Source: Sulfitobacter sp. SK011 (GTDB lineage Bacteria > Pseudomonadota > Alphaproteobacteria > Rhodobacterales > Rhodobacteraceae). Taken from it: DNA of 64,000 nt. The position numbers and the translations under genes were made by a program. The stretch is from the NCBI RefSeq assembly GCF_003352065.1, contig NZ_CP025803.1:2025574-2089573 (forward strand), given 5' to 3'. Of the stretch, positions 1 to 64,000 are shown piece after piece. The notes under the pieces are model-generated. The model worked only from the letters and a program-made list of their open reading frames with translations. It was not told the origin of the DNA and searched no databases. How positions within the stretch are numbered: the stretch's first letter is position 1; each line of letters starts with the position of its first letter.

Positions 1-164
1 CTGTCTTGGGATTTGATCAATATCTGCGCATCGGACCGCATGAGTGCAAAGATCACGCCGTCCGCATAAATCCCCATGCCGCCGAACATGCGGCGGGTCG
101 TGATATCTGGCAAGGCGCTGAACAGTTCTTTGGCAAAGGCGATATCCGCCTCAGCCAGGCTCAC
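1..164 (-). CDS. TfoX/Sxy N-terminal domain protein (partial)
   Basis: This is the N-terminal part (about 54 residues) of a gene that runs off the left edge. Read on the minus strand from a GTG at 164-162 it begins VSLAEADIAFAKEL, followed by TRRMFGGMGIYADGVIFAL. The RRMFGGMG segment is the hallmark of the TfoX N-terminal domain family, small proteins related to Sxy of Escherichia coli. In Rhodobacteraceae their role is unknown. The GTG overlaps the TGA of the upstream A-type carrier gene (GTGA), so the two are probably translationally coupled. The C-terminus is not in the window. Confidence 0.8.
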   Translation of the reverse strand, partial: MSLAEADIAFAKELFSALPDITTRRMFGGMGIYADGVIFALMRSDAQILIKSQD

Positions 165-523
165 TTGGTGGCGAGCGCGTCGTCGAACTTGATCGACTCT
201 CCGCAGCCGCAGGCCTCGGTCACATTGGGGTTGCGGAATTTGAAGCCGGATTCGAGCAACGTCGTTTCATAGTCAATCTCGGTGCCGAAGAGAAACATCT
301 GTGCCATCGGCGCGATCATCACCCGCGCGCCATCCTGTTCGACAACTTCATCGTTGGGGTCCGTCGCTTCGACGTATTCCATGGTGTATTCCATGCCTGC
401 ACAGCCGCCCTTTTTGACGCCGATGCGCAGCCCTGCATGGCCTGCCGATTGCATGAGCTTTGCAATCTGGCTGGCGGCCTTTGGGGTCATGGTGACCGCT
501 TGTTTGCCGGGGATGCCGAACAT
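161..523 (-). CDS. A-type iron-sulfur cluster carrier (HesB/IscA/SufA family)
   Basis: This 120-residue protein belongs to the HesB/IscA/SufA family, which receives Fe-S clusters from a scaffold and hands them to apoproteins in the cytoplasm. The three cluster-ligand cysteines are visible: Cys41 in KKGGCAGMEY, and Cys105 and Cys107 in EACGCGES near the C-terminus. Length and spacing match the family. It lies downstream of sufT (2138-2500) on the same strand, which favours a SufA-type role, but two unrelated genes (SatD-like and DUF3307) separate them. Its stop overlaps the start of the TfoX-like gene. The family is clear; the exact paralogue (sufA, iscA or erpA) is not. Confidence 0.93.
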   Translation of the reverse strand: MFGIPGKQAVTMTPKAASQIAKLMQSAGHAGLRIGVKKGGCAGMEYTMEYVEATDPNDEVVEQDGARVMIAPMAQMFLFGTEIDYETTLLESGFKFRNPNVTEACGCGESIKFDDALATK

Positions 524-578
524 GGTGTGTACTCCTATGCGCCTAAGATAGGCGCGGCGCGGTGCATTCTCAAGCGGT

Positions 579-1280
579 TCACAGCGATTTCATAACCGTC
601 TGGGTGATGAAGGCAACAACCAGCGCCCAGCCAAACGAGGCAAGCGTGCCGATGATGACATATTCACTGATCGCGCGGTCCTTTGAGACGGTGTCGAACC
701 GCAGGATGGATTTGGCAGCGATGAGGAATCCGATGCCTGTCGGTTCCCCGATGATCACCATCAGATAGATCAGTGTGCGTTCCAGAATGCCGATGATTTT
801 TCCTGCATTTTCAAGGCCCTCCGAGTTGTCCTTAACGGAGAAACTTGCCATCAGGTAACCGATTGCCGGAAACCCGGCGCGGGTGGCGACGATAAGCCCG
901 GTTGTGAAAACCGCAATCATCAAGAAGGTATCGGTATGATCTGCCCAATATCCCATCGCCACGGCATCGGGGATGTACCATGCGGCGACCGCAATGGTCA
1001 CCAGATGCGCCATCTGATCGCTGAGATAGGCCCAGAGGGTGTCGGGAAGTTTATAGGTTTTGACCGCATCGATCACAAAATGGATCACCGCAATGATAAG
1101 CGCCAGTTGCAGACTGCCGCCCAGCGCAATCGCCGTGCAAAAAAACACGATGGCAGCATGTAGCGCCAAGACCGCTGGTCTACGTTTATGTTTGATGATC
1201 CAATTGGTTTGAAACACAAAATCAGCGAATACATGGCCGGTGAGCAGCGCAATTGCCGTTTGCATGAAAAGGTCGGGCAT
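579..1280 (-). CDS. DUF3307 family integral membrane protein
   Basis: This 233-residue protein is rich in hydrophobic segments, about six to seven by eye. It opens with a helix containing the conserved GHVFADFVFQT segment followed by the basic stretch KHKRRP, then LALHAAIVFF and VIHFVIDAVKTY. The polar residues buried in helices (GH..ADF, LHA, HFVIDAVK) are typical of DUF3307 proteins, whose function is unknown. It lies directly downstream of a SatD-like gene, and a palindromic operator array (1359-1414) sits in the 133-bp gap between them. DUF3307 and SatD genes are recalled as frequent neighbours in other bacteria, so the pair is likely one functional unit with this protein as the membrane partner. 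The biochemical role is unknown. Confidence 0.8.
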   Translation of the reverse strand: MPDLFMQTAIALLTGHVFADFVFQTNWIIKHKRRPAVLALHAAIVFFCTAIALGGSLQLALIIAVIHFVIDAVKTYKLPDTLWAYLSDQMAHLVTIAVAAWYIPDAVAMGYWADHTDTFLMIAVFTTGLIVATRAGFPAIGYLMASFSVKDNSEGLENAGKIIGILERTLIYLMVIIGEPTGIGFLIAAKSILRFDTVSKDRAISEYVIIGTLASFGWALVVAFITQTVMKSL

Positions 1281-1358
1281 GTGGGGGTCCGATGCGGTTT
1301 GCGGGTCAATGTTTGGTGGTGGAAAGGGGCATGAGGTGAAAACGGGGTGGGCATGATC

Positions 1359-1418
1359 ACCTGAAATACAGGTTAATTAGCCTGTTAATGCAAAATACAG
1401 GTATATTAACCTGTTATT
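1359..1418. promoter_or_regulatory. Array of five alternating half-sites forming two tandem palindromic operators
   Basis: Two near-identical 24-bp blocks start at 1366 and 1395 (period 29 bp). Each holds ACAGGT, six bases, then GCCTGT or ACCTGT: ACAGGTTAATTAGCCTGT at 1368-1385 and ACAGGTATATTAACCTGT at 1397-1414. An extra half-site ACCTG at 1359-1363 forms a third dyad (ACCTG-AAATA-CAGGT) with the first ACAGGT. The array overlaps the stop codon of the SatD-like gene and lies 79 bp or more upstream of the DUF3307 start. It looks like an operator for a dimeric DNA-binding protein controlling DUF3307. The SatD-like protein, which has a C-terminal helix-turn-helix, is the obvious candidate, but this is inference. 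Confidence 0.7.
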
Positions 1419-2022
1419 GATCCTCCTCCATCACGTCACAGACTTCCAGCAGGCGCAGGATGCCACTGCTGTCTATTTGTTGCTGTACGGTTTGCTGGGT
1501 CAACCCCAGTGTCGCAGCAACCTCCATTTGGGTGGGGCCGGCAGGCGGCAGCATCAGATAGGCAACTTCGGATTGTCGGCGGGTCCAGCCTTTGATGATG
1601 TGATCCGCTAGGGGCAACGCGGTGCGCAGGGGCAGGGGCGCGTCAGGGGCGGACAGCAGCACGCCGCGTTTCATCCCATCAAGTGCATGACCGGAGCGGA
1701 CAAAAGCCGTGCCCTCAGCCCCGGACAGGTCATCCCCGGTGATATAACCGGTGCCCAGACCAATGCCTAAGCGGGTTTCAAACCCTTTGCCCGCCCGCTG
1801 AACCGCTGCGCGCACCGCAATTGCGGCCCGAAAACACAAGCCCGGCGTCACAGCCATTTGCCAGCCATCACCCCGAAACCGGGTCAGTGGCGCGGCCATG
1901 CCCTGCCAAGCCCCAATATCCGCGGCGGCGGCATCCAGGTTTTTGAAAATAAGCGATAATTCATCTGACGTCATGTCTGACGATTTCACAATGTCACCTG
2001 TAAAAACGGCCCATTTCGTCAT
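1414..2022 (-). CDS. SatD-like protein: cyclase-like domain plus C-terminal HTH
   Basis: This 202-residue protein resembles the SatD family. Residues 1-120 follow the order of motifs of a class III nucleotidyl cyclase domain. FTGDIVKSS (Asp10) takes the place of the first metal site, TRFRGDGWQMAV (Asp52) the place of the GDG/GDA turn, and TRLGIGLGTGYITGDDLSG followed by VRSGHALDG matches the RxGIhxG...G.aVN region. Residues about 145-190 look like a helix-turn-helix (WTRRQSEVAYL, then MEVAATLGLTQQTVQQQI). SatD was named in a Streptococcus mutans secretion and acid-tolerance locus, but its activity is not established. The gene is upstream of DUF3307 on the same strand, with an operator array at its 3' end. 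Cyclase activity, and DNA binding by the HTH, are inferred. Confidence 0.72.
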   Translation of the reverse strand: MTKWAVFTGDIVKSSDMTSDELSLIFKNLDAAAADIGAWQGMAAPLTRFRGDGWQMAVTPGLCFRAAIAVRAAVQRAGKGFETRLGIGLGTGYITGDDLSGAEGTAFVRSGHALDGMKRGVLLSAPDAPLPLRTALPLADHIIKGWTRRQSEVAYLMLPPAGPTQMEVAATLGLTQQTVQQQIDSSGILRLLEVCDVMEEDQ

Positions 2023-2137
2023 CTGTCGTCCCTCGTTTTACACAATGTCGCAGGAAGTAACGCGCCGCGCAACCGTGACGCTTGGCGTAAAGACATGGGT
2101 AAGGAAATGCAGAGGAACGACACAAGTGAGGCGGTGT

Positions 2138-2500
2138 TTACATGAACCCAAGTTCAAGCCGCGCCTCATCCGACATCATGTCCATACCCCAGGGCGGTTC
2201 CCAGACAAGGGCCACATCAACCTGTTTGACCCCGGCCAGCGGCTCAACAGCATCGGCCACCCAACCGGGCATTTCGCCCGCAACAGGACAGCCGGGCGCG
2301 GTCAGCGACATCTTGATATCAACTTCATTTTGGTCATTTATATCAATGGTGTAGATCAATCCAAGTTCGTAAATATTGACCGGGATTTCAGGGTCATAGA
2401 CGGTGCGACAGGCCTCAACAACAGCTTCGTAAAGCGGATGATCGGTCGATGACGGCGCAATCAGCGGTGTGCCTTCAAGCGGGTGTGTCTGGTCGGTCAT
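2138..2500 (-). CDS. sufT: SUF system Fe-S assembly protein (SufT, MIP18/DUF59 family)
   Basis: This 120-residue protein carries the MIP18/DUF59 domain: VYDPEIPVNIYELGLIY followed by MSLTAPGCPVAGEMPGWV with the conserved cysteine. The family matures Fe-S proteins, and SufT usually sits at the end of suf operons. The rest of a suf operon is not in the window; upstream on this strand comes an unrelated FAH-fold gene. Downstream are the SatD-like and DUF3307 genes and then an A-type carrier. The length is typical, and the ATG at 2500 follows a purine-rich AAGAGGCC stretch. Confidence 0.9.
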   Translation of the reverse strand: MTDQTHPLEGTPLIAPSSTDHPLYEAVVEACRTVYDPEIPVNIYELGLIYTIDINDQNEVDIKMSLTAPGCPVAGEMPGWVADAVEPLAGVKQVDVALVWEPPWGMDMMSDEARLELGFM

Positions 2501-2572
2501 CTTGGCCTCTTTTATGTTCCTGAGTGTTTATATAGGGTTTGAGGTGGCCGCCGTCCAGTGGGCGGCTCTGAC

Positions 2573-3415
2573 CTAGTTGGTAAAGGTCACTGACACCGCA
2601 GGATCACCCGGCAAACCGGAATAGGTGACACGCGCCCCACCTTTCATTTTGGCCGATGGCGTCAGCGGACCGAACGATCCGACACTGATCAGATCACCTT
2701 TCTTTAACGTGATGCCCTTGGACATCAGCCAAAGCACCGAATTTGCCGGGTTGCCCAGAACCGCGTTACCGGGGGCAGAGACGACCACCTCGCCGGACCC
2801 ATCGCGCAAGGTCACGATCATCTCTTCCAGCGCCAGTGCCATCGCAGCAGGATCATCAACGGCAATGCCTGCGCCCAGCACACCCAGTTTTGGGGCCACG
2901 CCAATGGCGGTGAGGGTCACCGCATTAATCGGCTCGCCTTTGGCCAACGTCATATCGGGCAATTCGATGAACGGATGCACAGCGCTGATGTTTGACAGCA
3001 CATCACCCGGTGTTGTGGCCTCGTTGATCGCGTCGTCGCCAACCACAAACACCAGATCGGATTCCACCATCGGGATCGCCCCAAATTTCGCGGGCACCAA
3101 TGCACCACTTGGCAGCATCATCTTTTCAAACAGCAGGCCCTGCACAGGTTCGCTCACCCCAAACCTTTCCTGAGCTGGCTTGCTGGTCAGCCCGGCCTTA
3201 TAGCCGATCACCGGACCCATCGTGGGTTCCAGCGCGGTTGCCAGTTTGGCCTGGGTGCAAAGCGCGTCTTCCATGGTGCCATTTGCAGTCAACGCAAGGG
3301 CCGGTTCATTGGCCGTGACAGAGGCGACAAACGCAGCGATTTCAGCATCCGTGGCGCAATCGGCAAAGGCGAGGCCGGGTGTGATCAGGGCGGCAAGTAG
3401 AACAAATGGGCGCAT
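2573..3415 (-). CDS. Exported 2-keto-4-pentenoate hydratase / FAH-fold protein
   Basis: The chosen start (3415) follows an AGGAAA ribosome-binding site and gives 280 residues beginning MRPFVLLAALITPGLAFAD, a typical Sec signal peptide cleaved after AFA. A longer reading to 3487 is possible but puts a second hydrophobic stretch in front. The mature part resembles MhpD-type hydratases of the fumarylacetoacetate hydrolase superfamily: GYKAGLTSKPAQERFG, then a VESDLVFVVGD segment and GNPANSVLWL. These enzymes are normally cytosolic and act on catechol meta-cleavage products, so a periplasmic version is unusual and its substrate is unknown. No aromatic-degradation genes are adjacent. Confidence 0.8.
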   Translation of the reverse strand: MRPFVLLAALITPGLAFADCATDAEIAAFVASVTANEPALALTANGTMEDALCTQAKLATALEPTMGPVIGYKAGLTSKPAQERFGVSEPVQGLLFEKMMLPSGALVPAKFGAIPMVESDLVFVVGDDAINEATTPGDVLSNISAVHPFIELPDMTLAKGEPINAVTLTAIGVAPKLGVLGAGIAVDDPAAMALALEEMIVTLRDGSGEVVVSAPGNAVLGNPANSVLWLMSKGITLKKGDLISVGSFGPLTPSAKMKGGARVTYSGLPGDPAVSVTFTN

Positions 3416-3493
3416 CGCAAAATTTCCTGAAATAAAGAACAATATACCCATGAGCATAATCCGACAGGCCCGCATAGCAAGCATCAACCGCGT

Positions 3494-4882
3494 TCAGGCA
3501 CTCGTTTTGCGCCGTCGCGAGGGCTGTGGTTTCACCCGCGCCTCAACCTCGTCATAAAGCTTGCCGACAATGTCTTTGCCGCTGGCCTTTTCGATGCCTT
3601 CAAACCCCGGCGACGAGTTTACCTCAAGCACCTTGGGCCCCGCATCAGAACGCAGCAGATCCACGCCTACCATCCCCAATCCAAAGGCGCGCGCGGCACG
3701 TACCGCCGTATCACGTTCGATCTTGGAAATGCGCACGACCTTGGCCGACCCGCCCCGGTGCAGGTTGGACCGGAAATCACCCTCTGCCCCGGTGCGTTTC
3801 ATCGATGCGACAACCTTGCCTGCGATCACCAGACATCTGACGTCTTCGCCTGCCGCTTCTTTCACGAAATCCTGCACCAGAAAGTTGGCCTTGAGTCCGC
3901 GAAAGGCGTCGATCACCGATTCAGCGGCCTTTTTCGTTTCCGCCAGCACCACGCCTTTGCCTTGGGTGGATTCCAGCAGTTTGACGATCAAGGGGGCGGT
4001 GCCCACCAGCGCCATCAGATTTGAGGTGTCCTTGGGCGAGGCCGCAAAAGCGGTTGTGGGCATGCCGATGCGTTTGGAGGCAAGCACCTGATGGGCATGC
4101 AGTTTATCACGGCTGGCAGTGATGCCCGCGCTGCCGTTCACGCAATAGGTGCCGATGGTTTCAAACTGCCGGATCACCGCGCAGCCATAGGGCGTGATCG
4201 ACGCCCCGATGCGTGGGATAACCGCATCATAGCGGGGCAGGCGTTTGCCATCATAATGCACTTCCGGTGCCAGCTGGTTGATCGCCATGTAACAACGTGC
4301 GGTATCGATCACCTCAACCGTATGCCCGCGCGCCTCGCCGACCTCGACCAGACGGCGGGTGGAATAGGTGTTGGGCTCCCGGCTCATCACGGCGATGCGC
4401 AGCGCCCGTTTCGGCGCGGTCTTGCGCATCGCGGCCGTATGGTAAACGTCATAGTTGAGATCAGGCTGCAACCGGCGCTCGGTGGCGGAAATGTTGATGT
4501 GTTCACTGAGGGCCTGACGCCCCAGCAACATGCGGCTCGACAGCCCCGCGCGGTTGGTCAGGGTGACGTCAATGGGCCAGCTTTGGCCCGCGACGCACAG
4601 CGTTGTCGAGATCACAAAACGCTGCTCGGATTCGCCGTTCGACGATGTCACTTCGCGGCGATCAATCAGCGGCGCAGAACAGGTGATGGAAATGTCATCG
4701 CGCCCCGCAATCGGGTGCACATTGAAACGTACCTTGGGTTTAGCCGGGGGGCCGAACACTTCGATATCATGCGCATGCAGCGCTGATGTGCGGGCCCCGG
4801 TATCAACCTTTGCCTTGATCGCCGGCAATCCCAGATCAGGCAGGGCAATCCATTCCTCCCAACCGAAGGTCAGCTTATCCAT
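3494..4882 (-). CDS. ATP-dependent zinc protease domain fused to RimK-type ATP-grasp ligase
   Basis: This 462-residue protein has two domains. Residues 1 to about 140 resemble the RimK-associated retropepsin-like 'ATP-dependent zinc protease' family ([24 protein letters not shown] with the DTGA aspartic-protease-like motif, [10 protein letters not shown]). Residues about 160-450 are a RimK-type ATP-grasp ligase ([59 protein letters not shown]). RimK enzymes add glutamate to proteins such as ribosomal S6. The two activities often occur as neighbours and are fused here. The start at 4882 is backed by GGAGA; an upstream ATG (4918) adds only a basic 12-residue tail. The substrate is unknown. Confidence 0.87.
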
Positions 4883-4994
4883 GTAATTTCTCCGATTGGT
4901 GAAGCGTCGACGTATCAAGCCGCCAGATCAGGCTCAAGCCACAATATGGAGAGAGGGCGCAGATTTGGGTCGGACTGCGGGTGCTGGCGCAGGC

Positions 4995-5270
4995 TTAGTT
5001 TTCGTTGATGTCCCGTTTCACGATACGCGCACCGCTGGATTGCCGGCGAAACACCAGCCGCAAACCCATCCAGGCAATCAGCGACAGGATCGCAAACATC
5101 GCGATCAGTGCCGGCACATTTGTGGCAGACATCACAAAGACAAAGACCGCCATGGCCAGCGCACCAATCGCAAAACCCAGAAAGATAAAGCCGGGGGCCA
5201 AAAGTTCGATCACGCCAAGTGCCAGTGCCGCACAGATCCAGACCCACCAGAGTGTCAGATAGTTTTCCAT
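4995..5270 (-). CDS. NfeD-like small membrane protein
   Basis: This 91-residue protein has about three hydrophobic helices (LTLWWVWICAALALGVIELL, PGFIFLGFAIGALAMAVFVFV, LIAMFAILSLIAWMGLRLVF) and a short basic C-terminus. It is encoded right after an SPFH/band-7 gene, sharing one base of the stop/start (TGATG at 5272-5268). NfeD-type proteins are standard operon partners of SPFH proteins and form membrane assemblies with them. The usual C-terminal OB-fold is reduced or absent here, so this is the short form. Confidence 0.85.
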   Translation of the reverse strand: MENYLTLWWVWICAALALGVIELLAPGFIFLGFAIGALAMAVFVFVMSATNVPALIAMFAILSLIAWMGLRLVFRRQSSGARIVKRDINEN

Positions 5271-6163
5271 CAGCCACGCCCTTTCAAAAGCTTGAATGCA
5301 TCGCCAAAGGCCTCAAGTGCCTGTGCGGGCACGACGATCGTCTGATTGCCAGATCCATTGCCCATCACATTCAGCGCCTCAACCTGTTTCAGCGCGATCT
5401 GATACTGCGCCGCTTCGAGACCGTTTTCGTTGATGGCAAGCGCCACAACCTGGGTTGCGTAAGCCTCTGCGTCGGCGAGAATCCGGCGTGCCTTGGCCGT
5501 TTGTTCTGACGCGTAAAGTTCGGCGTCAGCCCCCAGTTCCACGGCGCGTTTCTTGCCTTCGGCCTCAGTCACCTGTGCGCGACGCGCGCGTTCGGCGTTC
5601 AACTGCTGCATCATCGCGTTGCGGGTCGCCTGATCAAGGTTCACATCCAGAATTTCCGCGCGGGTCACCTGAATGCCCCAATCGTCCACGGCGTCCTCGA
5701 CATGCGCTTTGATTGTGGTGATCAGCTGGCTGCGGTTGGCTTGGACCTCGTCAAGGTCCATCTTGCCGATCTCGGCGCGCACAATCCCTGCCACCGTGGT
5801 TGAAATCGCTGAATCCACATCGCGAATGCGGTACACGGTCTTTTCCGGCTCTGTGATGCGGTAAAACACCGATGTATCGACCTGTACCAACACGTTATCG
5901 CGGGTGATCGCGTCCTGGGATGCGGTGGGCAACTGGCGCTCCAGAATCGAGATTTTATGCGCGACCCGGTCGATAAAGGGCGTAATCATGTTGATGCCCG
6001 GCCCAAGCACTGCGCGCAGACGACCAAAACGTTCGATCACATGCTGTTCTGACTGCGGGACGATTTTGACCGCCTTGAAAATCAGAATGACAACCAAAAC
6101 GGCCAGCAACAGCCACGCCAGATTGTTTTGCAGCGCATCCAAGAGCATTTGTTCGATGTCCAA
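5270..6163 (-). CDS. SPFH/band-7 (stomatin/QmcA-like) membrane protein
   Basis: This 297-residue protein has one N-terminal transmembrane helix (LAWLLLAVLVVILIFKAVKI) followed by a complete SPFH domain (PQSEQHVIERFGR, GPGINMITPFIDRVAHKI, QDAITRDNVLVQVDTSVFYRI) and a long alanine/glutamate-rich coiled coil (NAERARRAQVTEAEGKKRAVEL). Members build large ring- or cage-like oligomers on the inner membrane and modulate membrane proteases. The NfeD partner follows immediately. The closest E. coli relative by architecture is QmcA. Confidence 0.92.
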   Translation of the reverse strand: MDIEQMLLDALQNNLAWLLLAVLVVILIFKAVKIVPQSEQHVIERFGRLRAVLGPGINMITPFIDRVAHKISILERQLPTASQDAITRDNVLVQVDTSVFYRITEPEKTVYRIRDVDSAISTTVAGIVRAEIGKMDLDEVQANRSQLITTIKAHVEDAVDDWGIQVTRAEILDVNLDQATRNAMMQQLNAERARRAQVTEAEGKKRAVELGADAELYASEQTAKARRILADAEAYATQVVALAINENGLEAAQYQIALKQVEALNVMGNGSGNQTIVVPAQALEAFGDAFKLLKGRG

Positions 6164-6276
6164 GGTTTCCGTCCCTAAGTTTGTGTTAATTCAGCTTTAT
6201 GTGGTGGGTTTTTGCGCTGATTGCAAGTTTTCCCGCTCTGGTTTATCGCCCTTGGACACGTGCAAAGGACGATCCC

Positions 6277-7404
6277 ATGAAACGTATCTCATTTGACAAG
6301 CTTGCGCAGGACGGCAAGGCGCGCGTTGGCGTGATCCACACCACGCGCGGTGACATTCGCACGCCGGCGTTTATGCCCGTGGGCACGGCGGCCACCGTCA
6401 AGGCGATGCTGCCGGAAAGCGTTGCGGCGACGGGCGCGGATGTGCTGTTGGGCAATACCTATCATCTGATGTTGCGGCCAACCGCGGAACGCATTGCACG
6501 GCTGGGCGGGCTGCATAAGTTCATGAACTGGGACAAGCCGATCTTGACGGATTCGGGCGGCTTTCAGGTGATGAGCCTTGCCGATCTGCGCAAACTTACC
6601 GAACGCGGCGTGACGTTCAAAAGCCACATCGACGGTTCAAAGCACGAGATTACACCGGAACGGTCGATGGAGATTCAGGCGCTTCTGGGGTCGGACATTG
6701 TGATGTGTTTTGACGAATGTCCGGCCTTGCCGGCGGATCGGGCGCGCATTGCCGAAAGCATGCAATTGTCGATGCGGTGGGCGGCGCGGTCCAAGCAGGC
6801 ATTTGGCGACCGGCCGGGGCATGCGTTATTTGGCATTCAGCAAGGTGGATTGGAACAAGACCTGCGCGCGCAAAGTGCCCAGGCCCTGCGCGAGATCGGA
6901 TTTGATGGCTACGCCGTGGGCGGGCTGGCCGTGGGCGAGGGGCAGGCCGCCATGTTCGAGTGCCTTGATTATGCGCCCGACATGCTGCCCGAGGACAAGC
7001 CACGCTATCTGATGGGGGTGGGCAAGCCCGATGACATTGTGGGGGCCGTGGCGCGCGGCATCGACATGATGGACTGTGTATTGCCATCGCGGTCAGGCCG
7101 CACAGGTCAGGTGTTTACCCGCCACGGGGTATTGAACATCAAAAACGCGCGCCATGCTGATGATCCGCGCCCTTTGGACGAAAACTGTGGCTGTCCCGCG
7201 TGCAGCAGTTATTCCCGCGCCTATCTGCACCACGTGTTCCGAAGCCAGGAAATGATCAGCTCCATGTTGCTGACCTGGCATAATTTGCATTATTATCAGG
7301 ATATTATGGCCGGTATGCGCAAGGCCATCGCCAGCGGGACGTTTTCGAATTGGCAATCGGATTTCCACGCAAGTCGCGCGCAGGGTGACATTGACCCTCT
7401 TTGA
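6277..7404 (+). CDS. tgt: Queuine tRNA-ribosyltransferase (tRNA-guanine transglycosylase)
   Basis: This 375-residue enzyme exchanges the guanine at the wobble position (34) of GUN-anticodon tRNAs for the queuosine precursor preQ1. The family signatures are present: [62 protein letters not shown], and the zinc site [16 protein letters not shown]. The start at 6277 is preceded by AAAGGAC; the longer frame back to 6199 adds an unrelated hydrophobic peptide. The gene is divergent from the SPFH gene. The window also carries two copies of tRNA-Asp(GTC), a substrate class of this enzyme. Confidence 0.97.
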
Positions 7405-7407
7405 AAA

Positions 7408-8298
7408 TCAGGCGAATTTCAGCACTTTGCGGCGATAGCGACCGGTCATGGACCAGTCCCGGCGGTCAAAATGCTGTGCGCGCAGGTGATCTGTTCTGTC
7501 CCCCAGCTCATCGTCGAACCAATTCATCAACGCGGTCCGCAACAACATGGAATTGCGGTGCGATATGAGTGTGACAAGACACCCGTCTTCATCTGCAAGA
7601 GGCGAGATTTGAATTTCATAGGTGCCTTCGACAAGGCTTCGATTCTTGGGGTCAACCTCACCAAAATGATGGTATTTCGCATGGGTCGGTTCCTGCTTTT
7701 CCAGAAATGTCATTGTCTGCAATTCAAACAGTGATCCCCCGTGCGTATATTTGGCCTGCAGGCTGTCGGGATCGTCTTCTTCGGGTTCAAGATCGCGGAG
7801 CAAGATATCCCAATGCTCTTCAAGGCTCCCGGCGTCGGGAACAAGTTCAGCCCAGAGCGCCTCTGCCGTTCTTGGTGATTTGAACCGTCTGATTTCGCGG
7901 TGGTCGACGAAAAGGCGGAAACGGTCCGAGAATTCGCCATAGATCAGCGAAAAAAGCATCATGTACAAAGCAAAAGGAAGGATCGCGCCAAGATAGGGGA
8001 TATCGAACACGCCCGGCACTGCGATCCTGATCGTGGCATAGGCAAAGATGTTGATCGTAAACAGTTCAATCAACAGCCGCCAATTTGGCAAGACAAGGAT
8101 AAGCAGCGCCGCCGTACACATGATCACAAGCGCAACAATCAAAGAAACAACGATAAATGCTGCGACAAAAATCCATTCTTCGAAAGGATAGCTCGCCATG
8201 CCGCCATTCAGATGAACGGCCATCATCATCATGCCGAGCGTGCCAAAGAAACCGCCAAACAACAGCCTGCGTCTTTGTCTGTAAATCAGTCGGAACAT
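7408..8298 (-). CDS. Membrane protein of unknown function with C-terminal soluble domain
   Basis: This 296-residue protein was not recognised. Its start at 8298 follows an AGGAAAAAGG site. The first 145 residues hold about four transmembrane segments (LLFGGFFGTLGMMMMAV, WIFVAAFIVVSLIVALVIM, ALLILVLPNWRLLIELF, LPFALYMMLFSLIYG). The rest is a soluble, acidic domain with ELVPDAGSLEEHWDILLRD and TYEIQISPLADEDGCLVTLI, perhaps an alpha/beta fold on the cytoplasmic side. It is convergent with tgt (three bases between stops) and divergent from lon. Confidence 0.75.
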   Translation of the reverse strand: MFRLIYRQRRRLLFGGFFGTLGMMMMAVHLNGGMASYPFEEWIFVAAFIVVSLIVALVIMCTAALLILVLPNWRLLIELFTINIFAYATIRIAVPGVFDIPYLGAILPFALYMMLFSLIYGEFSDRFRLFVDHREIRRFKSPRTAEALWAELVPDAGSLEEHWDILLRDLEPEEDDPDSLQAKYTHGGSLFELQTMTFLEKQEPTHAKYHHFGEVDPKNRSLVEGTYEIQISPLADEDGCLVTLISHRNSMLLRTALMNWFDDELGDRTDHLRAQHFDRRDWSMTGRYRRKVLKFA

Positions 8299-8639
8299 GT
8301 CGATCCCTTTTTCCTGTCGCGGGTATTCAGGCCCATCGTTCCGGCGGTTTTGTGGCGCAAATACGTTGAACCAGTGGAAAAATTCCGCGCGTGGCACAGT
8401 CGACTTAGCGCAGGATTTTCTGGCACATGGTCGCGTCAGGCGCGAACCATTTCGTTCAAACACGATCAAAACGGTGGTTGCCCTTGCGCGCGGCACGCGC
8501 GATGATGCGCGCAGGTTCCGCACGATAAGGGATTGAAACAGGCGGGCAGGGTGCACAGATACCTAACCCAGAACAGGAAACGACAAAGTGGTTGCCTCAT
8601 GAGGGACCGAAGTTGTTTTGCCAAGATAAGGAAATGAGC
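8299..8639. other. Divergent intergenic region upstream of lon
   Basis: This 341-bp stretch separates the divergent starts of the membrane protein gene and lon, and no convincing gene lies in it. A weak promoter candidate for lon has TTGAAA at 8533-8538 and CAGATA at 8556-8561 with a 17-bp spacer; the TTGAAA would also suit a heat-shock -35 element. An AAGGA ribosome-binding site at 8628-8632 serves the ATG at 8640. Confidence 0.4.
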
Positions 8640-11051
8640 ATGCAAGAGCCTTTAAACGCGTCATATCCAGTATTGCCATTGCGCGATATTGTTGTGTTCC
8701 CCCACATGATCGTCCCGCTGTTTGTGGGCCGCGAAAAATCGGTGCGCGCGTTGGAAGAAGTGATGGCTGACGACAAGCAGATATTGCTGTCGAGCCAGAT
8801 TGACCCCGGCGAGGACGAACCTGAATCCTCCGGTATTTTTAAAGCCGGGGTGTTGGCCAATGTGCTGCAACTGCTGAAACTGCCCGATGGTACCGTCAAG
8901 GTGCTGGTCGAAGGTCAGGCGCGGGTGCGGATTACCGAGTACCTTGAGAATGATAACTTCTTTGAGGCACGGGCCGAATATCTGACAGAAATGCCCGGCG
9001 ATGCGGCAACCACCCAGGCGCTGCTGCGCTCTGTGGCAAATGAATTCGAACGCTATGCCAAGGTCAAGAAAAACGTTCCCGATGAGGCACTTACAGCCGT
9101 CGGTGAAACCACTGAAGCTGCGCGTTTGGCCGATCTGGTTGCGGGACATCTGGGCATTGAAGTCGAGCAGAAGCAGGATTTGCTTGAAACGCTGTCGGTG
9201 TCTGAACGGCTCGAAAAAGTCTATGGACTGATGCAGGGCGAAATGTCTGTTCTGCAGGTCGAGAAAAAGATCAAGACCCGCGTCAAATCGCAGATGGAGC
9301 GCACGCAGCGCGAATATTATCTGAACGAACAGATGAAAGCGATCCAGCAAGAGCTGGGCGATGGCGAGGATGGCAAGAACGAAGTTGCCGAGCTGGAAGA
9401 GAAAATTGCTGCAACCAAGCTGAGCAAGGAAGCCCGTGAAAAGGCTGATGCAGAGGTCAAAAAGCTCAAGAACATGAGCCCGATGTCCGCCGAGGCGACC
9501 GTCGTGCGCAACTATCTTGACTGGATGTTGTCGATCCCGTGGGGTGTGAAGTCACGGGTCAAAAAGGACCTGAGCAAGGCACAAAAGGTGCTGGATGACG
9601 ACCACTATGGCCTGGAAAAGGTCAAGGAACGGATTGTCGAATATCTGGCCGTGCAGCAACGCAGCACCAAAATGAAAGGCCCGATCATGTGTTTGGTCGG
9701 CCCTCCGGGTGTGGGTAAAACGTCGCTTGGTAAATCTGTTGCCAAGGCAACGGGGCGCGAATTTATCCGCATCTCGCTTGGCGGCGTGCGCGACGAAAGC
9801 GAAATTCGCGGTCACCGTCGGACCTATATCGGTTCGATGCCCGGTAAGATCATTCAGGCGTTGAAAAAGGCGAAAACCACCAATCCGCTGATCCTTCTCG
9901 ATGAGATTGACAAGATGGGTCAGGATTTCCGTGGTGATCCCGCATCGGCGATGCTTGAGGTGCTGGACCCGGAACAGAACTCCACCTTTGTGGATCACTA
10001 TCTGGAGGTCGAATATGACCTCAGTAACGTGATGTTCCTGACCACATCGAACAGCTATAACATGCCGGGGCCTTTGCTGGACCGGATGGAGATTATTCCG
10101 CTGTCAGGCTACACCGAGGACGAAAAGCGCGAGATCGCCAAGCAGCATCTGGTGGAAAAACAGATCAAGAACCACGGCTTGAAGGGCAAGGAATTTGCCA
10201 TTGAAGACAGTGCCTTGACCGGGATGATTCGGTATTACACCCGCGAAGCGGGCGTGCGGAACCTTGAACGTGAGATCGCCAAGGTTGCGCGCAAGTCGCT
10301 GACCAAGATCATCAAGAAAGAAGCCGACAGCATCACGGTGACCGGCGACAATCTGGATGAATTCCTTGGCGTGAAGAAGTACCGCTATGGCTTGGCTGAA
10401 AAAGACGACCAGATCGGTGTTGTGACCGGGCTTGCCTATACGTCTGTCGGCGGCGAATTGCTTCAGATCGAAGCATTGCGCCTGCCGGGCAAGGGCCGGA
10501 TGAAGACCACCGGCAAGCTGGGCGATGTGATGAAGGAAAGCATTGATGCGGCATCAAGCTATGTGCGGTCGATCAGCCCCAAAATCGGGGTCAAACCGCC
10601 AAAGTTTGATACGATTGATATTCACGTGCACGTGCCAGATGGGGCAACCCCGAAAGACGGGCCATCGGCCGGTCTTGCGATGGTAACCTCCATCGTCTCT
10701 GTGTTGACGCAGATCCCGGTCCGCAAGGACATCGCGATGACGGGTGAGGTGTCTTTGCGCGGCAATGCGATGCCCATCGGCGGGCTGAAGGAAAAGCTGT
10801 TGGCGGCCTTGCGCGGCGGTATCACGACGGTCTTGATCCCGGAAGAAAACGAAAAGGATCTGCCCGAAATCCCCGATAACGTGAAAGAGGGGCTGACCAT
10901 CATTCCGGTGAGCCACGTATCCGAAGTGTTGCAGCATGCTTTGATCCGTGAACCCGAAGCGATTGAATGGGATCAGGACGCCGAAGATGCCGCTGCAGCG
11001 GCGGCATTGGCGGGCAAGTCAGGCAACAGCGACACTGCAACGGCCCACTAG
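8640..11051 (+). CDS. lon: ATP-dependent protease Lon
   Basis: This 803-residue protein is a full-length LonA protease, which degrades misfolded and regulatory proteins in the cytosol. The order is an N-terminal substrate-binding domain (YPVLPLRDIVVFPHMIVPLF), a coiled linker, an AAA+ module with Walker A GPPGVGKTSLGKS (about residues 353-365) and Walker B PLILLDEIDKM, and a C-terminal protease domain. The catalytic Ser lies in PKDGPSAGLAM (about residue 676) and the Lys in GGLKEKLLAA (about 718). The ATG at 8640 is chosen because AAGGA is 7 bases upstream; the ATG at 8634 is too close to it. A strong terminator follows. Confidence 0.97.
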   Translation: MQEPLNASYPVLPLRDIVVFPHMIVPLFVGREKSVRALEEVMADDKQILLSSQIDPGEDEPESSGIFKAGVLANVLQLLKLPDGTVKVLVEGQARVRITEYLENDNFFEARAEYLTEMPGDAATTQALLRSVANEFERYAKVKKNVPDEALTAVGETTEAARLADLVAGHLGIEVEQKQDLLETLSVSERLEKVYGLMQGEMSVLQVEKKIKTRVKSQMERTQREYYLNEQMKAIQQELGDGEDGKNEVAELEEKIAATKLSKEAREKADAEVKKLKNMSPMSAEATVVRNYLDWMLSIPWGVKSRVKKDLSKAQKVLDDDHYGLEKVKERIVEYLAVQQRSTKMKGPIMCLVGPPGVGKTSLGKSVAKATGREFIRISLGGVRDESEIRGHRRTYIGSMPGKIIQALKKAKTTNPLILLDEIDKMGQDFRGDPASAMLEVLDPEQNSTFVDHYLEVEYDLSNVMFLTTSNSYNMPGPLLDRMEIIPLSGYTEDEKREIAKQHLVEKQIKNHGLKGKEFAIEDSALTGMIRYYTREAGVRNLEREIAKVARKSLTKIIKKEADSITVTGDNLDEFLGVKKYRYGLAEKDDQIGVVTGLAYTSVGGELLQIEALRLPGKGRMKTTGKLGDVMKESIDAASSYVRSISPKIGVKPPKFDTIDIHVHVPDGATPKDGPSAGLAMVTSIVSVLTQIPVRKDIAMTGEVSLRGNAMPIGGLKEKLLAALRGGITTVLIPEENEKDLPEIPDNVKEGLTIIPVSHVSEVLQHALIREPEAIEWDQDAEDAAAAAALAGKSGNSDTATAH

Positions 11052-11074
11052 TCAGGCCGTCAACCAAATCAAAA

Positions 11075-11102
11075 GCGCCCCAAATTGGGGCGTTTTTTTT
11101 TG
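11075..11102 (+). terminator. Rho-independent terminator of lon
   Basis: A perfect stem CGCCCC (11076-11081), loop AAATT and GGGGCG (11087-11092) is followed at once by a run of about nine T. It lies 24 bp after the lon stop codon, so it ends lon transcription before the HU-like gene. Confidence 0.92.
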
Positions 11103-11257
11103 GGCTTTTTTCAGGCCTGCATGTCGAAGCCTTGAGCAGGATGCCTGTCGCTCAAAAACTGCACTAAGCAACGCAGACTATGGCCCAGACTAGTATTTGA
11201 GGTGTTTTGGCCCTACGCTGTTTCCAAGCGAGAAACAATCATAAGTGTGAGGCAGAC

Positions 11258-11746
11258 ATGAGCACGACAACAAAAAGCCCGTCGAAGGCTAAGACAACCA
11301 GATCCACAACCAAATCCACAGCCACGTCTGCGAAACCAACCGGTGCCAAACCGAAAGCAACACAAGCCTCGGCACCCACAGCAACAAAGCCAACCGAAAC
11401 GCGCGCGCCCATCTCTGCGCCGGGCGGCAAGACGCCACCGGTTCAAAACGCCCCCGCAGCCACTGTCGTGGATGGCCCTCAGGCCGTCATCCTTGGCCCG
11501 GTGTTGCGCAAGAAAGAGCTGATCGAAACCGTTGTGACCCGTTCTGGCATTAAGAAAAAAGACGCAAAACCCGTTGTAGACGCCATGCTGGCGGTGCTGG
11601 GAGATGCATTGGCCGACAATCGCGATTTGATTCTGCCGCCACTGGGTCGCATCAAAATTCGCCGGGAAAAGAAATTGCCGAATGGCCGTGTATTGACTGT
11701 CAAAGTCCGGCAGACAGCGCCGCTCACCCCCAAAGAAGAAACCTGA
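11258..11746 (+). CDS. HU/IHF-family DNA-binding protein with long Ala/Lys/Thr/Pro N-terminal tail
   Basis: This 162-residue protein has two parts. Residues 1 to about 75 form a low-complexity tail rich in Thr, Ser, Lys, Ala and Pro (SKAKTTRSTTKSTATSAKP, then PTATKPTETRAP), resembling histone H1-like tails. Residues about 80-160 resemble an HU/IHF subunit (LRKKELIETVVTRSGIKKKD, VVDAMLAVLGDALADNRDLILPP, GRIKIRREKK). Canonical HU is about 90 residues, so the tail nearly doubles it. The start at 11258 has GTGAGGC upstream. A nucleoid role is likely; whether it binds specific DNA is unknown. Confidence 0.85.
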   Translation: MSTTTKSPSKAKTTRSTTKSTATSAKPTGAKPKATQASAPTATKPTETRAPISAPGGKTPPVQNAPAATVVDGPQAVILGPVLRKKELIETVVTRSGIKKKDAKPVVDAMLAVLGDALADNRDLILPPLGRIKIRREKKLPNGRVLTVKVRQTAPLTPKEET

Positions 11747-11854
11747 TTTCCGACCCGCAAGGCAAAAGGTACGCCCGGCACCCTTGTCGGCGTTGCTTAT
11801 CGGCATGCCATACCCTTGCGCACCGCCGCTCAATTGGCTAATCGGCTGAAAGAC

Positions 11855-11929
11855 GGGTGATTAGCTCAGTGGTAGAGCGTTTCGTTCACATCGAAGATGT
11901 CAGGAGTTCAAATCTCTTATCACCCACCA
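11855..11929 (+). tRNA. tRNA-Val (anticodon CAC)
   Basis: This is a 75-base cloverleaf with acceptor GGGTGAT (11855-11861) pairing with ATCACCC (11919-11925), a D arm TAGCTCAGTGGTAGAGCG, an anticodon loop TTCACAT with CAC at 11887-11889, and a T arm containing GTTCAAATC. The 3' CCA is encoded. It decodes GTG. A histidine phosphatase gene begins 32 bp downstream. Confidence 0.95.
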
Positions 11930-11961
11930 CCTATTCGCAAACTGAACGGACCGCTTAACAC

Positions 11962-12546
11962 GTGCCTCAAAGCCATCCGAAAATCTGGTTCCTCCGGCAT
12001 GGGCAAACGGAATGGAACAGGGCATATCGCCTGCAAGGACAGCTGGATTCGCCCCTGACCAGCCAGGGCATTGCCGAGGCTCAGCGACAGGCGCTGATCT
12101 TGCCGCCGATACTGGCCCAGAAACCTGATATTTTCGTGTCACCATTGGGCCGTGCGCGGCAAACGGCGGATATCGCGCTGGGACACACACCATATCAAAC
12201 CGATCCGCGCCTGATGGAAATCCACGCGGGCGCGTGGCAAGGCATGCTGCGGGCCGATATCATGGCGGCACGCCCCGATTGGGCGTCAACCGGGCCCTCT
12301 GCGCTCGAAATTTACGAGGCGGCCGAAGGGGGCGAGGGGCTGAATGCCTTTGAGGCGCGCATCATCGACTTTCTCGGGGACCTGACAGGCCCGAGTGTGA
12401 TTGTTGCGCATGGACTGCTGGGGCAGGTGCTGCGCGCGATTGTGCGCGGAATGGACCCGCGCGCCGCCGGGGCATTGTCCAATCAACAGGGTTGCGTCTA
12501 TTTGCTTGAAAACGGCACAGAGACACTTCTTGAGGGGGAGCCGTGA
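11962..12546 (+). CDS. Histidine phosphatase family protein (phosphoglycerate mutase-like), copy 1
   Basis: This 194-residue protein belongs to the histidine phosphatase (branch 1) superfamily. The RHG motif with the phospho-accepting His is in IWFLRHGQTEWNRA near the N-terminus, the second catalytic region is LMEIHAGAWQGM, and the C-terminal His is in VIVAHGLLGQVLR. It begins with GTG (11962), the only sensible start before the RHG motif. It overlaps a paralogous gene by GTGA (12543-12546), indicating translational coupling. The substrate (sugar phosphate, nucleotide or cofactor intermediate) cannot be told from sequence. Confidence 0.9.
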   Translation: MPQSHPKIWFLRHGQTEWNRAYRLQGQLDSPLTSQGIAEAQRQALILPPILAQKPDIFVSPLGRARQTADIALGHTPYQTDPRLMEIHAGAWQGMLRADIMAARPDWASTGPSALEIYEAAEGGEGLNAFEARIIDFLGDLTGPSVIVAHGLLGQVLRAIVRGMDPRAAGALSNQQGCVYLLENGTETLLEGEP

Positions 12547-13118
12547 AAGCCTTTCCCGCACTATATATTTTGCGGCATGGCGAAACCGAATGGAATGCCC
12601 AGAACCGTTTGCAGGGGCGCTTTGATTCTCCGCTCACGTCGGTTGGCAAGGCACAGGCGCGGTCACAGCGCAGCATTCTCAAGACCCGGGATCTGACTGG
12701 TTTCAGCGCCTTCACCAGCCCACAGGGGCGCGCCTTTCATACCGCGTCCATTGCGCTTGAGAGCCTGACGGACGGCATCGAAACCGACAATCGATTGCGT
12801 GAAATCGGTGTGGGCGACTGGGCCGGGCGCGCGCGCGCTGATGTGATGGCATTGGCACCCGACGCCCATGATACCTTTGATTTATATGAACGCGCGCCGG
12901 GCGGTGAAGGGTTCAACGCCTTGCGGATGCGTTGCGTTGCTTTTTTGGAGGAACTGGATGGGCCATCCGTCCTTGTCACGCATGGGATCACATCACGCAT
13001 GTTTCGTTTGATCGTGCTGGGCCTGCCAGACGCCGCATTGCGCGATTTGCCCGGCGGGCAGGGCGTTGTGTTTCACCTGGAAGCCGGCCAGCAAAATAGA
13101 TTGACAATAGGGGCTTGA
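12543..13118 (+). CDS. Histidine phosphatase family protein, copy 2 (tandem paralogue)
   Basis: This 191-residue paralogue of the preceding gene has the same core: YILRHGETEWNAQNRLQG, LREIGVGDWAGRAR, GPSVLVTHGITSRMFR. It starts at a GTG overlapping the upstream stop. The two proteins align along their length (RLQGQLDSPLTSQGIAEAQ against RLQGRFDSPLTSVGKAQAR), pointing to a local duplication followed by divergence. A tRNA-Val gene follows 35 bp after the stop. Confidence 0.9.
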   Translation: MKAFPALYILRHGETEWNAQNRLQGRFDSPLTSVGKAQARSQRSILKTRDLTGFSAFTSPQGRAFHTASIALESLTDGIETDNRLREIGVGDWAGRARADVMALAPDAHDTFDLYERAPGGEGFNALRMRCVAFLEELDGPSVLVTHGITSRMFRLIVLGLPDAALRDLPGGQGVVFHLEAGQQNRLTIGA

Positions 13119-13153
13119 AGCCTGCCCCCGCCTTGCGCTAAGAGACCCGCAGC

Positions 13154-13229
<76 letters not shown>

Positions 13230-14157
13230 TTCCCCCCCGTAACTGAAGAGGCTGCTTCGTAACAGCCATTGGAAATGAGACACGTTTCGCTATTCGGGTC
13301 TGCATAGCTGTTGTTTCAGGGTTCGCTAACGATATTGGCTGATTTTCTGCTCTTTCCGAAAAAACCTTTATCCGCGTCTCATCAAGGCGGTGACCCAGCC
13401 AGGCTCAGATGCTATGCAGGATTAAGTGCCGGTCCCGGCACACCTTTTGAGCCAAACAATGGAGGTCTCACAAAAGTCTCTGCTGGGCCGATTTTCTTAA
13501 TAAATCCCGAACATTACATTTTCAGGAACCGACCGAGGGCAGACGCAACTTGATCTTGCCGCTGACCGCCATCCTGAATTGTCGCAAAACCTGTCAATAC
13601 AGGATATTACCATGCCGCTGTCCCGCCATTGGCGGCGCGCTGATCTGGTTTATATCCAGACAGTTCTTATGCACATCCACACGGCAGTTAGTCATTTTTT
13701 GGGATTGGCGAATATGGTCAACACCGCCAACAAATTTGTCTTGCTGATGGAAAATCAGCAATGCCATAACTTTGTCCGCGATATAGATAATCTCTGGAAT
13801 GGTGGGCATTTTGACTGGGATGACATGCATATGTACCGGTTGGATAGGTCTACAGCAGCCCGCACGATCCTGTTATCAAAAACGCCACAAGACTATCCCG
13901 TTCTGACCAGTGACGCACAAATACGCGACGGCCTCAAGCCGTCGCAAAGGCGGCTTAGACGGGCCAATGAGGACAGTGATCGTGGCCTTTTTGGTGAGCC
14001 TCTTGGCTCCTCACTTGGCCGCGTCCAATTGCGATAGAATTAAGGTTTTTTGCCCCAGTGGAAAAAAAGGCGCATTAATGGCCACCATCACGCTTGACGG
14101 GGCAGGGACAGCACCCTAATACGGCCCAACGTTCAGACACGTCCGAGCGCGCAGTGG
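13230..14157. other. 928-bp inter-tRNA stretch without a convincing gene
   Basis: The stretch between tRNA-Val(TAC) and the first tRNA-Asp is more AT-rich than its surroundings. Two weak candidates exist. A frame at 13612-14037 (ATG after AGGATATT; start MPLSRHWRRADLVYIQ) matches nothing recognised. A frame at 13967-14119 encodes 50 residues (MRTVIVAFLVSLLAPHLAAS...) with a signal-peptide-like start but only a poor ribosome-binding site. The two overlap in different frames, so at most one is real. A perfect hairpin (GCGACGGC-CTCAA-GCCGTCGC, 13925-13945) lies inside and has no T tract. The region may be the decayed remains of a tRNA-associated insertion. Confidence 0.4.
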
Positions 14158-14234
14158 GCGGTTGTAGCTCAGTTGGTTAGAGTACCGGCCTGTCACGCCG
14201 GGGGTCGCGGGTTCGAGCCCCGTCAACCGCGCCA
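14158..14234 (+). tRNA. tRNA-Asp (anticodon GTC), copy 1
   Basis: This is a 77-base cloverleaf: acceptor GCGGTTG pairs with CAACCGC (14224-14230), the D arm is TAGCTCAGTTGGTTAGAGTA, the anticodon stem is CCGGC/GCCGG with loop CTGTCAC and GTC at 14192-14194, and the T arm contains GTTCGAGCC. CCA is encoded. A second copy lies 621 bp downstream and differs by one D-arm base. GTC tRNA-Asp is a Tgt/queuosine substrate. Confidence 0.97.
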
Positions 14235-14245
14235 TCACTGCTTGA

Positions 14246-14274
14246 AAAAGGTCCGCTGTCGCGGGCCTTTTTTG
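14246..14274 (+). terminator. Terminator after tRNA-Asp copy 1
   Basis: The stem AAAGGTCCGC (14247-14256), loop TGTC and GCGGGCCTTT (14261-14270, one G-T pair) runs into further T residues, 12 bp after the tRNA 3' end. It separates the two tRNA-Asp genes into different transcripts. Confidence 0.8.
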
Positions 14275-14290
14275 TTTGGTGGACCTGACG

Positions 14291-14578
14291 TCAGGCTGAC
14301 CAATTGGCAATCACGTCAAATCCATCTGCGGTTGGGGCCTCTGTGAGGTGGTCGGCAAAGTTCGCCCACAATGCCTGAACCGCCTGCGCATTGCCTTCTG
14401 AGGTTTCACGGCTTTCCACCAATGACACAACACAGCCTTTGCCGTCGTCGTCGATCATGTTGATGAACGAATGAATACCCGGCAGCGCCATGATTTGAGG
14501 TTTCAATTTTTCTGTAAGCGCCTTAGCTTCCTCAATTGAACTTGGTTTGACTCTAAAATGCGTTACTCTTGCAAACAT
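14291..14578 (-). CDS. Small dimeric alpha/beta-barrel (ABM-like) protein
   Basis: This 95-residue protein begins MFARVTHFRVKPSSIEEAK and continues with LPGIHSFINMIDDDGKGCVVSLVES and NWSA at the end. The beta-alpha-beta pattern with a long amphipathic helix resembles the antibiotic biosynthesis monooxygenase / dimeric alpha-beta barrel superfamily. No catalytic signature is obvious. The start at 14578 was chosen because the alignment-like core begins there and GGAAAGG lies upstream. It sits between the two tRNA-Asp genes on the opposite strand. Confidence 0.7.
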   Translation of the reverse strand: MFARVTHFRVKPSSIEEAKALTEKLKPQIMALPGIHSFINMIDDDGKGCVVSLVESRETSEGNAQAVQALWANFADHLTEAPTADGFDVIANWSA

Positions 14579-14778
14579 GTCTTTTTCCTTCCTATTCCCG
14601 GCAGCCGTAATTGGTGCCGATGGCAAGACATACCACAAAACAACGCAAAATTGGGGTATTTTGGCAGTCTAAGCGGGAGGGCTTTACCTCGCGCGGCACA
14701 TTTGCCCATGGTGCCAGGCGTCCAACCGGCAAATCGTGTTGACGCCGTTGGTCGCTTGGCCTATCCGACCCGCAACGC

Positions 14779-14855
14779 GCGGTTGTAGCTCAGCTGGTTA
14801 GAGTACCGGCCTGTCACGCCGGGGGTCGCGGGTTCGAGCCCCGTCAACCGCGCCA
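14779..14855 (+). tRNA. tRNA-Asp (anticodon GTC), copy 2
   Basis: This is a 77-base cloverleaf identical to the copy at 14158 except for one D-arm base (CAGCTGG instead of CAGTTGG). The anticodon GTC is at 14813-14815 and CCA is encoded. The flanking DNA differs, so the duplication covers the tRNA and perhaps a few adjacent bases only. Confidence 0.97.
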
Positions 14856-14907
14856 CTATTCCCGCAGGCTTTGAATACGATAGATCAAACGCTCGGGGTC
14901 CACCATT

Positions 14908-15789
14908 TTATGGGCGCAGAAATGCCAGCAACGCCGCCGACGTTTCATCAGGGTGCTGATCGACAAAAAAATGACCCCCGGGCATCGGAGCGGGCGTGAT
15001 ATCTGACAGACGGTCCGCCCATGTTGCCGCCACATCATAGGCACGGCCCATCGCGCCATCAGCACCCCACATCACCAGCGCGGGGCAGGTGATGCGGCGG
15101 TCAAGATCAGCCGCGTCGTGGTCGAAATCAAAGGCAAGTGCGGCTCGGTAATCTTCACACATGCCGCGAATGGTGTCGGGATCGCGCCATGCGGTGCGAT
15201 AGGCGGCAAGGGCTTCGGGCGCGAAATCGGTGATCTTTGCGGCACCCCAGCCCAGCAGGCAGGACACGAAATAGGCATCGGGGTCATGCGCAATCAGGGT
15301 TTCAGGAAACGGGCGTGGCTGTGCCAGAAAGAACCAGTGGTAATAGGCTTTCGCGACGTGCCGGGTCAGGTCATTGAGCAACAGATGCGTGGGCACGATG
15401 TCCATCACCGTGAGCGTCTGCACCGCTTTTGGTGCATCCAGCGCCAGACGATGCGCCGTGCGCCCGCCCCGGTCATGGCCAACAAGGTGGAACTGGTCAA
15501 AACCCAAATGCTGCATCAAACCCAGTTGATCCGCCGCCATTTCCCGAAAGCTATAGTTTTCAGTGCCCTGCGGCTTGCTGCTGGCACCATAACCGCGCAG
15601 GTCCGGAGCGATGACAGTGAAATGCGCGGCAAGTCTGGGGGCCACGGCGTGCCACATCATATGGGTTTGCGGAAAGCCATGCAGCACCATCAGCGGCGGG
15701 CCGGAACCGCCCCGCGCAAAGGCGATCTGCTGGCCATTTACCGCTGCGGTATCAAAGGTGAAGCCGGGGATCGTGCTCAAGCGCTTCAC
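14908..15789 (-). CDS. Alpha/beta hydrolase, fluoroacetate/haloacetate dehalogenase-like
   Basis: This 293-residue hydrolase matches the fluoroacetate dehalogenase group closely. It has HGFPQTHMMWH, DLRGYGASSKP, the nucleophile elbow GHDRGGR (Asp106, with Arg107 and Arg110 for carboxylate binding), a second Asp130 (VMDIVPT), the halide-pocket pair His151-Trp152 (YYHWFFLAQP), Tyr214, and the catalytic His273 (GGHFFVDQ). All residues known to be needed for C-F cleavage in that family appear to be present, though soluble epoxide hydrolases share the scaffold. It is 37 bp downstream of an M20 peptidase gene on the same strand and probably co-transcribed. Activity on organohalides is inferred. Confidence 0.85.
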   Translation of the reverse strand: MKRLSTIPGFTFDTAAVNGQQIAFARGGSGPPLMVLHGFPQTHMMWHAVAPRLAAHFTVIAPDLRGYGASSKPQGTENYSFREMAADQLGLMQHLGFDQFHLVGHDRGGRTAHRLALDAPKAVQTLTVMDIVPTHLLLNDLTRHVAKAYYHWFFLAQPRPFPETLIAHDPDAYFVSCLLGWGAAKITDFAPEALAAYRTAWRDPDTIRGMCEDYRAALAFDFDHDAADLDRRITCPALVMWGADGAMGRAYDVAATWADRLSDITPAPMPGGHFFVDQHPDETSAALLAFLRP

Positions 15790-15826
15790 CGTGCAGCGGG
15801 AAGGGGCGATAGGTCCACACCTCGCG

Positions 15827-17209
15827 TCATGTCAGCGCATCCAGGATACGCGCCCAGCTGCGGATGCCTTTGTGGAATGATTCCATATCGTATTTTTCAT
15901 TCGGTGAATGGATCGCGTCATCGTCTTTGCCAAAACCGATCAACATCGGTTCTGTCCCCAGGATGTCCTGAAAATAGCCCGCAATTGGGATCGACCCACC
16001 GCAGCCGATATAGGCCGCCGGGATGTTCCATTCATTGGACAGCGCCTGACGGGCGGCTTCGAACATCGGATCACTGGTATCGGCACCAGAGGCGGGGCCT
16101 GACCCATGGGGGGCAAATTCGACGGTGCAATCGACCGGCAGGGCCTCCGTCACCATCTTGCGAAAGTTTTCGCGGATGGCGTCGGGGTCTTGGGTCCCGA
16201 CAAGGCGAAAGCTGATTTTGGCGTGGGCCTTGGACGGCAGGACGGTTTTGAACCCAGCGCCGGTATAGCCACCCCAGATGCCATTCACGTCGCAGGTGGG
16301 CCGCGACCAGATCATCTCAAGCGGGGTGCGGCCCTGTTCACCTGCAGGCTCAGAAAGACCCACGTCGCCGAGGAATGTTGCATGATCAAAGGCAAGGCCC
16401 TGCCACTGGGCCTCAAGCGCGTCTGACAGTTCCGGCACGCCATCATAAAATCCCGGCACGGTGATGCGACCCGTATCGTCATGCAGCGATGCAATGATTT
16501 TTGACAGCACCCGGATCGGATTCATCGCGATGCCGCCGTACATGCCCGAATGCAGATCAAACTTGGGCGCGGTAACAGTCACCTCTTCGCCCAGCAGGCC
16601 GCGCAGCATTGTCACGATGGCCGGCGTCTTGGATTCGAACAGACCCGTGTCACAGATCAGCGCGATATCCGTTTTCAACTCGTCGGCGTTTTCCTTCATG
16701 AACGGGACAAGTGAAGGCGATCCGCTTTCCTCTTCCCCTTCGAGGAAAAAGGTGATCCGGCAGGGCCAGTCGCCTTTGACGGCCTTCCATGCGCGCAACG
16801 CCTCGATAAAGGTCATCAACTGGCCTTTATCGTCTGCGGCACCGCGGCCACGGATCACCGGGCCTTTGGGGGTATCCTGCACCTCTGGGTCGAACGGATC
16901 ACGGTCCCAAAGATCAAGCGGATCAACCGGTTGCACGTCATAGTGACCGTAAAACAGCAGATGCGGGGCCCCGGAATTATTGGCATTGCCCACATGACCC
17001 ACCACCATCGGATGCCCCGGCGTGGGCCGTTTTGACGCGTCAACGCCAAGCGCTTTCAGGTCGGCCACCAGCCAATCCGCGGCGCGATCGCAATCGGCCT
17101 TGAACGCAGGATCGGTTGAGATCGACGGGATGCGCAGCAGATCGAGCAATCGGTCGGTGGCGGCGGGCAGGTCGGCGTCGATGCGGGCGAGAACATCATC
17201 AAGTGACAT
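15827..17209 (-). CDS. M20-family dipeptidase
   Basis: This 460-residue metallopeptidase has the M20 layout. The first metal and catalytic residues lie in LLFYGHYDVQPV, then GRGAADDKGQ, the general-base Glu in FFLEGEEESGSPS, and later metal ligands in ICDTG and SPNEKYDMESF near the C-terminus. The lid domain occupies the middle (DLHSGMYGG). Members cleave dipeptides or N-acyl amino acids in the cytosol. An alpha/beta hydrolase follows and an MFS exporter gene precedes it. Confidence 0.92.
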   Translation of the reverse strand: MSLDDVLARIDADLPAATDRLLDLLRIPSISTDPAFKADCDRAADWLVADLKALGVDASKRPTPGHPMVVGHVGNANNSGAPHLLFYGHYDVQPVDPLDLWDRDPFDPEVQDTPKGPVIRGRGAADDKGQLMTFIEALRAWKAVKGDWPCRITFFLEGEEESGSPSLVPFMKENADELKTDIALICDTGLFESKTPAIVTMLRGLLGEEVTVTAPKFDLHSGMYGGIAMNPIRVLSKIIASLHDDTGRITVPGFYDGVPELSDALEAQWQGLAFDHATFLGDVGLSEPAGEQGRTPLEMIWSRPTCDVNGIWGGYTGAGFKTVLPSKAHAKISFRLVGTQDPDAIRENFRKMVTEALPVDCTVEFAPHGSGPASGADTSDPMFEAARQALSNEWNIPAAYIGCGGSIPIAGYFQDILGTEPMLIGFGKDDDAIHSPNEKYDMESFHKGIRSWARILDALT

Positions 17210-17257
17210 GGAGGCATTCCTTTGATCAGGGACAAACGAGGTTTGGCCCGGACCGTA

Positions 17258-18499
17258 TCAGCCAGCAGCGACTTGTCCAGAGGTGCCGCTGGCCCATTTG
17301 CCAATCAGCAGGGCCACAAGGGCTGCAACGCCAAATCCTGTGACAAGGGTGCCAACACTGCCATCATAGCCGTTGCTGATCACAAACCCGATGGGAATTG
17401 CCACAGCCGTTGCCAAGGCTCCGACCACGGCCGCGCCAAGCCCTGCCATTTTGCCCAATGGTTCCATCGCCAGCGCGTTGAGATTACCAAAAAGCAACCC
17501 CATGCCGAAAAACGTACTCATGATCCAGATCATGAAAAGCGTGAAGGGCGGCAGCCCACCCCAAAGGATCACGGCAATCATAAAAATCGCCGATGCCCCC
17601 ATGACCCCGAACAGCGCGAGGTTGGAGAGAAACCGCATGCCCCACTTTTCCACCAGCGCAGAGTTCAGGATCGACGCTGCACCGATGGAAAGGGCCGCAA
17701 CCGCGAACCACAGCGCAAAGCCATCGCCCTTGTCATAGCTGCCCTGAAAAATCTGCTGAGCCAGGCTGAGGTATGCTAAAAACGGACCAAAGATCACGCC
17801 TGCACACAACGTGTATCCCAATGCTGCGGGGATGCGGCAGATGATGCCAATGCCCTGAAAGATGCCTTTGAGCGAAAAGCTGCGGCGGTGCGCGGGCAAG
17901 AGCGTTTCAGGCTGGCGCAGACCAAACCACGCCCAGCTGATCGCGGCGATCACCAGCAACAGGGTAAAGGTCGCACGCCACCCTGACTGCGCGATCACCA
18001 CCTGGCCAATGGCCGGTGCCACTGCGGGAACCAGAATAAACACCGCCATCACAAAGGACATGATCCGCGCCATCGCGCGCCCCTCAAATCCATCGCGCAC
18101 AATGGCAATCGCAACAATACGCGGGCCAGCCATCCCCAAACCTTGCAAGACGCGCCCCGCAAGCAGCATCTCGAAACTGGACGCAAACAAGGACAGCGCA
18201 CAACCGACGCAAAACACCGCATAGCTGGCGTGGATCACCGGACGGCGCCCGTAACAATCAGACAGAGGACCGGTAACAAGCTGCCCGATCGCAAAACCCG
18301 CAAAGAGAACCGAGATGACCAGATGCCCGGCGTTCGGGTCGCTTTGGCCCAGATCGCTGGCAATCAGCACCAGTCCTGGCAACATCACGTCGGTGGTCAT
18401 CGCCACCAGCGAGATCATGAAGGCGATCAGGACAATGAATTCGGTGCGCGAAACCTGCGCGGGTTGGATAGTGGTCATGCCGCCATGTGCCGTATTCAC
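17258..18499 (-). CDS. MFS drug exporter, Bcr/CflA family
   Basis: This 413-residue protein has twelve predicted membrane helices and the family signatures of Bcr/CflA exporters: TTDVMLPGLVLIASDLG in helix 1, the motif-A segment GPLSDCYGRRPVI, and GRVLQGLGMAGPRI in helix 4. Such proteins expel drugs or metabolites by proton antiport. Two in-frame ATGs exist (18499 and 18478), and neither has a strong ribosome-binding site. The gene is 24 bp after an SMR-like gene; both diverge from hemA. Confidence 0.88.
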   Translation of the reverse strand: MNTAHGGMTTIQPAQVSRTEFIVLIAFMISLVAMTTDVMLPGLVLIASDLGQSDPNAGHLVISVLFAGFAIGQLVTGPLSDCYGRRPVIHASYAVFCVGCALSLFASSFEMLLAGRVLQGLGMAGPRIVAIAIVRDGFEGRAMARIMSFVMAVFILVPAVAPAIGQVVIAQSGWRATFTLLLVIAAISWAWFGLRQPETLLPAHRRSFSLKGIFQGIGIICRIPAALGYTLCAGVIFGPFLAYLSLAQQIFQGSYDKGDGFALWFAVAALSIGAASILNSALVEKWGMRFLSNLALFGVMGASAIFMIAVILWGGLPPFTLFMIWIMSTFFGMGLLFGNLNALAMEPLGKMAGLGAAVVGALATAVAIPIGFVISNGYDGSVGTLVTGFGVAALVALLIGKWASGTSGQVAAG

Positions 18500-18523
18500 G
18501 GTCGCTGCGCAACGACGAAAGGG

Positions 18524-18859
18524 TCAGCCCTGGCTGCACACCAGTGCAAAGCCTGCCACCACCAATGTGCCGCCGCTTATCTGCGACAGGTTGAGCCCGT
18601 GATGCGCCCAGGCAGCATATCCAAGCACTAAAATGGTTTCTGTGACCATGATCCCCAGATAGACAACAGGCAGGCTCGCCTGCCGCAAAAGCGTGATCTC
18701 GGCGATCGCGGCCACGGACAGCCCCGTGATGATGATCAACGTCGGCAGTTTGTCATCACTTTGTGAATAGACCTGCATGCCGATTGTAGCAAAGGCATAG
18801 CCTGCTGCGGTGATGGCCATCAAAAGGCCGGCGGTAAATAGATGTAGAGAATGTGTCAT
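18524..18859 (-). CDS. Small four-helix membrane protein, SMR/EamA-like
   Basis: This 111-residue protein has about four hydrophobic helices (LHLFTAGLLMAITAAGYAFA, PTLIIITGLSVAAIAEITLL, ASLPVVYLGIMVTETILVLGY, ISGGTLVVAGFALVCS). Size and topology match small multidrug-resistance transporters, and YLGIMVTETILVLGYAAW with SGGTLVVAGFALV recalls their last two helices. The membrane-embedded Glu typical of EmrE helix 1 is not seen, so the substrate may differ. The start at 18859 follows AGGGAAA; longer frames to 19066 have no support. It is followed by the MFS exporter. Confidence 0.6.
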   Translation of the reverse strand: MTHSLHLFTAGLLMAITAAGYAFATIGMQVYSQSDDKLPTLIIITGLSVAAIAEITLLRQASLPVVYLGIMVTETILVLGYAAWAHHGLNLSQISGGTLVVAGFALVCSQG

Positions 18860-19052
18860 GGAACATAATTTCCCTGTGACGGATTCAGTTATAAAATAAA
18901 AAGCCACACGGCAAAAATAATGCGTGTGTAAAATGTATTGGTACCAAAAGTGACTGATTACGGATGGTGCAAATAAGGAAAGCATGCGCCGGTTTGGCTT
19001 TTGGTGCAAGTCAGGTAATCCGTACCCCCCCGAACATGCGGCCCAGCCAAGC

Positions 19053-19066
19053 TTGATCCAGATCAA
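19053..19066. promoter_or_regulatory. FNR/FnrL box upstream of hemA
   Basis: TTGATCCAGATCAA is a perfect match to the FNR consensus TTGAT-N4-ATCAA. It is centred about 132 bp upstream of the hemA start. In Rhodobacter, hemA is known to respond to FnrL under low oxygen, so this site is very likely functional. It could also act on the divergent SMR-like gene, whose start is 194 bp away. Confidence 0.88.
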
Positions 19067-19123
19067 GGCTGCGACATTGCGTGCCGCTATAAAGCATTGA
19101 ACGCAAGCGGCGCTTTCTATAGG

Positions 19124-19140
19124 TATTCTAAGAATAGAAT
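19124..19140. promoter_or_regulatory. Palindrome between the FNR box and hemA start
   Basis: TATTCT-A-AGAATA (19124-19136) is a perfect dyad, overlapped by ATTCTA-AGAA-TAGAAT (19125-19140). It lies 51 bp before the hemA ATG, where a transcription start or repressor site would be. It does not match the usual Irr box orientation (AGAA...TTCT), so the binding factor is unknown. Confidence 0.45.
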
Positions 19141-19191
19141 GTGAATGCGGGGGCCTTTGCCGTTTTCATGACTGCCAGATGGAGAGGCGCA

Positions 19192-20415
19192 ATGGACTAC
19201 TCAGACAAAATTGATGAGGCGATTGCGCGCCTGCATGAAGAAGGTCGTTACCGGACATTTATCGACATTGAACGCCGCAATGGCCAGTTTCCGCACGCGG
19301 TCTGGACCCGGCCAGACGGCACGAAACAGAACATCACTGTGTGGTGCGGCAATGACTATTTGGGCATGGGCCAAAACCCCGTTGTGATCGAGGCGATGCA
19401 CGAAGCATTGCAGGCCACCGGCGCGGGTTCTGGCGGAACCCGCAATATTTCGGGCACCACAGTGTATCACAAGCGCCTTGAGGCCGAACTGGCCGATCTG
19501 CATGGCAAAGAGGCCGCTTTGCTGTTCACCTCTGCCTACATCGCTAATGACGCGACGCTTTCGACGCTGCCCAAGCTTTTTCCCGGTCTGATCATCTATT
19601 CTGATGCGCTTAACCACGCCAGCATGATCGAAGGCGTGCGCCGCAATGGCGGGGCCAAGCGGATTTTCCGGCACAATGATGTTGACCATCTGCGCGAACT
19701 GCTTGCGGCTGACGATCCCGCTGCGCCCAAGCTGATCGCTTTTGAATCAATCTATTCGATGGACGGCGATTTTGGCCCGATTGAGGCGATCTGTGATCTG
19801 GCGGATGAGTTTAACGCATTGACCTACATCGACGAAGTGCACGCCGTTGGCCTTTATGGGCCACGCGGGGCAGGGGTCGCGGAACGGGACCGGTTGATGC
19901 ACCGTCTGGACATCATCAACGGCACGCTTGCCAAGGCATATGGCGTGATGGGCGGCTATATCGCGGCATCGGCGAAAATGTGTGACGCGATCCGGTCCTA
20001 TGCGCCCGGGTTTATCTTTACCACTTCTTTGCCACCTGCAGTCGCCGCTGGTGCCGCAGCCTCCGTGGCGTTTCTAAAGCGGTCACCGGAACTGCGCGAA
20101 AAGCATCAGGCACAGGCCAAGGCGCTGAAGCTGCGGCTCAAAGGGCTGGGGCTGCCGCTCATTGATCATGGCTCGCACATCGTGCCGGTGATGGTGGGCG
20201 ACCCTGTGCACACCAAGTTGTTGTCGGATATGTTGTTGCAGGAATACGGTATTTACGCCCAGCCGATCAACTTTCCAACGGTGCCGCGCGGCACGGAACG
20301 GCTGCGTTTTACACCGTCACCGGTGCACGGACCTGATGAAATGGATGCACTGGTGCATGCGATGGATGGGCTGTGGTCACATTGTGCGCTGAATCGTGCC
20401 GAGGCCGCAGGGTAA
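19192..20415 (+). CDS. hemA: 5-aminolevulinate synthase
   Basis: This 407-residue PLP enzyme condenses glycine and succinyl-CoA to 5-aminolevulinate, the first step of haem and bacteriochlorophyll synthesis by the C4 route typical of Alphaproteobacteria. It shows CGNDYLGMG, the [11 protein letters not shown] loop, [16 protein letters not shown], and the PLP lysine Lys248 in [15 protein letters not shown]. The start at 19192 follows GGAGAGG. The promoter region holds a perfect FNR box and a second palindrome, so oxygen control is likely. No other tetrapyrrole genes are adjacent. Confidence 0.98.
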
Positions 20416-20538
20416 AACGTTACTATTCGTAATTTCCGTTGCCTTATGCTAGCGTTATCGAAAGAAAAGGCCAAATCCGAATCGACGTTTTGATTTTGGG
20501 TTAAGGCTGCAGGTAAGTGAAATGACGGGGCATTGGGT

Positions 20539-21798
20539 ATGATCGGGCGTTGGTCCTCCAAGATCGCTGTGGATGAGGCTGTCGAACCTAAAGGGTTTGA
20601 TGCTTTTGAATTGCGTCTTGGCGATGTGATGCGTGGCGAACGCGCGACCTTGGGTAAATCCCTGCTCGACGTGCAGCGCGAACTGCGAATCAAAGCCTCT
20701 TACATTGCCGCCATTGAAAACTGTGATCCCGATGCATTTGACACTCCCGGTTTTATTGCCGGTTATGTCAGGTCCTATGCCCGGTACCTGAACATGGATC
20801 CCGACACGGCATTCGCGGGCTTTTGCGCCGAATCCGGTTTCTCCGTTGCGCACGGCATGTCCGCCAAAGCATCTGTGATCAAAAAACCGAGCTTTGAAGA
20901 ACGCAAGAAACGTCCCTCGGAAGAGAACCTTTTCGCGCGCCCGAACACGCCCTTTACACCGGCAGGCGACAGCCTGTTGAGCCATATTGAGCCCAGTGCA
21001 ATTGGCTCCATGCTGGTGCTGATCGCCCTGATCGGTGCCATTGGCTTTGGCGGTTGGAGCGTGCTGCAGGAAGTGCAGCGTGTGCAGGTGGCCCCGGTGG
21101 ATCAGACGCCGGTTGTGTTGTCTGATCTGGATCCGTTGGACGGCGCTTTGGCCTCGGCCCCCGAGGCCAGCAGTGATTCCTCTGCACCGCGCGTCATGGA
21201 CACGCCGCGCGCAGATGCGCTGGACCGGCTTTACCGCCCACAGGCATTGGATGTGCCGGTATTGGTGGCGCGTGATGCCCCCATCGCCACCATTGATCCG
21301 CGGTCTGTCGGCAACTTTCTGATACCCAGCATCCCATCGCCTAATGAAGCGTCAGGCGGTGCTGTTCTGACAGCCCAGAGCGATGCAGCCCCCGTTAACG
21401 ACGTCCCGCAAGTGCTTGAAGGACCAGCAGATATGGTGCGCATGGTTGCGGCCTATCCATCGTGGGTTCGGGTCAGCGCTGCGGACGGGACTGTCATCTT
21501 TGAAGGTGTGATGAACAAAGGCGACATGTGGGATGTTCCCGCGACTGAGGAACCGGCAACATTGCGCACTGGCGAATCCGGGGCGTTGTTTTTTGCCATG
21601 GCCGACGGATGCTATGGCCCCGTTGGTGCCCGCGGCAGTGTGACATCCAACCTGCCTCTTCACCACGAAGCCCTGGCCGAGCTTTACGACCCTGTCGACC
21701 CGCTGGCCGACACATCGCTCAGCCGGATGTTTGCGGACCTGCAGACGTCGGAAATTGACCCAGCCGTTCTGGCCGCGATGCCCTGCCAAACCCGCTAA
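20539..21798 (+). CDS. RodZ-like HTH membrane protein with C-terminal DUF4115 domain
   Basis: This 419-residue protein resembles RodZ. Residues about 20-95 are an XRE-like helix-turn-helix (LRLGDVMRGERATLGKSLLDVQ, IKASYIAAIENCD, YVRSYARYLNMDPD). Residues about 155-175 form a single transmembrane helix (IGSMLVLIALIGAIGFGGWSV). A long acidic, proline-rich linker follows, then a periplasmic DUF4115-like domain (YPSWVRVSAADGTVIFEGVMNKGD). RodZ links MreB filaments to the cell-wall machinery. It precedes ispG, a common Rhodobacteraceae order. ATG at 20539 was preferred over the TTG at 20533. Confidence 0.88.
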   Translation: MIGRWSSKIAVDEAVEPKGFDAFELRLGDVMRGERATLGKSLLDVQRELRIKASYIAAIENCDPDAFDTPGFIAGYVRSYARYLNMDPDTAFAGFCAESGFSVAHGMSAKASVIKKPSFEERKKRPSEENLFARPNTPFTPAGDSLLSHIEPSAIGSMLVLIALIGAIGFGGWSVLQEVQRVQVAPVDQTPVVLSDLDPLDGALASAPEASSDSSAPRVMDTPRADALDRLYRPQALDVPVLVARDAPIATIDPRSVGNFLIPSIPSPNEASGGAVLTAQSDAAPVNDVPQVLEGPADMVRMVAAYPSWVRVSAADGTVIFEGVMNKGDMWDVPATEEPATLRTGESGALFFAMADGCYGPVGARGSVTSNLPLHHEALAELYDPVDPLADTSLSRMFADLQTSEIDPAVLAAMPCQTR

Positions 21799-21869
21799 TC
21801 CTGCCATTGCGATTTTGACCTTGGAAGACTAGGTAAAGGGGACGACAACCCTCGCCAAAAGGTGCGCTC

Positions 21870-22997
21870 ATGTCACTCAATCACATCCGCCCCTGGCGCA
21901 ACATCTATCGCCGCAAATCGCGACAGATCATGGTGGGCAATGTGCCGGTTGGTGGCGACGCACCGATCAGCGTCCAGACCATGACCAACACCCTGACCAC
22001 CGACGTCGCGGGCACCATCGCACAGGTGCAGGCAGCGGCCGATGCGGGTGCCGACATCGTTCGCATTTCCGTCCCCGATGAAGCGTCTTCCAAAGCGTTG
22101 AAAGAGATCGTGCGCGAAGTTACCGTTCCGATCGTTGCGGACATTCATTTCCACTATAAACGCGGGATTGAAGCAGCAGAGGCAGGTGCGGCATGCCTGC
22201 GGATAAACCCCGGTAACATCGGCGATGAAAAACGCGTACGCGACGTGATCAAGGCGGCGCGCGATCACAATTGTTCGATCCGCATCGGGGTGAACGCGGG
22301 ATCGCTGGAAAGACATCTGCTTGAAAAATACGGCGAACCCTGCCCGGACGCGATGGTGGAAAGCGGTTTGCATCACATTAAGCTGCTGCAAGATAACGAC
22401 TTTCATGAATTCAAGATCAGCTGCAAGGCCTCGGATGTGTTTATGGCCGCCGCAGCCTATCAACAATTGGCCGAGGCCACAGATGCGCCGATTCACCTTG
22501 GCATCACCGAGGCGGGTGGATTGATCAGCGGGACGGTCAAATCCGCCATCGGGATGGGCAATCTGTTGTGGATGGGGATTGGCGATACAATCCGGGTGAG
22601 CCTGTCGGCGGACCCGGTCGAAGAGGTCAAGATGGGCTTTGAGATTCTCAAATCTTTGGGCCTGCGGCATCGCGGTGTGAACATCATTTCCTGTCCCTCC
22701 TGCGCACGGCAGGGGTTTGATGTGATCAAAACCGTTGAAGTGCTGGAAAAGCGGCTGGAACACATCAAGACGCCGATGAGCCTGAGCATCATCGGCTGTG
22801 TGGTCAACGGACCCGGCGAGGCGTTGATGACAGATGTTGGGTTCACTGGCGGCGGTGCCGGGTCCGGCATGGTCTATCTGGCGGGCAAGCAAAGTCACAA
22901 GCTTGGCAATGACGGGATGATAGAGCACATCGTCGAACAGGTTGAAAAGCGGGCGGCGGCGATTGAGGCTGAAACCGTGAATGAGGCAGCAGAGTAG
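21870..22997 (+). CDS. ispG: 4-hydroxy-3-methylbut-2-en-1-yl diphosphate synthase (IspG/GcpE)
   Basis: This 375-residue enzyme catalyses the penultimate step of the MEP isoprenoid pathway with a 4Fe-4S cluster. It begins with [19 protein letters not shown] and [13 protein letters not shown]. The cluster cysteines are in [12 protein letters not shown] (about residues 274 and 277) and [13 protein letters not shown] (about 309), followed by the conserved glutamate. The short two-domain bacterial form is complete. It follows a RodZ-like gene by 71 bp; a methyltransferase gene starts 54 bp downstream. Confidence 0.97.
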
Positions 22998-23051
22998 CGG
23001 ACGCGACCTCTTTGCTGTCGACAGCCCATCTGGCCTTGGTTAGAAATAGAT

Positions 23052-24206
23052 ATGGTATCCGAGGTCCAGAAAAAACCAACATATGCTGAGTTTTTCAGCG
23101 GCGGTGGCATGGTGCGTGCCGCGCTGTCGGATGGGTGGGACTGCCGTCTGGCAAACGACATCGACCCGATGAAATGCGAGGTTTATGCGCGCAACTGGGG
23201 GGATGCCGGCCTTGTGCAGGCGGACGTGGGTCAATTGGATCCGGACCTATTGCGCCAACCGATTGATATGTATTGGGCCTCAAGCCCGTGCCAGGACTTT
23301 TCACTGGCGGGCAAGGGGCTGGGGCTGGCAGGCTCACGAAGTGGGACGTTTTCAACATGGGCCACACTGATCGAACATGCGATCCAAGACGGGTATGCAC
23401 CGCGCATCATTGCATTTGAAAATGTCGTCGGCCTGATCGCACGCAACCGGGGCGCTGATTTTGCGGCCGTCATCCGGCGTCTTGCAAAACTGGGGTACCG
23501 TGTCGGTGCCCTTGAAATCGACGCAACGGCGTTTCTGCCACAAAGCCGGTCACGGCTTTTTGTGGTGTGCCTGCGCGATGATCTGCTGATCAAAGGGCTG
23601 ACAACGCCGCAGCCAACAGGTCCGTTTCACACAAGGAAACTGATGAGTTTCGTTGCCTCGGCCCCCCGTGATATCGCGCGCAACTGGATGTGGTGGAAAC
23701 ATGCGCCCGTCGCGTCCGATCCCAAACTGCTGGTGCAAATGATTGACCATGCGCCGGATACCGCGTGGCTGACGGCGCGTGAAACGAAACGGCTTTTGTC
23801 GATGATGTCACCCCCAAGCCTTTCCCGGATCGAGACCGCCAAACGGACCGGGCACCCCGAGATTGGTATGCTTTACAAACGCGGGCGCCCCGATGGCAAT
23901 GGCAGCACCCATCAGCGCGCAGAGGTGCGCTTTGACGGGATTGCCGGATGTCTCAGAACGCCGGGCGGCGGGTCATCGCGTCAGACGGTCCTGTTTGTTG
24001 AAGGTGACAAAATCCGTGCGCGGCTGTTGTCCTCAAGAGAGGCGGCGCGTCTGATGGGGCTGGAAGACAGCTATGTTATGCCCGCGCGCTATAACAATGC
24101 CTACAAGGTGGCGGGTGACGGGGTTGTGGTGCCGGTGGTCAGATACCTCGATCAGCAGATTTTTCAGCCCGCATTGCAACTGGCCCGCCTCAGGGACGTC
24201 GCGTGA
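23052..24206 (+). CDS. DNA (cytosine-5)-methyltransferase
   Basis: This 384-residue enzyme has the C5-methyltransferase motifs in order: I (AEFFSGGGMVRAAL), IV with the catalytic Cys80 in SSPCQDFSLAG, VI (AFENVVGLI, residues about 121-129), VIII (FLPQSRSRLFVV), a variable target-recognition region (about 200-310), and IX/X (SSREAARLMGLEDSYVMP, NNAYKVAGDGVVVPVV). It modifies cytosine in a short DNA sequence that cannot be predicted here. Its last four bases overlap the start of a GIY-YIG nuclease gene, suggesting a restriction-modification pair. It sits between housekeeping genes ispG and a dsbA-like gene. Confidence 0.95.
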   Translation: MVSEVQKKPTYAEFFSGGGMVRAALSDGWDCRLANDIDPMKCEVYARNWGDAGLVQADVGQLDPDLLRQPIDMYWASSPCQDFSLAGKGLGLAGSRSGTFSTWATLIEHAIQDGYAPRIIAFENVVGLIARNRGADFAAVIRRLAKLGYRVGALEIDATAFLPQSRSRLFVVCLRDDLLIKGLTTPQPTGPFHTRKLMSFVASAPRDIARNWMWWKHAPVASDPKLLVQMIDHAPDTAWLTARETKRLLSMMSPPSLSRIETAKRTGHPEIGMLYKRGRPDGNGSTHQRAEVRFDGIAGCLRTPGGGSSRQTVLFVEGDKIRARLLSSREAARLMGLEDSYVMPARYNNAYKVAGDGVVVPVVRYLDQQIFQPALQLARLRDVA

Positions 24207-24742
24207 GTGCGGCGCAGGATTTTCGAAGCAGGGCGTTGTCGCAGCTGACCAACGAGATTGGTGTTTATGCGCTGTGTGATCTGGACGGTCAGCCGATTTA
24301 TGTTGGCCAGTCCATTGACGGCATCCGCACTCGTGTGCGGCGGCATCTGACCTCGGCCAGATCGGATGTGATTGCAAACCGCCAGATTGACGTGTGGGAA
24401 ATCGCCTTTGTCTGGGCGTGGCCTGTCGACGACAAGGCCGATGTGGCACCTTTGGAAAACACCCTTTTTGATCAGTTCAATCGGCAGCAGCCGTTGATGA
24501 ATGGCAAGGGGCTGGTGGTCAATGCCACGCCTGTGACCGTCCCTGAGAAACAAGAAATACAGATCATCGAAGAACAGGAACGGCGCAACCGCCTGACCCC
24601 GTCTCAGCGCCTGCCGCGGCAAATCCAGCAGTATAACCTGTTGGTGGATTATATACTGACCGTCAAAAATGCGCCGCACCTCAAGGTGTCCTTGGACGCG
24701 CATTTTCAGCGGCTGATCAAATACCACCAAACGTTTCTGTAA
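24203..24742 (+). CDS. GIY-YIG family nuclease, probable partner of the cytosine methyltransferase
   Basis: This 179-residue protein starts with a GTG overlapping the methyltransferase stop. The GIY-YIG motifs are visible: GVY (20-22) and YVG (33-35) in GVYALCDLDGQPIYVGQS, the conserved Arg region IRTRVRRHL, the catalytic-type Glu85 in APLENTLFDQFN, and the Asn in QQPLMNGKG. Residues 110-179 have no recognised domain. GIY-YIG enzymes include type II restriction endonucleases such as Eco29kI, and the coupling favours that role. A mismatch-repair or homing role is less likely. It is convergent with the dsbA-like gene, eight bases away. Confidence 0.85.
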   Translation: MSAAQDFRSRALSQLTNEIGVYALCDLDGQPIYVGQSIDGIRTRVRRHLTSARSDVIANRQIDVWEIAFVWAWPVDDKADVAPLENTLFDQFNRQQPLMNGKGLVVNATPVTVPEKQEIQIIEEQERRNRLTPSQRLPRQIQQYNLLVDYILTVKNAPHLKVSLDAHFQRLIKYHQTFL

Positions 24743-24750
24743 GGGTCTTT

Positions 24751-25503
24751 TTAGCCGCGCTTTTCGGCGACGACGGCCTGCATCTGGTCATAGGGCAGAT
24801 AGCCGCGCAGCAGTTCGTCCTGCATCACAAACGTCGGCGTGCCAGAGATTTTCAGCTTTTGCGCCAGCGCCCGTGTTTCGGCGATTTCGCGCGTCACCTC
24901 TTCACTGTCCATCCGCGCTTCGATGGCGTCGACATCCAGGCCAAAGGTCTCTCCCAAACGGCGCAGCGCGGGCAAGGTAACGTCGCCATTGAACGCCATC
25001 AGCGCGTCGTTCAGCGCATGATAGCTGTCGCCGCCCGCAACCTGTTTTGTGGCCACGGCAAAGCGTGAGGCCAGAACCGACTGTTCGCCCAGAATGGGGA
25101 ATTCTTTGACAATCCATTTGATATTGCCATCTGTTTCCAACAGCTTGGCAACTTCACCATGGGCCTTTTTGCAATACCCACAGCGGTAGTCGAGAAATTC
25201 AACCAACACGATATCGCCGTCAGGGTTGCCCCCCACCCATGAAAAACCGTCATCAAAGATTGCCGCCGCATTGTCAGTTACCAGGGTAAAATCTGCCTGC
25301 GCCTGCTGCTCTGCTTCGCGTGCCTGTAGCAACTCGACCGCTTCCATGATCACTTCGGGATTATCCATCAGATAGGCCCGCACTTCGGCGCGAAACTGTG
25401 CGCGTTCGGCATCGGTCAGTTCCGTCAGGTCCATCGCATCGGCGGGCAGGGCCATTGCAACGGAAAATGCTGCGGCAAGAGCGGGGGCAATCAGGCGGTG
25501 CAT
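24751..25503 (-). CDS. DsbA-family periplasmic thiol-disulfide oxidoreductase
   Basis: This 250-residue protein begins with a signal peptide (MHRLIAPALAAAFSVAMALPADA) and a helical N-terminal extension like that of the DsbA/ScsC/Com1 group. The thioredoxin-fold active site is CGYC in VEFLDYRCGYCKKAHGE, and the cis-proline loop is ISGTPTFVM. It probably forms or isomerises disulfides in the periplasm. The start at 25503 gives a clean signal peptide. It diverges from an aminotransferase gene with 88 bp between starts. Confidence 0.92.
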   Translation of the reverse strand: MHRLIAPALAAAFSVAMALPADAMDLTELTDAERAQFRAEVRAYLMDNPEVIMEAVELLQAREAEQQAQADFTLVTDNAAAIFDDGFSWVGGNPDGDIVLVEFLDYRCGYCKKAHGEVAKLLETDGNIKWIVKEFPILGEQSVLASRFAVATKQVAGGDSYHALNDALMAFNGDVTLPALRRLGETFGLDVDAIEARMDSEEVTREIAETRALAQKLKISGTPTFVMQDELLRGYLPYDQMQAVVAEKRG

Positions 25504-25591
25504 TATGACAAAAACCTCTTTGAATGGGGAGTACGGGTTGACGGCTGTGGCCTGACACGGTGAAACACATCCCAACAATAGGAGCAAGCCC

Positions 25592-26734
25592 ATGCGCATA
25601 TCAACCCGGTCCGCCGTTGATCCCTTTATTGTGATGGACGTGATGCAGGCCGCGTCAGCAGCCGAAGCCGCCGGGCGTCACATCATCCATATGGAAGTGG
25701 GGCAGCCCGGCACCGGGGCACCCAAAGGGGCAGTGCGCGCATTGTCAGATGCGATGGCCAAGGGGCCTTTGGGCTACACTGTGGCACTTGGATTGCCTGC
25801 TTTGCGTGCGCGCATCGCAAAGATGTATGGCGACTGGTACAACGTCGATCTTGATCCTGCGCGGGTGGTGATCACGCCGGGATCGTCGGGTGGCTTTATC
25901 CTCGCCTTCACAGCGCTTTTTGATACGGGCGACAAGGTTGGCATCGGTGCGCCGGGATACCCCAGCTATCGTCAAATTCTCAAGGCGCTGGCATTGCAGC
26001 CCGTTGATTTGCCCACTGCGCCTGAAAACCGGTACCAGCCCGTGCCGGAAGATTTTTCGGGCATGGATCTGGCAGGTCTGTTGGTCGCATCACCTGCCAA
26101 TCCGACCGGCACCATGCTGGATCGTGGCGCGATGAGCGCGCTGATTGATGCCTGCGCGGACAAGGGCGCGTCCTTTATCTCGGACGAGATTTATCATGGC
26201 ATTGAGTATCAGAAAAAGGCGGTGACGGCGCTTGAGGTGACCGATGATTGCTATGTCATCAATTCTTTTTCCAAATATTTCTCAATGACCGGCTGGCGCG
26301 TCGGCTGGATGGTGGTGCCCCAGGATCACGTGCGCGTTGTTGAACGGATTGCGCAAAACATGTTCATTTGCGCGCCGCATGCAAGCCAGATTGCCGCACT
26401 TGCCGCGATGGATTGCGATGATGAATTGCAGGTAAACATGGACGTTTACCGCGCCAACCGTGCGATGATGCTCGAAGGTCTCAAAACTGCAGGTTTTACC
26501 AATTTCGCGCCACCGGATGGGGCTTTTTATGTTTACGCAGATGTGTCCGATCTTACCGATGACAGCCGCGCGCTGGCCGCTGAAATTCTTGAAAAAGCGG
26601 GGGTGGCGGTCACACCGGGCCTCGATTTTGATCCTGCGCGGGGTCATACCACATTGCGCTTTTCCTATGCCCGCAGCAGTGCCGACATCAAGGAAGGTCT
26701 GGCGCGGTTGGTGCGTTTCATGGCCGCGCGGTGA
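25592..26734 (+). CDS. Class I/II pyridoxal-phosphate aminotransferase
   Basis: This 380-residue enzyme is a fold-type I aminotransferase: IHMEVGQPGTGAP, GPLGYTVALGLPALR, ITPGSSGGFILAF, LVASPANPTGTML, the PLP lysine in NSFSKYFSMTGWRVGWMV, and the substrate arginine in LRFSYARS. It likely transaminates an amino acid with 2-oxoglutarate or pyruvate; the specificity is not evident. A GGAGC site at 25580-25584 precedes the ATG at 25592. Confidence 0.93.
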   Translation: MRISTRSAVDPFIVMDVMQAASAAEAAGRHIIHMEVGQPGTGAPKGAVRALSDAMAKGPLGYTVALGLPALRARIAKMYGDWYNVDLDPARVVITPGSSGGFILAFTALFDTGDKVGIGAPGYPSYRQILKALALQPVDLPTAPENRYQPVPEDFSGMDLAGLLVASPANPTGTMLDRGAMSALIDACADKGASFISDEIYHGIEYQKKAVTALEVTDDCYVINSFSKYFSMTGWRVGWMVVPQDHVRVVERIAQNMFICAPHASQIAALAAMDCDDELQVNMDVYRANRAMMLEGLKTAGFTNFAPPDGAFYVYADVSDLTDDSRALAAEILEKAGVAVTPGLDFDPARGHTTLRFSYARSSADIKEGLARLVRFMAAR

Positions 26735-26801
26735 ATTGCTGGTTTGCACCGGCGATAGGTGATAGAGACACGCACAACAACGCGCCGAAATGGTGGACCA
26801 A

Positions 26802-28016
26802 ATGCGGGCACTTCTGAAAATACTGACGCTTTGGCTGATCTGCGCCACGGGGGCCGCAGCGCAGGATTTGACGGCACTCGCACGCGTTGATCCGGCGCGC
26901 AGTGAGATCAGTGATGGCTGGTTTGGTAAAACCTCCATGACGCTGGGGTTAAGCCAGGGCGTGCCGTTTCGCGTGTTCCTGCTTGATGCGCCGGCCCGTT
27001 TGGTTGTCGATTTTCGCGAGGCCGATTGGGCCGGGGTCAAGCCCGGCCAATTGCTGGCCGAGCCGGGGCGCATTGCCGCGGTGCGCTTTGGGGCGTTTCA
27101 GCCGGGGTGGTCCCGGTTGGTTGCAGATCTGGCCGAACCTATGTTGCCGGTGCAAATTGGCATGCCCGTCGATGAAACAAGCGGTGCGGCCAGTCTTGAG
27201 ATCACGCTAAAGACCACCGATGCCGAAACCTACGCCGCCAAGGCCGGGATACCGGTTGACCCGGCCTGGACGGCCGCGCTGACCAAGCCGCCAAAGCCAA
27301 AATTGCCAAAGGACGATGCATTTGTCGTTGTCATTGATCCCGGCCATGGCGGCATTGATCCGGGCGCAGAACGTGATGATGTGGCCGAAAAGGACTTGAT
27401 GCTCAGCTTTGCGCGCGGCTTGCAGGATGTGCTCAAGCGCAGCGGCGTTGACGCGATCCTGACCCGTGATGACGATATTTTCGTGGCCCTCGAAACGCGG
27501 GTCGCCATTGCGCATCAGATGCGTGCGGATGTGTTTTTGTCCCTGCATGCCGACATCCTGAGCCAGGGTGGTGCCCATGGTGCCACCGTCTATACCTTGT
27601 CGGATGACGCCAGTGATGCGGCCACCGAACATCTCGCGGCCCGGCACAACCGGTCCGATATAATTGCAGGTGCAGACCTGACAGGGTCGGATGATCAGGT
27701 CGCCGGTATCCTGCTGGATCTGGCCCGACAAGAGACAGAGCCGCGCTCAGCTGCCCTTGCTGAGGTTATGGTTGCGGGGATGAGCAAGGCGGGCGGACCG
27801 ATGAACCGCCGACCGTTAAGGAAAGCGGGCTTTTCGGTGCTGAAATCAGCCGACATTCCATCGGTTCTGGTCGAAGTTGGGTTTCTAAGCTCAAAGCGCG
27901 ATCTGGCCAATCTGCGCGACCCGGTCTGGCGCGCGGTCATGGTGAACGCGATGGCGGATGCGATCCTTGCGTGGCGCGATCAGGATGCGGCGCGCAAGCC
28001 GTTGATCCGTCAATAA
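26802..28016 (+). CDS. N-acetylmuramoyl-L-alanine amidase (AmiC-like)
   Basis: This 404-residue exported amidase cleaves the peptide from glycan strands during septum splitting. After a signal peptide (LLKILTLWLICATGAAAQ) comes an AMIN-like domain (residues about 30-130) and then the Amidase_3 domain with zinc ligands in VVIDPGHGGIDPGAE, LSLHADI and the catalytic Glu in VLVEVGFLSS. The regulatory helix of AmiC may lie in the loop after SLHAD. ATG 26802 is preferred because GGTGG precedes it; an ATG at 26790 is possible. The PBP1A gene follows, giving a cell-wall gene pair. Confidence 0.93.
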   Translation: MRALLKILTLWLICATGAAAQDLTALARVDPARSEISDGWFGKTSMTLGLSQGVPFRVFLLDAPARLVVDFREADWAGVKPGQLLAEPGRIAAVRFGAFQPGWSRLVADLAEPMLPVQIGMPVDETSGAASLEITLKTTDAETYAAKAGIPVDPAWTAALTKPPKPKLPKDDAFVVVIDPGHGGIDPGAERDDVAEKDLMLSFARGLQDVLKRSGVDAILTRDDDIFVALETRVAIAHQMRADVFLSLHADILSQGGAHGATVYTLSDDASDAATEHLAARHNRSDIIAGADLTGSDDQVAGILLDLARQETEPRSAALAEVMVAGMSKAGGPMNRRPLRKAGFSVLKSADIPSVLVEVGFLSSKRDLANLRDPVWRAVMVNAMADAILAWRDQDAARKPLIRQ

Positions 28017-28019
28017 TTC

Positions 28020-28062
28020 AGGGCTTCATTTTGCGCGATAATCCGCCCCAAAATGAAGCCCT
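28020..28062. terminator. Long inverted repeat between the amidase gene and the PBP1A gene
   Basis: A perfect 14-bp stem, AGGGCTTCATTTTG (28020-28033) and CAAAATGAAGCCCT (28049-28062), encloses a 15-base loop and begins 4 bases after the amidase stop. Only a broken T run (TGTGTTTT) follows, so it may be a weak terminator or an mRNA-stabilising hairpin. The nominal ATG of the longer PBP1A frame falls inside its right arm, which argues against that start. Confidence 0.65.
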
Positions 28063-28133
28063 TGTGTTTTGACCCTGTCGCCGCCTTCCTGTATAGCCAG
28101 AGCAATAATAAGTTCCAAAATGGTGGTATCTGC

Positions 28134-30686
28134 GTGTTCCGATTTGTCCTGTCTTTTCTGGGGGGTATTTTTACCACCCTGACCATGAGCATCGGCATGG
28201 CAGCGCTGACCATTGGTGCGATTTTCTGGATGTATGGCCGCGACCTGCCCAGTCACGAATCGCTGGCGCAATACACCCCCCCCACAATCAGCCGGATTTA
28301 TTCGGGGCAGGGGCGTCTGATTGATGAATTCGCCAAGGAACGGCGGCTGTTTGCGCCTGCCGACACAATTCCTGATCTGGTGAAGCAGGCGTTCATTTCT
28401 GCGGAAGACAAGAATTTCTATACCCATGAAGGTTACGATCTGCGCGGTATCGCGGCGGCGGCTGTCGATGCGGTGCGCACGCGCGGCAAAGATGTGCGTG
28501 GGGCTTCGACGATCACCCAGCAGGTGATGAAGAACTTCCTTTTGTCTGGTGACCGCCGCGCTGAAAGGAAGATCAAAGAGATCATTCTGGCCGCCCGTGT
28601 CGAAGAAGCTTTGACCAAGGAAAAAATCCTCGAACTTTATCTGAACGAGATTTATCTGGGTAAAAATTCCTATGGGGTGGCGGCGGCCAGTCAGACCTAT
28701 TTCAACAAGACGCTGGACGATCTTGCGCCTCATGAAGCCGCGTTTCTGGCGTCTTTGCCCAAGGCCCCTTCTGATTATGACCCGGTGACGCAAAAGGACC
28801 GTCTGATGGCCAGGCGCAATTTCGTGCTGCGCGAAATGAACGAGAATGGGTTCATCACCGACGCGGCCTATGAGACCGAAAAGGCCGCGGCTTTACGTTC
28901 GGTCCAGAACGGCGACTTTGAGAGCTTCAAGGCAGAATTGCCGCCCCGAGACTATTTCACCGATGAAATCCGCCGCCAATTGTCCGAGGACTTTGGTGAG
29001 GGCGAATTTTTCACCGGTGGTCTGACAGTGCGCGCCACCATCGACAATGAAATGCAACCGATTGCCGCCAATGCGCTGCGTCAGCAGCTTGAAGAATACG
29101 ATCGCGGTGCCGGGGTGTGGCGCGGGACCGGCAAGACAATCCCGGCTGACCAGTTGAGCGATGAGCAAACATGGCGCGCCGCATTGGCCGACATCAAGGT
29201 GCCACGCGATGTAGATCTGGATAACCAATGGTATCCGGCGGTTGTGCTTGAGGTGGGCGAAAACGACGCCCGGATCGGCATCGAGGGCGTGGAAGACGAC
29301 GAAGACGGCCATTGGATACCGGCCAAAGATGCGCAATGGGCCCGCAAACGGCTTGCTGACGGCAAACTGGCGAGCAAGGCACGCACCGCAGGCGATCTGG
29401 TGTCGGTGGGTGACGTTGTGCTGGTGCGCCGCATGACCGCCGATGGCACCGGCGAATTTATCCGCTGGACCCTGCGTCAGGTGCCCGAAGTGCAGGGCGG
29501 TTTCATGGCGATGGACGTGGACACAGGCCGCGTGATTGCAATGCAGGGCGGGTTTTCCTATCAGGCATCGGTGTTTAACCGCGCCACGCAGGCCAAACGC
29601 CAGCCCGGCTCCAGCTTTAAGCCTTTTGTGTATGCGGCGGCACTGGATTCCGGGTATAGCCCGGCGACCATCGTCGTCGACGCCCCGATTGAGATCAACA
29701 CGCCGCAAGGGGTGTGGCGCCCGCGAAATTCGTCGAACAAGTTCTACGGCCCCACGCCGCTCAGGACCGGTATCGAACAATCCCGGAACCTGATGACCAT
29801 CCGTCTGGCGCAAGAGATCGGAATGGAAACCGTGGGCAGCTATGCCGAACGGTTCGGTGTTTATGACTATCTGTCGCCAGTGCTTGCCAATGCGCTGGGA
29901 TCACAGGAATCCACGCTTTATCAAATGGTTGCGGCCTATGCGATGTTTGCCAATGGCGGCGAACGGGTGGAGCCCACCTTGGTGGACCGGGTGCAGGATC
30001 GCTATGGGCGCACCGTTTACAGCCATGACAAACGCATCTGCAACGACTGCCAACTGGCCAGTCTTGAACCGGGCGTCGCCCCGCGGGTGATCTCGAACCG
30101 TGAGCAGGTGATGGACCCTGTGACGGCCTATCAGCTGACCTCGATGATGAAGGGTGTTGTGGACCGCGGGACCGCCGCAGGGGCGATCAACCTGCCGGTG
30201 CCGATCGCGGGCAAAACCGGGACCACCAATGATGCCAAAGACGTTTGGTTTGTCGGTTTCTCATCCAACATTGTCGCCGGATGTTACATTGGTTTTGACA
30301 ACCCCCGCTCGCTGGGCAAGCGTGCCTATGGTGCGGGCATGTGTGGACCCGTTTTCCAGCGCTTCATGAGCCAGGCGATAAAGAAATACGGCGGCGGGCC
30401 ATTTGACGTGCCTCCGGGCTGTACCTTTATCAAGATCGACCGCTTCACAGGGGCCCGATTGAGCGATGGGGCATCCGGGGACAACGTGGTGCCTGAATGT
30501 TTCCGCGAAGGCGAAGAGCCGATCTTTGGCATCATGTTTGATGGCGGCTTTGCGATGGGTGCTGATCTGCCACTGGTTGAAGAGGTCGGGCAATTGTCGC
30601 GCCAGATCACAACATCGACCGGCAAGAAAGCGGTCGTGGGCCCAAAGGCAAGCTTTGGCACCCTGTCGTCGGGCGGTCTTTATTAA
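28134..30686 (+). CDS. mrcA: Penicillin-binding protein 1A (bifunctional transglycosylase/transpeptidase)
   Basis: This 850-residue class A PBP polymerises and cross-links peptidoglycan. It has an N-terminal membrane anchor (FRFVLSFLGGIFTTLTMSIGM), a glycosyltransferase domain with EDKNFYTHEGYDLRG and STITQQVMKNFLL, an OB-like insertion, and a transpeptidase domain with the active Ser in PGSSFKPFVYAA, SRNLMT (SxN) and AGKTGTTND (KTG). The GTG at 28134 (VFRFVLSF) matches the usual family start. A frame reaching back to 28053 would begin inside a hairpin and add 27 atypical residues. Confidence 0.93.
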   Translation: MFRFVLSFLGGIFTTLTMSIGMAALTIGAIFWMYGRDLPSHESLAQYTPPTISRIYSGQGRLIDEFAKERRLFAPADTIPDLVKQAFISAEDKNFYTHEGYDLRGIAAAAVDAVRTRGKDVRGASTITQQVMKNFLLSGDRRAERKIKEIILAARVEEALTKEKILELYLNEIYLGKNSYGVAAASQTYFNKTLDDLAPHEAAFLASLPKAPSDYDPVTQKDRLMARRNFVLREMNENGFITDAAYETEKAAALRSVQNGDFESFKAELPPRDYFTDEIRRQLSEDFGEGEFFTGGLTVRATIDNEMQPIAANALRQQLEEYDRGAGVWRGTGKTIPADQLSDEQTWRAALADIKVPRDVDLDNQWYPAVVLEVGENDARIGIEGVEDDEDGHWIPAKDAQWARKRLADGKLASKARTAGDLVSVGDVVLVRRMTADGTGEFIRWTLRQVPEVQGGFMAMDVDTGRVIAMQGGFSYQASVFNRATQAKRQPGSSFKPFVYAAALDSGYSPATIVVDAPIEINTPQGVWRPRNSSNKFYGPTPLRTGIEQSRNLMTIRLAQEIGMETVGSYAERFGVYDYLSPVLANALGSQESTLYQMVAAYAMFANGGERVEPTLVDRVQDRYGRTVYSHDKRICNDCQLASLEPGVAPRVISNREQVMDPVTAYQLTSMMKGVVDRGTAAGAINLPVPIAGKTGTTNDAKDVWFVGFSSNIVAGCYIGFDNPRSLGKRAYGAGMCGPVFQRFMSQAIKKYGGGPFDVPPGCTFIKIDRFTGARLSDGASGDNVVPECFREGEEPIFGIMFDGGFAMGADLPLVEEVGQLSRQITTSTGKKAVVGPKASFGTLSSGGLY

Positions 30687-30774
30687 CCGCCGGGGTGGGT
30701 TTCATCCACCCTACCGCTTGCTGAGCAGGGCGCGCTGGTTTATCTGATCTTGATCCAATCAAAGGCAGATAAAC

Positions 30775-31899
30775 ATGCGCGCAGAGGCACAAAACACCGC
30801 AGATCAGATCGCAAAGTCGCTGGATTTACTGGCGCAGCGGCTGAACGTGGAAACGGCCCCCCACAGGTTGGAAGAATTCAATGCCCGTGTTGAGGACCCA
30901 AACCTGTGGGATGACCCGGATGCCGCGCAAAAACTGATGCGTGACCGTCAGATGCTGGTGGATTCAATTGCGGTATACGAGGGCATCAAACAGGAACTGG
31001 CCGACAACGTCGAACTGATTGAGTTGGGCGAAATGGAAGACGACGCCGAAGTTGTCGCCGACGCCGAAGCCGCGTTGAAATCGCTGGCCGAGAAAGCCGC
31101 CCAGAAAGAGCTTGAGGCGCTGCTCGATGGCGAGGCCGACGGCAATGACGCCTTTCTTGAGATCAACTCTGGCGCGGGCGGCACTGAATCCTGCGATTGG
31201 GCCAGCATGCTGGCGCGGATGTATGTCCGCTGGGCCGAGAAAAAGGGCTATAAGGTTGAACTGCAATCGGAATCTGCGGGGGAAGAGGCAGGCATCAAAT
31301 CCGCGACCTACAAGATCAGCGGCCCGAACGCCTATGGCTGGATGAAATCAGAATCAGGAGTGCACCGTCTGGTGCGGATCAGTCCGTTTGACAGCGCAGC
31401 CAAACGGCACACGTCGTTTACCTCTGTCGGGGTCTATCCGGTGGTCGATGACAACATCGAGATTGAGGTGAACCCGTCCGACATCCGCATCGATACATAC
31501 CGGTCATCCGGTGCGGGTGGTCAGCACGTGAACACCACTGATTCCGCTGTGCGCATCACCCACCATCCGACCGGCATTGTCGTGACCTCATCCGAGAAAT
31601 CGCAGCACCAGAACCGCGAAATTGCGATGAAAGCCCTGAAATCGCGCCTGTATCAGATGGAACTGGACCGCCGGAATGCCGCCGTGAACGAAATGCATGA
31701 AAACAAGGGCGATGCGGGCTGGGGCAATCAGATCCGGTCCTATGTCTTGCAGCCGTACCAGATGGTCAAAGATCTGCGCACGAATTATGAGACCTCGGAC
31801 ACCAAGGGTGTTCTGGACGGTGATCTTGACGGTCTGATGGGGGCCACGCTGGCGCTTGCAGTGAGCGGCAAAAGCCGGGCTGAGGCGCAGGGCGACTAA
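30775..31899 (+). CDS. prfB: Peptide chain release factor 2
   Basis: This 374-residue protein reads UGA/UAA stop codons. The codon-recognition tripeptide SPF is in [16 protein letters not shown] and the GGQ peptidyl-hydrolysis motif is in [18 protein letters not shown]. The reading frame is continuous, so the programmed +1 frameshift that autoregulates prfB in E. coli is absent. It follows the PBP1A gene by 88 bp; a small hairpin (GGGTGG/CCACCC near 30693-30712) lies between. Confidence 0.97.
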
Positions 31900-31908
31900 G
31901 AGACGATT

Positions 31909-31953
31909 GGGGGCTTGGCCCCCAAACCCCCGAGTACTTTAGGCGAAAAGAAT
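31909..31953 (+). repeat. Intergenic GC-rich palindromic element
   Basis: Between prfB and the amidase gene lies GGGGGCTTGGCCCCC, a hairpin, followed by AAACCCCCGAGTACTTT and a purine-rich GGCGAAAAGAAT tail. The composition resembles short elements I recall as dispersed between genes in many Rhodobacteraceae (hairpin, CCCCCGAGTA-type core, AAAGAA tail). No second copy was noticed in this window. Confidence 0.5.
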
Positions 31954-31995
31954 CAGGCTCTTGCGTGGGCTGGTAAATGTGGGTTTGCTGCTTTT

Positions 31996-33411
31996 ATGGA
32001 TATAATTGACATGGACGCACTGGCCTTGTCAGCAGCAATTGATGCCAAGACCGTAAGTGCGGTTGAGGTCATGCAAGCGACATTGACCAGAATTGATGCG
32101 GTGAACACCGACGTAAATGCCATTGTGTCTTTGCGTGACCGTGATGAATTGTTTGCCGAAGCGGCACGCGCAGATACGGAGCCCCGCAAGGGCTGGCTGC
32201 ACGGTATTCCCATCGCCATCAAAGACCTCGCCAAAGCTTCCGGGTTACCAACCTCTGAGGGATCGCCCTTGTTTGCAGGGCATATCGCTGCGAAAGACGA
32301 TCTGATGGTAGGGCGGCTTCGGGCGGAAGGGGCATTGATCATCGGCAAGACCAACACGCCGGAATTCGGCCTTGGCTCGCATACCTTCAATCCGGTGCAC
32401 GGGGCCACCCGCAACCCCTATGATTTGGGCAAATCCGCTGGCGGATCATCGGGTGGTGCGGCGGCGGCGCTGGCCACGCGGATGCTGTGCGTGGCCGATG
32501 GGTCAGACATGATGGGCTCACTGCGCAATCCGGCGGGCTGGAACAATGTCTATGGCATGCGGCCCACATGGGGCACTGTGCCGTCAGAGGCCGAGGGCGA
32601 CATGTTCCTGCATCAACTGTCGACGTCCGGCCCGATGGCACGCAGCCCGACGGATCTGGGCGCCCTTTTGGATGTCATGACTGGCGCAGACCCGCATCAA
32701 CCGCATGGGTTCAGCCCCGCTGATACGTTGCCTCAGCTTGCGCGAGATCTGCCGCGACAACGTATCGGGTGGCTGGAGGATTGGCAGGGCGCGTTGCCTT
32801 ACGCGGACGGGATCAAGGAATTGAGCGAGTTGGCCTTGGGTCAACTGGGCGCGTTGGGCCATGACGTCGACTGGATTGCGCCGGGCTTTGAGGCGGATGA
32901 TCTTTGGCACAGCTGGATCACCTTGCGGTCCTTTTCCGTCGCGGCAGGGTTGCGCGCACTCTATGATGATCCAGACAAACGTGATCACCTGAAACCCGCC
33001 GCGATTTGGGAGGTTGAGCGTGGTCTGGCGATGGATGCGATGACGCTGCAGCACGCCAGCGAGGTGCGGTCAGATTGGTTCCGGCGCACAACAGACCTTT
33101 TTGAGCAGGTCGATGTGCTGGCGCTGCCCTCGGCACAGCTTTGGCCGTTTGATGTTGATATGACCTATCCCACGGAAATTGCGGGGGTGCAGTTGGACAC
33201 CTACCATCGCTGGATGCAGGTGGTGATCCCGGCGAGCCTTTTGGGACTGCCGGTCGTGAACATCCCCATTGGTTTTGGCGCAAACGGTCTGCCAGCGGGG
33301 CTGCAACTTATTGGCCGCCGCGGCAGCGATGCCCGGTTGCTGCAATTGGCGCAGGTTTGGCATGCTGCGACGACATGGCCGCAAAAACACCCGCCTAAAA
33401 TCTTGACGTGA
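31996..33411 (+). CDS. Amidase signature family hydrolase
   Basis: This 471-residue enzyme belongs to the amidase signature superfamily with the Ser-cisSer-Lys triad. The Lys is in GIPIAIKDLAKASGLPTSEG, the cis-Ser in GKSAGGSSGGAAAALA, and the nucleophile Ser in DGSDMMGSLRNPAGW. It hydrolyses an amide; the substrate is unknown. ATG 31996 was chosen, and a longer frame (31915) would translate the palindromic element. It precedes a DUF2189 gene by 27 bp, so the two may be co-transcribed. Confidence 0.92.
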   Translation: MDIIDMDALALSAAIDAKTVSAVEVMQATLTRIDAVNTDVNAIVSLRDRDELFAEAARADTEPRKGWLHGIPIAIKDLAKASGLPTSEGSPLFAGHIAAKDDLMVGRLRAEGALIIGKTNTPEFGLGSHTFNPVHGATRNPYDLGKSAGGSSGGAAAALATRMLCVADGSDMMGSLRNPAGWNNVYGMRPTWGTVPSEAEGDMFLHQLSTSGPMARSPTDLGALLDVMTGADPHQPHGFSPADTLPQLARDLPRQRIGWLEDWQGALPYADGIKELSELALGQLGALGHDVDWIAPGFEADDLWHSWITLRSFSVAAGLRALYDDPDKRDHLKPAAIWEVERGLAMDAMTLQHASEVRSDWFRRTTDLFEQVDVLALPSAQLWPFDVDMTYPTEIAGVQLDTYHRWMQVVIPASLLGLPVVNIPIGFGANGLPAGLQLIGRRGSDARLLQLAQVWHAATTWPQKHPPKILT

Positions 33412-33438
33412 TCAGACATCGACTGGCATCCTGATCCC

Positions 33439-34236
33439 ATGGAACAAATTCAGGCAAGCCCCGACCGCCCGCATGGCCCACCCGACCTTGCCATGCCAAC
33501 CTTGGCGATGTTGCGCACCGCACTCGGAGCTGGGTGGCGTGATTTTCTCGCTGCACCGACGTTTGGCCTGGTCGCTGGTGCAGCCTGCGTTCTTGCCGGG
33601 TGGGTGATGGTGGCAATCACTGCCGCCTCAGGCAACACGTTTTGGTTTGTGCTGGCGGTGTTTGCCTTTCCGATGGCGGCACCTTTTGCAGCATTTGGCA
33701 CCTACGAGGTGTCGCGCAGACTCGCACGCGGGGCATCAACCGGGTTCAAGGACATCCTGAAGGTGCTCTGGGCCGAACGCGGCGGCCAGTTGCCTTGGCT
33801 GAACGGACTGATGGTTGTTGTTCTGCTGTTCTGGTTTTTTCTGGGGCACATGATCTTTGCGCTGTTTCTGGGCCTCAAGCCGATGACCAATATCATGTCA
33901 TCGGGCGAGGTTTTTCTCAGTCCCAATGGTCTGGCGATGCTGGCCATGGGCACCTTTGTGGGCGGCTGTTTTGCGCTTTTGTTTTATGCGGTCTGCGTCA
34001 TCGGCCTGCCGATGCTGCTGGACCGGGACGTCGATTATGTGACGGCCATGATCCGCTCGGTCGGTGTGGTCATCCATAGCCCGGTACCGATGTTGGCTTG
34101 GGCTGCATTGGTCGCTGTCGCGTTGTTTCTGGCGATGTTGCCGGGGTTCCTGGGCCTTTTGCTGGTCTTGCCCTGGCTCGGGCATGCCTCATGGCACCTT
34201 TACGATCAACTGCGGCAGGCGGGCGCGCGGGCCTAG
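33439..34236 (+). CDS. DUF2189 family integral membrane protein
   Basis: This 265-residue protein has about six transmembrane helices. After a polar N-terminus comes LRTALGAGWRDFLAAPTFGLVAGA and then FAFPMAAPFAAFGTYEVSRRLA, GHMIFALFLGLK, ALLFYAVCVIGLPMLLDRDVDYVTAM and MLPGFLGLLLVLPWLGHASWHLYDQL. The pattern matches DUF2189, a family of unknown function common in Alphaproteobacteria. Its stop overlaps that of the convergent small gene by CTAG (34233-34236). Confidence 0.87.
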   Translation: MEQIQASPDRPHGPPDLAMPTLAMLRTALGAGWRDFLAAPTFGLVAGAACVLAGWVMVAITAASGNTFWFVLAVFAFPMAAPFAAFGTYEVSRRLARGASTGFKDILKVLWAERGGQLPWLNGLMVVVLLFWFFLGHMIFALFLGLKPMTNIMSSGEVFLSPNGLAMLAMGTFVGGCFALLFYAVCVIGLPMLLDRDVDYVTAMIRSVGVVIHSPVPMLAWAALVAVALFLAMLPGFLGLLLVLPWLGHASWHLYDQLRQAGARA

Positions 34237-34475
34237 CGCAGGGGCGGGTTTGGCGCGTGCAGCGGCACCTCGCGACCATCATCAATAAGCCGTTGCCGCA
34301 AGATCTGGGTGTCTGGGTGACCAAGTTCCATGGCAAAGACATGGGCGTGAGTCAGGAAAAACCCTCGCGCTTGTGGATCATCCGTCGCGTCCGCTGCTGC
34401 GGTATAAAGGGTGACAAGTGCCGCCAGATCGCCCGCCGCATGGGCGGCAAGCAGGCGATCGTTCAGATCGTTCAC
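34233..34475 (-). CDS. Small helical protein coupled to the Rieske oxygenase
   Basis: This 80-residue protein begins MNDLNDRLLAAHAAGDLAALVTLYTAAADATDD and looks all-helical, like a short TPR-type repeat, with a region LTHAHVFAMELGHPDTQIL. It was not recognised. Its ATG overlaps the stop of the Rieske oxygenase gene (ATGA at 34475-34472), so translation is coupled and a partner role is likely. It has no membrane segment or signal peptide. Confidence 0.8.
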   Translation of the reverse strand: MNDLNDRLLAAHAAGDLAALVTLYTAAADATDDPQARGFFLTHAHVFAMELGHPDTQILRQRLIDDGREVPLHAPNPPLR

Positions 34476-35635
34476 TCTGCCGCCGTTGCTTTTGCGGTGC
34501 GGCCACGTTCAATACATGACGCGACCCATTGGTGAAACAGATGCGTCGGCCCATCCATCGCCGGTGAGAACCGTCCGCCATCAAAGCCGCCACCGTGCCG
34601 ACCCCGCTGCATCCCTTCAACGGCCATGATATCCTCTACGAATACCACCTGCCATTGTTCGGTGTTTTTGGCCCGCAAATTGGCCGAGGTTTCAGGCGAC
34701 GCGTAATAGAGATGCGCCGTTTCAACCGTGCGGTCCACCGCGATGGGATCAAGAAGGATCACAAAGATATGGTCACGTTGCACGCCGACCATGACGTTGG
34801 GAAGAAACGTAAGGTATTCGCCCGCTGCCTGCCATTTGTCTGAAAGGCCCGGAAAATCAGGGAAAACAGACCCGTCTTCATCTTTGATCTGGCGGTACAC
34901 ATGCGTCCCTTGCCCAGAAAATTTTCCGACGTTTTCAATATGGTAATGATCTTCAAGGCGTGAATAGGAATTCAGGCCGGGGTGGACCCAGGGCAGATGG
35001 TAGCTTTCGCAATAATTCTCAACGATGAGTTTCCAGTTGGTCTTGAGGTCAAGCTGAATGCGACTGTCGGCACCGCCATGATACACCGGCATATCAAATT
35101 CCGCCCATCGCGCCAGCAGATCGGCATGCACGACCTCAAATGGATCAGCGTTGCCCGAAATATTCACGAAAATCACATCATTCCAGATATGGCTGCGCAC
35201 TTCGATCAAACCAAGGGTCGCCTTGTCGATGGCATCATGTACGTTCTGACCTGGCCCACCCACATGCGGGGTGCTGACCAATCGGCCGTCCGTCGCATAG
35301 CACCAGCTGTGATAGGGGCAACGGATCGCCCCTTCGATCTTGCGGGGTTCTTCGACCAGTATCATGCCGCGGTGGCGGCAGATGTTCTGAAACACCCGTA
35401 CGTTGTCTTGCTTGTCGCGCACGATCAACAGCGGCATGCCCAGGAATGTGACAGGTTTGGCATCACCGATCTGAGGCACATCGGCAGCGACAGCCAGGCC
35501 GGACCAATTCTCAAAAAACACGGCGTGTTTTTCTTCGTCAAAAACACCTGCGTCAATGTAATGGGCGTTGGGCAGTCCGTTCGCTTCTGCGATGGGGCGA
35601 TGGACGCTGCTTAGATCGGTGCTGGAATGATCCAT
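34472..35635 (-). CDS. Rieske non-haem iron oxygenase, alpha subunit
   Basis: This 387-residue oxygenase has a Rieske 2Fe-2S domain with Cys86-x-His88 (NICRHRGM) and Cys106-x2-His109 (RCPYHSW), and a catalytic domain with the mononuclear iron site His213 and His218 in NYCESYHLPWVHP plus an acidic ligand probably in FVEDIMAVEG. The layout resembles oxygenases that demethylate quaternary amines or betaines (carnitine, choline, stachydrine types) as well as aromatic-ring hydroxylases. No ferredoxin or reductase gene is adjacent; an XRE regulator lies 94 bp upstream on the same strand. The substrate is unknown. Confidence 0.9.
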   Translation of the reverse strand: MDHSSTDLSSVHRPIAEANGLPNAHYIDAGVFDEEKHAVFFENWSGLAVAADVPQIGDAKPVTFLGMPLLIVRDKQDNVRVFQNICRHRGMILVEEPRKIEGAIRCPYHSWCYATDGRLVSTPHVGGPGQNVHDAIDKATLGLIEVRSHIWNDVIFVNISGNADPFEVVHADLLARWAEFDMPVYHGGADSRIQLDLKTNWKLIVENYCESYHLPWVHPGLNSYSRLEDHYHIENVGKFSGQGTHVYRQIKDEDGSVFPDFPGLSDKWQAAGEYLTFLPNVMVGVQRDHIFVILLDPIAVDRTVETAHLYYASPETSANLRAKNTEQWQVVFVEDIMAVEGMQRGRHGGGFDGGRFSPAMDGPTHLFHQWVASCIERGRTAKATAAE

Positions 35636-35729
35636 GGGTGCTCTCCTGATGGTAAGATCACCCTAGGCAATTCCGCATGCCAGTTCGTCACCGCAAGCGA
35701 CGCGACTTTATCACTGGCGACATGGCCCA

Positions 35730-36527
35730 TCAGGTAAAAGCTTCACCGGGGCGAAGCAAGCGCCGGTGATAGGGCAGCAATTCATCACTTGTGCAAAACC
35801 CGGCACTGCGCGCGGCGGGCAAAACATCGGTCATTGCCGTTCCAAGGTATTCATAAACCAACCGCGTGGCGCGCAACCCCCCGACACTCTCAGGGACGGT
35901 ACGTGTTACGTACCCAAGCCAAAAGTTGTTGTCGAATGACGCAACCCGGCTGAGATAATTAAACGAAGATGTCATTGCATTCTTGCGGCTTGCCAAGATC
36001 GAAAGACCATCTTCTTGCTGCATGACAAGGCCGCGGAATTCACGGGCCGACGCATGCGTTGGCAAGAATTGCAGTTTCATTGCCTTTTTTGTTTCAAAAC
36101 CGCGCAAATATGTATTGCTTGCGTCGCGCCGGACATGGACCAGCCCCACGATGTACAAATCTTCCGTGACAAAGCTGCGGCGGGAGAACCGATAAAACCC
36201 CGCCGGAAACAGCTCTTCTGGCACATCGCGCGCGCCAGAGCCCACAAAATCGCGCAGGAACGGGTTTGCGATTGGGTCCTGATTGCTGCCAATTTCATCA
36301 ACCGGCTGCAACAAAACCCGCGCATCAACCCCAAAAAACAGACAGATCCGCGACAAGACATCAGGCCGCGGAAAGCTCTCTCCGGACAGGTAGCGATTGA
36401 ATTGTGTGCGGTTGATCCCCAGCTGACGTGCAAGGTCCGAAATGGAATCATAACCGGTCGCAAGTGTACGTAAGTTTAGACCAAACATATTGCGTAATTG
36501 TGCAGGTGATTGGGTATTTGGGGCCAT
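35730..36527 (-). CDS. XRE-family transcriptional regulator with C-terminal sensory region
   Basis: This 265-residue protein has an N-terminal helix-turn-helix (residues about 15-65: LRTLATGYDSISDLARQLGINR, then TQFNRYLSGESFPRPDVLSRI). About 190 further residues of mixed alpha/beta character resemble no named ligand domain (ELFPAGFYRFSRRSFVTEDLY, DGLSILASRKNAMTSSFNYLSR). The start at 36527 follows AGGCGG. It is upstream of the Rieske gene on the same strand and may control it, but no operator was identified. Confidence 0.8.
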   Translation of the reverse strand: MAPNTQSPAQLRNMFGLNLRTLATGYDSISDLARQLGINRTQFNRYLSGESFPRPDVLSRICLFFGVDARVLLQPVDEIGSNQDPIANPFLRDFVGSGARDVPEELFPAGFYRFSRRSFVTEDLYIVGLVHVRRDASNTYLRGFETKKAMKLQFLPTHASAREFRGLVMQQEDGLSILASRKNAMTSSFNYLSRVASFDNNFWLGYVTRTVPESVGGLRATRLVYEYLGTAMTDVLPAARSAGFCTSDELLPYHRRLLRPGEAFT

Positions 36528-36754
36528 GATCCGCCTAAAATTGTGCCCATTTTGGATTTTGGCAATGGGGGTGGAGGAAATCAACTGCTAATCATCTCAG
36601 TTGACGCTAGTGCGCATCATAGCCGACGCTAATACGCAGCAACACCCTATGGATTACGACACAAATTGCAAGCGTACGTTGCGGTTTTTACCGTGTCACT
36701 CTACCGCACCTTGTTGATAGCAAAGGTAGGCTGACTATGGAGGTTGCACACTAG

Positions 36755-37093
36755 ATGATAGGCGTGGTTCTTTGGAGCGATCAGGATGATCGCAAAGCGG
36801 TTTTCTGGTGCGAAGACCATGGTGATCTTGCCTATTACGAAGCTGCGGATAAAGTTGCTGAAGGATCCGCCTTTTTCGATGCAGGCGATATGGTGCAATT
36901 TGATGTCGCTGTTGAGAGCAGATTGCGCAAGGCGTTTAACCCGCGCATGGTGCAGGAACAGGCATGCGCCGGGTTGCCCGAAACGCTGATGCGCACCCCC
37001 GCGCCATCCCAGCAGCCCCAGTCAGCCAAGATTATTGCCTTCAGTCTAAAGCAACGGGATGTCGCAATGCCTGTTTGCGCGATGAAAGCCTAA
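36755..37093 (+). CDS. Small conserved protein of unknown function
   Basis: This 112-residue protein begins MIGVVLWSDQDDRKAVFWCEDHGDLAYYE and continues with a DAGDMVQFDV segment and a polar C-terminus. The first half is compact and resembles small beta-rich RNA- or nucleotide-binding folds, but no family is recognised beyond an impression that it recurs in roseobacters. GGAGG at 36739-36743 lies 11 bases before the ATG. It diverges from the XRE gene across 227 bp. Confidence 0.7.
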   Translation: MIGVVLWSDQDDRKAVFWCEDHGDLAYYEAADKVAEGSAFFDAGDMVQFDVAVESRLRKAFNPRMVQEQACAGLPETLMRTPAPSQQPQSAKIIAFSLKQRDVAMPVCAMKA

Positions 37094-37112
37094 ACGGGCA
37101 GGGCCTGCCGCC

Positions 37113-37673
37113 TCATTCCCCGCGGGAAAGGGCGGCGACGCCCGTGCGTGCAACATCGGTCAGGCCCAGAGGCCGCATCAGATCGGCAAACGCATCAATT
37201 TTGTCCGGCACGCCGGTGATTTCAAACACAAAACTTTCCAGCGTGCTGTCCACAACATTGGCCCGAAAGATATCTGCAAGCCGCAGCGCCTCGACCCGGT
37301 GATCGCCCTTGCCGGCCACTTTGAACATCGCCAACTCCCGCTCAACGCTCGGCCCTTCGACGGTCAGGTCATGCACCTCGTGGACGGTGACAATTCTGCC
37401 CAGCTGTGCCTTGATCTGCTCGATCACCTGCGGCGTGCCCGAGGTGACAATCGTGATGCGGCTCAGATGCCCGGTGTGATCGACCTCTGCCACTGTCAGG
37501 CTGTCAATGTTAAACCCGCGTCCGGAAAACAGGCCAATCACCCGCGCCAGAACGCCCGGTTCGTTTTCAACCAGCACCGCGAGCGTGTGCTTTTCAATCA
37601 CGTCCGAGAAATTGGGCCGCAGGTTGTAAGCAGAGTGCGACGTCGCACCTTTTTTGAGCTTGAGAGCTGACAT
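37113..37673 (-). CDS. ilvN: Acetolactate synthase small (regulatory) subunit
   Basis: This 186-residue subunit confers valine feedback inhibition on acetolactate synthase. It has an N-terminal ACT domain (HTLAVLVENEPGVLARVIGLFSGRG, FNIDSLTVAEVDH) and the C-terminal domain of IlvN/IlvH (GKGDHRVEALRLADIFRANVV, FVFEITGVPDKIDAF). It follows ilvB by 71 bp on the same strand. Short palindromes (GGAATTCC twice, TTCCTTGAAGGAA) lie in the gap and may shape mRNA stability. Confidence 0.96.
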   Translation of the reverse strand: MSALKLKKGATSHSAYNLRPNFSDVIEKHTLAVLVENEPGVLARVIGLFSGRGFNIDSLTVAEVDHTGHLSRITIVTSGTPQVIEQIKAQLGRIVTVHEVHDLTVEGPSVERELAMFKVAGKGDHRVEALRLADIFRANVVDSTLESFVFEITGVPDKIDAFADLMRPLGLTDVARTGVAALSRGE

Positions 37674-37744
37674 GTTCTTCGTACCTTTCGTTTCGCATTG
37701 GAATTCCGCAGGAATTCCGGCCCGCCTTCCTTGAAGGAACGCGA

Positions 37745-39496
37745 TTACACCAACACTGACCCTTTTGCGTCAATCACACCTTGAGTGTCCGCTTCACCCA
37801 GCAACATCTCGTTATGCGCTTTTCCGGACGGGATCATCGGGAAACAATTCTCATGCTTTTCAACGAGGCAATCAAAGATGACCGGGCCATCATGGTTCAA
37901 CATTTCCATGATCGCGTCGTCCAGATCGTCAGGATCGGTGCACAATATTCCTTTGGCCCCAAAGGCTTCGGCCAGTTTCACAAAGTCGGGCAGGGCCTCT
38001 GACCAGCTTTGCGAATACCGCTCACCGTGCAGCAATTCCTGCCACTGGCGCACCATGCCAAGGCGTTCGTTGTTCAGGATGAATTGTTTGACGGGCAGAT
38101 TGTACTGCATTGCCGTGCCCATTTCCTGCATGTTCATCAGCCATGAGGCTTCACCCGCGACATTGATCACAAGGCTTTCAGGGTGCGCCATCTGCACCCC
38201 GATGGAGGCGGGAAAGCCATAGCCCATCGTGCCCAGCCCACCGGATGTCATCCAGCGATTGGGGTCTTCAAAGCCCAGATATTGCGCCGCCCACATCTGG
38301 TGCTGGCCCACTTCTGTGGTGATATAGCGGTCATGATCCTTGGTCAGCGCCTCAAGGCGCGACAGCGCGTATTGCGGTTTGATGATCTTGCCGGACTGCT
38401 TGAATTTCAGGCAATCAATGCTGCGCCATTCGTTGATCTTGGTCCACCACTTGGCCAGCTCCACACCATTGGTCTTGCGGCCGCGCGACTTCCAAACTTT
38501 CAACAGGTCCTCCAGCACATGACCCACATCGCCTACAATCGGGATGTCGATGCGGATGACCTTGTTGATCGATGACGGATCAATGTCGATGTGCGCTTTT
38601 TTGGACTTGGGGCTGAAATCAGGGATTGTGCCGGTGATACGGTCGTCAAACCGCGCGCCGATGTTGATCATGAGGTCGCAGTCATGCATCGCCATGTTGG
38701 CCTGATAAAGACCATGCATGCCCAGCATCCCCAACCATTTGTCGCCGGACGCCGGATAGGCCCCAAGCCCCATCAGGGTTGAGGTGATCGGAAACCCGGT
38801 GGCTTCAACCAGTTCACGCAGCAATTGCGAGGCACCCGGACCAGAGTTGATCACGCCACCACCGGTGTAAAACACCGGACGCTTGGCCTTTTCCATTGCG
38901 GCCACCAGTTCGGTGATTTCTTCCATATCGCCTTTGACGCGCGGCTGGTAATGCGAGGTCGAGGGCCTTTTCGGTGTATAGGTTCCCGTTGCAAACTGAA
39001 CGTCCTTGGGGATGTCTACCAGCACCGGACCAGGCCTGCCACTTATGGCCACATGGAATGCCTCATGCAGCACGCCGGACAGTTTGTCGGTCTCTTTTAC
39101 CAGCCAGTTGTGTTTTGTGCAGGGGCGGGTGATGCCAACGGTATCGGCCTCTTGAAAGGCGTCGGACCCGATCATGAAAGTGGGCACCTGCCCGGTGAGA
39201 ACCACAAGCGGGATGGAATCAAGCAAAGCGTCGGTCAGACCGGTCACCGCATTGGTGGCACCGGGACCAGATGTAACCAATACCACACCGGGTTTGCCGG
39301 TTGAGCGCGCATAGCCTTCGGCGGCATGCACCGCGCCCTGTTCGTGGCGCACCAGAATGTGCTTGATGCTGTTTTGCTGAAAAACCTCATCATAGATCGG
39401 TAGGACAGCGCCGCCGGGGTATCCAAATACAGTATCGACACCTTGATCAATCAAGGCTTGGACGATCATTTTGGCTCCGGTCATTTGGCGTGACAT
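37745..39496 (-). CDS. ilvB: Acetolactate synthase large (catalytic) subunit
   Basis: This 583-residue ThDP enzyme makes acetolactate or acetohydroxybutyrate, the first common step of branched-chain amino-acid synthesis. It contains VFGYPGGAVLPIYDE, the catalytic Glu in LVRHEQGAVHAAEGYAR, the FAD-binding middle domain, and the ThDP/Mg motif GDG-like region VINVAGEASWLMNMQEM with GEAS in place of the usual GDGS. The start at 39496 follows ACGGAGA. An attenuator with a Val/Ile/Leu leader peptide precedes it. Confidence 0.96.
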   Translation of the reverse strand: MSRQMTGAKMIVQALIDQGVDTVFGYPGGAVLPIYDEVFQQNSIKHILVRHEQGAVHAAEGYARSTGKPGVVLVTSGPGATNAVTGLTDALLDSIPLVVLTGQVPTFMIGSDAFQEADTVGITRPCTKHNWLVKETDKLSGVLHEAFHVAISGRPGPVLVDIPKDVQFATGTYTPKRPSTSHYQPRVKGDMEEITELVAAMEKAKRPVFYTGGGVINSGPGASQLLRELVEATGFPITSTLMGLGAYPASGDKWLGMLGMHGLYQANMAMHDCDLMINIGARFDDRITGTIPDFSPKSKKAHIDIDPSSINKVIRIDIPIVGDVGHVLEDLLKVWKSRGRKTNGVELAKWWTKINEWRSIDCLKFKQSGKIIKPQYALSRLEALTKDHDRYITTEVGQHQMWAAQYLGFEDPNRWMTSGGLGTMGYGFPASIGVQMAHPESLVINVAGEASWLMNMQEMGTAMQYNLPVKQFILNNERLGMVRQWQELLHGERYSQSWSEALPDFVKLAEAFGAKGILCTDPDDLDDAIMEMLNHDGPVIFDCLVEKHENCFPMIPSGKAHNEMLLGEADTQGVIDAKGSVLV

Positions 39497-39546
39497 CGCA
39501 TGTCTCCGTAAGTGATTTGGTTTGGATCTGTTTTGGTCTGGGCGCA

Positions 39547-39581
39547 TAAAAAAACCCCCGGTTCTGACGGGGGCGCATGGG
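39547..39581 (-). terminator. Attenuator terminator upstream of ilvB
   Basis: On the minus strand a CCCCCG stem (39573-39568), loop TCAGAAC and CGGGGG (39560-39555) are followed by seven T (39554-39548). It lies between the leader peptide and ilvB. The segment CCCATGCGC (39581-39573, minus strand), which merges into the 5' side of this stem, is a perfect complement of GCGCATGGG in the leader (39615-39607), giving the alternative antiterminator. Confidence 0.88.
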
Positions 39582-39599
39582 ATTGATTATGGTTGTCCG

Positions 39600-39647
39600 T
39601 TACCGGCCCATGCGCGTATTTCCTAGAATGACGACGACGCCGGTCAT
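39600..39647 (-). CDS. ilvB leader peptide MTGVVVILGNTRMGR (attenuator)
   Basis: This 15-codon frame is preceded by AAAGGAGCC and reads MTGVVVILGNTRMGR then TAA. Three consecutive valine codons followed by isoleucine and leucine are the hallmark of a branched-chain attenuator. If charged tRNAs are scarce, a ribosome stalled on VVVIL leaves GCGCATGGG (39615-39607) free to pair with CCCATGCGC and block the terminator. A ribosome that reaches the stop codon masks it, and transcription ends. The layout is read directly from sequence; the mechanism follows the classical ilv model. Confidence 0.88.
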   Translation of the reverse strand: MTGVVVILGNTRMGR

Positions 39648-39677
39648 GACGTGAGGCTCCTTTAAGCGTGGCGCGAC

Positions 39678-39704
39678 ATTATGAGCGGTGCGCAGGCGGG
39701 TCAA
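39678..39704 (-). promoter_or_regulatory. Candidate promoter of the ilv leader
   Basis: On the minus strand TTGACC (39704-39699) and CATAAT (39683-39678) match -35 and -10 elements well, although the spacer is only 15 bp. The leader ATG is about 31 bp downstream, which suits a short attenuator transcript. Confidence 0.45.
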
Positions 39705-39731
39705 CAGGCAATTGACAGAAATTTATGTCCC

Positions 39732-39766
39732 CAGTGTGAAAAAATTGGACATATTATTTCACAGTG
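39732..39766. promoter_or_regulatory. Inverted repeat upstream of the ilv promoter
   Basis: CAGTGTGAAA (39732-39741) and TTTCACAGTG (39757-39766) match at nine of ten positions with a 15-bp AT-rich spacer. The element lies about 28 bp upstream of the putative -35 box. It could bind a regulator such as an Lrp-type protein; alternatively it could end the convergent-side transcript of the gene stopping at 39809, although it lacks a T tract. Confidence 0.4.
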
Positions 39767-39808
39767 CGGCGGTTTGACGCAATTTAACAAATTTTGGAGT
39801 GGGGGATG

Positions 39809-40552
39809 TCAGGAAATCAGGGCCATATCGCAGCGGGCATCCTTTGCCAGCGTCTGAATCTCTTCGGCCAGGGATTTGAATTCCTGGGCGATCACCAGCA
39901 GACCCTTGCCCACATCCCCGGCGCGCGCCGCCTCGACACTGGCATTCAAGGACACCAGCCGCACATGTCTACCGATGTGTTCGAGGCGCGAAAGTCGGGT
40001 CCCCAGCGCATTGGCGGCCTGTTTGGCTGTTTCGATTTCTGCTTTGCGCCCGGCATCTATGTTGGCCCAGACATCTGAAATCACCTGAGTCATCTGGTCC
40101 CTGACCACCGGCCAGTTCTGTTCCAGAAACGCACGTGCCTGATCAAAACGCAGCGGAGTGCCGGCAGCAACGCCCTTTGCAATACGTTGGACTTCCAAAA
40201 GCACCGTTTGCATCTGGAGATTGCGTTGTGGATCCTGCGCTGCCGCCGTGCGGATCATATCAACATGCGATTGCGGCTGGCCTGCAAAAGGACCCTTGCC
40301 AAAAACCAGCGTCACATGGCGTTCAAACTGGCGGGCAATGCCCAGAAACTCATCCCGAACAACGTCGCGTGATCGTTCATCGGGCGCGGCGTGATAGGCC
40401 ATCAGCCGCATCGCCATCTGAAGGATCAAGCCACGCGTGGTAGCGACCTCATCAATAAGTACCCGCAGATTATGTTGATCCTGATCAAGGTGTGGGGTCA
40501 AAGGCGTATAGGCGCTTGGCGTGGTCTGGTGGGCGGTGGCAGATGTTTGCAC
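39809..40552 (-). CDS. Soluble chemoreceptor-tip-like protein of unknown role
   Basis: This protein of about 247 residues (GTG start at 40552, uncertain) has two recognisable parts. One, LRVLIDEVATTRGLILQMAMRLMAYHA and the next 40 residues, recalls the PilJ/NarX-type helical sensor. The other, near the C-terminus (HVRLVSLNASVEAARAGDVGKG, then LLVIAQEFKSLAEEIQTLA), is the signalling hairpin of methyl-accepting chemotaxis proteins, cut off about 13 residues later. No membrane helix or HAMP domain is seen, so it is a cytoplasmic, truncated receptor-like protein. It follows the response-regulator gene on the same strand, suggesting a link to that signalling system. Confidence 0.7.
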   Translation of the reverse strand: MQTSATAHQTTPSAYTPLTPHLDQDQHNLRVLIDEVATTRGLILQMAMRLMAYHAAPDERSRDVVRDEFLGIARQFERHVTLVFGKGPFAGQPQSHVDMIRTAAAQDPQRNLQMQTVLLEVQRIAKGVAAGTPLRFDQARAFLEQNWPVVRDQMTQVISDVWANIDAGRKAEIETAKQAANALGTRLSRLEHIGRHVRLVSLNASVEAARAGDVGKGLLVIAQEFKSLAEEIQTLAKDARCDMALIS

Positions 40553-40622
40553 AGCGAAAATTCCATTTTGCACTGGTCTAGCCTGCAATGGTAAATTTTC
40601 CCTTGCGATTGGCCCGCAGAAA

Positions 40623-41279
40623 TCAGAATGCGCTGCCCGTGCCCTGCAATACGCCATGTTCCAAGGCATAACGTGTCAGGCCAGCGGTGCTGGAGATGCC
40701 CAATTTGCGTTTGATGTTCTTGCGGTGGGTTTCAACCGTGCGGACTGAAATTTCCAGCGCCTGTGCCACGTCCTTGTTCGATTTACCTTGGGCAAGTTCC
40801 AGCAGGATCGTCTGTTCGCGTTCGGTAAGCGCCTCGCGGGCACCGCCTTGTTTTGGAGCGATGGACCCTTTTGCGCCGGTGCACAGATATTGCTCACCCA
40901 CCATGACCGTATCAATGGCCAGTTTGATCTCATCCGTTGGCACGTCTTTCAACAGATACCCCATCGCGCCGTGGCTGAGTGCAGAGGCGATGTATTCCGC
41001 ATTGTCGTGCATGGTCAGGATCACGATGTGGGTCTGGGGCCGTTGTTCCAGCACGATCTCGGTGGCGGATAATCCCCCAAGCTCAGGCATGTTGAGATCC
41101 ATCAAGATCACGTCAGGGGCCAGCGCATTGAGGTTGTCGATCAGCTCACGGCCATTTGACAGCGTGGCAACAACGTCGATATCGTCATAGCTTTCAAGGA
41201 TCGACTGAATACCCTCGGCAACCATCGGGTGATCGTCAACGATCGCGACTTTGGTGGCAGCTTTGATCGGTTCACTCAT
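40623..41279 (-). CDS. NarL/FixJ-family response regulator
   Basis: This 218-residue regulator has a receiver domain (VAIVDDHPMVAEGIQ; phospho-acceptor Asp61 in VILMDLNMPELGGL; conserved Thr and Lys in ILTMHDN and LLKDVP) and a LuxR-type helix-turn-helix (LTEREQTILLELAQGKSNKD, ISVRTVETHRKNIKRKLG). Its ATG overlaps the stop of the sensor kinase gene (ATGA at 41279-41276). Partnered with that kinase it probably activates the divergent TRAP transporter. Confidence 0.95.
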   Translation of the reverse strand: MSEPIKAATKVAIVDDHPMVAEGIQSILESYDDIDVVATLSNGRELIDNLNALAPDVILMDLNMPELGGLSATEIVLEQRPQTHIVILTMHDNAEYIASALSHGAMGYLLKDVPTDEIKLAIDTVMVGEQYLCTGAKGSIAPKQGGAREALTEREQTILLELAQGKSNKDVAQALEISVRTVETHRKNIKRKLGISSTAGLTRYALEHGVLQGTGSAF

Positions 41280-42721
41280 TGTGCAGCGACTTTCTGTTGG
41301 GGCGGTTTTGTCTTTTCAGGTGGCAGCAGATGGGTCAATGGCACGGTCGCCTCAATCGCAGTGCCGCCGCCAAGCACATCAGACAGACGCAGGGTGCCGC
41401 CAAGCTGCTCCATCCGTTCCTGCATGTTGCGCAGGCCCAGCCCCGGATTGGTGGCCGGTTTACGCCCGGCCAAGCCGTTGCCATTGTCGCTGATCTTGAG
41501 CGTTGCCCCGCGGGTATGACCACGCAGATCAATCTGCACTTTGGTCGCCCCTGAATGGCGCTCAATATTGGTCAGCGCCTCTTGGGCAATGCGGTAAAGC
41601 GCGATCTTGGCGTCATTGTCCAACCGATTGCGAAAGACCACGGTGTCAAAATGGCAGGTGATCCCGGTGCGGGTCTGAAATTCCTCGGCCAGGGTCTTGA
41701 TGGCCGGCCCAAGACCCAGATCATCCAGCACACCGGGGCGCAGGTCGCGGCTGATCCTGCGGACCTCCGAGATGGCCTCGCCCAGTGACGCAATGCCCTT
41801 GCCCAATGGGGCTGCCGCAGTGTTGTCACCGCGCTCCAACCGGCGGCGCGCATTATCAAGGGCATACCGGACACCAACCAGAATCTGGCTGATCCCGTCA
41901 TGCAATTCGCGCGCCACGCGTCCGCGTTCTTCTTCCTGGGCGTCGAACACCCGCTGCGTCAGCTTTTTCAGTTTGGCGTCGGCCAGCCTGCGTTCGCGCA
42001 AATTGATGATCATCCCGGTGCCAAACACGGCCAGAAGCGCAGTCAGCGTGATCGCACCGATATAGATAAACGTGCGCCGCACCCGCGCCTCTACATCCGC
42101 GCGCGCCGTTGCGACCGACGCCACCACATCATCAATAAAAACGCCGGTGCCAACCGCCCACCGCCATGACGGAAAGGAGGTGACATAAGTGATCATCCGC
42201 GCCTCTTCTCCGGTTGAGGGCTTGGGCCAGATATAGGAATGATAGCCCGCACCATCGCGCGCGATGCGGATCAATGCGTCAACCACAGGCGTGCCTTCGC
42301 TGTCGGTCTGTCCGGTCCAGTTCTGGTTGATCCGCTCGGTTTGGCGCGGGCTGACCAGTGCGTTTCCGTCATAATCATAGACAAAGAACTGGCCGTCATC
42401 GCCATAGATCATCGCGGCGAGTATCTGTGCCACCTGCGCTTTGGCCGTTTCATCATCGGGTGCGGCGGACCCGTAGATAAAGTAAAAGCCGTTGCGCGCC
42501 TGCGTGACGTAGTTGCGCAGTTCGGCTTTCTTGGCCTCGATCAACTGGGTCTCAAGGGTTGCGATTTCACGTTCTGCCAGCGCGCGGGACTGCAAAGCCA
42601 CCAATATTGCAATTGCGGCCACTGCCAGGATCAGCGGCACAGCCGCTAGCAAGGTCAGCTTTTGACCATAACTGGGATTGAATCGGGGGAAACGAAACAT
42701 AACACGATTCGATACCCCCAT
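41276..42721 (-). CDS. Sensor histidine kinase with extracytoplasmic cache domain (HisKA_3 type)
   Basis: This 481-residue kinase has a transmembrane helix (LTLLAAVPLILAVAAIAILVALQ), a periplasmic single-cache domain (GFYFIYGSAAPDDETAK, IYGDDGQFFVYDYDGNALVSP, SYIWPKPSTGEEARMITYV, GWRWAVGTGVF-like WRWAVGTGVFIDDV), a second helix, the phospho-acceptor region REERGRVARELHDG-like EEERGRVARELHDGISQ, and a HATPase (LYRIAQEALTNIERHS, ISDNGNG, GLGLRNMQERM). Cache domains of this type bind small organic acids. The gene diverges from the TRAP operon, so it likely senses the TRAP substrate, as MctS-type kinases do. The start could be 42721 or 42700. Confidence 0.93.
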   Translation of the reverse strand: MGVSNRVMFRFPRFNPSYGQKLTLLAAVPLILAVAAIAILVALQSRALAEREIATLETQLIEAKKAELRNYVTQARNGFYFIYGSAAPDDETAKAQVAQILAAMIYGDDGQFFVYDYDGNALVSPRQTERINQNWTGQTDSEGTPVVDALIRIARDGAGYHSYIWPKPSTGEEARMITYVTSFPSWRWAVGTGVFIDDVVASVATARADVEARVRRTFIYIGAITLTALLAVFGTGMIINLRERRLADAKLKKLTQRVFDAQEEERGRVARELHDGISQILVGVRYALDNARRRLERGDNTAAAPLGKGIASLGEAISEVRRISRDLRPGVLDDLGLGPAIKTLAEEFQTRTGITCHFDTVVFRNRLDNDAKIALYRIAQEALTNIERHSGATKVQIDLRGHTRGATLKISDNGNGLAGRKPATNPGLGLRNMQERMEQLGGTLRLSDVLGGGTAIEATVPLTHLLPPEKTKPPQQKVAAQ

Positions 42722-42838
42722 TCAGCAGCGAATCAAAGCCGGTTCGCGGCTATTGGAGGGCCATAGACAACGATGTTAGCGCCATCTGCGTGGTTTTGGG
42801 TATGCATTTCCTTTTGAAACCGGCAGATCAAAGCCCGC

Positions 42839-42856
42839 ACTACGTAGTACTAGGTA
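42839..42856. promoter_or_regulatory. Candidate response-regulator site upstream of the TRAP operon
   Basis: ACTACGTAGT (42839-42848) is a perfect 10-bp palindrome followed by ACTAGGTA. It lies about 105 bp upstream of the TRAP substrate-binding protein start, in the 231-bp region shared with the divergent kinase gene. Position and symmetry suit a NarL-type regulator, but no consensus was checked. Confidence 0.5.
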
Positions 42857-42952
42857 TTCCCAATTCCAAAGGTGTTGATAGAGTGGCGACACCTGAAACG
42901 ACCCGCGCGCCATGATTGCGAAGCGGGCACTCTATCTGGGAGGAGTATCTCT

Positions 42953-44041
42953 ATGGACCGTCGTTCATTTCTGAAGACGTCTGCACTGGGCGGCACAGCC
43001 GCTGCCGCGACAACCTTGGCCGCACCTGCATATGCTCAAGGCAAGCGCACACTCACAATGGTAACATCATGGCCACGCGGCTTTGCCGTTCTGGACGATG
43101 CGGCCACATACCTCAACAACATGGTCAATGAGATGTCTGACGGCACGCTGACCATCGACAAAAAAGCCCCCGGTGAACTGGTTGGTGCGTTCGAAGTATT
43201 CGACGCTGTTTCCTCTGGTCAGGCCGACATGTACCACTCCGCTGACTATTACTTCATCGGTCAGCACCCTGCTTACGCGTATTATACAGCCGTGCCTTTT
43301 GGCGGCACAGCGCAAGAGCTGACAAACTGGTACCACCACGGTGGCGGCCACGAGTTGCACAACGAACTGGGCGAGATCTTTAACCTCAAGTCTTTCCTTG
43401 CAGGGAACTCCGGGTCACAGTCCGGCGGTTGGTTCCGCAATGAAATCAATTCCGCCGCAGACTTCAATGGTCTGAAATTCCGCATGCCGGGCCTTGGCGG
43501 CAAAGTGCTGGGTGAACTGGGTGCTTCTGTTCAGAACATCCCCGGCGGTGAACTTTATCAGGCGCTGTCATCCGGCGCGCTCGACGGTCTTGAGTGGGTT
43601 GGCCCCTTCGCGGATGAACGCGCGGGTTTCCAGGAAGTCGCGAAAGTCTACTACACCGCTGGTTTCCACGAGCCGGGCTCCGGCCTTGCGGCTGCAGTGA
43701 ACCTTGATGTCTTCAACGAGCTGTCCCCGGCGCACCAGAAGATCATCGAATACGCAGCGATGGCGACAACACACACCCAGCTTGCCGAAACACTGGCCAA
43801 CAACGGTGCGGCGTTGACACGTTTGCAGGCACAGGGCGTGAAAACCCTTCAGTTCCCTGACGACGTCTGGGATGCCTTCGGTGCGGCGTCTTCCAAGGTG
43901 ATGGACGAAAACATGGGCGATGAGCTTTTTGCACGCACACGCGAAAGCTTTGAAGCCTCGCTGACATCGTCCGCTGAATGGCTGTCCAAGTCTGACGCAT
44001 TCTATGTTGAGCAGCGCGAGCGCGTGCGGAACGCAGGCTAA
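42953..44041 (+). CDS. TRAP transporter substrate-binding protein (DctP/TakP-like)
   Basis: This 362-residue periplasmic protein starts after GGGAGGAG with a twin-arginine signal (MDRRSFLKTSALGGTAAAA ending in AYAQ). The mature sequence opens TLTMVTSWPRGFAVLDDAAT and contains the conserved arginine of the binding pocket in FNGLKFRMPGLGGKV and the GGELYQALSSGALDGLEW segment. It most resembles the TakP type, which binds 2-oxo acids such as pyruvate or 2-oxobutyrate; related proteins bind lactate or mannitol-type ligands. It heads an operon with two membrane subunits and is followed by a stem-loop. Confidence 0.92.
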   Translation: MDRRSFLKTSALGGTAAAATTLAAPAYAQGKRTLTMVTSWPRGFAVLDDAATYLNNMVNEMSDGTLTIDKKAPGELVGAFEVFDAVSSGQADMYHSADYYFIGQHPAYAYYTAVPFGGTAQELTNWYHHGGGHELHNELGEIFNLKSFLAGNSGSQSGGWFRNEINSAADFNGLKFRMPGLGGKVLGELGASVQNIPGGELYQALSSGALDGLEWVGPFADERAGFQEVAKVYYTAGFHEPGSGLAAAVNLDVFNELSPAHQKIIEYAAMATTHTQLAETLANNGAALTRLQAQGVKTLQFPDDVWDAFGAASSKVMDENMGDELFARTRESFEASLTSSAEWLSKSDAFYVEQRERVRNAG

Positions 44042-44060
44042 TCCTGCCACCATACTATTC

Positions 44061-44087
44061 CAGAGGCCGCAGTTCTTGCGGCCTCTG
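44061..44087 (+). promoter_or_regulatory. Intercistronic hairpin between TRAP binding protein and permease genes
   Basis: CAGAGGCCGC (44061-44070) and GCGGCCTCTG (44078-44087) form a perfect 10-bp stem with loop AGTTCTT, 20 bp after the binding-protein stop. No T run follows. Such hairpins usually stabilise the upstream mRNA so that the binding protein outnumbers the permease. Confidence 0.75.
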
Positions 44088-44170
44088 GGCACACGAACAG
44101 ACCATCATTGGGATGATGGTCGTCTGCGCAAGCAGGGCATCAAGCCCGGCACGCATGGGAGGGGACATTA

Positions 44171-45139
44171 ATGGCCGATGAAATCGTATGTTCGGGATTT
44201 TTCCGCGCAGCTGAGGGCGCAAAGCTCAGCTGTCTTGATAAATTCCAAGATAGCGGCATGATCCAGTTCTTCTTCGGTAACATACTGGAAGCCTTCTATA
44301 ATTTCTTCGCCGCACTGCTGAACCCCGGTATGTGGCTCAACTGGTCGAACGGTGAATCGCTGATGCGGTTCATTTATTACGGTGCATCGGTTGAACTTTT
44401 CTTCGTCTCGCTGACCCTGATGATCATCATCACCGCATATGGCATGTATAACCGTGCCTTCATGTGGGGCTGTGTGAGGGGCCTTGAGGGCTTCGTGAAC
44501 GGAGTGGGCAGGCTCTTTGCCTGGGCCGGCCTGCTGATGGTGCTGCAACAGATCATTATCGTCTTTATGCAGCGGATTTTCACCCGGCCGGACATCTCGA
44601 TTGGCTTTGGCATTCCGCTGCAATTTGACATCTCGTGGTTTGCAGAAGAATTGAAACTTTTCAATGCTTTGGTGGTCTGTCTTTGTGTATCCTACACCTT
44701 TGTGCAGGGCGGGCATGTCCGGGTTGACCTGTTTTACGCAGGCGCGAAATTCCGCACGAAAAAGTTCGTCGACATGTTCGGCGCGCTGTTTTTCATGATC
44801 CCTTTTGCAGTGGTGACATGGCTTTACGGATGGTTCTTCATGTGGCGCCATCTGGTCACGCCAAATCCATCGGCGTCCGACAGGCTGGACCTGCTGTTGC
44901 GCAAATCCAAATTGCTCAAGTGGAACGTCGAAACCATCGGCTTCTCACCCAATGGCTTCAATGGCTATTTCCTGTTCAAGCTGCTGCTGATCGCATTCTG
45001 CCTGATGGTGATGCTGCAAGCGGTGGCGGTCTTTTACCGCAGCTGGTGTGAATTCCGCGAAGGGCCAGAGAGCGAAAACAAATATCTCGACAAGGACACA
45101 CTTGGCGAGGGCGAAGAAGCCTATGAGGGAACCCACTGA
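44171..45139 (+). CDS. TRAP transporter small permease (DctQ-type, enlarged)
   Basis: This 322-residue membrane protein fills the DctQ position. Usual DctQ proteins have about 160-220 residues and four helices; this one has a hydrophilic N-terminus (MADEIVCSGFFRAAEGAKLS), two extra helical segments and a long loop (MWRHLVTPNPSASDRLDLLL). The DctQ core is recognisable in LVVCLCVSYTFVQGGHVRVDLFY. GGGAGGGGAC precedes the ATG. Its stop overlaps the large permease start by one base (TGATG). Confidence 0.87.
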   Translation: MADEIVCSGFFRAAEGAKLSCLDKFQDSGMIQFFFGNILEAFYNFFAALLNPGMWLNWSNGESLMRFIYYGASVELFFVSLTLMIIITAYGMYNRAFMWGCVRGLEGFVNGVGRLFAWAGLLMVLQQIIIVFMQRIFTRPDISIGFGIPLQFDISWFAEELKLFNALVVCLCVSYTFVQGGHVRVDLFYAGAKFRTKKFVDMFGALFFMIPFAVVTWLYGWFFMWRHLVTPNPSASDRLDLLLRKSKLLKWNVETIGFSPNGFNGYFLFKLLLIAFCLMVMLQAVAVFYRSWCEFREGPESENKYLDKDTLGEGEEAYEGTH

Positions 45140-47493
45140 TGCTGTTTGGTCTCGACGGGGTCGAAGTCGGCCTGATCATCGTTTTTGTCTGTCTGTTTGG
45201 CGGCATCCTGTCTGGTTTCCCGGTGGCGTTTGCCATTGGCGGCGCGGGCATCATCTCGTTTGGCATCATTGCCGCGATGGACAGCGCAGGGTTGCTGATC
45301 CATCAGGCGATTGACACCTCAAGTGCCGCTTACCGTGATCTGGTAAACTCCGGGATCAAGCAGGATACGATATCTGTTTTCAGGTACCCTGATCTGCCGC
45401 GCATGGCAGAATCGGTGTTTCCGCAAGGCTGGGAAGTGGCGCTGGACCGCAACGTCAGCTTTATCGTGAACCGCATGAATGAACGCGTGCTGGCGGGCCA
45501 GTCGATTGAGACATTGCTGGCGGTTTTGATGTTCGTCTTGATGGGCATCACGCTGGAACGCTCCAAAATCGCCAACGATCTGCTCACCACAATGGCGCGG
45601 GTGTTTGGCCCGCTGCCGGGTGGTCTTGCTGTTTCGATTGTTGTGGTTGGGGCGTTTCTGGCGGCGTCGACCGGCATCGTCGGGGCCACGGTTGTAACCA
45701 TGGGCCTGCTGGCGCTGCCCACAATGCTGCGCAACGGCTATTCGCCCGAATTGTCGACCGGCGTCATTGCGGCCTCTGGCACCTTGGGCCAGATTATTCC
45801 GCCCTCAATCGTGATTGTTTTGCTCGGCACGCTGGCCGGCGACCTCTATTCCGCAGCACAGGAAGCACGCGCAACCGCTGCGGGCTGTACCGACGCGCTG
45901 ACGTTCCTGGGGGAGCCTGCGGTCGTCTCTGTTGGCACGTTGTTTCAGGCGGCTTTGTTGCCGGGCATCCTGCTTGCGCTCCTTTATGCGCTCTATGCCT
46001 TTGGATATGCGCTGCTGAACCCCGACAAGGCCCCTGCGGTGCCCATGGGCTCCACCAATGCAGAGCCTGTGACACGCGGCGAGGCGTTCACATGGTTCCT
46101 TGGTGCGCCGGTCCTTTTGATTGTCGGCACAATTTTCCTTGGCAACCTTGGCATTGTCGGCAGCCAGTCCACAACGGTATCAAGCTATTCAGACATCGGC
46201 GATGCAGCCAGCCTGCGCACCAATGTCGGGCCAGACTGTCAGGCGGCGATGATTGATCTGCATGGTCAGGAAAAATGGGATGCAGCACTAGCCGAACAGG
46301 CCACAATCGATGCCGCCGGTGGCATCGTGCAAAGCGAAAAGCTGAGCGAAGAAGCTCTGGCCGAAAAGCAGGCTTTGAAAATCTCGGATGCCGCACCGAT
46401 TGGGACGGGCGTAGCGATCATCCTGATCCTGCTTTCGCTCTTTATGACAACAGCGCGGGGCGTATCACCGTCATCGGATGCGCGGCCATTGATCATCGGG
46501 GCAATTGGCGTCGTTTTGACCGTGTTGGTTGATATATTGCTGGTGGGGCCGCAGACGACGTCGGGCACCATGGTTGTGCTGATGGCACTCCCCTTTGCCT
46601 TGGTGATGTACGGTGTCGTTTATGCGACCAAGCTTTGTGTCGGTAACGAATTGATCCGTGTGGTGTTTCCACCGCTGGTGTTGATCATTGCGGTGCTGGG
46701 TTCAATCCTGGGCGGGATCACCAACCCGACCCCTGCGGCTGCTTTGGGTGCCGGTGGGGCGCTGATGCTGGCGGCCTATCGCAAGCTCAAGGATCAGGAC
46801 AGGTCGCCCAAGGTGATCATCTGGTCAACGCTGGCAATCATCATCTGTATTCTCGTCGGCGTGAACTTTGATCTGCGGATCAATCAGGCCGGTGTGAGCT
46901 TCGAATCCTGGATCGCCTTCTTTGTGGCCTATGCGGCCTATCTCTATGCGGTCTTTGGCCTGCTGTTTTCCTGCTGGATTTTGTACACCTCCGGCGTGCT
47001 CAGCCCGGTTGTGCGTGAAACGGCCAAGGTGACATCCATGGTGTTCACCATTCTGATCGGGTCGCAACTGCTGAACCTTGTGGTGATCAGCTTTGGCGGG
47101 GAACATTACATCCAGCAATTCCTGAAAAGCTTCGACAATGAATTGACGGTGTTCCTGATCGTGATGCTGGTGCTTTTCGTGCTGGGCTTTGTGCTCGACT
47201 TCCTTGAGATCATTTACATCGTGGTGCCGATTGTCGGGCCGGTGATTTATGGCGGCACGTTTGACCCCAAATGGGTGACCATCATGATCGCGGTGAACCT
47301 GCAAACCTCGTTCCTGACGCCGCCCTTTGGTTTTGCGCTGTTCTATCTGCGCGGGGTCGCACCGGCCAGCGTAACAACCGCGCATATATATCGCGGCATC
47401 ATCCCGTTTGTCCTGATCCAGGTGGCGGGGCTGGCGATCCTGTGGCTGTTCCCGGCGATCGTGACAATCGTGCCGGATCTGATCCCGAACTGA
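45139..47493 (+). CDS. TRAP transporter large permease (DctM-type, enlarged)
   Basis: This 784-residue protein is nearly twice the usual DctM length (about 425-450). The family core is clear: GGILSGFPVAFAIGGAGIISFG, GATVVTMGLLALPTMLRNGYS, ASGTLGQIIPPSIVIVLLG, GGITNPTPAAALGAGGALML, and VNLQTSFLTPPFGFALFYLRG. The extra length is an early insertion (residues about 55-125) and a large central block with a soluble loop rich in Ala and Glu (about 345-415) plus added helices. It translocates the substrate with sodium. A terminator follows. Confidence 0.9.
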   Translation: MLFGLDGVEVGLIIVFVCLFGGILSGFPVAFAIGGAGIISFGIIAAMDSAGLLIHQAIDTSSAAYRDLVNSGIKQDTISVFRYPDLPRMAESVFPQGWEVALDRNVSFIVNRMNERVLAGQSIETLLAVLMFVLMGITLERSKIANDLLTTMARVFGPLPGGLAVSIVVVGAFLAASTGIVGATVVTMGLLALPTMLRNGYSPELSTGVIAASGTLGQIIPPSIVIVLLGTLAGDLYSAAQEARATAAGCTDALTFLGEPAVVSVGTLFQAALLPGILLALLYALYAFGYALLNPDKAPAVPMGSTNAEPVTRGEAFTWFLGAPVLLIVGTIFLGNLGIVGSQSTTVSSYSDIGDAASLRTNVGPDCQAAMIDLHGQEKWDAALAEQATIDAAGGIVQSEKLSEEALAEKQALKISDAAPIGTGVAIILILLSLFMTTARGVSPSSDARPLIIGAIGVVLTVLVDILLVGPQTTSGTMVVLMALPFALVMYGVVYATKLCVGNELIRVVFPPLVLIIAVLGSILGGITNPTPAAALGAGGALMLAAYRKLKDQDRSPKVIIWSTLAIIICILVGVNFDLRINQAGVSFESWIAFFVAYAAYLYAVFGLLFSCWILYTSGVLSPVVRETAKVTSMVFTILIGSQLLNLVVISFGGEHYIQQFLKSFDNELTVFLIVMLVLFVLGFVLDFLEIIYIVVPIVGPVIYGGTFDPKWVTIMIAVNLQTSFLTPPFGFALFYLRGVAPASVTTAHIYRGIIPFVLIQVAGLAILWLFPAIVTIVPDLIPN

Positions 47494-47516
47494 TCCTTGC
47501 GGCCATTGTGAATATC

Positions 47517-47558
47517 ATGAGGGTGCCCATAGCTTCTGGGCACCCTCATACATTTCAG
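47517..47558 (+). terminator. Terminator-like hairpin after the TRAP operon
   Basis: ATGAGGGTGCCC (47517-47528) and GGGCACCCTCAT (47538-47549) form a perfect 12-bp stem with a 9-base loop, 24 bp after the large permease stop. The downstream T run is short (ACATTT), so termination may be partial or bidirectional with the convergent bpt gene. Confidence 0.75.
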
Positions 47559-47630
47559 GGCATGACCGCGCCTGATTGCCGTTTCTTCGGCACGTACATG
47601 ATCGAAAAATGAGGGGGTGCCTGCCTGCGC

Positions 47631-48446
47631 CTAGCGGCGGGCCATGTCGGGCAGGGCGATGTTGGCGACCTGTTCCGAAATCGGATCATTGCCAAGCGGG
47701 TGGCTGTCCGGTTCAAAACTCTCAGGGTCTTTCAGCTTTTGCCAGGCACCGCCCATATAGATCTCAAGCCCTGAAAACTTGGCTTTATAGCCCATTTTCT
47801 GGCTGCCGGGCACCCAATACCCCAAATAGACATACGGCAGGCCTGCCGCACGCGCGATTTCGATGTGATCGAGAATGATGTAGTTGCCCAAGCCGTCGCG
47901 GGGACGGTCGGGCGTATAGAACGAATAGACCATGCTGACGCCATCGCCCAGAACATCTGTCAGGCAAACGCCGATCAATTCCCGTGTATCGGGGTCGGTA
48001 TATTCGATCACCCGGCTGCGAATGGGAGTTTCCTCGACCATTGCGGCAAATTCGAACACATCCATGTCGGCCATACCGCCGTCTGCATGGCGGCTGTCGA
48101 GATAGCTGCGAAAGAGCGCATATTGATCTTCGGTCGCCCAAGGCGATGTGGCACGACGGATCAGGTGTTCACTGCGCTTAAGCGTGCGTTTCTGGCTTTT
48201 GCTGGGGGTAAACGCGGCCACATCGATACGTGCGGACAGGCACGCGGCGCAGTCAGAGCAGGACGGACGATAAAGCACGTTTTGTGAGCGTCGGAACCCC
48301 TGACCAGACAGGCTGTCATTCAGCTCGGCAGCATTTTCACCCTGCAACGCCGTGAACAACTTTCTCTCCATCCGGCCCTCAAGATAAGGGCAGGGCTGGG
48401 GGGCTGTCACATAGAACTGTGGCGTTAAGGGAAGCGTGTGGCGCAT
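47631..48446 (-). CDS. bpt: Aspartate/glutamate leucyltransferase (arginyl-tRNA-protein transferase family)
   Basis: This 271-residue enzyme transfers leucine or arginine from tRNA to N-terminal acidic residues, tagging proteins for ClpAP (N-degron pathway). The N-terminal cysteine-rich motif ([29 protein letters not shown]) and the C-terminal core ([49 protein letters not shown]) are intact. The bacterial Bpt form lacks the longer eukaryotic C-terminus, as here. Confidence 0.94.
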
Positions 48447-48517
48447 GAGATTCCGTCGTTAGATGTCAGATGATAACAACCCACCCGCCAGCCGCCAAGT
48501 AACGTTTTGCCAAATGG

Positions 48518-48955
48518 TTACACGCCGCGACGGCGGTTCACGGCAACCGAGCCAAGCACCATATCCGACAGTCCTTGCTTGCGCGCGGACACACACATTA
48601 AAACAACCGATATCAATTGCAGCGGGGCCACCGCCCATGAAAAGGAATAGCCAAGCGTGTGAAAGAGGGCAGTGCCAAAATCAAAGGGCTGATCGCGCAG
48701 ATCGCGCAATTCCATCCCCATCAGGCGCATGCCCCAGGTGGCGGACCCCGTGGTTATCGTGATGACCCGGTAGATAAAGCCAATCACCAGCATCAGAAAC
48801 GGGAAAAAGAAGATACCGGTGAATGCGGTAAAGGGCAGGATCATCAGGCACATTGCAACGATCACAATCATGTCCACCACCCACGCCAGCAAGCGTTTGG
48901 TGGGAACACCATCGTAGAATTCAGGTTGCGTATCCGGGTCGGGCGTATGGGGCAT
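48518..48955 (-). CDS. RDD family membrane protein
   Basis: This 145-residue protein has the RDD signature: KRLLAWVVDMIVIVAMCLMI with the conserved Arg and Asp in helix 1, a middle hydrophobic pair (GIFFFPFLMLVIGFIYRVITI), TWGMRLMGMELRD, and a third helix before SDMVLGSVAVNRRRG. RDD proteins are small membrane proteins, some acting in ion transport. It lies between bpt and a DUF2852 gene on the same strand. Confidence 0.88.
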   Translation of the reverse strand: MPHTPDPDTQPEFYDGVPTKRLLAWVVDMIVIVAMCLMILPFTAFTGIFFFPFLMLVIGFIYRVITITTGSATWGMRLMGMELRDLRDQPFDFGTALFHTLGYSFSWAVAPLQLISVVLMCVSARKQGLSDMVLGSVAVNRRRGV

Positions 48956-49025
48956 CTAAAAACATCTCTGACATGGTTTTGCCCCCCAACCAAAGGTCGG
49001 GAGGCGGGGGGAGGTTTGGTTTGGC

Positions 49026-49436
49026 TCAGGCCTCGGTTGGGCCTTCGCTGCGCTTGGCGCGTTCGTCCATGAACTGGTCAAACTCTGCCTTGTCCTTGGC
49101 TTCCCGCAGACGGGTGAGGAAAGCTTCAAAGTTTGTTTGCTCTTCTTCCAACCGGCGCAGGGTATCAGCCTTGTAGGCGTCAAAAGCGGCGTTGCCAGTG
49201 CTGCGTGTCGGCATTGAAAAGCTGCGGCTGCGGGTTGCGCAGGATTTACCAGAAAACATGCGTTTACTCCAGATCATGTACATCAAAAAGGCGAGGCCAA
49301 CAGGCCAGAAGAAGACAAAGCCGAGGACCATCGCGGCGATCCATGCGCCTTTGCCTTTGTCATCAAGCCAACCCTCTGCGCGGGCAAACCAGCTGGCGCG
49401 CGGGGCAAAGCCTTGCTCGGAGGTAAGTGTGGTCAT
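49026..49436 (-). CDS. DUF2852 family membrane protein
   Basis: This 136-residue protein has one strong transmembrane segment (AWIAAMVLGFVFFWPVGLAFLMYMIW) followed by a basic linker (SKRMFSGKSCATRSRSF) and a C-terminal coiled coil (NAAFDAYKADTLRRLEEEQTNFEAFLTRLREAKD). This matches DUF2852, a Rhodobacterales/Rhizobiales family of unknown role. Two copies of a palindromic operator lie 58-134 bp upstream of its start. Confidence 0.88.
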   Translation of the reverse strand: MTTLTSEQGFAPRASWFARAEGWLDDKGKGAWIAAMVLGFVFFWPVGLAFLMYMIWSKRMFSGKSCATRSRSFSMPTRSTGNAAFDAYKADTLRRLEEEQTNFEAFLTRLREAKDKAEFDQFMDERAKRSEGPTEA

Positions 49437-49493
49437 CTGTTTGGTGCCTTTCGGGTCAAGAGGGATGGGCCGTGTGGCCCTGAGGGATTATGA

Positions 49494-49570
49494 ATGTGAA
49501 TGTCTTTCACATCACCAAGATTGGCATTTGCAGGCGAGCTTGCAAGGGCTAATGTGAATGTTTTTTACAT
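49494..49570. promoter_or_regulatory. Two copies of a 19-bp palindromic operator upstream of the DUF2852 gene
   Basis: ATGTGAATGTCTTTCACAT (49494-49512) and ATGTGAATGTTTTTTACAT (49552-49570) share 17 of 19 bases and both have dyad symmetry ATGTGAA-N5-TT(C/T)ACAT. Their starts are 58 bp apart, between the ybaK-like stop and the DUF2852 start. They look like paired sites for one dimeric regulator, whose identity is unknown. Confidence 0.7.
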
Positions 49571-49579
49571 TTATCTATT

Positions 49580-50047
49580 TTATGACGTAAAATCAAATAT
49601 TTCCGCGCTAGATATTTCGACGATTTTTTGCGGTGACAGACCAAAAACATGGTGCGGCGTGCCTGCAGCCGCCCAAATAACGTCGAAATCCAGCAATCTG
49701 CGGTCGAACCACGCACGTGGTCTGGTCAGATGCCCGATCGGGGCGACACCGCCAATCGCGAACCCGGTCTTGGCACGGATCAGGGCCGCGTCTGCTTTGC
49801 CCAAGGGTTCCCCGGCAAGGGCGGTGGCGCGGCTCAAATCAACCTGATTGCCGCCCGCCGTGATAAAGAGCAGGGCCGCGCCCGACCTCTCACCACGCAG
49901 GATGATCGATTTGGCAATCTGATCGACGGCGCAACCAAGGGCCGAAGCAGCATCCTGGGCTGTGCGGGCAAGGGCGGTTTCGCGGATATCCGGGTCAATC
50001 CCTGCGCCTTGCAGGCTGGCGCGTACACGTTTCAGGCTCTTGCTCAT
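49580..50047 (-). CDS. YbaK/EbsC-family aminoacyl-tRNA deacylase-like protein
   Basis: This 155-residue protein matches the YbaK/ProX editing fold: TAQDAASALGCAVDQIAKSIILRG, LLFITAGGNQVDL, the pocket segment GFAIGGVAPIGHL and VWAAAGTPHHVFGLSP-like IWAAAGTPHHVFGL. Such proteins hydrolyse mischarged tRNAs. The start at 50047 (MSKSLKRVR) is only 28 bp from the divergent glnE start. Its exact tRNA substrate is not clear. Confidence 0.9.
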   Translation of the reverse strand: MSKSLKRVRASLQGAGIDPDIRETALARTAQDAASALGCAVDQIAKSIILRGERSGAALLFITAGGNQVDLSRATALAGEPLGKADAALIRAKTGFAIGGVAPIGHLTRPRAWFDRRLLDFDVIWAAAGTPHHVFGLSPQKIVEISSAEIFDFTS

Positions 50048-50075
50048 TGCGCGACACTGACGCAAAGCTGTGGGC

Positions 50076-52904
50076 ATGACAACACGAACGCTCGCCGCTC
50101 AAATCACCCAGACCCCGCGGACCTATCACCAAGATCGCGCCGCCGAAGCAGCAGCACATGTTGCCGGTGCTGAGGTTGAGGTGCGCGACCTTGTCAGCGC
50201 TGCGGCGTCCTGCGCACCCTATCTGCTGGGACTGTTGGCCAAAGAGGCGGATTGGTTCCTGAAGGCGGCAGAGGCCCCCCAAGAGGCGGTCACGCAGGTG
50301 ATCGCGGATGCGGCGGGTTTTGATGCAGCCACTCTGGCAGATGGTCTGCGACAGGGCAAACGTCGGGTCGCCCTGATGGCGGCGATTGCGGACTTGGGCG
50401 GGGCGTGGTCATTGGAGCAGGTGACCGAGGCGCTGACAGATTATGCTGACGCTGCCTGCGCTGCGGCGTTGCGGGCGGGTCTGGCGGCACAGATCAAACG
50501 CGGCAAACTGCCCGGCATGACCGAAGATGACCTGCATGATGCGGCAGGCATGGTGGTGCTGGCCATGGGGAAAATGGGCGCGCGAGAGCTGAATTATTCC
50601 TCGGACATCGACCTGATCTGTCTGTTTGACGAGACCCGTTTTGATGCGGCTGATTTTCACGACGCGCGCACGGCATTTGTGCGTGCCACCCGCGCGATGA
50701 GCGGCACGCTGAGTGATCTGACCGGCGAAGGCTATGTGTTTCGCACCGATCTGCGCCTGCGGCCTGATCCGGCCGTGACACCCGTCTGCATGGCGATGGA
50801 AGCGGCAGAGCGTTATTATGAATCGCTGGGCCGGACATGGGAACGGGCCGCCTACATCAAGGCGCGGCCCTGTGCGGGGGATGTGAAAGCCGGGAACGCG
50901 TTTCTCAAGACGCTGCGCCCCTTTGTCTGGCGCAGGCACCTTGATTTTGCGGCGATACAGGACGCCCATGACATGCGCCTTGCGATCCGCGAACACAAAG
51001 GGCTGGGGGGGCCGATTACCTTGCCGGGGCACAACATGAAACTTGGGCGCGGCGGCATCAGAGAGATCGAGTTTTTCACCCAGACGCGACAATTGATCGC
51101 CGGTGGCCGTGACCCGGACCTGCGGGTGCGTGGCACCTGTGACGGGCTGAGTGTGCTGACTGAAAAGGGGTGGGTGCCCGGCGATGTGGCCGAAACCCTG
51201 ACCGATCACTACCGCCATCACCGCACCATAGAACACCGTTTGCAGATGGTTCAGGACGCGCAGACCCACACCTTGCCAAAAACCGATGCAGGCTTTGACC
51301 GCTTGGCCTGTATGGTGGACATGGACACGCAAGCGATGCAGGACGACATTCGCGCGCGTCTGAGTGCGGTGCATGAGCTGACCGAAGGTTTCTTTGCCGC
51401 GTCACGCGCACCCGGTGACAAACCGGATGCGGCCCCACATCAATTTGATGCACAGGTGATTGACCGCTGGCTCAGCTATCCGGCGCTGCGCAGTGATCGG
51501 GGGGCCGAGATTTTCGAACGGCTCAAACCCGGTTTGCTGGCGCGCCTTGCCACATCGGCCAAACCGGATGAGGCCTTGCAGGCCTTCGATGGGTTTCTGG
51601 CCGGACTGCCCGCCGGCGTGCAACTTTTCTCGCTGCTCAAGGCCAATCCGCAACTGGCAGACCTGCTGATCGATATCGTCACCACCTCCCCGGCATTGGC
51701 ACAGCACCTGTCGCGCAATGCCGGGGTCTTTGATGCCGTGATCGGCGGTGACTTCTTTAGCGATTGGCCGGCGCGGGATGCATTGATCAAGCTCCTGGAA
51801 GAAGAACTGGCGGCAGAGGCGGATTATGAGACGCGCCTTGATGCCTCGCGACGCTGGGCGCGCGAATGGCATTTTCGGATAGGCGTGCACCTGTTGCGTG
51901 GATTGACCGACGCGCAGACGGCAGGTGTGCAATATGCCGACCTTGCAAGTGCTGTTCTGACAGTACTGTGGCCGGTGGTGATTGAACAGTTCGCCACCCG
52001 GCATGGCCCGCCACCGGGGCGCGGTGCGGTGATCCTTGGCATGGGGTCGCTGGGCGCGGGGCAGCTGACTGCGACCTCTGATCTGGACATGCTGGTGATC
52101 TATGACGCTGATGGCGTTGAAAGCTCGGATGGCAAACGGCCCCTTGCGTCCCGTTTGTATTATGCGCGCCTCACGCAGGCGCTGATCACCGCGATGACCG
52201 CGCCGATGTCGCAAGGCAGACTTTACGAGATCGACATGCGGCTGCGCCCCTCGGGCAATCAGGGGCCTGTAGCGACCAGCCTTGCTAGTTTTGAAAGCTA
52301 TCAAAAGACCGAAGCATGGACATGGGAACATCTGGCCCTCACCCGAGGGCAGGTGGTCGCCGGGCCCAAGGCCCTGGCAGATGACGTTGAAAAGATGCGC
52401 CAGGAGGTGCTAACCACCGATCAAGACCGCGCCAAGGTTCTGAGCGACGTCGCCGAAATGCGCGACCGGATTGCGGCGTCCAAGACACCTGATGGGGTTT
52501 GGGATGCCAAGATCGGGCCTGGGCGGCTGCAGGATATCGAATTGCTGGCACAGGCAGGTGCATTGATCGCCGGGCAGGGCGCGCGCGACATCCCAAATGG
52601 CCTTGCGGCAGCGCGTGATACCGGGGTGATCTCGTCCACGGACTGCGACGTGCTGGTCCTGGCCTATCGGCAATGTTGGGCGCTGCAATGCGTCACGCGG
52701 TTGTTGTCAGCAAACCCGATTGACAGCGCCACCCTGGGTCAGGCGGGGGCGGCATTTCTGTGCAGATCACTTGACTGCGACACCCTTGATGCACTTGAGG
52801 CGCAGATGAACCAGACCTACGCCGCAGCAGGTCAGATCATCACAGCCGCACTGCGCCCCAAAGCAGAGGCAAAGACACGACCCCAGACGAAGGACACGGC
52901 ATGA
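50076..52904 (+). CDS. glnE: Bifunctional glutamine synthetase adenylyltransferase/deadenylase
   Basis: This 942-residue enzyme adenylylates and deadenylylates glutamine synthetase in response to PII and glutamine. Both nucleotidyltransferase domains are intact: the N-terminal one with GKMGARELNYSSDIDLICLF and the C-terminal one with MGSLGAGQLTATSDLDMLVIY. The linking regulatory segments include GRGGIREIEFFTQTRQL and IEHRLQMVQDAQTHTLP. The ATG at 50076 is preferred to the GTG at 50070. A small gene overlaps its stop by ATGA. Confidence 0.95.
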   Translation: MTTRTLAAQITQTPRTYHQDRAAEAAAHVAGAEVEVRDLVSAAASCAPYLLGLLAKEADWFLKAAEAPQEAVTQVIADAAGFDAATLADGLRQGKRRVALMAAIADLGGAWSLEQVTEALTDYADAACAAALRAGLAAQIKRGKLPGMTEDDLHDAAGMVVLAMGKMGARELNYSSDIDLICLFDETRFDAADFHDARTAFVRATRAMSGTLSDLTGEGYVFRTDLRLRPDPAVTPVCMAMEAAERYYESLGRTWERAAYIKARPCAGDVKAGNAFLKTLRPFVWRRHLDFAAIQDAHDMRLAIREHKGLGGPITLPGHNMKLGRGGIREIEFFTQTRQLIAGGRDPDLRVRGTCDGLSVLTEKGWVPGDVAETLTDHYRHHRTIEHRLQMVQDAQTHTLPKTDAGFDRLACMVDMDTQAMQDDIRARLSAVHELTEGFFAASRAPGDKPDAAPHQFDAQVIDRWLSYPALRSDRGAEIFERLKPGLLARLATSAKPDEALQAFDGFLAGLPAGVQLFSLLKANPQLADLLIDIVTTSPALAQHLSRNAGVFDAVIGGDFFSDWPARDALIKLLEEELAAEADYETRLDASRRWAREWHFRIGVHLLRGLTDAQTAGVQYADLASAVLTVLWPVVIEQFATRHGPPPGRGAVILGMGSLGAGQLTATSDLDMLVIYDADGVESSDGKRPLASRLYYARLTQALITAMTAPMSQGRLYEIDMRLRPSGNQGPVATSLASFESYQKTEAWTWEHLALTRGQVVAGPKALADDVEKMRQEVLTTDQDRAKVLSDVAEMRDRIAASKTPDGVWDAKIGPGRLQDIELLAQAGALIAGQGARDIPNGLAAARDTGVISSTDCDVLVLAYRQCWALQCVTRLLSANPIDSATLGQAGAAFLCRSLDCDTLDALEAQMNQTYAAAGQIITAALRPKAEAKTRPQTKDTA

Positions 52905-53173
52905 TCAAGGGCGATGCGCATGACCCCAAGGGGTTGATATTCGAATCCTACCGGATCGACGGCATTTCGAAGTCCGAGTGTCGTACGATATTCCTGGATT
53001 GGGCGCTGAGCCTGCCGATTGAGAATGACACCGGCAAGACGATCTCGCATCTTTTGACGCAATACGGCCCAGACAATCCAGACCACCCGATGACCGAGGT
53101 TCTGAACGAGGGCCTTGTCAGCATGGCCGCACCGCGCAGGCGCGGCGGATGGCGGAGCCGCACGCGGAACTAA
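52901..53173 (+). CDS. Small protein coupled to glnE, function unknown
   Basis: This 90-residue protein starts at an ATG overlapping the glnE stop (ATGA, 52901-52904). It contains IFESYRIDGISKSECRTIFLDWALSLP and HLLTQYGPDNPDHPMTEVLNEGL, and ends in a basic tail (RRRGGWRSRTRN). No family was recognised. Coupling to glnE suggests a conserved neighbour, perhaps linked to nitrogen regulation. Confidence 0.8.
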   Translation: MIKGDAHDPKGLIFESYRIDGISKSECRTIFLDWALSLPIENDTGKTISHLLTQYGPDNPDHPMTEVLNEGLVSMAAPRRRGGWRSRTRN

Positions 53174-53372
53174 TGCGGCCATCCGGGATACGCGCCTTTG
53201 GTCGAAGCCCTATCGTTAAATCACCGCCACAAACAGATGTGTCAAAAGCCTTTTGCGTTTTTGCGTGCTTCTCTTGTAGGTTGAGGCGGGCGCTGGCTCA
53301 GGCATCAAGTGGCCGAATTGTTCTTCATCGCAACAGGCAAAAATCTACCAACGAACGGAAATATCAAAACGA

Positions 53373-54041
53373 ATGTCACTCGACTGGCTCATAACGCAAG
53401 TCAATCAATCCTTTGGAAATTGGAGCGAAATGGCAGGCTATCTGGCCTCTGTCCTCGTCTTTTTGACCTTTTGGATGAAAACCATCGTCCCGCTGCGCAT
53501 GCTTGCGATTGCCTCGAATATTGCATTTATCGTCTACGGCCTGACTGCAGGTCTGATGCCTGTCCTATTGCTTCATGCGATCCTGCTGCCGCTGAACATA
53601 TGGCGCACCACCCAGCAGATAAATCTGTTTCGGCGCGTCAGACATGCCTCAACCGCCCGCGCCAAGGTTGACGCGCTCTTGCCCTTTATGACGCTCAAGA
53701 GCCATCCGCGGGACACGGTGCTGTTTCTCAAGGATGACGCGGCCCACAAGATATTCCTGTTGCACACCGGGCAGGTTCTGGTGCCAGAGATCGGAAAATA
53801 CCTTCAGCCTGGGACCCTGTTTGGTGAGATCGGGATTTTCATGCTGGACCAAAAGCGTATGGCGTCTGCCGTCTGCTCAGAAGACTGCGAAATATATGAG
53901 ATTGATCATGATGATATCCTGCAGCTTTGTCTTCAGGACCCGGCATTTGGCATGTTTCTGACCAAACTCATCGTTGCGCGCATGTCCGAAAATCTGAAGC
54001 AGTCGGAGGACCGCAGGTACCTGGCCGCGTCGGAATTCTAG
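53373..54041 (+). CDS. Membrane protein with C-terminal cyclic-nucleotide-binding-like domain (Popeye/YgjV-like)
   Basis: This 222-residue protein has about three hydrophobic helices in residues 17-80 (MAGYLASVLVFLTFWMKTIVPLR, MLAIASNIAFIVYGLTAGL, MPVLLLHAILLPLNIWR) followed by a cNMP-binding-like beta-roll (residues about 105-205: HPRDTVLFLKDDAAHKIFLLHTG, YLQPGTLFGEIGIFMLDQKR, ASAVCSEDCEIYEIDHDDILQL). The phosphate-binding cassette is reduced to GTLFGEIGIF, keeping the key GE but with no arginine in the usual place. The arrangement of three helices before the beta-roll is that of animal Popeye proteins. Ligand and role are unknown. Confidence 0.8.
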   Translation: MSLDWLITQVNQSFGNWSEMAGYLASVLVFLTFWMKTIVPLRMLAIASNIAFIVYGLTAGLMPVLLLHAILLPLNIWRTTQQINLFRRVRHASTARAKVDALLPFMTLKSHPRDTVLFLKDDAAHKIFLLHTGQVLVPEIGKYLQPGTLFGEIGIFMLDQKRMASAVCSEDCEIYEIDHDDILQLCLQDPAFGMFLTKLIVARMSENLKQSEDRRYLAASEF

Positions 54042-54380
54042 CGTGTTGTGCGCATTGTCGAGACTGTCGGTGAGACCCTGTCTGGCACTTTTCACGGCAT
54101 AAAGGCGTTGTCGAAAAGGCGATCAAATCAGCATCTAACCATGCTGTTTACAGCACCTGGAAACACGGATCCCAAGGCCATTCTACGCTTTGGCAAACGT
54201 CTTTTCGCGTCATTTTGACAGCCTCGAAGCCCTGAGAGCACACGTTAAGGTTGTTGAGTGACCTTCGGAAAACTCCTTTTTTGTCTCAAATTTGCCATAA
54301 TTCCCGGCCATCCTCAGAACAATAATAAAGCCTGATCAAGAAATGAATGGGCATCAACCGAGGCACGGAGCGAGGACGAA
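54042..54380. other. Intergenic region upstream of the lipoprotein gene
   Basis: This 339-bp stretch holds no plausible gene. Near its right end GGAGCGAGG lies six bases before the lipoprotein ATG. No clear terminator for the upstream gene and no strong promoter or operator was identified. Confidence 0.4.
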
Positions 54381-54992
54381 ATGAACATATTGAAACTGAT
54401 AACTCTACTCGGACTTGGCACGCTTATGTCGGCCTGTGGTAGTGTTCCCGATATCGCCAGCCGTAATGCGCCGTTTGAGACAACAGGTGCAGCATTGGCT
54501 GCCCCTGAGGTTCAAGCCCAGTTGCCGCAGGCCATGCGTGTGACTGCAATCAACGTCCGCGTCCCGCGCACTCTCAAGGTGTCAGAGGCGAATGTTTTTT
54601 ATCCACGCGCAGACATCGTGTGGCGCGGTGACCCAATCGGTGACCGTCATGCCCAGATCCAGTCGATCTTTGAAACCGCGTTTGCGCAAGGCACCAGTGA
54701 CATGACAGGTCCTGTCGATGTCATCCTTGACGTTGAAATTGTCCGTTTTCATTCGGTGACTGAAAAGACCCGTTATACAGTCGGCGGCGTGCACAACATG
54801 GAATTCCGTCTGACGGCGTTTAATGCTGTGACCGGCCTTCCACTGGCCCCGACACGTCAGATTGAAGCGAACCTGCCGGCCTTTGGCGGTGCGCAGGCAA
54901 TTGCCGAAGAACGCCGCGGCCAAACACAAAAGGTCCGTGTGACCGGGTATCTGGCACAGGTGATCCGCCAGGAGTTGCAAAAACCGGTCTAA
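54381..54992 (+). CDS. Lipoprotein of a Rhodobacterales family (DUF6778-like)
   Basis: This 203-residue protein has a lipoprotein signal (MNILKLITLLGLGTLMSACG; lipobox LMSAC with Cys19). The mature domain contains AMRVTAINVRVPRTLKVSEAN, WRGDPIGDRHAQIQSIFETAF and VDVILDVEIVRFHSVTEKTRY, a beta-rich layout I associate with DUF6778, seen mainly in Rhodobacterales. It is probably anchored to the outer membrane; its function is unknown. Confidence 0.82.
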   Translation: MNILKLITLLGLGTLMSACGSVPDIASRNAPFETTGAALAAPEVQAQLPQAMRVTAINVRVPRTLKVSEANVFYPRADIVWRGDPIGDRHAQIQSIFETAFAQGTSDMTGPVDVILDVEIVRFHSVTEKTRYTVGGVHNMEFRLTAFNAVTGLPLAPTRQIEANLPAFGGAQAIAEERRGQTQKVRVTGYLAQVIRQELQKPV

Positions 54993-55078
54993 CCGGACAA
55001 TGCGCGGCGGTTGGCCTTTCGCGTCAAATAGGAAATCTGTGCTTTCACAAAAGCTTTGAAACGACTAGAGGGGGCGCT

Positions 55079-56302
55079 ATGACAGCGCCCCTTAACACAT
55101 CCGCCTCACCCGCGCCCGACCTTCCGGTTGTGCGCCTGTTGCCCAAAGCCAACGCGCGCGCCATCCGTCACGGCTTCCCTTGGGTCTATGCCAACGAACT
55201 GGTGACCGACCGCCGGACCAAGGCATTGGCACCCGGCACCATTGCCCGCCTCGAAGACAGCGACCGTCAGGCGATGGGTGTGGTTGCGATGAATTCCAAT
55301 TCCAAGATCATCGCCCGCATGTTGGATCAAAACGCCGACGCGGTGATTGATCAGGCGTGGTTCGAGGCCCAGATCACCCGTGCGCTGGCCCTGCGCACGC
55401 TGATCTATGACGATCCTTATTACCGTCTGATCCACGCAGAAGCTGACGGCTTGCCCGGCGTGATTATTGACCGCTTCGGCGATACCTGTGTCGTACAGGC
55501 AAACGCGGCCTGGGCTGATGTGCATCTTGAACCGCTCTGCGCCGCCCTTGTCGCGGTAACAGGCGTCAGCACCGTGTTAAAGAACGCAGCTGGGCGCACC
55601 CGCACGCTGGAAGGTCTTGATGATGTTTCTGCGGTTTTGGTGGGCAATGCACCTGAAGCACCGATCCCTGTGCCGATGAACGGCGCGACCTATATGGCCG
55701 ACCTGATCGGCGGCCAGAAAACCGGATTGTTCTATGACCAGCGCCCCAACCATGCCTTTGCAGCCCGCGTTTCGCGCGGTGCACGGGTGCTGGATGTGTT
55801 CGCGCATGTCGGTGGTTTTTCACTGGCCGCATTGGCCGCAGGCGCACAAAGTGCGGTGGCTGTGGACGGGTCTGCACCAGCACTGGAACTGGCGGCACAA
55901 GGGGCCGCCGCCATGGGGATGAGCGACAAATTCGCCACCCGTCAGGGCGACGCCTTTGACGCGCTGACCGCGCTCAGGGCTGAGGGCGCGGAATTTGATG
56001 TGGTGATCTGTGATCCGCCCGCCTTTGCCCCAAACCGTCAGGCGATGGAGGCCGGACTGCGCGCCTATGAACGCATCGCACGATTGGCGGCACCCCTGGT
56101 CGCTGAAAACGGTATTCTGGGCCTCTGTTCATGCTCCCATGCCGCTGATCTGGCGCAATTCCGAACCGTATCTGTGCGCGGCATTGGACGGGCAGGGCGT
56201 CGGGCCACCTTGTTGCACACCGGATTTGCCGGGGCAGATCATCCGCAATTGCCGCAACTTGCCGAAAGCGGATACCTCAAAGCCCTGTTCTTCCGTCTCT
56301 GA
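55079..56302 (+). CDS. Class I SAM-dependent rRNA methyltransferase (RlmI-like, PUA domain)
   Basis: This 407-residue protein has an N-terminal PUA domain (NARAIRHGFPWVYANELV), a central RlmI-type domain (YRLIHAEADGLPGVIIDRFG), and a Rossmann methyltransferase core (DLIGGQKTGLFYDQRPNHAFAA, RVLDVFAHVGGFSLAALAAGA, and FDVVICDPPAFAPNRQ with the DPP motif). It resembles RlmI, which makes 23S rRNA m5C1962. The site modified in this organism is inferred. Confidence 0.92.
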   Translation: MTAPLNTSASPAPDLPVVRLLPKANARAIRHGFPWVYANELVTDRRTKALAPGTIARLEDSDRQAMGVVAMNSNSKIIARMLDQNADAVIDQAWFEAQITRALALRTLIYDDPYYRLIHAEADGLPGVIIDRFGDTCVVQANAAWADVHLEPLCAALVAVTGVSTVLKNAAGRTRTLEGLDDVSAVLVGNAPEAPIPVPMNGATYMADLIGGQKTGLFYDQRPNHAFAARVSRGARVLDVFAHVGGFSLAALAAGAQSAVAVDGSAPALELAAQGAAAMGMSDKFATRQGDAFDALTALRAEGAEFDVVICDPPAFAPNRQAMEAGLRAYERIARLAAPLVAENGILGLCSCSHAADLAQFRTVSVRGIGRAGRRATLLHTGFAGADHPQLPQLAESGYLKALFFRL

Positions 56303-56305
56303 TCC

Positions 56306-56848
56306 ATGCGGGTCGTGCTGGATGCCTGCGTGCTGTTTCCAACGGTGATGCGTGAAGTGCTGTTAGGGGTTGCCGCGACTGGCGCTTTTGAACCCCGCTG
56401 GTCCGCACGGATATTGGAGGAATGGGCGCTGGCCGCCCGCAAGCTTGGCCCTGAGGGCGAGGCGCTGGCACGGGGCGATGTTGCACTTGTCAGCAGCCAT
56501 TTTCCAAACGCAACTGTAAAGCCCGCACCGGGTCTTGAGGCGCGGTTGTGGTTGCCTGATGACAACGACATTCATGTCCTAGCTGCCGCGATCGCGGGTC
56601 ATGCAGATGTAATCGTGACCGCCAATGCCAAGGATTTTCCCCGTGGCATACTGGCCGAGGAAGGCATCGCGCGCGCTGACCCCGATGCGTTCCTGTTGGG
56701 CCATTGGCAGGCCGAACCTGACATGGTGGCAGGTGTTGGCGATCGTGTGCTGAACGAAGCGCGGCGTTTGTCCGGACAGGATTGGAACATCCGTGCCTTG
56801 CTCAAAAAAGCGCGGCTGCCACGTCTGGCGAAAGCCTTGTCTTCCTAG
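56306..56848 (+). CDS. PIN-domain protein (RSP_2648-like)
   Basis: This 180-residue protein has PIN-domain acidic residues in MRVVLDACVLFP (Asp6), in LEEWALA (Glu), and in DDNDIHVLAAA with TANAKDFP (Asp). The catalytic set is therefore intact and RNase activity is plausible. There is no antitoxin gene beside it; it follows the methyltransferase by three bases, so it is not an ordinary VapBC toxin. The Rhodobacter homologue gives the family its name (RSP_2648, from memory). Confidence 0.85.
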   Translation: MRVVLDACVLFPTVMREVLLGVAATGAFEPRWSARILEEWALAARKLGPEGEALARGDVALVSSHFPNATVKPAPGLEARLWLPDDNDIHVLAAAIAGHADVIVTANAKDFPRGILAEEGIARADPDAFLLGHWQAEPDMVAGVGDRVLNEARRLSGQDWNIRALLKKARLPRLAKALSS

Positions 56849-57528
56849 GTATTCCACCGCTGCTGTAGACGGGTAAGGGCGGCAATACGTTCCTCTGTTT
56901 TTGGATGGCTCAACAGCCATGCCGGGGCCGTCCCGTGATTGGTCTGGGTTAATGCTTCAAGTTTGTTGAACAAGGATATCTGCGGGGCGACACCGATCCC
57001 TGCCTTGGTCAGCAACGCAGCGGCATAGGCGTCGGCCTCGTATTCATCGCTGCGCGACAGACGGGCTGCCAAAAGCGTGGTCAGCAAATTGGCGATCCAG
57101 ATGCCGAAGAACGGAATAAAGCGGCCCAGCACCATCGCCAGCACGGTGCGCATGGCATTCTGACCGGAAAAATCAATCATCCGGCGGCGCGAATGGCCCA
57201 AGGCGACATGGCCCAACTCATGCGCTATCACGCTGGCCAGTTCTTCGGCGCTGACCTCGCCCGCTTTGAATTTCTTGTAAAATCCGCGGGTGATAAAGAT
57301 GCGCCCGTCCGGCGCGGCAAGCCCGTTCACCGGTTCAATCTCGTAAATATGGACCTTGATGCGCGGCAGATCGAGGGCGGTCGCCATCTTGGCGCTCATG
57401 TCGCGCAGCGCGGGATCCATCAGAGGCGATGATTTTGCATCCAGCTCCTTGGCGGTGCGCCAGGCGGAAAACCGGTACATGGCGAGGGCGTAGAGGACGG
57501 CAAGCAAAATGGGGAGGACACGGATCAT
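56845..57528 (-). CDS. M48-family zinc metallopeptidase
   Basis: This 227-residue membrane-anchored protease has an N-terminal helix (IRVLPILLAVLYALAMYRF), the zinc motif HELGH in LASVIAHELGHVALGHSRRR, a second hydrophobic region (TVLAMVLGRFIPFFGIWIANLL), and the third ligand Glu in SDEYEADAYAA. It resembles HtpX/Oma1-type quality-control proteases. Its stop shares CTAG with the convergent PIN gene. Confidence 0.93.
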   Translation of the reverse strand: MIRVLPILLAVLYALAMYRFSAWRTAKELDAKSSPLMDPALRDMSAKMATALDLPRIKVHIYEIEPVNGLAAPDGRIFITRGFYKKFKAGEVSAEELASVIAHELGHVALGHSRRRMIDFSGQNAMRTVLAMVLGRFIPFFGIWIANLLTTLLAARLSRSDEYEADAYAAALLTKAGIGVAPQISLFNKLEALTQTNHGTAPAWLLSHPKTEERIAALTRLQQRWNT

Positions 57529-57643
57529 AGGTTTAATATGGGGGCGTTTGGGAGCGGGGCAAGCGGTGTGCAGCGGTATTTAAGAAAGGGTGAAATGAAA
57601 GCAGGTTTTCCCGGGGTCGCGGTAACAAAGGGGCAAGGGACGA

Positions 57644-58831
57644 TCAGCGGGTCAGTTCCTTGATCCCGCGCGTTAATCCTTCTAGCGTCATTGGAACCAT
57701 GGCCTGCGCGCCGAAAATCTCCTGGATCATCGCGATGGACTGTGTGTAAGGCCAGTACTTCTCGGGCAAGGGATTGATCCACAGGTTGCTTTGCCACTGG
57801 TCGCGCGCCCGGCTCAGCCAGACCGATCCCGCCTCCGCATTCCAATGCTCATTGGCCCCGCCCGGATAGGCGACCTCATAGGGGGACATCGACGCGTCAC
57901 CAACGAATATACATTTGTAATCAGGACCATAGGTGCGCAATATCTCATGGGTAGGCTGCTGTGCGTCCCACCGTCTGCGGTTGTCGCGCCACACACCTTC
58001 GTAAAGACAATTGTGGAAATAGAAGTATTCCAGATGCTTGAACTCGGATTTGGCGGCGCTGAACAGTTCTTCAACCACCTTGATGTGAGGGTCCATTGAC
58101 CCGCCCACATCCAGAAACAACAACACCTTGACAGCATTGCGCCGTTCGGGCCGGGTTTTGACATCGAGATAACCGTGTTCGGCCGTGGCACGGATGGTGC
58201 CGCCCAAATCCAACTCTTCGTCTGCGCCATCGCGCGCCCAGCGGCGCAGGCGTTTCAGCGCAACTTTGATGTTGCGGGTTCCCAGTTCAACTGTGTCGTC
58301 CAAGTTCTTGAATTCACGCTTGTCCCAGACTTTGACGGCCCGTTGATGCCGCGATGCCTGTTGCCCAATTCGCACCCCTTCGGGATTGTACCCATAGGCC
58401 CCAAACGGCGAGGTGCCAGCCGTGCCCACCCATTTGTTGCCGCCTTGATGTCGGCCTTTCTGCTCTTCAAGCCGTTTCTTGAGCGTTTCCATAAGCTTAT
58501 CAAAGCCACCTAATGCTTCAATTTCGGCTTTTTCCGCAGCACTCAGGTGTTTTTCCGCCATCTTTTTCAGCCAGTCGCCGGGAATATCAACGGCTTCAAG
58601 AACGTCATCCAAGCTGATGTTTTCCAAGCCTTTAAAGGCTGCGGCAAAGGCGCGGTCAAATTTATCAATGTTGCGTTCATCTTTGACCATTGCGGTCCGT
58701 GCGAGATAATAAAAGCCCTCAACATCATAGGTGGCAAGCCCGGCTGCCATGCCATCCAGAAATGCCAGAAATTCCCGCATCGACACGGGCAACCCATGTT
58801 TGCGCATCTGTTCGAAAAAGGGCAGGAACAT
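57644..58831 (-). CDS. VWA-domain (CoxE-like) protein
   Basis: This 395-residue protein has an N-terminal helical region (LPVSMREFLAFLDGMAAGL), a charged centre (TLKKRLEEQKGRHQGG) and a C-terminal von Willebrand A domain with an intact MIDAS motif, DVGGSM in VLLFLDVGGSMDPHIKV. It ends with a basic helix. CoxE-type VWA proteins act with MoxR AAA+ ATPases to insert metals or remodel complexes. A MoxR gene lies 1.9 kb upstream on the same strand, with a DUF2927 lipoprotein gene and a small membrane protein gene between. Confidence 0.92.
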   Translation of the reverse strand: MFLPFFEQMRKHGLPVSMREFLAFLDGMAAGLATYDVEGFYYLARTAMVKDERNIDKFDRAFAAAFKGLENISLDDVLEAVDIPGDWLKKMAEKHLSAAEKAEIEALGGFDKLMETLKKRLEEQKGRHQGGNKWVGTAGTSPFGAYGYNPEGVRIGQQASRHQRAVKVWDKREFKNLDDTVELGTRNIKVALKRLRRWARDGADEELDLGGTIRATAEHGYLDVKTRPERRNAVKVLLFLDVGGSMDPHIKVVEELFSAAKSEFKHLEYFYFHNCLYEGVWRDNRRRWDAQQPTHEILRTYGPDYKCIFVGDASMSPYEVAYPGGANEHWNAEAGSVWLSRARDQWQSNLWINPLPEKYWPYTQSIAMIQEIFGAQAMVPMTLEGLTRGIKELTR

Positions 58832-58836
58832 GCGCT

Positions 58837-59010
58837 TTACGTCCCGCTGAGCAGGCGGTCCAGAATGACAGTCAGGATCATACCGACGACCACAAATGCC
58901 ATGGCATAGCCAACAGCATATTGCGCGATATCCTTGCGGTTGCCGCCGCGTTTTTGAGCCGTGCGCCCACCCAGAAATGCGCCAAGAATACCCAATATGA
59001 TTACTATCAT
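58837..59010 (-). CDS. Short membrane protein (57 residues)
   Basis: This short frame begins MIVIILGILGAFLGGRTAQK, continues RGGNRKDIAQYAVGYAMAFV and ends VVGMILTVILDRLLSGT. It has two hydrophobic helices joined by a basic loop. It lies between the DUF2927 gene and the VWA gene, five bases before the VWA start and 14 bases after the DUF2927 stop, on the same strand. The spacing and amino-acid pattern suggest a real gene. The function is unknown. Confidence 0.72.
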   Translation of the reverse strand: MIVIILGILGAFLGGRTAQKRGGNRKDIAQYAVGYAMAFVVVGMILTVILDRLLSGT

Positions 59011-59024
59011 GACGCTTGCCCGCT

Positions 59025-60383
59025 TTATCCTTTGAGCGGGTTCAGCGATGCAATCTCGCGCAGCTTGGCCCGCACAGCCCAGTCTGGACCAAAGCCGTAA
59101 CGCGCCCAGCCGATACTGTCCAGCCTGACGCTGCGCGCCTCGGCTGTGCGGTTCTCCAACTCAAGCGCCTCGGAGCGCAAAAGCAGCAATGTCGCAAGCA
59201 GTGCTGCGTTCTGGCTCTTGCGTGCGATGTCGATGTGGGGCGCGATCAGACGCAGGGCCGCATCCCCCTGACCCTGGCTGACGGCATAGCCGCCCAATTG
59301 CGTCGCGACATAGGCCCGGTGCAACGCCGTACCCGGTGTCTGCGCGTAAAAGCGGTCTGCGGTTGCGTAATGATATTGTGCGCCTTGCGGGTCGGTGTTT
59401 TGCAGGACACGGCCCATGGCGTAATGGGCAAACGCCCGGCGGTTGTCTTGCCAGCCCATCGCGGTGGAAATGCGAATTGCCTCTCTTGCGGCTGCATGAC
59501 GGCTGGAAAAGGAAACCGAGCGTCCCAGTGCGATCTGAATCGCGCGGCTCCACGCCAGCGGGGTGCGGGTACTGACGCGGGCAGGTCGGTAATTGCCGCG
59601 TGGGTTGATACGCGAAAAGATTTCGGGCAGGGCGGCAGCCACCTGGCCCCGCGACATGCCTGATCGCAACGCTGGATCGTAGTAGGCGCGCAGGATCATC
59701 ATATCGAAACCGGTCAGAACCGTGTGCACATTGTCATCGTTGAATACACTGTCGGGCAGGCGGTAAAGATCGTTGAGCGGTCCCAGCGCCTGCGCCAGTT
59801 CTTCGTGCAAACAATCGCGCACTTCCTGTGGGCTTGCATCATTGGGCAGGAATATCGCCATTCGTTCGCGCTTTTGCAGCAGCGTCCAGTTGGTGCGTGG
59901 CTGTCTGCGCGCTGAGCGATATTCAGACAAGGTGCTGACATTGGGGGCCACGAAACACGCCGCCTGCGGTAAGACCCTGCGGATGTCCGCGCGGCTGACC
60001 GCCTGGATTGTGATATTGGCGCTTGAATTCGTGGTATAGGTGATGTCGATTTTCGCCTCAGAGCGCAGGCGTGAAATCAAGCGGCTTAGGTCAGACCCAA
60101 GTGTCGCAGGTGCCGCACCGGTGACGCGTACGGTGACGGGTGTTTCAAATCGGGTCAGCACCGGCAAGGCGCGCCCGCTTTCCATCTGGAAGGACAATTC
60201 AATGAAATCGGCTGCCAGATCTTTGTTGGATCGCACCGGGGCCGAAGGCTGTGTTGCGCCAAAACTCTTCATTGGGGGCAGGGTGCTGGTGCTGCTGATT
60301 GCGCGTGTCGCGACCTCGGGCTGGGAGGCTGGAACGCAGGCGTTCAACAACATCACAAGCGGCAGAACAATGCGCGCTCTCAT
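59025..60383 (-). CDS. DUF2927 lipoprotein with C-terminal helical repeats
   Basis: This 452-residue protein has a lipoprotein signal (IVLPLVMLLNACVPAS; Cys16). Residues about 55-270 fit DUF2927 (KDLAADFIELSFQMESGRALPV, SPQEVRDCLHEELAQALGPLND, DDNVHTVLTGFDMMILRAYYDP), which has an HEELxQ motif like a degenerate metallopeptidase (HEExH without the final His). The rest is helical and TPR-like. It is in the same-strand cluster with MoxR and VWA genes. Confidence 0.85.
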   Translation of the reverse strand: MRARIVLPLVMLLNACVPASQPEVATRAISSTSTLPPMKSFGATQPSAPVRSNKDLAADFIELSFQMESGRALPVLTRFETPVTVRVTGAAPATLGSDLSRLISRLRSEAKIDITYTTNSSANITIQAVSRADIRRVLPQAACFVAPNVSTLSEYRSARRQPRTNWTLLQKRERMAIFLPNDASPQEVRDCLHEELAQALGPLNDLYRLPDSVFNDDNVHTVLTGFDMMILRAYYDPALRSGMSRGQVAAALPEIFSRINPRGNYRPARVSTRTPLAWSRAIQIALGRSVSFSSRHAAAREAIRISTAMGWQDNRRAFAHYAMGRVLQNTDPQGAQYHYATADRFYAQTPGTALHRAYVATQLGGYAVSQGQGDAALRLIAPHIDIARKSQNAALLATLLLLRSEALELENRTAEARSVRLDSIGWARYGFGPDWAVRAKLREIASLNPLKG

Positions 60384-60765
60384 TCAGAAATTTCCATAAA
60401 ATCAGGGGTTTGGCAAAGTGAATTGCGTAGCGCTGCCACGCAAGGCGTGCACACGGAATGTGTGTTTTGGATCATCATACTTGCCTGCCTGCCCTTTTTG
60501 AGCGTCTTGATTTGGGTCTTTTTGCCCGCCTTCTCGACCTTTGTAGGGAGCAATTAAGGCAAAAAAGAGGCAAATTGGGCAGAGAAAAAGTAAAGGTGTT
60601 TTTCTTGTCAGGACGACTCCGAAAAGGCATCCGGAAACGGGGAAAAAGCCGCATTCTCGTTGAAATTTTTTGGAGCGCCAAAGCCAAATTTTCGACAAAA
60701 AATATCTGAGGACTTAGTCGGGCGTTTCAAAAACGACCCAGATCAGAAAACACCTGTCCCGCGCG
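60384..60765. other. Intergenic region between MoxR and DUF2927 genes
   Basis: This 382-bp stretch between the MoxR stop (60766) and the DUF2927 start contains no plausible gene. It is AT-rich in the centre (AAGTAAAGGTGTTTTTCTTG near 60588-60607) and probably holds the promoter of the DUF2927-small-VWA transcription unit. GGAAATTT lies just before the DUF2927 ATG. Confidence 0.4.
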
Positions 60766-61605
60766 TTATCGCTGACCGCGCGCCATGAACGCCAGACGTT
60801 CAAACAAATGCACATCCTGTTCGTTCTTGAGCAAGGCACCATGCAACTTGGGAAGCGCAGATGTGCCGTCTTTCTTCAGATCAGCAACATCCATATCTTC
60901 GGCCAGCAGCAGCTTGAGCCAGTCCAGCACTTCTGACGTCGATGGTTTTTTCTTGAGGCCCTGCTGGTCGCGAATTTCATAAAATTGCGTCAGCGCCGTG
61001 GTCAGCAAAGCTTCCTTGATGCCCGGATGATGCACTTCGACGATCTTTTTCAACGTCTCCATTTCTGGAAATCGGATGTAGTGAAAGAAGCACCGCCGCA
61101 AAAACGCGTCCGGCAGTTCTTTTTCATTGTTGGATGTGATGATGACGATGGGGCGATTGACCGCTTTGATGGTCTCGCCGGTCTCATAGACAAAGAATTC
61201 CATCTTATCGAGTTCCTGCAACAGATCGTTGGGAAACTCGATGTCAGCCTTGTCGATTTCATCGATCAGCAAGACGACTTTTTCACCCGCTTCAAATGCC
61301 TGCCAGAGCTTGCCCTTGCGGATGTAGTTTTTCACGTCATGCACACGCTCTTCGCCCAGTTGGCTGTCGCGCAGGCGGCTGACTGCGTCGTATTCATAAA
61401 GGCCCTGTTGCGCGCGGGTGGTCGATTTGATGTTCCATTCGATCATCTGCAAACCCAAGGCATTGGACACCTGGCGGGCCAATTCGGTCTTGCCGGTTCC
61501 AGGTTCGCCTTTAACGAGCAGGGGCCGTTCCAGCGTGACAGCGGCATTTACAGCGATCGTCAGGTCGTCAGTTGCGACATAATCGGCGGTACCTTGGAAT
61601 TTCAT
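60766..61605 (-). CDS. MoxR-family AAA+ ATPase
   Basis: This 279-residue ATPase has Walker A GEPGTGKTEL in LVKGEPGTGKTELARQV, Walker B VVLLIDEIDKA, a sensor-like IITSNNEKELPDAFLRRCFFHY segment, and a C-terminal lid. MoxR ATPases work with VWA proteins as chaperones for cofactor insertion or complex activation. The VWA partner is downstream in the same direction, but 382 bp and two other genes intervene. The start at 61605 follows GAGAGG. It diverges from dksA. Confidence 0.94.
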   Translation of the reverse strand: MKFQGTADYVATDDLTIAVNAAVTLERPLLVKGEPGTGKTELARQVSNALGLQMIEWNIKSTTRAQQGLYEYDAVSRLRDSQLGEERVHDVKNYIRKGKLWQAFEAGEKVVLLIDEIDKADIEFPNDLLQELDKMEFFVYETGETIKAVNRPIVIITSNNEKELPDAFLRRCFFHYIRFPEMETLKKIVEVHHPGIKEALLTTALTQFYEIRDQQGLKKKPSTSEVLDWLKLLLAEDMDVADLKKDGTSALPKLHGALLKNEQDVHLFERLAFMARGQR

Positions 61606-61773
61606 AGCGTTTTCAACCTCTCATGCCGCAGCGTTGATGCCTCGCCTTTAAGCAAAATTCACAAGCATTGTGTAGTGACAATCGTCAAATGCTGAGTTAA
61701 ACGCTGCGGCAAGGGGGCAATCAATGAGGAGTAACCTCAAATGCCAGGTCCAAAATTTGTCGAGGGAGACACT

Positions 61774-62196
61774 ATGAAGCAGGAAGTTTTCCTGTCGGAC
61801 GACTACGCTCCGGCAGAGGACGAACCATTCATGAACGACAAGCAGGTCGAATACTTTCGCCGCAAGTTGCTGAACTGGAAAGCCGAGTTGCTGGCCGGCA
61901 GCCGTGACACCATTGAGACGATGAAGGACGGTACGCGCAACATCCCTGATGTGACCGACCGCGCCTCGGAAGAAACCGACCGGGCACTTGAACTGCGCAC
62001 CCGCGACCGGGCACGCAAACTGGTCACCAAGATCGAAGCTGCCCTGCGCCGGATCGACGAAGGCGAATTTGGCTATTGCTCGGTCACCGGCGATCCGATT
62101 TCGCTCAAGCGCTTGGACGCGCGGCCCATTGCGACAATGAGCCTTGAGGCGCAGGAAAAGCATGAGCGGCGCGAAAAAGTCCACCGCGACGAGTAA
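61774..62196 (+). CDS. dksA: RNA polymerase-binding transcription factor DksA (single-cysteine type)
   Basis: This 140-residue factor binds the RNA polymerase secondary channel and works with ppGpp in the stringent response. It has the coiled-coil hairpin with the DRASEETDRALE tip (DVTDRASEETDRALELRTRDR) and the globular end GEFGYCSVTGDPISLKRLDARP. Of the four zinc-finger cysteines only one remains (Cys about 102), as in the Rhodobacter sphaeroides DksA studied experimentally, which does not need zinc. The start at 61774 has GAGGGAG upstream; an ATG at 61741 also has a site (GAGGAG) but gives an atypical 11-residue extension. Confidence 0.95.
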   Translation: MKQEVFLSDDYAPAEDEPFMNDKQVEYFRRKLLNWKAELLAGSRDTIETMKDGTRNIPDVTDRASEETDRALELRTRDRARKLVTKIEAALRRIDEGEFGYCSVTGDPISLKRLDARPIATMSLEAQEKHERREKVHRDE

Positions 62197-62233
62197 GGCC
62201 GGGGCAATTTTTTCGGTCTGACAAGGATTTTTG

Positions 62234-62270
62234 AAACGCCGGGGTGGATGCTCCGGCGTTTTGTTTTGGG
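62234..62270 (+). terminator. Terminator of dksA
   Basis: AAACGCCGG (62234-62242) and CCGGCGTTT (62253-62261) form a perfect 9-bp stem with a 10-base loop and are followed by TTGTTTT. It begins 38 bp after the dksA stop, just before the monooxygenase gene. Confidence 0.85.
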
Positions 62271-62278
62271 GGACGAGC

Positions 62279-63448
62279 GTGGACATTTCAAACGCCATTG
62301 TGGTGGGCGGGGGCATCGGCGGCTTGGCGGTGGCCACGGTGCTTGCGCGGCAGGGCGTTGCGGTGACGGTTCTGGAACAGGCGCCACACATCGCCGAAGT
62401 GGGGGCCGGATTGCAGATCAGCCCGAATGGTCTGGCGGTGTTGCGCGCGCTTGCGCTTGACGGCGCGCTGCGCGGTCGCGGGGCTGTCCGGGGGCAGGCG
62501 GTTGTCCTGCGCGATTATGTGGCGGGCGAAACCGTTGCGCGCCTCGATCTGATGCGCTTGGCAAGAGATCAGCAGTATTACTTTGTCCACCGGGCCGATC
62601 TGATTGAAGTGCTGGTGGCGGCGGCCAAGCGTGCGAACGTGAGTTTCGAGCTTAACGCTCAAGCGGCAACGCTGCGTCCGGGGGCACTGCCGGTTGTGCA
62701 GATGTCCGATGGGTCAACACGGCGCGCCGAAGTCGTCGTCGCAGCAGACGGGATCCATTCAATGGCGCGTCCCGTGCTGAACGGGGCTGATACCGCAGCT
62801 TTCACCGGGCAGGTGGCGTGGCGTGCGCTTGTGCCAAACACATCCAATCATCCTGACGAGGCCCATGTGACGATGGGGCCGGGCCGACATCTGGTAAGCT
62901 ATCCGGTGCGCGGCGGCAATTTGATCAATCTGGTCGCTGTCGAGGAACGCGCGGACTGGGCCGCCGAAGGATGGAACCATCGCGATGACCCACAAAAACT
63001 GCGCGCGGCCTTTGCCGAATTTGGTGCCGAAGCCAAGGAGATGTTGAGCGCAGTTGAAAATGTGACCCTCTGGGGGCTGCACCGTCATCCGGTGGCCGCG
63101 ACCTGGCAGCGTGATGGCGTTGTCATGTTGGGTGATGCCGCGCACCCAACCCTGCCGTTTCTGGCACAGGGCGCGAACATGGCGCTCGAAGATGCATGGG
63201 TGCTGGCCGATCACCTTGCGCGGCTGCCGCGCGATGCCGCACTGGCGCAGTATCAGCGCACCCGCGAGGCCCGCGTGCGCCGGGTGATTGCGGCCGCACA
63301 AAGCAATGCCACGCGATATCATCTGCGCCCCGGCCCGGTGCGGACCGCAGCCCATCTGGGGCTGCGGCTGGCCAGCAAACTGGGGCCGGGACGGATGATC
63401 GGTGCCTTCAACTGGCTCTACGGGCACGATGTGACCCGCAGGCCGTGA
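62279..63448 (+). CDS. FAD-dependent aromatic monooxygenase-like protein
   Basis: This 389-residue protein starts with GTG (62279) after GGGGGACG. It has the FAD dinucleotide motif AIVVGGGIGGLAVATVLARQG, the middle VVVAADGIHSMARPVL segment (DG motif), and the second FAD motif VVMLGDAAHPTLPFLAQGANMALEDA. The layout matches class A flavin monooxygenases such as salicylate hydroxylase. Only about 18 bases separate its start from the dksA terminator. The substrate is unknown. Confidence 0.91.
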   Translation: MDISNAIVVGGGIGGLAVATVLARQGVAVTVLEQAPHIAEVGAGLQISPNGLAVLRALALDGALRGRGAVRGQAVVLRDYVAGETVARLDLMRLARDQQYYFVHRADLIEVLVAAAKRANVSFELNAQAATLRPGALPVVQMSDGSTRRAEVVVAADGIHSMARPVLNGADTAAFTGQVAWRALVPNTSNHPDEAHVTMGPGRHLVSYPVRGGNLINLVAVEERADWAAEGWNHRDDPQKLRAAFAEFGAEAKEMLSAVENVTLWGLHRHPVAATWQRDGVVMLGDAAHPTLPFLAQGANMALEDAWVLADHLARLPRDAALAQYQRTREARVRRVIAAAQSNATRYHLRPGPVRTAAHLGLRLASKLGPGRMIGAFNWLYGHDVTRRP

Positions 63449-64000
63449 TCACTGGGCGCGCTTGACCATCCCGAACAGATCACGTGGATCTTCGGGGTCG
63501 GCCAGCAGGTCAAGTGGTTGATAAAGCTTGGTCTCAGCAATCTGGTCCCGCACATAACGCAGCGCCGAGAAATCCTCGATCGCAAAGCCGACACTGTCAA
63601 ACAGAGTGATCTGTTTGTCGTCGGTCCGCCCTGCGGCCTGACCGGTCAGGACCTGCCAGACTTCAGTAACGGGGTGATCGGCATCAAGTTGCTGGATTTC
63701 GCCCTCGATCCGTGTCTGTTCGGGGTATTCCACAAAAATGCCAGCCCGGTGCAGGATAGCCGGGGCCAATTCGGTCTTGCCGGGACAATCGCCGCCAATG
63801 GCGTTGATGTGCACGCCTGCACCAACCATGTTGTCGGTCAGGATCGTGGCATATTGTTTATCGGCGGTGCAGGTGGTGATGATCTGCGCGCCCAGCATCG
63901 CATCCTCTGCGGTTTTGCAGCTCACAACAGTGATGCCGTGACCCGCAAGGTTGGCGGCGCATTTGGCGGTGGCAGCAGGGTCAATATCGTAAAGGCGCAC
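63449..64000 (-). CDS. Ornithine cyclodeaminase family protein (partial)
   Basis: This is the C-terminal part (183 residues) of a gene that runs off the right edge. It shows the Rossmann fold of the ornithine cyclodeaminase / mu-crystallin family: VRLYDIDPAATAKCAANLA, AQIITTCTADKQYATIL, GVHINAIGGDCPGKTEL, and DSVGFAIEDFSALRYV near the C-terminus. These enzymes act on ornithine or alanine or reduce imines. The N-terminal half is outside the window, so activity cannot be judged. Confidence 0.9.
   Translation of the reverse strand: MRLYDIDPAATAKCAANLAGHGITVVSCKTAEDAMLGAQIITTCTADKQYATILTDNMVGAGVHINAIGGDCPGKTELAPAILHRAGIFVEYPEQTRIEGEIQQLDADHPVTEVWQVLTGQAAGRTDDKQITLFDSVGFAIEDFSALRYVRDQIAETKLYQPLDLLADPEDPRDLFGMVKRAQ

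Follow-up and report, generated by a model that had tools for sequence, protein, structure and literature searches.

In the window analysed here, i.e., the whole stretch of 64,000 nucleotides, a gene for a SatD-like protein (1414..2022, minus strand; 202 aa) directly precedes a gene for a membrane protein (579..1280, minus strand; 233 aa), and with moderate confidence we favour a model in which SatD would be a one-component regulator that joins a nucleotide-sensing, cyclase-type domain to a palindrome-binding helix-turn-helix (HTH) and receives feedback from its membrane partner. SatD comprises a predicted cyclase-fold domain at approximately residues 1–145 (1588..2022, minus strand) and a C-terminal HTH at approximately residues 148–200. 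The partner comprises a DUF3307 part (residues 10–108; 957..1253, minus strand) and an unnamed C-terminal membrane domain (residues 156–228; 597..815, minus strand). The strand and position of both open reading frames had been given correctly in a first-pass annotation of this DNA, as verified by ORF calling, and the motifs it had listed for SatD (FTGDIVKSS, RFRGDGWQ, RLGIGLGTG and SGHALDG) were all found in the protein. The evidence, which is sequence evidence throughout, covers the fold, the pairing of the two genes, the operators, the recognition code and the tie of SatD to a motif in the C-terminal domain of the partner.

The SatD query matched 37 of 198 genomes of the family, the window's own included. 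For the comparison of loci, the best 80 of 266 relatives from a genome-wide SatD scan were combined with 36 loci of the family and that of the window to give 117, of which 110 were kept after seven that were identical over the compared stretch had been dropped; close relatives remain among the 110, so that the counts are not independent. In 116 of the 117 loci (110 distinct), satD is followed by a DUF3307 gene in the same orientation, which lies within 200 nt in 114. The exception (L060, in genome G068) lies at a contig edge, where a partial partner was detected (E 3.4e-11). The commonest gaps between satD and the partner gene were −4 (27 of 116) and −8 (18 of 116). Long DUF3307 proteins, defined by E ≤ 1e-30 with profile A2 and including a cut one in G068, were present in 39 of the 198 family genomes, 37 of them being the SatD genomes, and 19 further family genomes gave weak, short DUF3307 matches only.

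The pair is bordered upstream by a SufT-like gene (2138..2500, minus strand; TIGR02945, 151.9 bits, cut-off 143.4) and downstream by a SufA-type gene for an A-type Fe-S carrier (161..523, minus strand; PF01521 and TIGR00049 over cut-off), both being conserved neighbours. These had been named correctly before, but the description of the pair as inserted between them did not hold: 88 of the 110 distinct loci have both neighbours, 12 have sufA alone, six have sufT alone and four have neither, so that the site is old and ancestral in this group and not an insertion. The pair was also found in Sphingomonas, Vibrio, Salinivibrio, Enterobacter and Segatella (Bacteroidota) plasmids, and in one contig of a viral collection (L235, found with profile A2), whose neighbouring genes looked mobile-element-like by eye. 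The upstream genes in the Salinivibrio, Enterobacter, Segatella and viral-collection pairs are SatD homologs by profile. The module of SatD and a membrane protein is thus widespread, occurring at least in Pseudomonadota and Bacteroidota, plasmids included; co-occurrence confined to close relatives, which the first-pass annotation would have counted against its idea, was not observed, as the pairing reaches Gammaproteobacteria, Sphingomonas and Bacteroidota.

From its predicted structure and from profiles, the N-terminal domain of SatD is of the class III cyclase-type or palm fold; cyclase activity has not been shown. The AF2 model, computed from a 37-row alignment, had a pLDDT of 97.4. A Foldseek search of the PDB with this model gave as its best match Ma1120, an adenylyl cyclase of class III (E 7.0e-5, TMq 0.48), followed by a bacterial cUMP synthase, and VIA-align superposed the model on the catalytic domain of Rv1625c (7yz9_A) with Z 11.8 and an rmsd of 2.9 over 139 aligned residues. 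AF2, Foldseek and VIA-align thereby agreed on a fold of cyclase/palm type, as had been anticipated from the motif order. Profile A3, made of ten SatD proteins from outside the window's group, retrieved Ma1120 among PDB sequences at E 1.1e-6 and the family profile A1 did so at E 5.4e-4, a genome search with A1 also retrieving three PF00211 cyclases. With the Pfam model PF00211 (Guanylate_cyc), the window SatD gave no match at E ≤ 10; a relative (L206) matched it weakly (E 0.15).

Residues G9, D10, G51, D52, W54 and G111 were identical in all 110 distinct relatives. In the profile alignments, D10 (1993–1995) and D52 (1867–1869), the putative metal-site aspartates, aligned with the FTD and QGD motifs of Ma1120, whose aspartates we take to be the two catalytic metal-binding ones. 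In class III cyclases, base choice and transition state depend on Lys/Glu, Asp/Cys, Asn and Arg residues. SatD shares with these enzymes (e.g., Ma1120, 4wpa) the fold, the β1 Asp and the hairpin GD, but it is fused to an HTH, and neither its base-choice residues nor a transition-state Asn/Arg could be recognised: the profile match to Ma1120 stops at about residue 99, the second half of the domain is not alignable, and R48 (109 of 110 relatives), occupying the Lys position, was the sole alignable residue of this set. When the helix was aligned by eye, F107 (F in 102 of 110) was found at the transition-state Asn position. Of the cyclase claim made earlier, the fold and the metal aspartates therefore stand on structure, profiles and full conservation, whereas the other catalytic residues are not recognisable. 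An active site of which only the metal aspartates can be recognised is no less compatible with a sensor that binds a nucleotide than with an enzyme, there being no activity data; a small-molecule pocket is inferred from the fold alone, without data on ligand sensing.

The name SatD rests on relatives, since the Pfam SatD model (PF16264, cut-off 29 bits) gave no match to the protein of the window even with the threshold at E 10. Scanning 150 genomes of the phylum with this model yielded one match at E ≤ 0.001 and none above the cut-off, and the own genome gave none. Profile A1 retrieved L221 (genome G299) with E 5.6e-26, and L221 passes Pfam SatD with 33.9 bits, so that the window protein is a homolog lying outside the PF16264 model. 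It shares with the Pfam family the layout of GD..GD cyclase motifs and an HTH, and relatives adjoining the same membrane domain, L221 and the four described below, pass the cut-off; it differs in being part of a divergent branch, whose signature is RxRGDGWQ or RxGGDGWQ. In the accessible portion of PMC10326533, the role of the SatD family is given as 'secretion and acid tolerance' with reference to the sat operon of Streptococcus mutans, the original paper on which is cited there and, as far as its accessible text goes, in PMC12077213.

The C-terminal HTH proposed for SatD was weak in the single protein (MarR_2, E 0.02; Sigma70_r4, E 0.15) and clear in profile A1, whose PDB matches include the HTH of regulators of the ZitR/AdcR type, as well as in the AF2 model, where its helices span residues 165–172 and 176–186. 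The latter is the predicted recognition helix (1465..1497, minus strand), as judged from the model and from the covariation described below. SatD thus unites a sensor-type domain and a DNA-binding domain in one protein. MarR-type one-component regulators bind palindromic operators. SatD has the HTH type of these regulators (AdcR, ZitR); unlike them, its sensor would be a cyclase-fold domain, and a membrane partner is present in every checkable locus.

The gap between satD and the partner gene holds two operator-like 18-bp palindromes that were absent from the first-pass annotation. One, ACAGGTTAATTAGCCTGT, lies at 1368..1385 and has 5-nt arms and an 8-nt core; the other, ACAGGTATATTAACCTGT, lies at 1397..1414, 29 bp from the first, and includes the final base of the stop codon of satD. 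Neither is assigned to a strand. Two matches of the 18-bp palindrome were found in the window against 0.04 expected, and, with up to three mismatches allowed, the 47-bp pair (1368–1414) is unique in the genome. An Rfam search of window positions 1–4000 revealed no structured RNA at gathering score. A terminator scan flagged the palindrome at 1397–1414 as terminator-like. This copy is read here as an operator, since relatives show such an architecture again in front of satD; a terminator role for it is not excluded.

Across the upstream and gap regions of the 110 loci, 198 palindromes (total length 18, perfect 5-nt arms) were counted, where shuffling gave a mean of 34. They were most often spaced 29 bp apart (34 pairs), followed by 58 and 14 bp (8 pairs each). 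By a fixed rule asking for at least two like palindromes in register per locus, arrays were present in 68 of the 110 loci, in 1 of 550 shuffled regions and in 0 of 105 displaced control regions. The 42 loci without a clear array by this rule, several of which are Sulfitobacter relatives with imperfect repeats, were excluded from the covariation test. Half-site letters vary by lineage (GCAAG, TCAAG, GCAACC, ACAGG and others). When the half-sites of the 68 loci were compared with 189 alignment columns of the protein, the top columns for half-site positions 1, 2, 4 and 5 were residues 176, 177, 178 and 181, respectively; the columns that scored best for positions 3 and 6 lay outside the HTH, position 3 hardly varying at all. 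Arg at residue 176 went with G at half-site position 1 in 45 of 48 loci, Gln with A in 6 of 6, Lys with A in 2 of 3, and Pro, Thr or Ala with T in 11 of 11. At residue 181, Lys went with C at position 5 in 9 of 9 loci and Arg in 2 of 2, while C accompanied other residues in only 2 of 57.

Descent was taken into account with a tree of 133 branches built from the SatD cyclase domain alone. Half-site position 1 changed seven times on this tree, five of the changes falling on branches where the class of residue 176 also changes. For residue 181 scored as Lys or other, one of four position-5 changes fell on the same branch; scoring all states brings the coincident changes to four, at the price of 20 changes at residue 181. 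Outside the window's group, 6 of 13 loci (L151, L152, L206, L219, L222 and L225) carried at least two like palindromes 28–29 bp apart by eye. The residue-181 rule was mixed there, likewise by eye: Lys with C was seen in L151, L152 and L225, and L206 (Lys) and L222 (Arg) are exceptions carrying A in the paired copies.

These data imply that SatD very probably binds DNA at this locus, although no binding experiment is available, and a specific DNA target can be assigned by inference only, from the operator arrays and the covariation of helix and site. Its DNA code appears to be partly decoded, in the absence of binding data. In the window's clade, arrays were seen in the satD–partner gap and none ahead of satD (12 loci by eye, several of them imperfect), and in the window itself no array was found ahead of satD; this placement suggests that the partner is the target. 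The proposal that a one-component protein controls a membrane partner is therefore supported by the arrays and by the covariation, with no experiment showing control.

As to the direction of control, 41 loci were selected for having a proximal palindrome 15–24 nt before the ATG and a second copy 28–30 nt further up, and in 22 of them the proximal palindrome begins exactly at −20. The cores of the proximal palindromes resemble −10 boxes (mean 3.74, reached by none of 200 shuffles, versus 3.07 shuffled). The corresponding values were 3.27 versus 3.03 for the next copy up, 3.14 versus 2.68 for gap cores and 2.77 versus 2.67 for cores further out. A joint −35/−10 test separated poorly (21 of 41 proximal pairs versus 7 of 20 distal control pairs), and a search of window positions 1260–2160 gave no sigma-70-like site. 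The position at −20 and the −10-like proximal cores lead us to favour SatD as a repressor over an activator; this is an inference offered as a suggestion, without expression data.

The partner matched Pfam DUF3307 (PF11750) with 54.2 bits (cut-off 23) over residues 10–108, where H16, D20, Q24, H41, H67, D71, D88 and H92 are conserved. Its AF2 model (pLDDT 94.9) consists of helices only and had no fold match in the PDB and no viral match, both at E ≤ 0.001; the best VIA Z of 5.9 over 68 residues is within noise for helical models, and a partner profile matched no PDB sequence at E ≤ 1. The conserved His and Asp residues of the DUF3307 part look, in sequence, like a metal site. As there is no fold or sequence match and these residues are the sole basis, a metal-dependent membrane enzyme is only a guess. 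The C-terminal stretch gave no Pfam match at E ≤ 1 and carries in the window protein the signature G160..IG..ER(167-168)..IAAKS(190-191)..RF(194-195)..SEY(206-207)..GTLAS. Loops 22–35, 74–83, 144–160 and 195–204 of the partner are richest in K + R (means 2.96, 2.36, 1.54 and 1.80, respectively, versus at most 0.35 elsewhere), which by the positive-inside rule makes the signature loop of the C-terminal domain probably cytosolic; loops 144–160 and 195–204 also carry about as many D + E as K + R.

In a survey of 398 Pseudomonadota genomes, the DUF3307 model matched 36 and the SatD profile 24, of which 19 at E below 1e-20. Seventeen of these 19 strong SatD genes adjoin a DUF3307 gene, and 19 of the 36 DUF3307 genomes are without such a SatD. 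In G575 and G482, the gene after SatD encodes a membrane protein without DUF3307 motifs, in which the C-terminal stretch AG..IG..ER...AAKS.FRFGDL...TEY..LG is kept, and in G397, the gene after a weaker SatD (E 1.4e-10) encodes a 127-aa protein made of the C-terminal stretch and a short lead. Profile A4, representing the C-terminal domain alone, was run against 398 genomes drawn as in the earlier survey, the same genome handles recurring, and yielded 24 matches at E ≤ 1e-10. Nine of these are rows of A4 itself (G000, G212, G299, G322, G397, G459, G482, G500 and G575); the others comprise 11 further SatD genomes and four (G413, G483, G547 and G501) previously without a DUF3307 or SatD match. In these four, the gene directly upstream passes Pfam SatD with 46.2, 47.9, 58.7 and 46.4 bits, respectively. 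All 24 strong matches thus lie directly after a SatD gene, with DUF3307 in 17 of them only. Weak A4 matches (E 1e-4 to 1e-2) were three SatD-less DUF3307 proteins and two long frames (G444 and G400). We conclude from these sequence comparisons that the constant partner of SatD is the C-terminal membrane domain and that DUF3307 is optional. The earlier designation of a DUF3307 membrane partner is thus accurate for the window and for the gene order in the compared loci, but it names the optional part.

The tie of SatD to the C-terminal domain is also seen where SatD is missing. S191, R194, E206 and Y207 were present in 107 of 107 intact partners, three of the 110 (L060, L063 and L137) being truncated or missing and left out, and in 13, 16, 16 and 16, respectively, of 16 partners encoded in other taxa or on plasmids. 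Where SatD is absent, among six long DUF3307 proteins, the same residues were present in 0, 0, 1 and 0 cases, respectively; all six retain the seven DUF3307 His/Asp residues as well as K190, E167 and R168. Against the SatD profile, their genomes gave no match or matches to the HTH part only. Five of 123 SatD-linked partners (L041, L117, L206, L207 and L233) have at most three of the seven DUF3307 residues, yet all eight C-terminal ones. In a tree of the N-terminal part, the six SatD-less proteins fall into two nested groups and a single loss is not excluded, so that the loss of SatD counts as one or two events, not six. With this limit, the alignments indicate that partners that lost SatD lost the C-terminal signature and kept the DUF3307 signature.

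In the mechanism that we propose, the palm domain of SatD would probably bind a nucleotide with metal and act as a sensor, and the HTH would bind, very probably in dimeric form, the 18-bp palindromes at their 29-bp spacing. With an array ahead of satD, SatD would regulate its own operon; with the array in the satD–partner gap, as in the window's clade, it would mainly regulate the partner. The C-terminal domain of the partner would most likely signal back to SatD from the cytosolic face, either by binding SatD or by altering its ligand, the DUF3307 part being an optional add-on. Nucleotide sensing, any enzyme activity, the choice between repression and activation, membrane feedback and the job of the partner all remain inferred. 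SatD would thereby move from a named family of unknown function to a testable regulator with readable DNA sites, whose targets are searchable computationally, and a transcription factor would be known that likely employs the cyclase fold as its sensor. The partner to be named is the short C-terminal membrane domain, which Pfam does not match, the database label DUF3307 marking the optional part. We regard it as quite doubtful that SatD is messenger synthase and transcription factor in one, the nucleotide that it synthesises or retains being set in its state at the membrane by the C-terminal domain of the partner. If true, synthase-regulator and membrane protein would form a complete signalling loop and a new class of membrane-to-DNA signalling, spanning at least Pseudomonadota and Bacteroidota and also plasmid-borne.

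SatD could instead be foremost an enzyme, namely a two-metal palm nucleotidyltransferase whose messenger acts on the partner and whose HTH serves self-control only. Such a layout would resemble that of Pycsar cyclases and the mCpol of Panoptes, which are encoded beside membrane effectors; a gene for a palm-fold nucleotide protein beside a membrane protein gene is common to all of them, but SatD carries its own HTH and operators. An enzyme would account for the identity of both metal aspartates in 110 of 110 relatives and agrees with the nearest solved structures, which include the cUMP synthase (7r65) and class III cyclases, with a membrane-bound partner and with one copy of the pair that adjoins a Pycsar effector and cyclase gene. 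It is harder to reconcile with base-choice and transition-state residues that cannot be recognised, F standing at the Asn position in 102 of 110 (by eye), with the lack of a match in PADLOC-DB 2023 at E ≤ 10, a library that may lack Panoptes, and with 88 of 110 loci at one place among suf genes, not in a defence island; we consider it unlikely, though not far-fetched.

Little credence is given to the pair as a toxin–antitoxin system or a unit of phage defence, with toxicity residing in the membrane protein as effector and SatD acting to repress and neutralise it. The tight gene overlap, the palindromes ahead of the operon, the patchy presence in the family (37 of 198 genomes) and plasmid copies, one of which adjoins Pycsar and TIR genes, would fit such a unit; the one fixed suf place and the negative PADLOC search do not, nor does the persistence of DUF3307 proteins without SatD in six genomes, though with an altered C-terminal motif. 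The sufT–sufA location of most loci could further suggest that the neighbourhood is functional and the pair serves Fe-S cluster assembly. However, the suf-site loci are nearly all from Rhodobacterales, as judged from kinship or record titles, representing one place by descent, and in the annotated regions the Sphingomonas, Vibrio, Segatella, Enterobacter and Salinivibrio pairs have other neighbours, which makes this role highly improbable. The one-component regulator with membrane feedback remains the reading that we prefer. The pair had been thought not to be a described system, and none was found in the open-access library searched: no paper joined SatD with DUF3307 or with a nucleotide cyclase, and nothing relevant on cyclase-HTH one-component regulators was found. 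The texts on DUF3307 (a phage paper) or on the 'SatD family' describe no such system in their accessible parts, and a term search of the available portion of the mCpol paper (PMC12657230) gave no mention of SatD, DUF3307 or helix-turn-helix.

A phage origin of the pair was considered and rejected, as tblastn of the window partner against phages gave weak partial matches only (best E 0.2). The L222 partner gave none at E ≤ 1e-3, and a scan of viral contigs with profile A3 confirmed no relative, L235 being the only one obtained with A2. In the 398-genome survey, the match of G325 to the SatD profile was confined to the HTH part. The SatD search of the own genome returned further weak matches with E 0.08 and 0.3, one of which is a tetrapyrrole methylase.

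Short DUF3307 proteins of approximately 125 amino acids, in which the C-terminal domain of the partner is absent, formed a separate branch (at loci L208, L209, L228, L229 and L230, among others) and were found without SatD in other Alphaproteobacteria. The minimal partner of 127 amino acids, encoded at 4484-4867 of locus L224, contains DVNRDGDIDQKDQQI, a stretch resembling a dockerin or EF-hand loop, as known from calcium binding; searching this protein against Pfam Dockerin_1 gave a match below the cut-off (E = 0.0029).

Palindromes in series were seen in the satD-to-partner gaps of two compared loci, with about five degenerate copies in steps of roughly 29 bp in L077, as judged by eye, and seven copies in L102, as counted by script.

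On plasmid unnamed3 of Sphingomonas insulae (regions L151 and L236; 69191-76681 of the record), the SatD-DUF3307 pair adjoins genes for a Pycsar effector, a cyclase and an E2-associated cysteine-rich protein, with TIR and ImmA/IrrE genes located on the opposite side of the pair.

In the window, the reverse-strand gene at 2573-3487 encodes a protein weakly similar to 2-oxopent-4-enoate hydratase (TIGR03220, below the cut-off), the N-terminus of which appears signal-peptide-like by eye. The reverse-strand open reading frame at 3494-4918, inspected by eye in the ORF list, encodes an apparent fusion of a protease-like N-terminus and a putative RimK-type ATP-grasp part.
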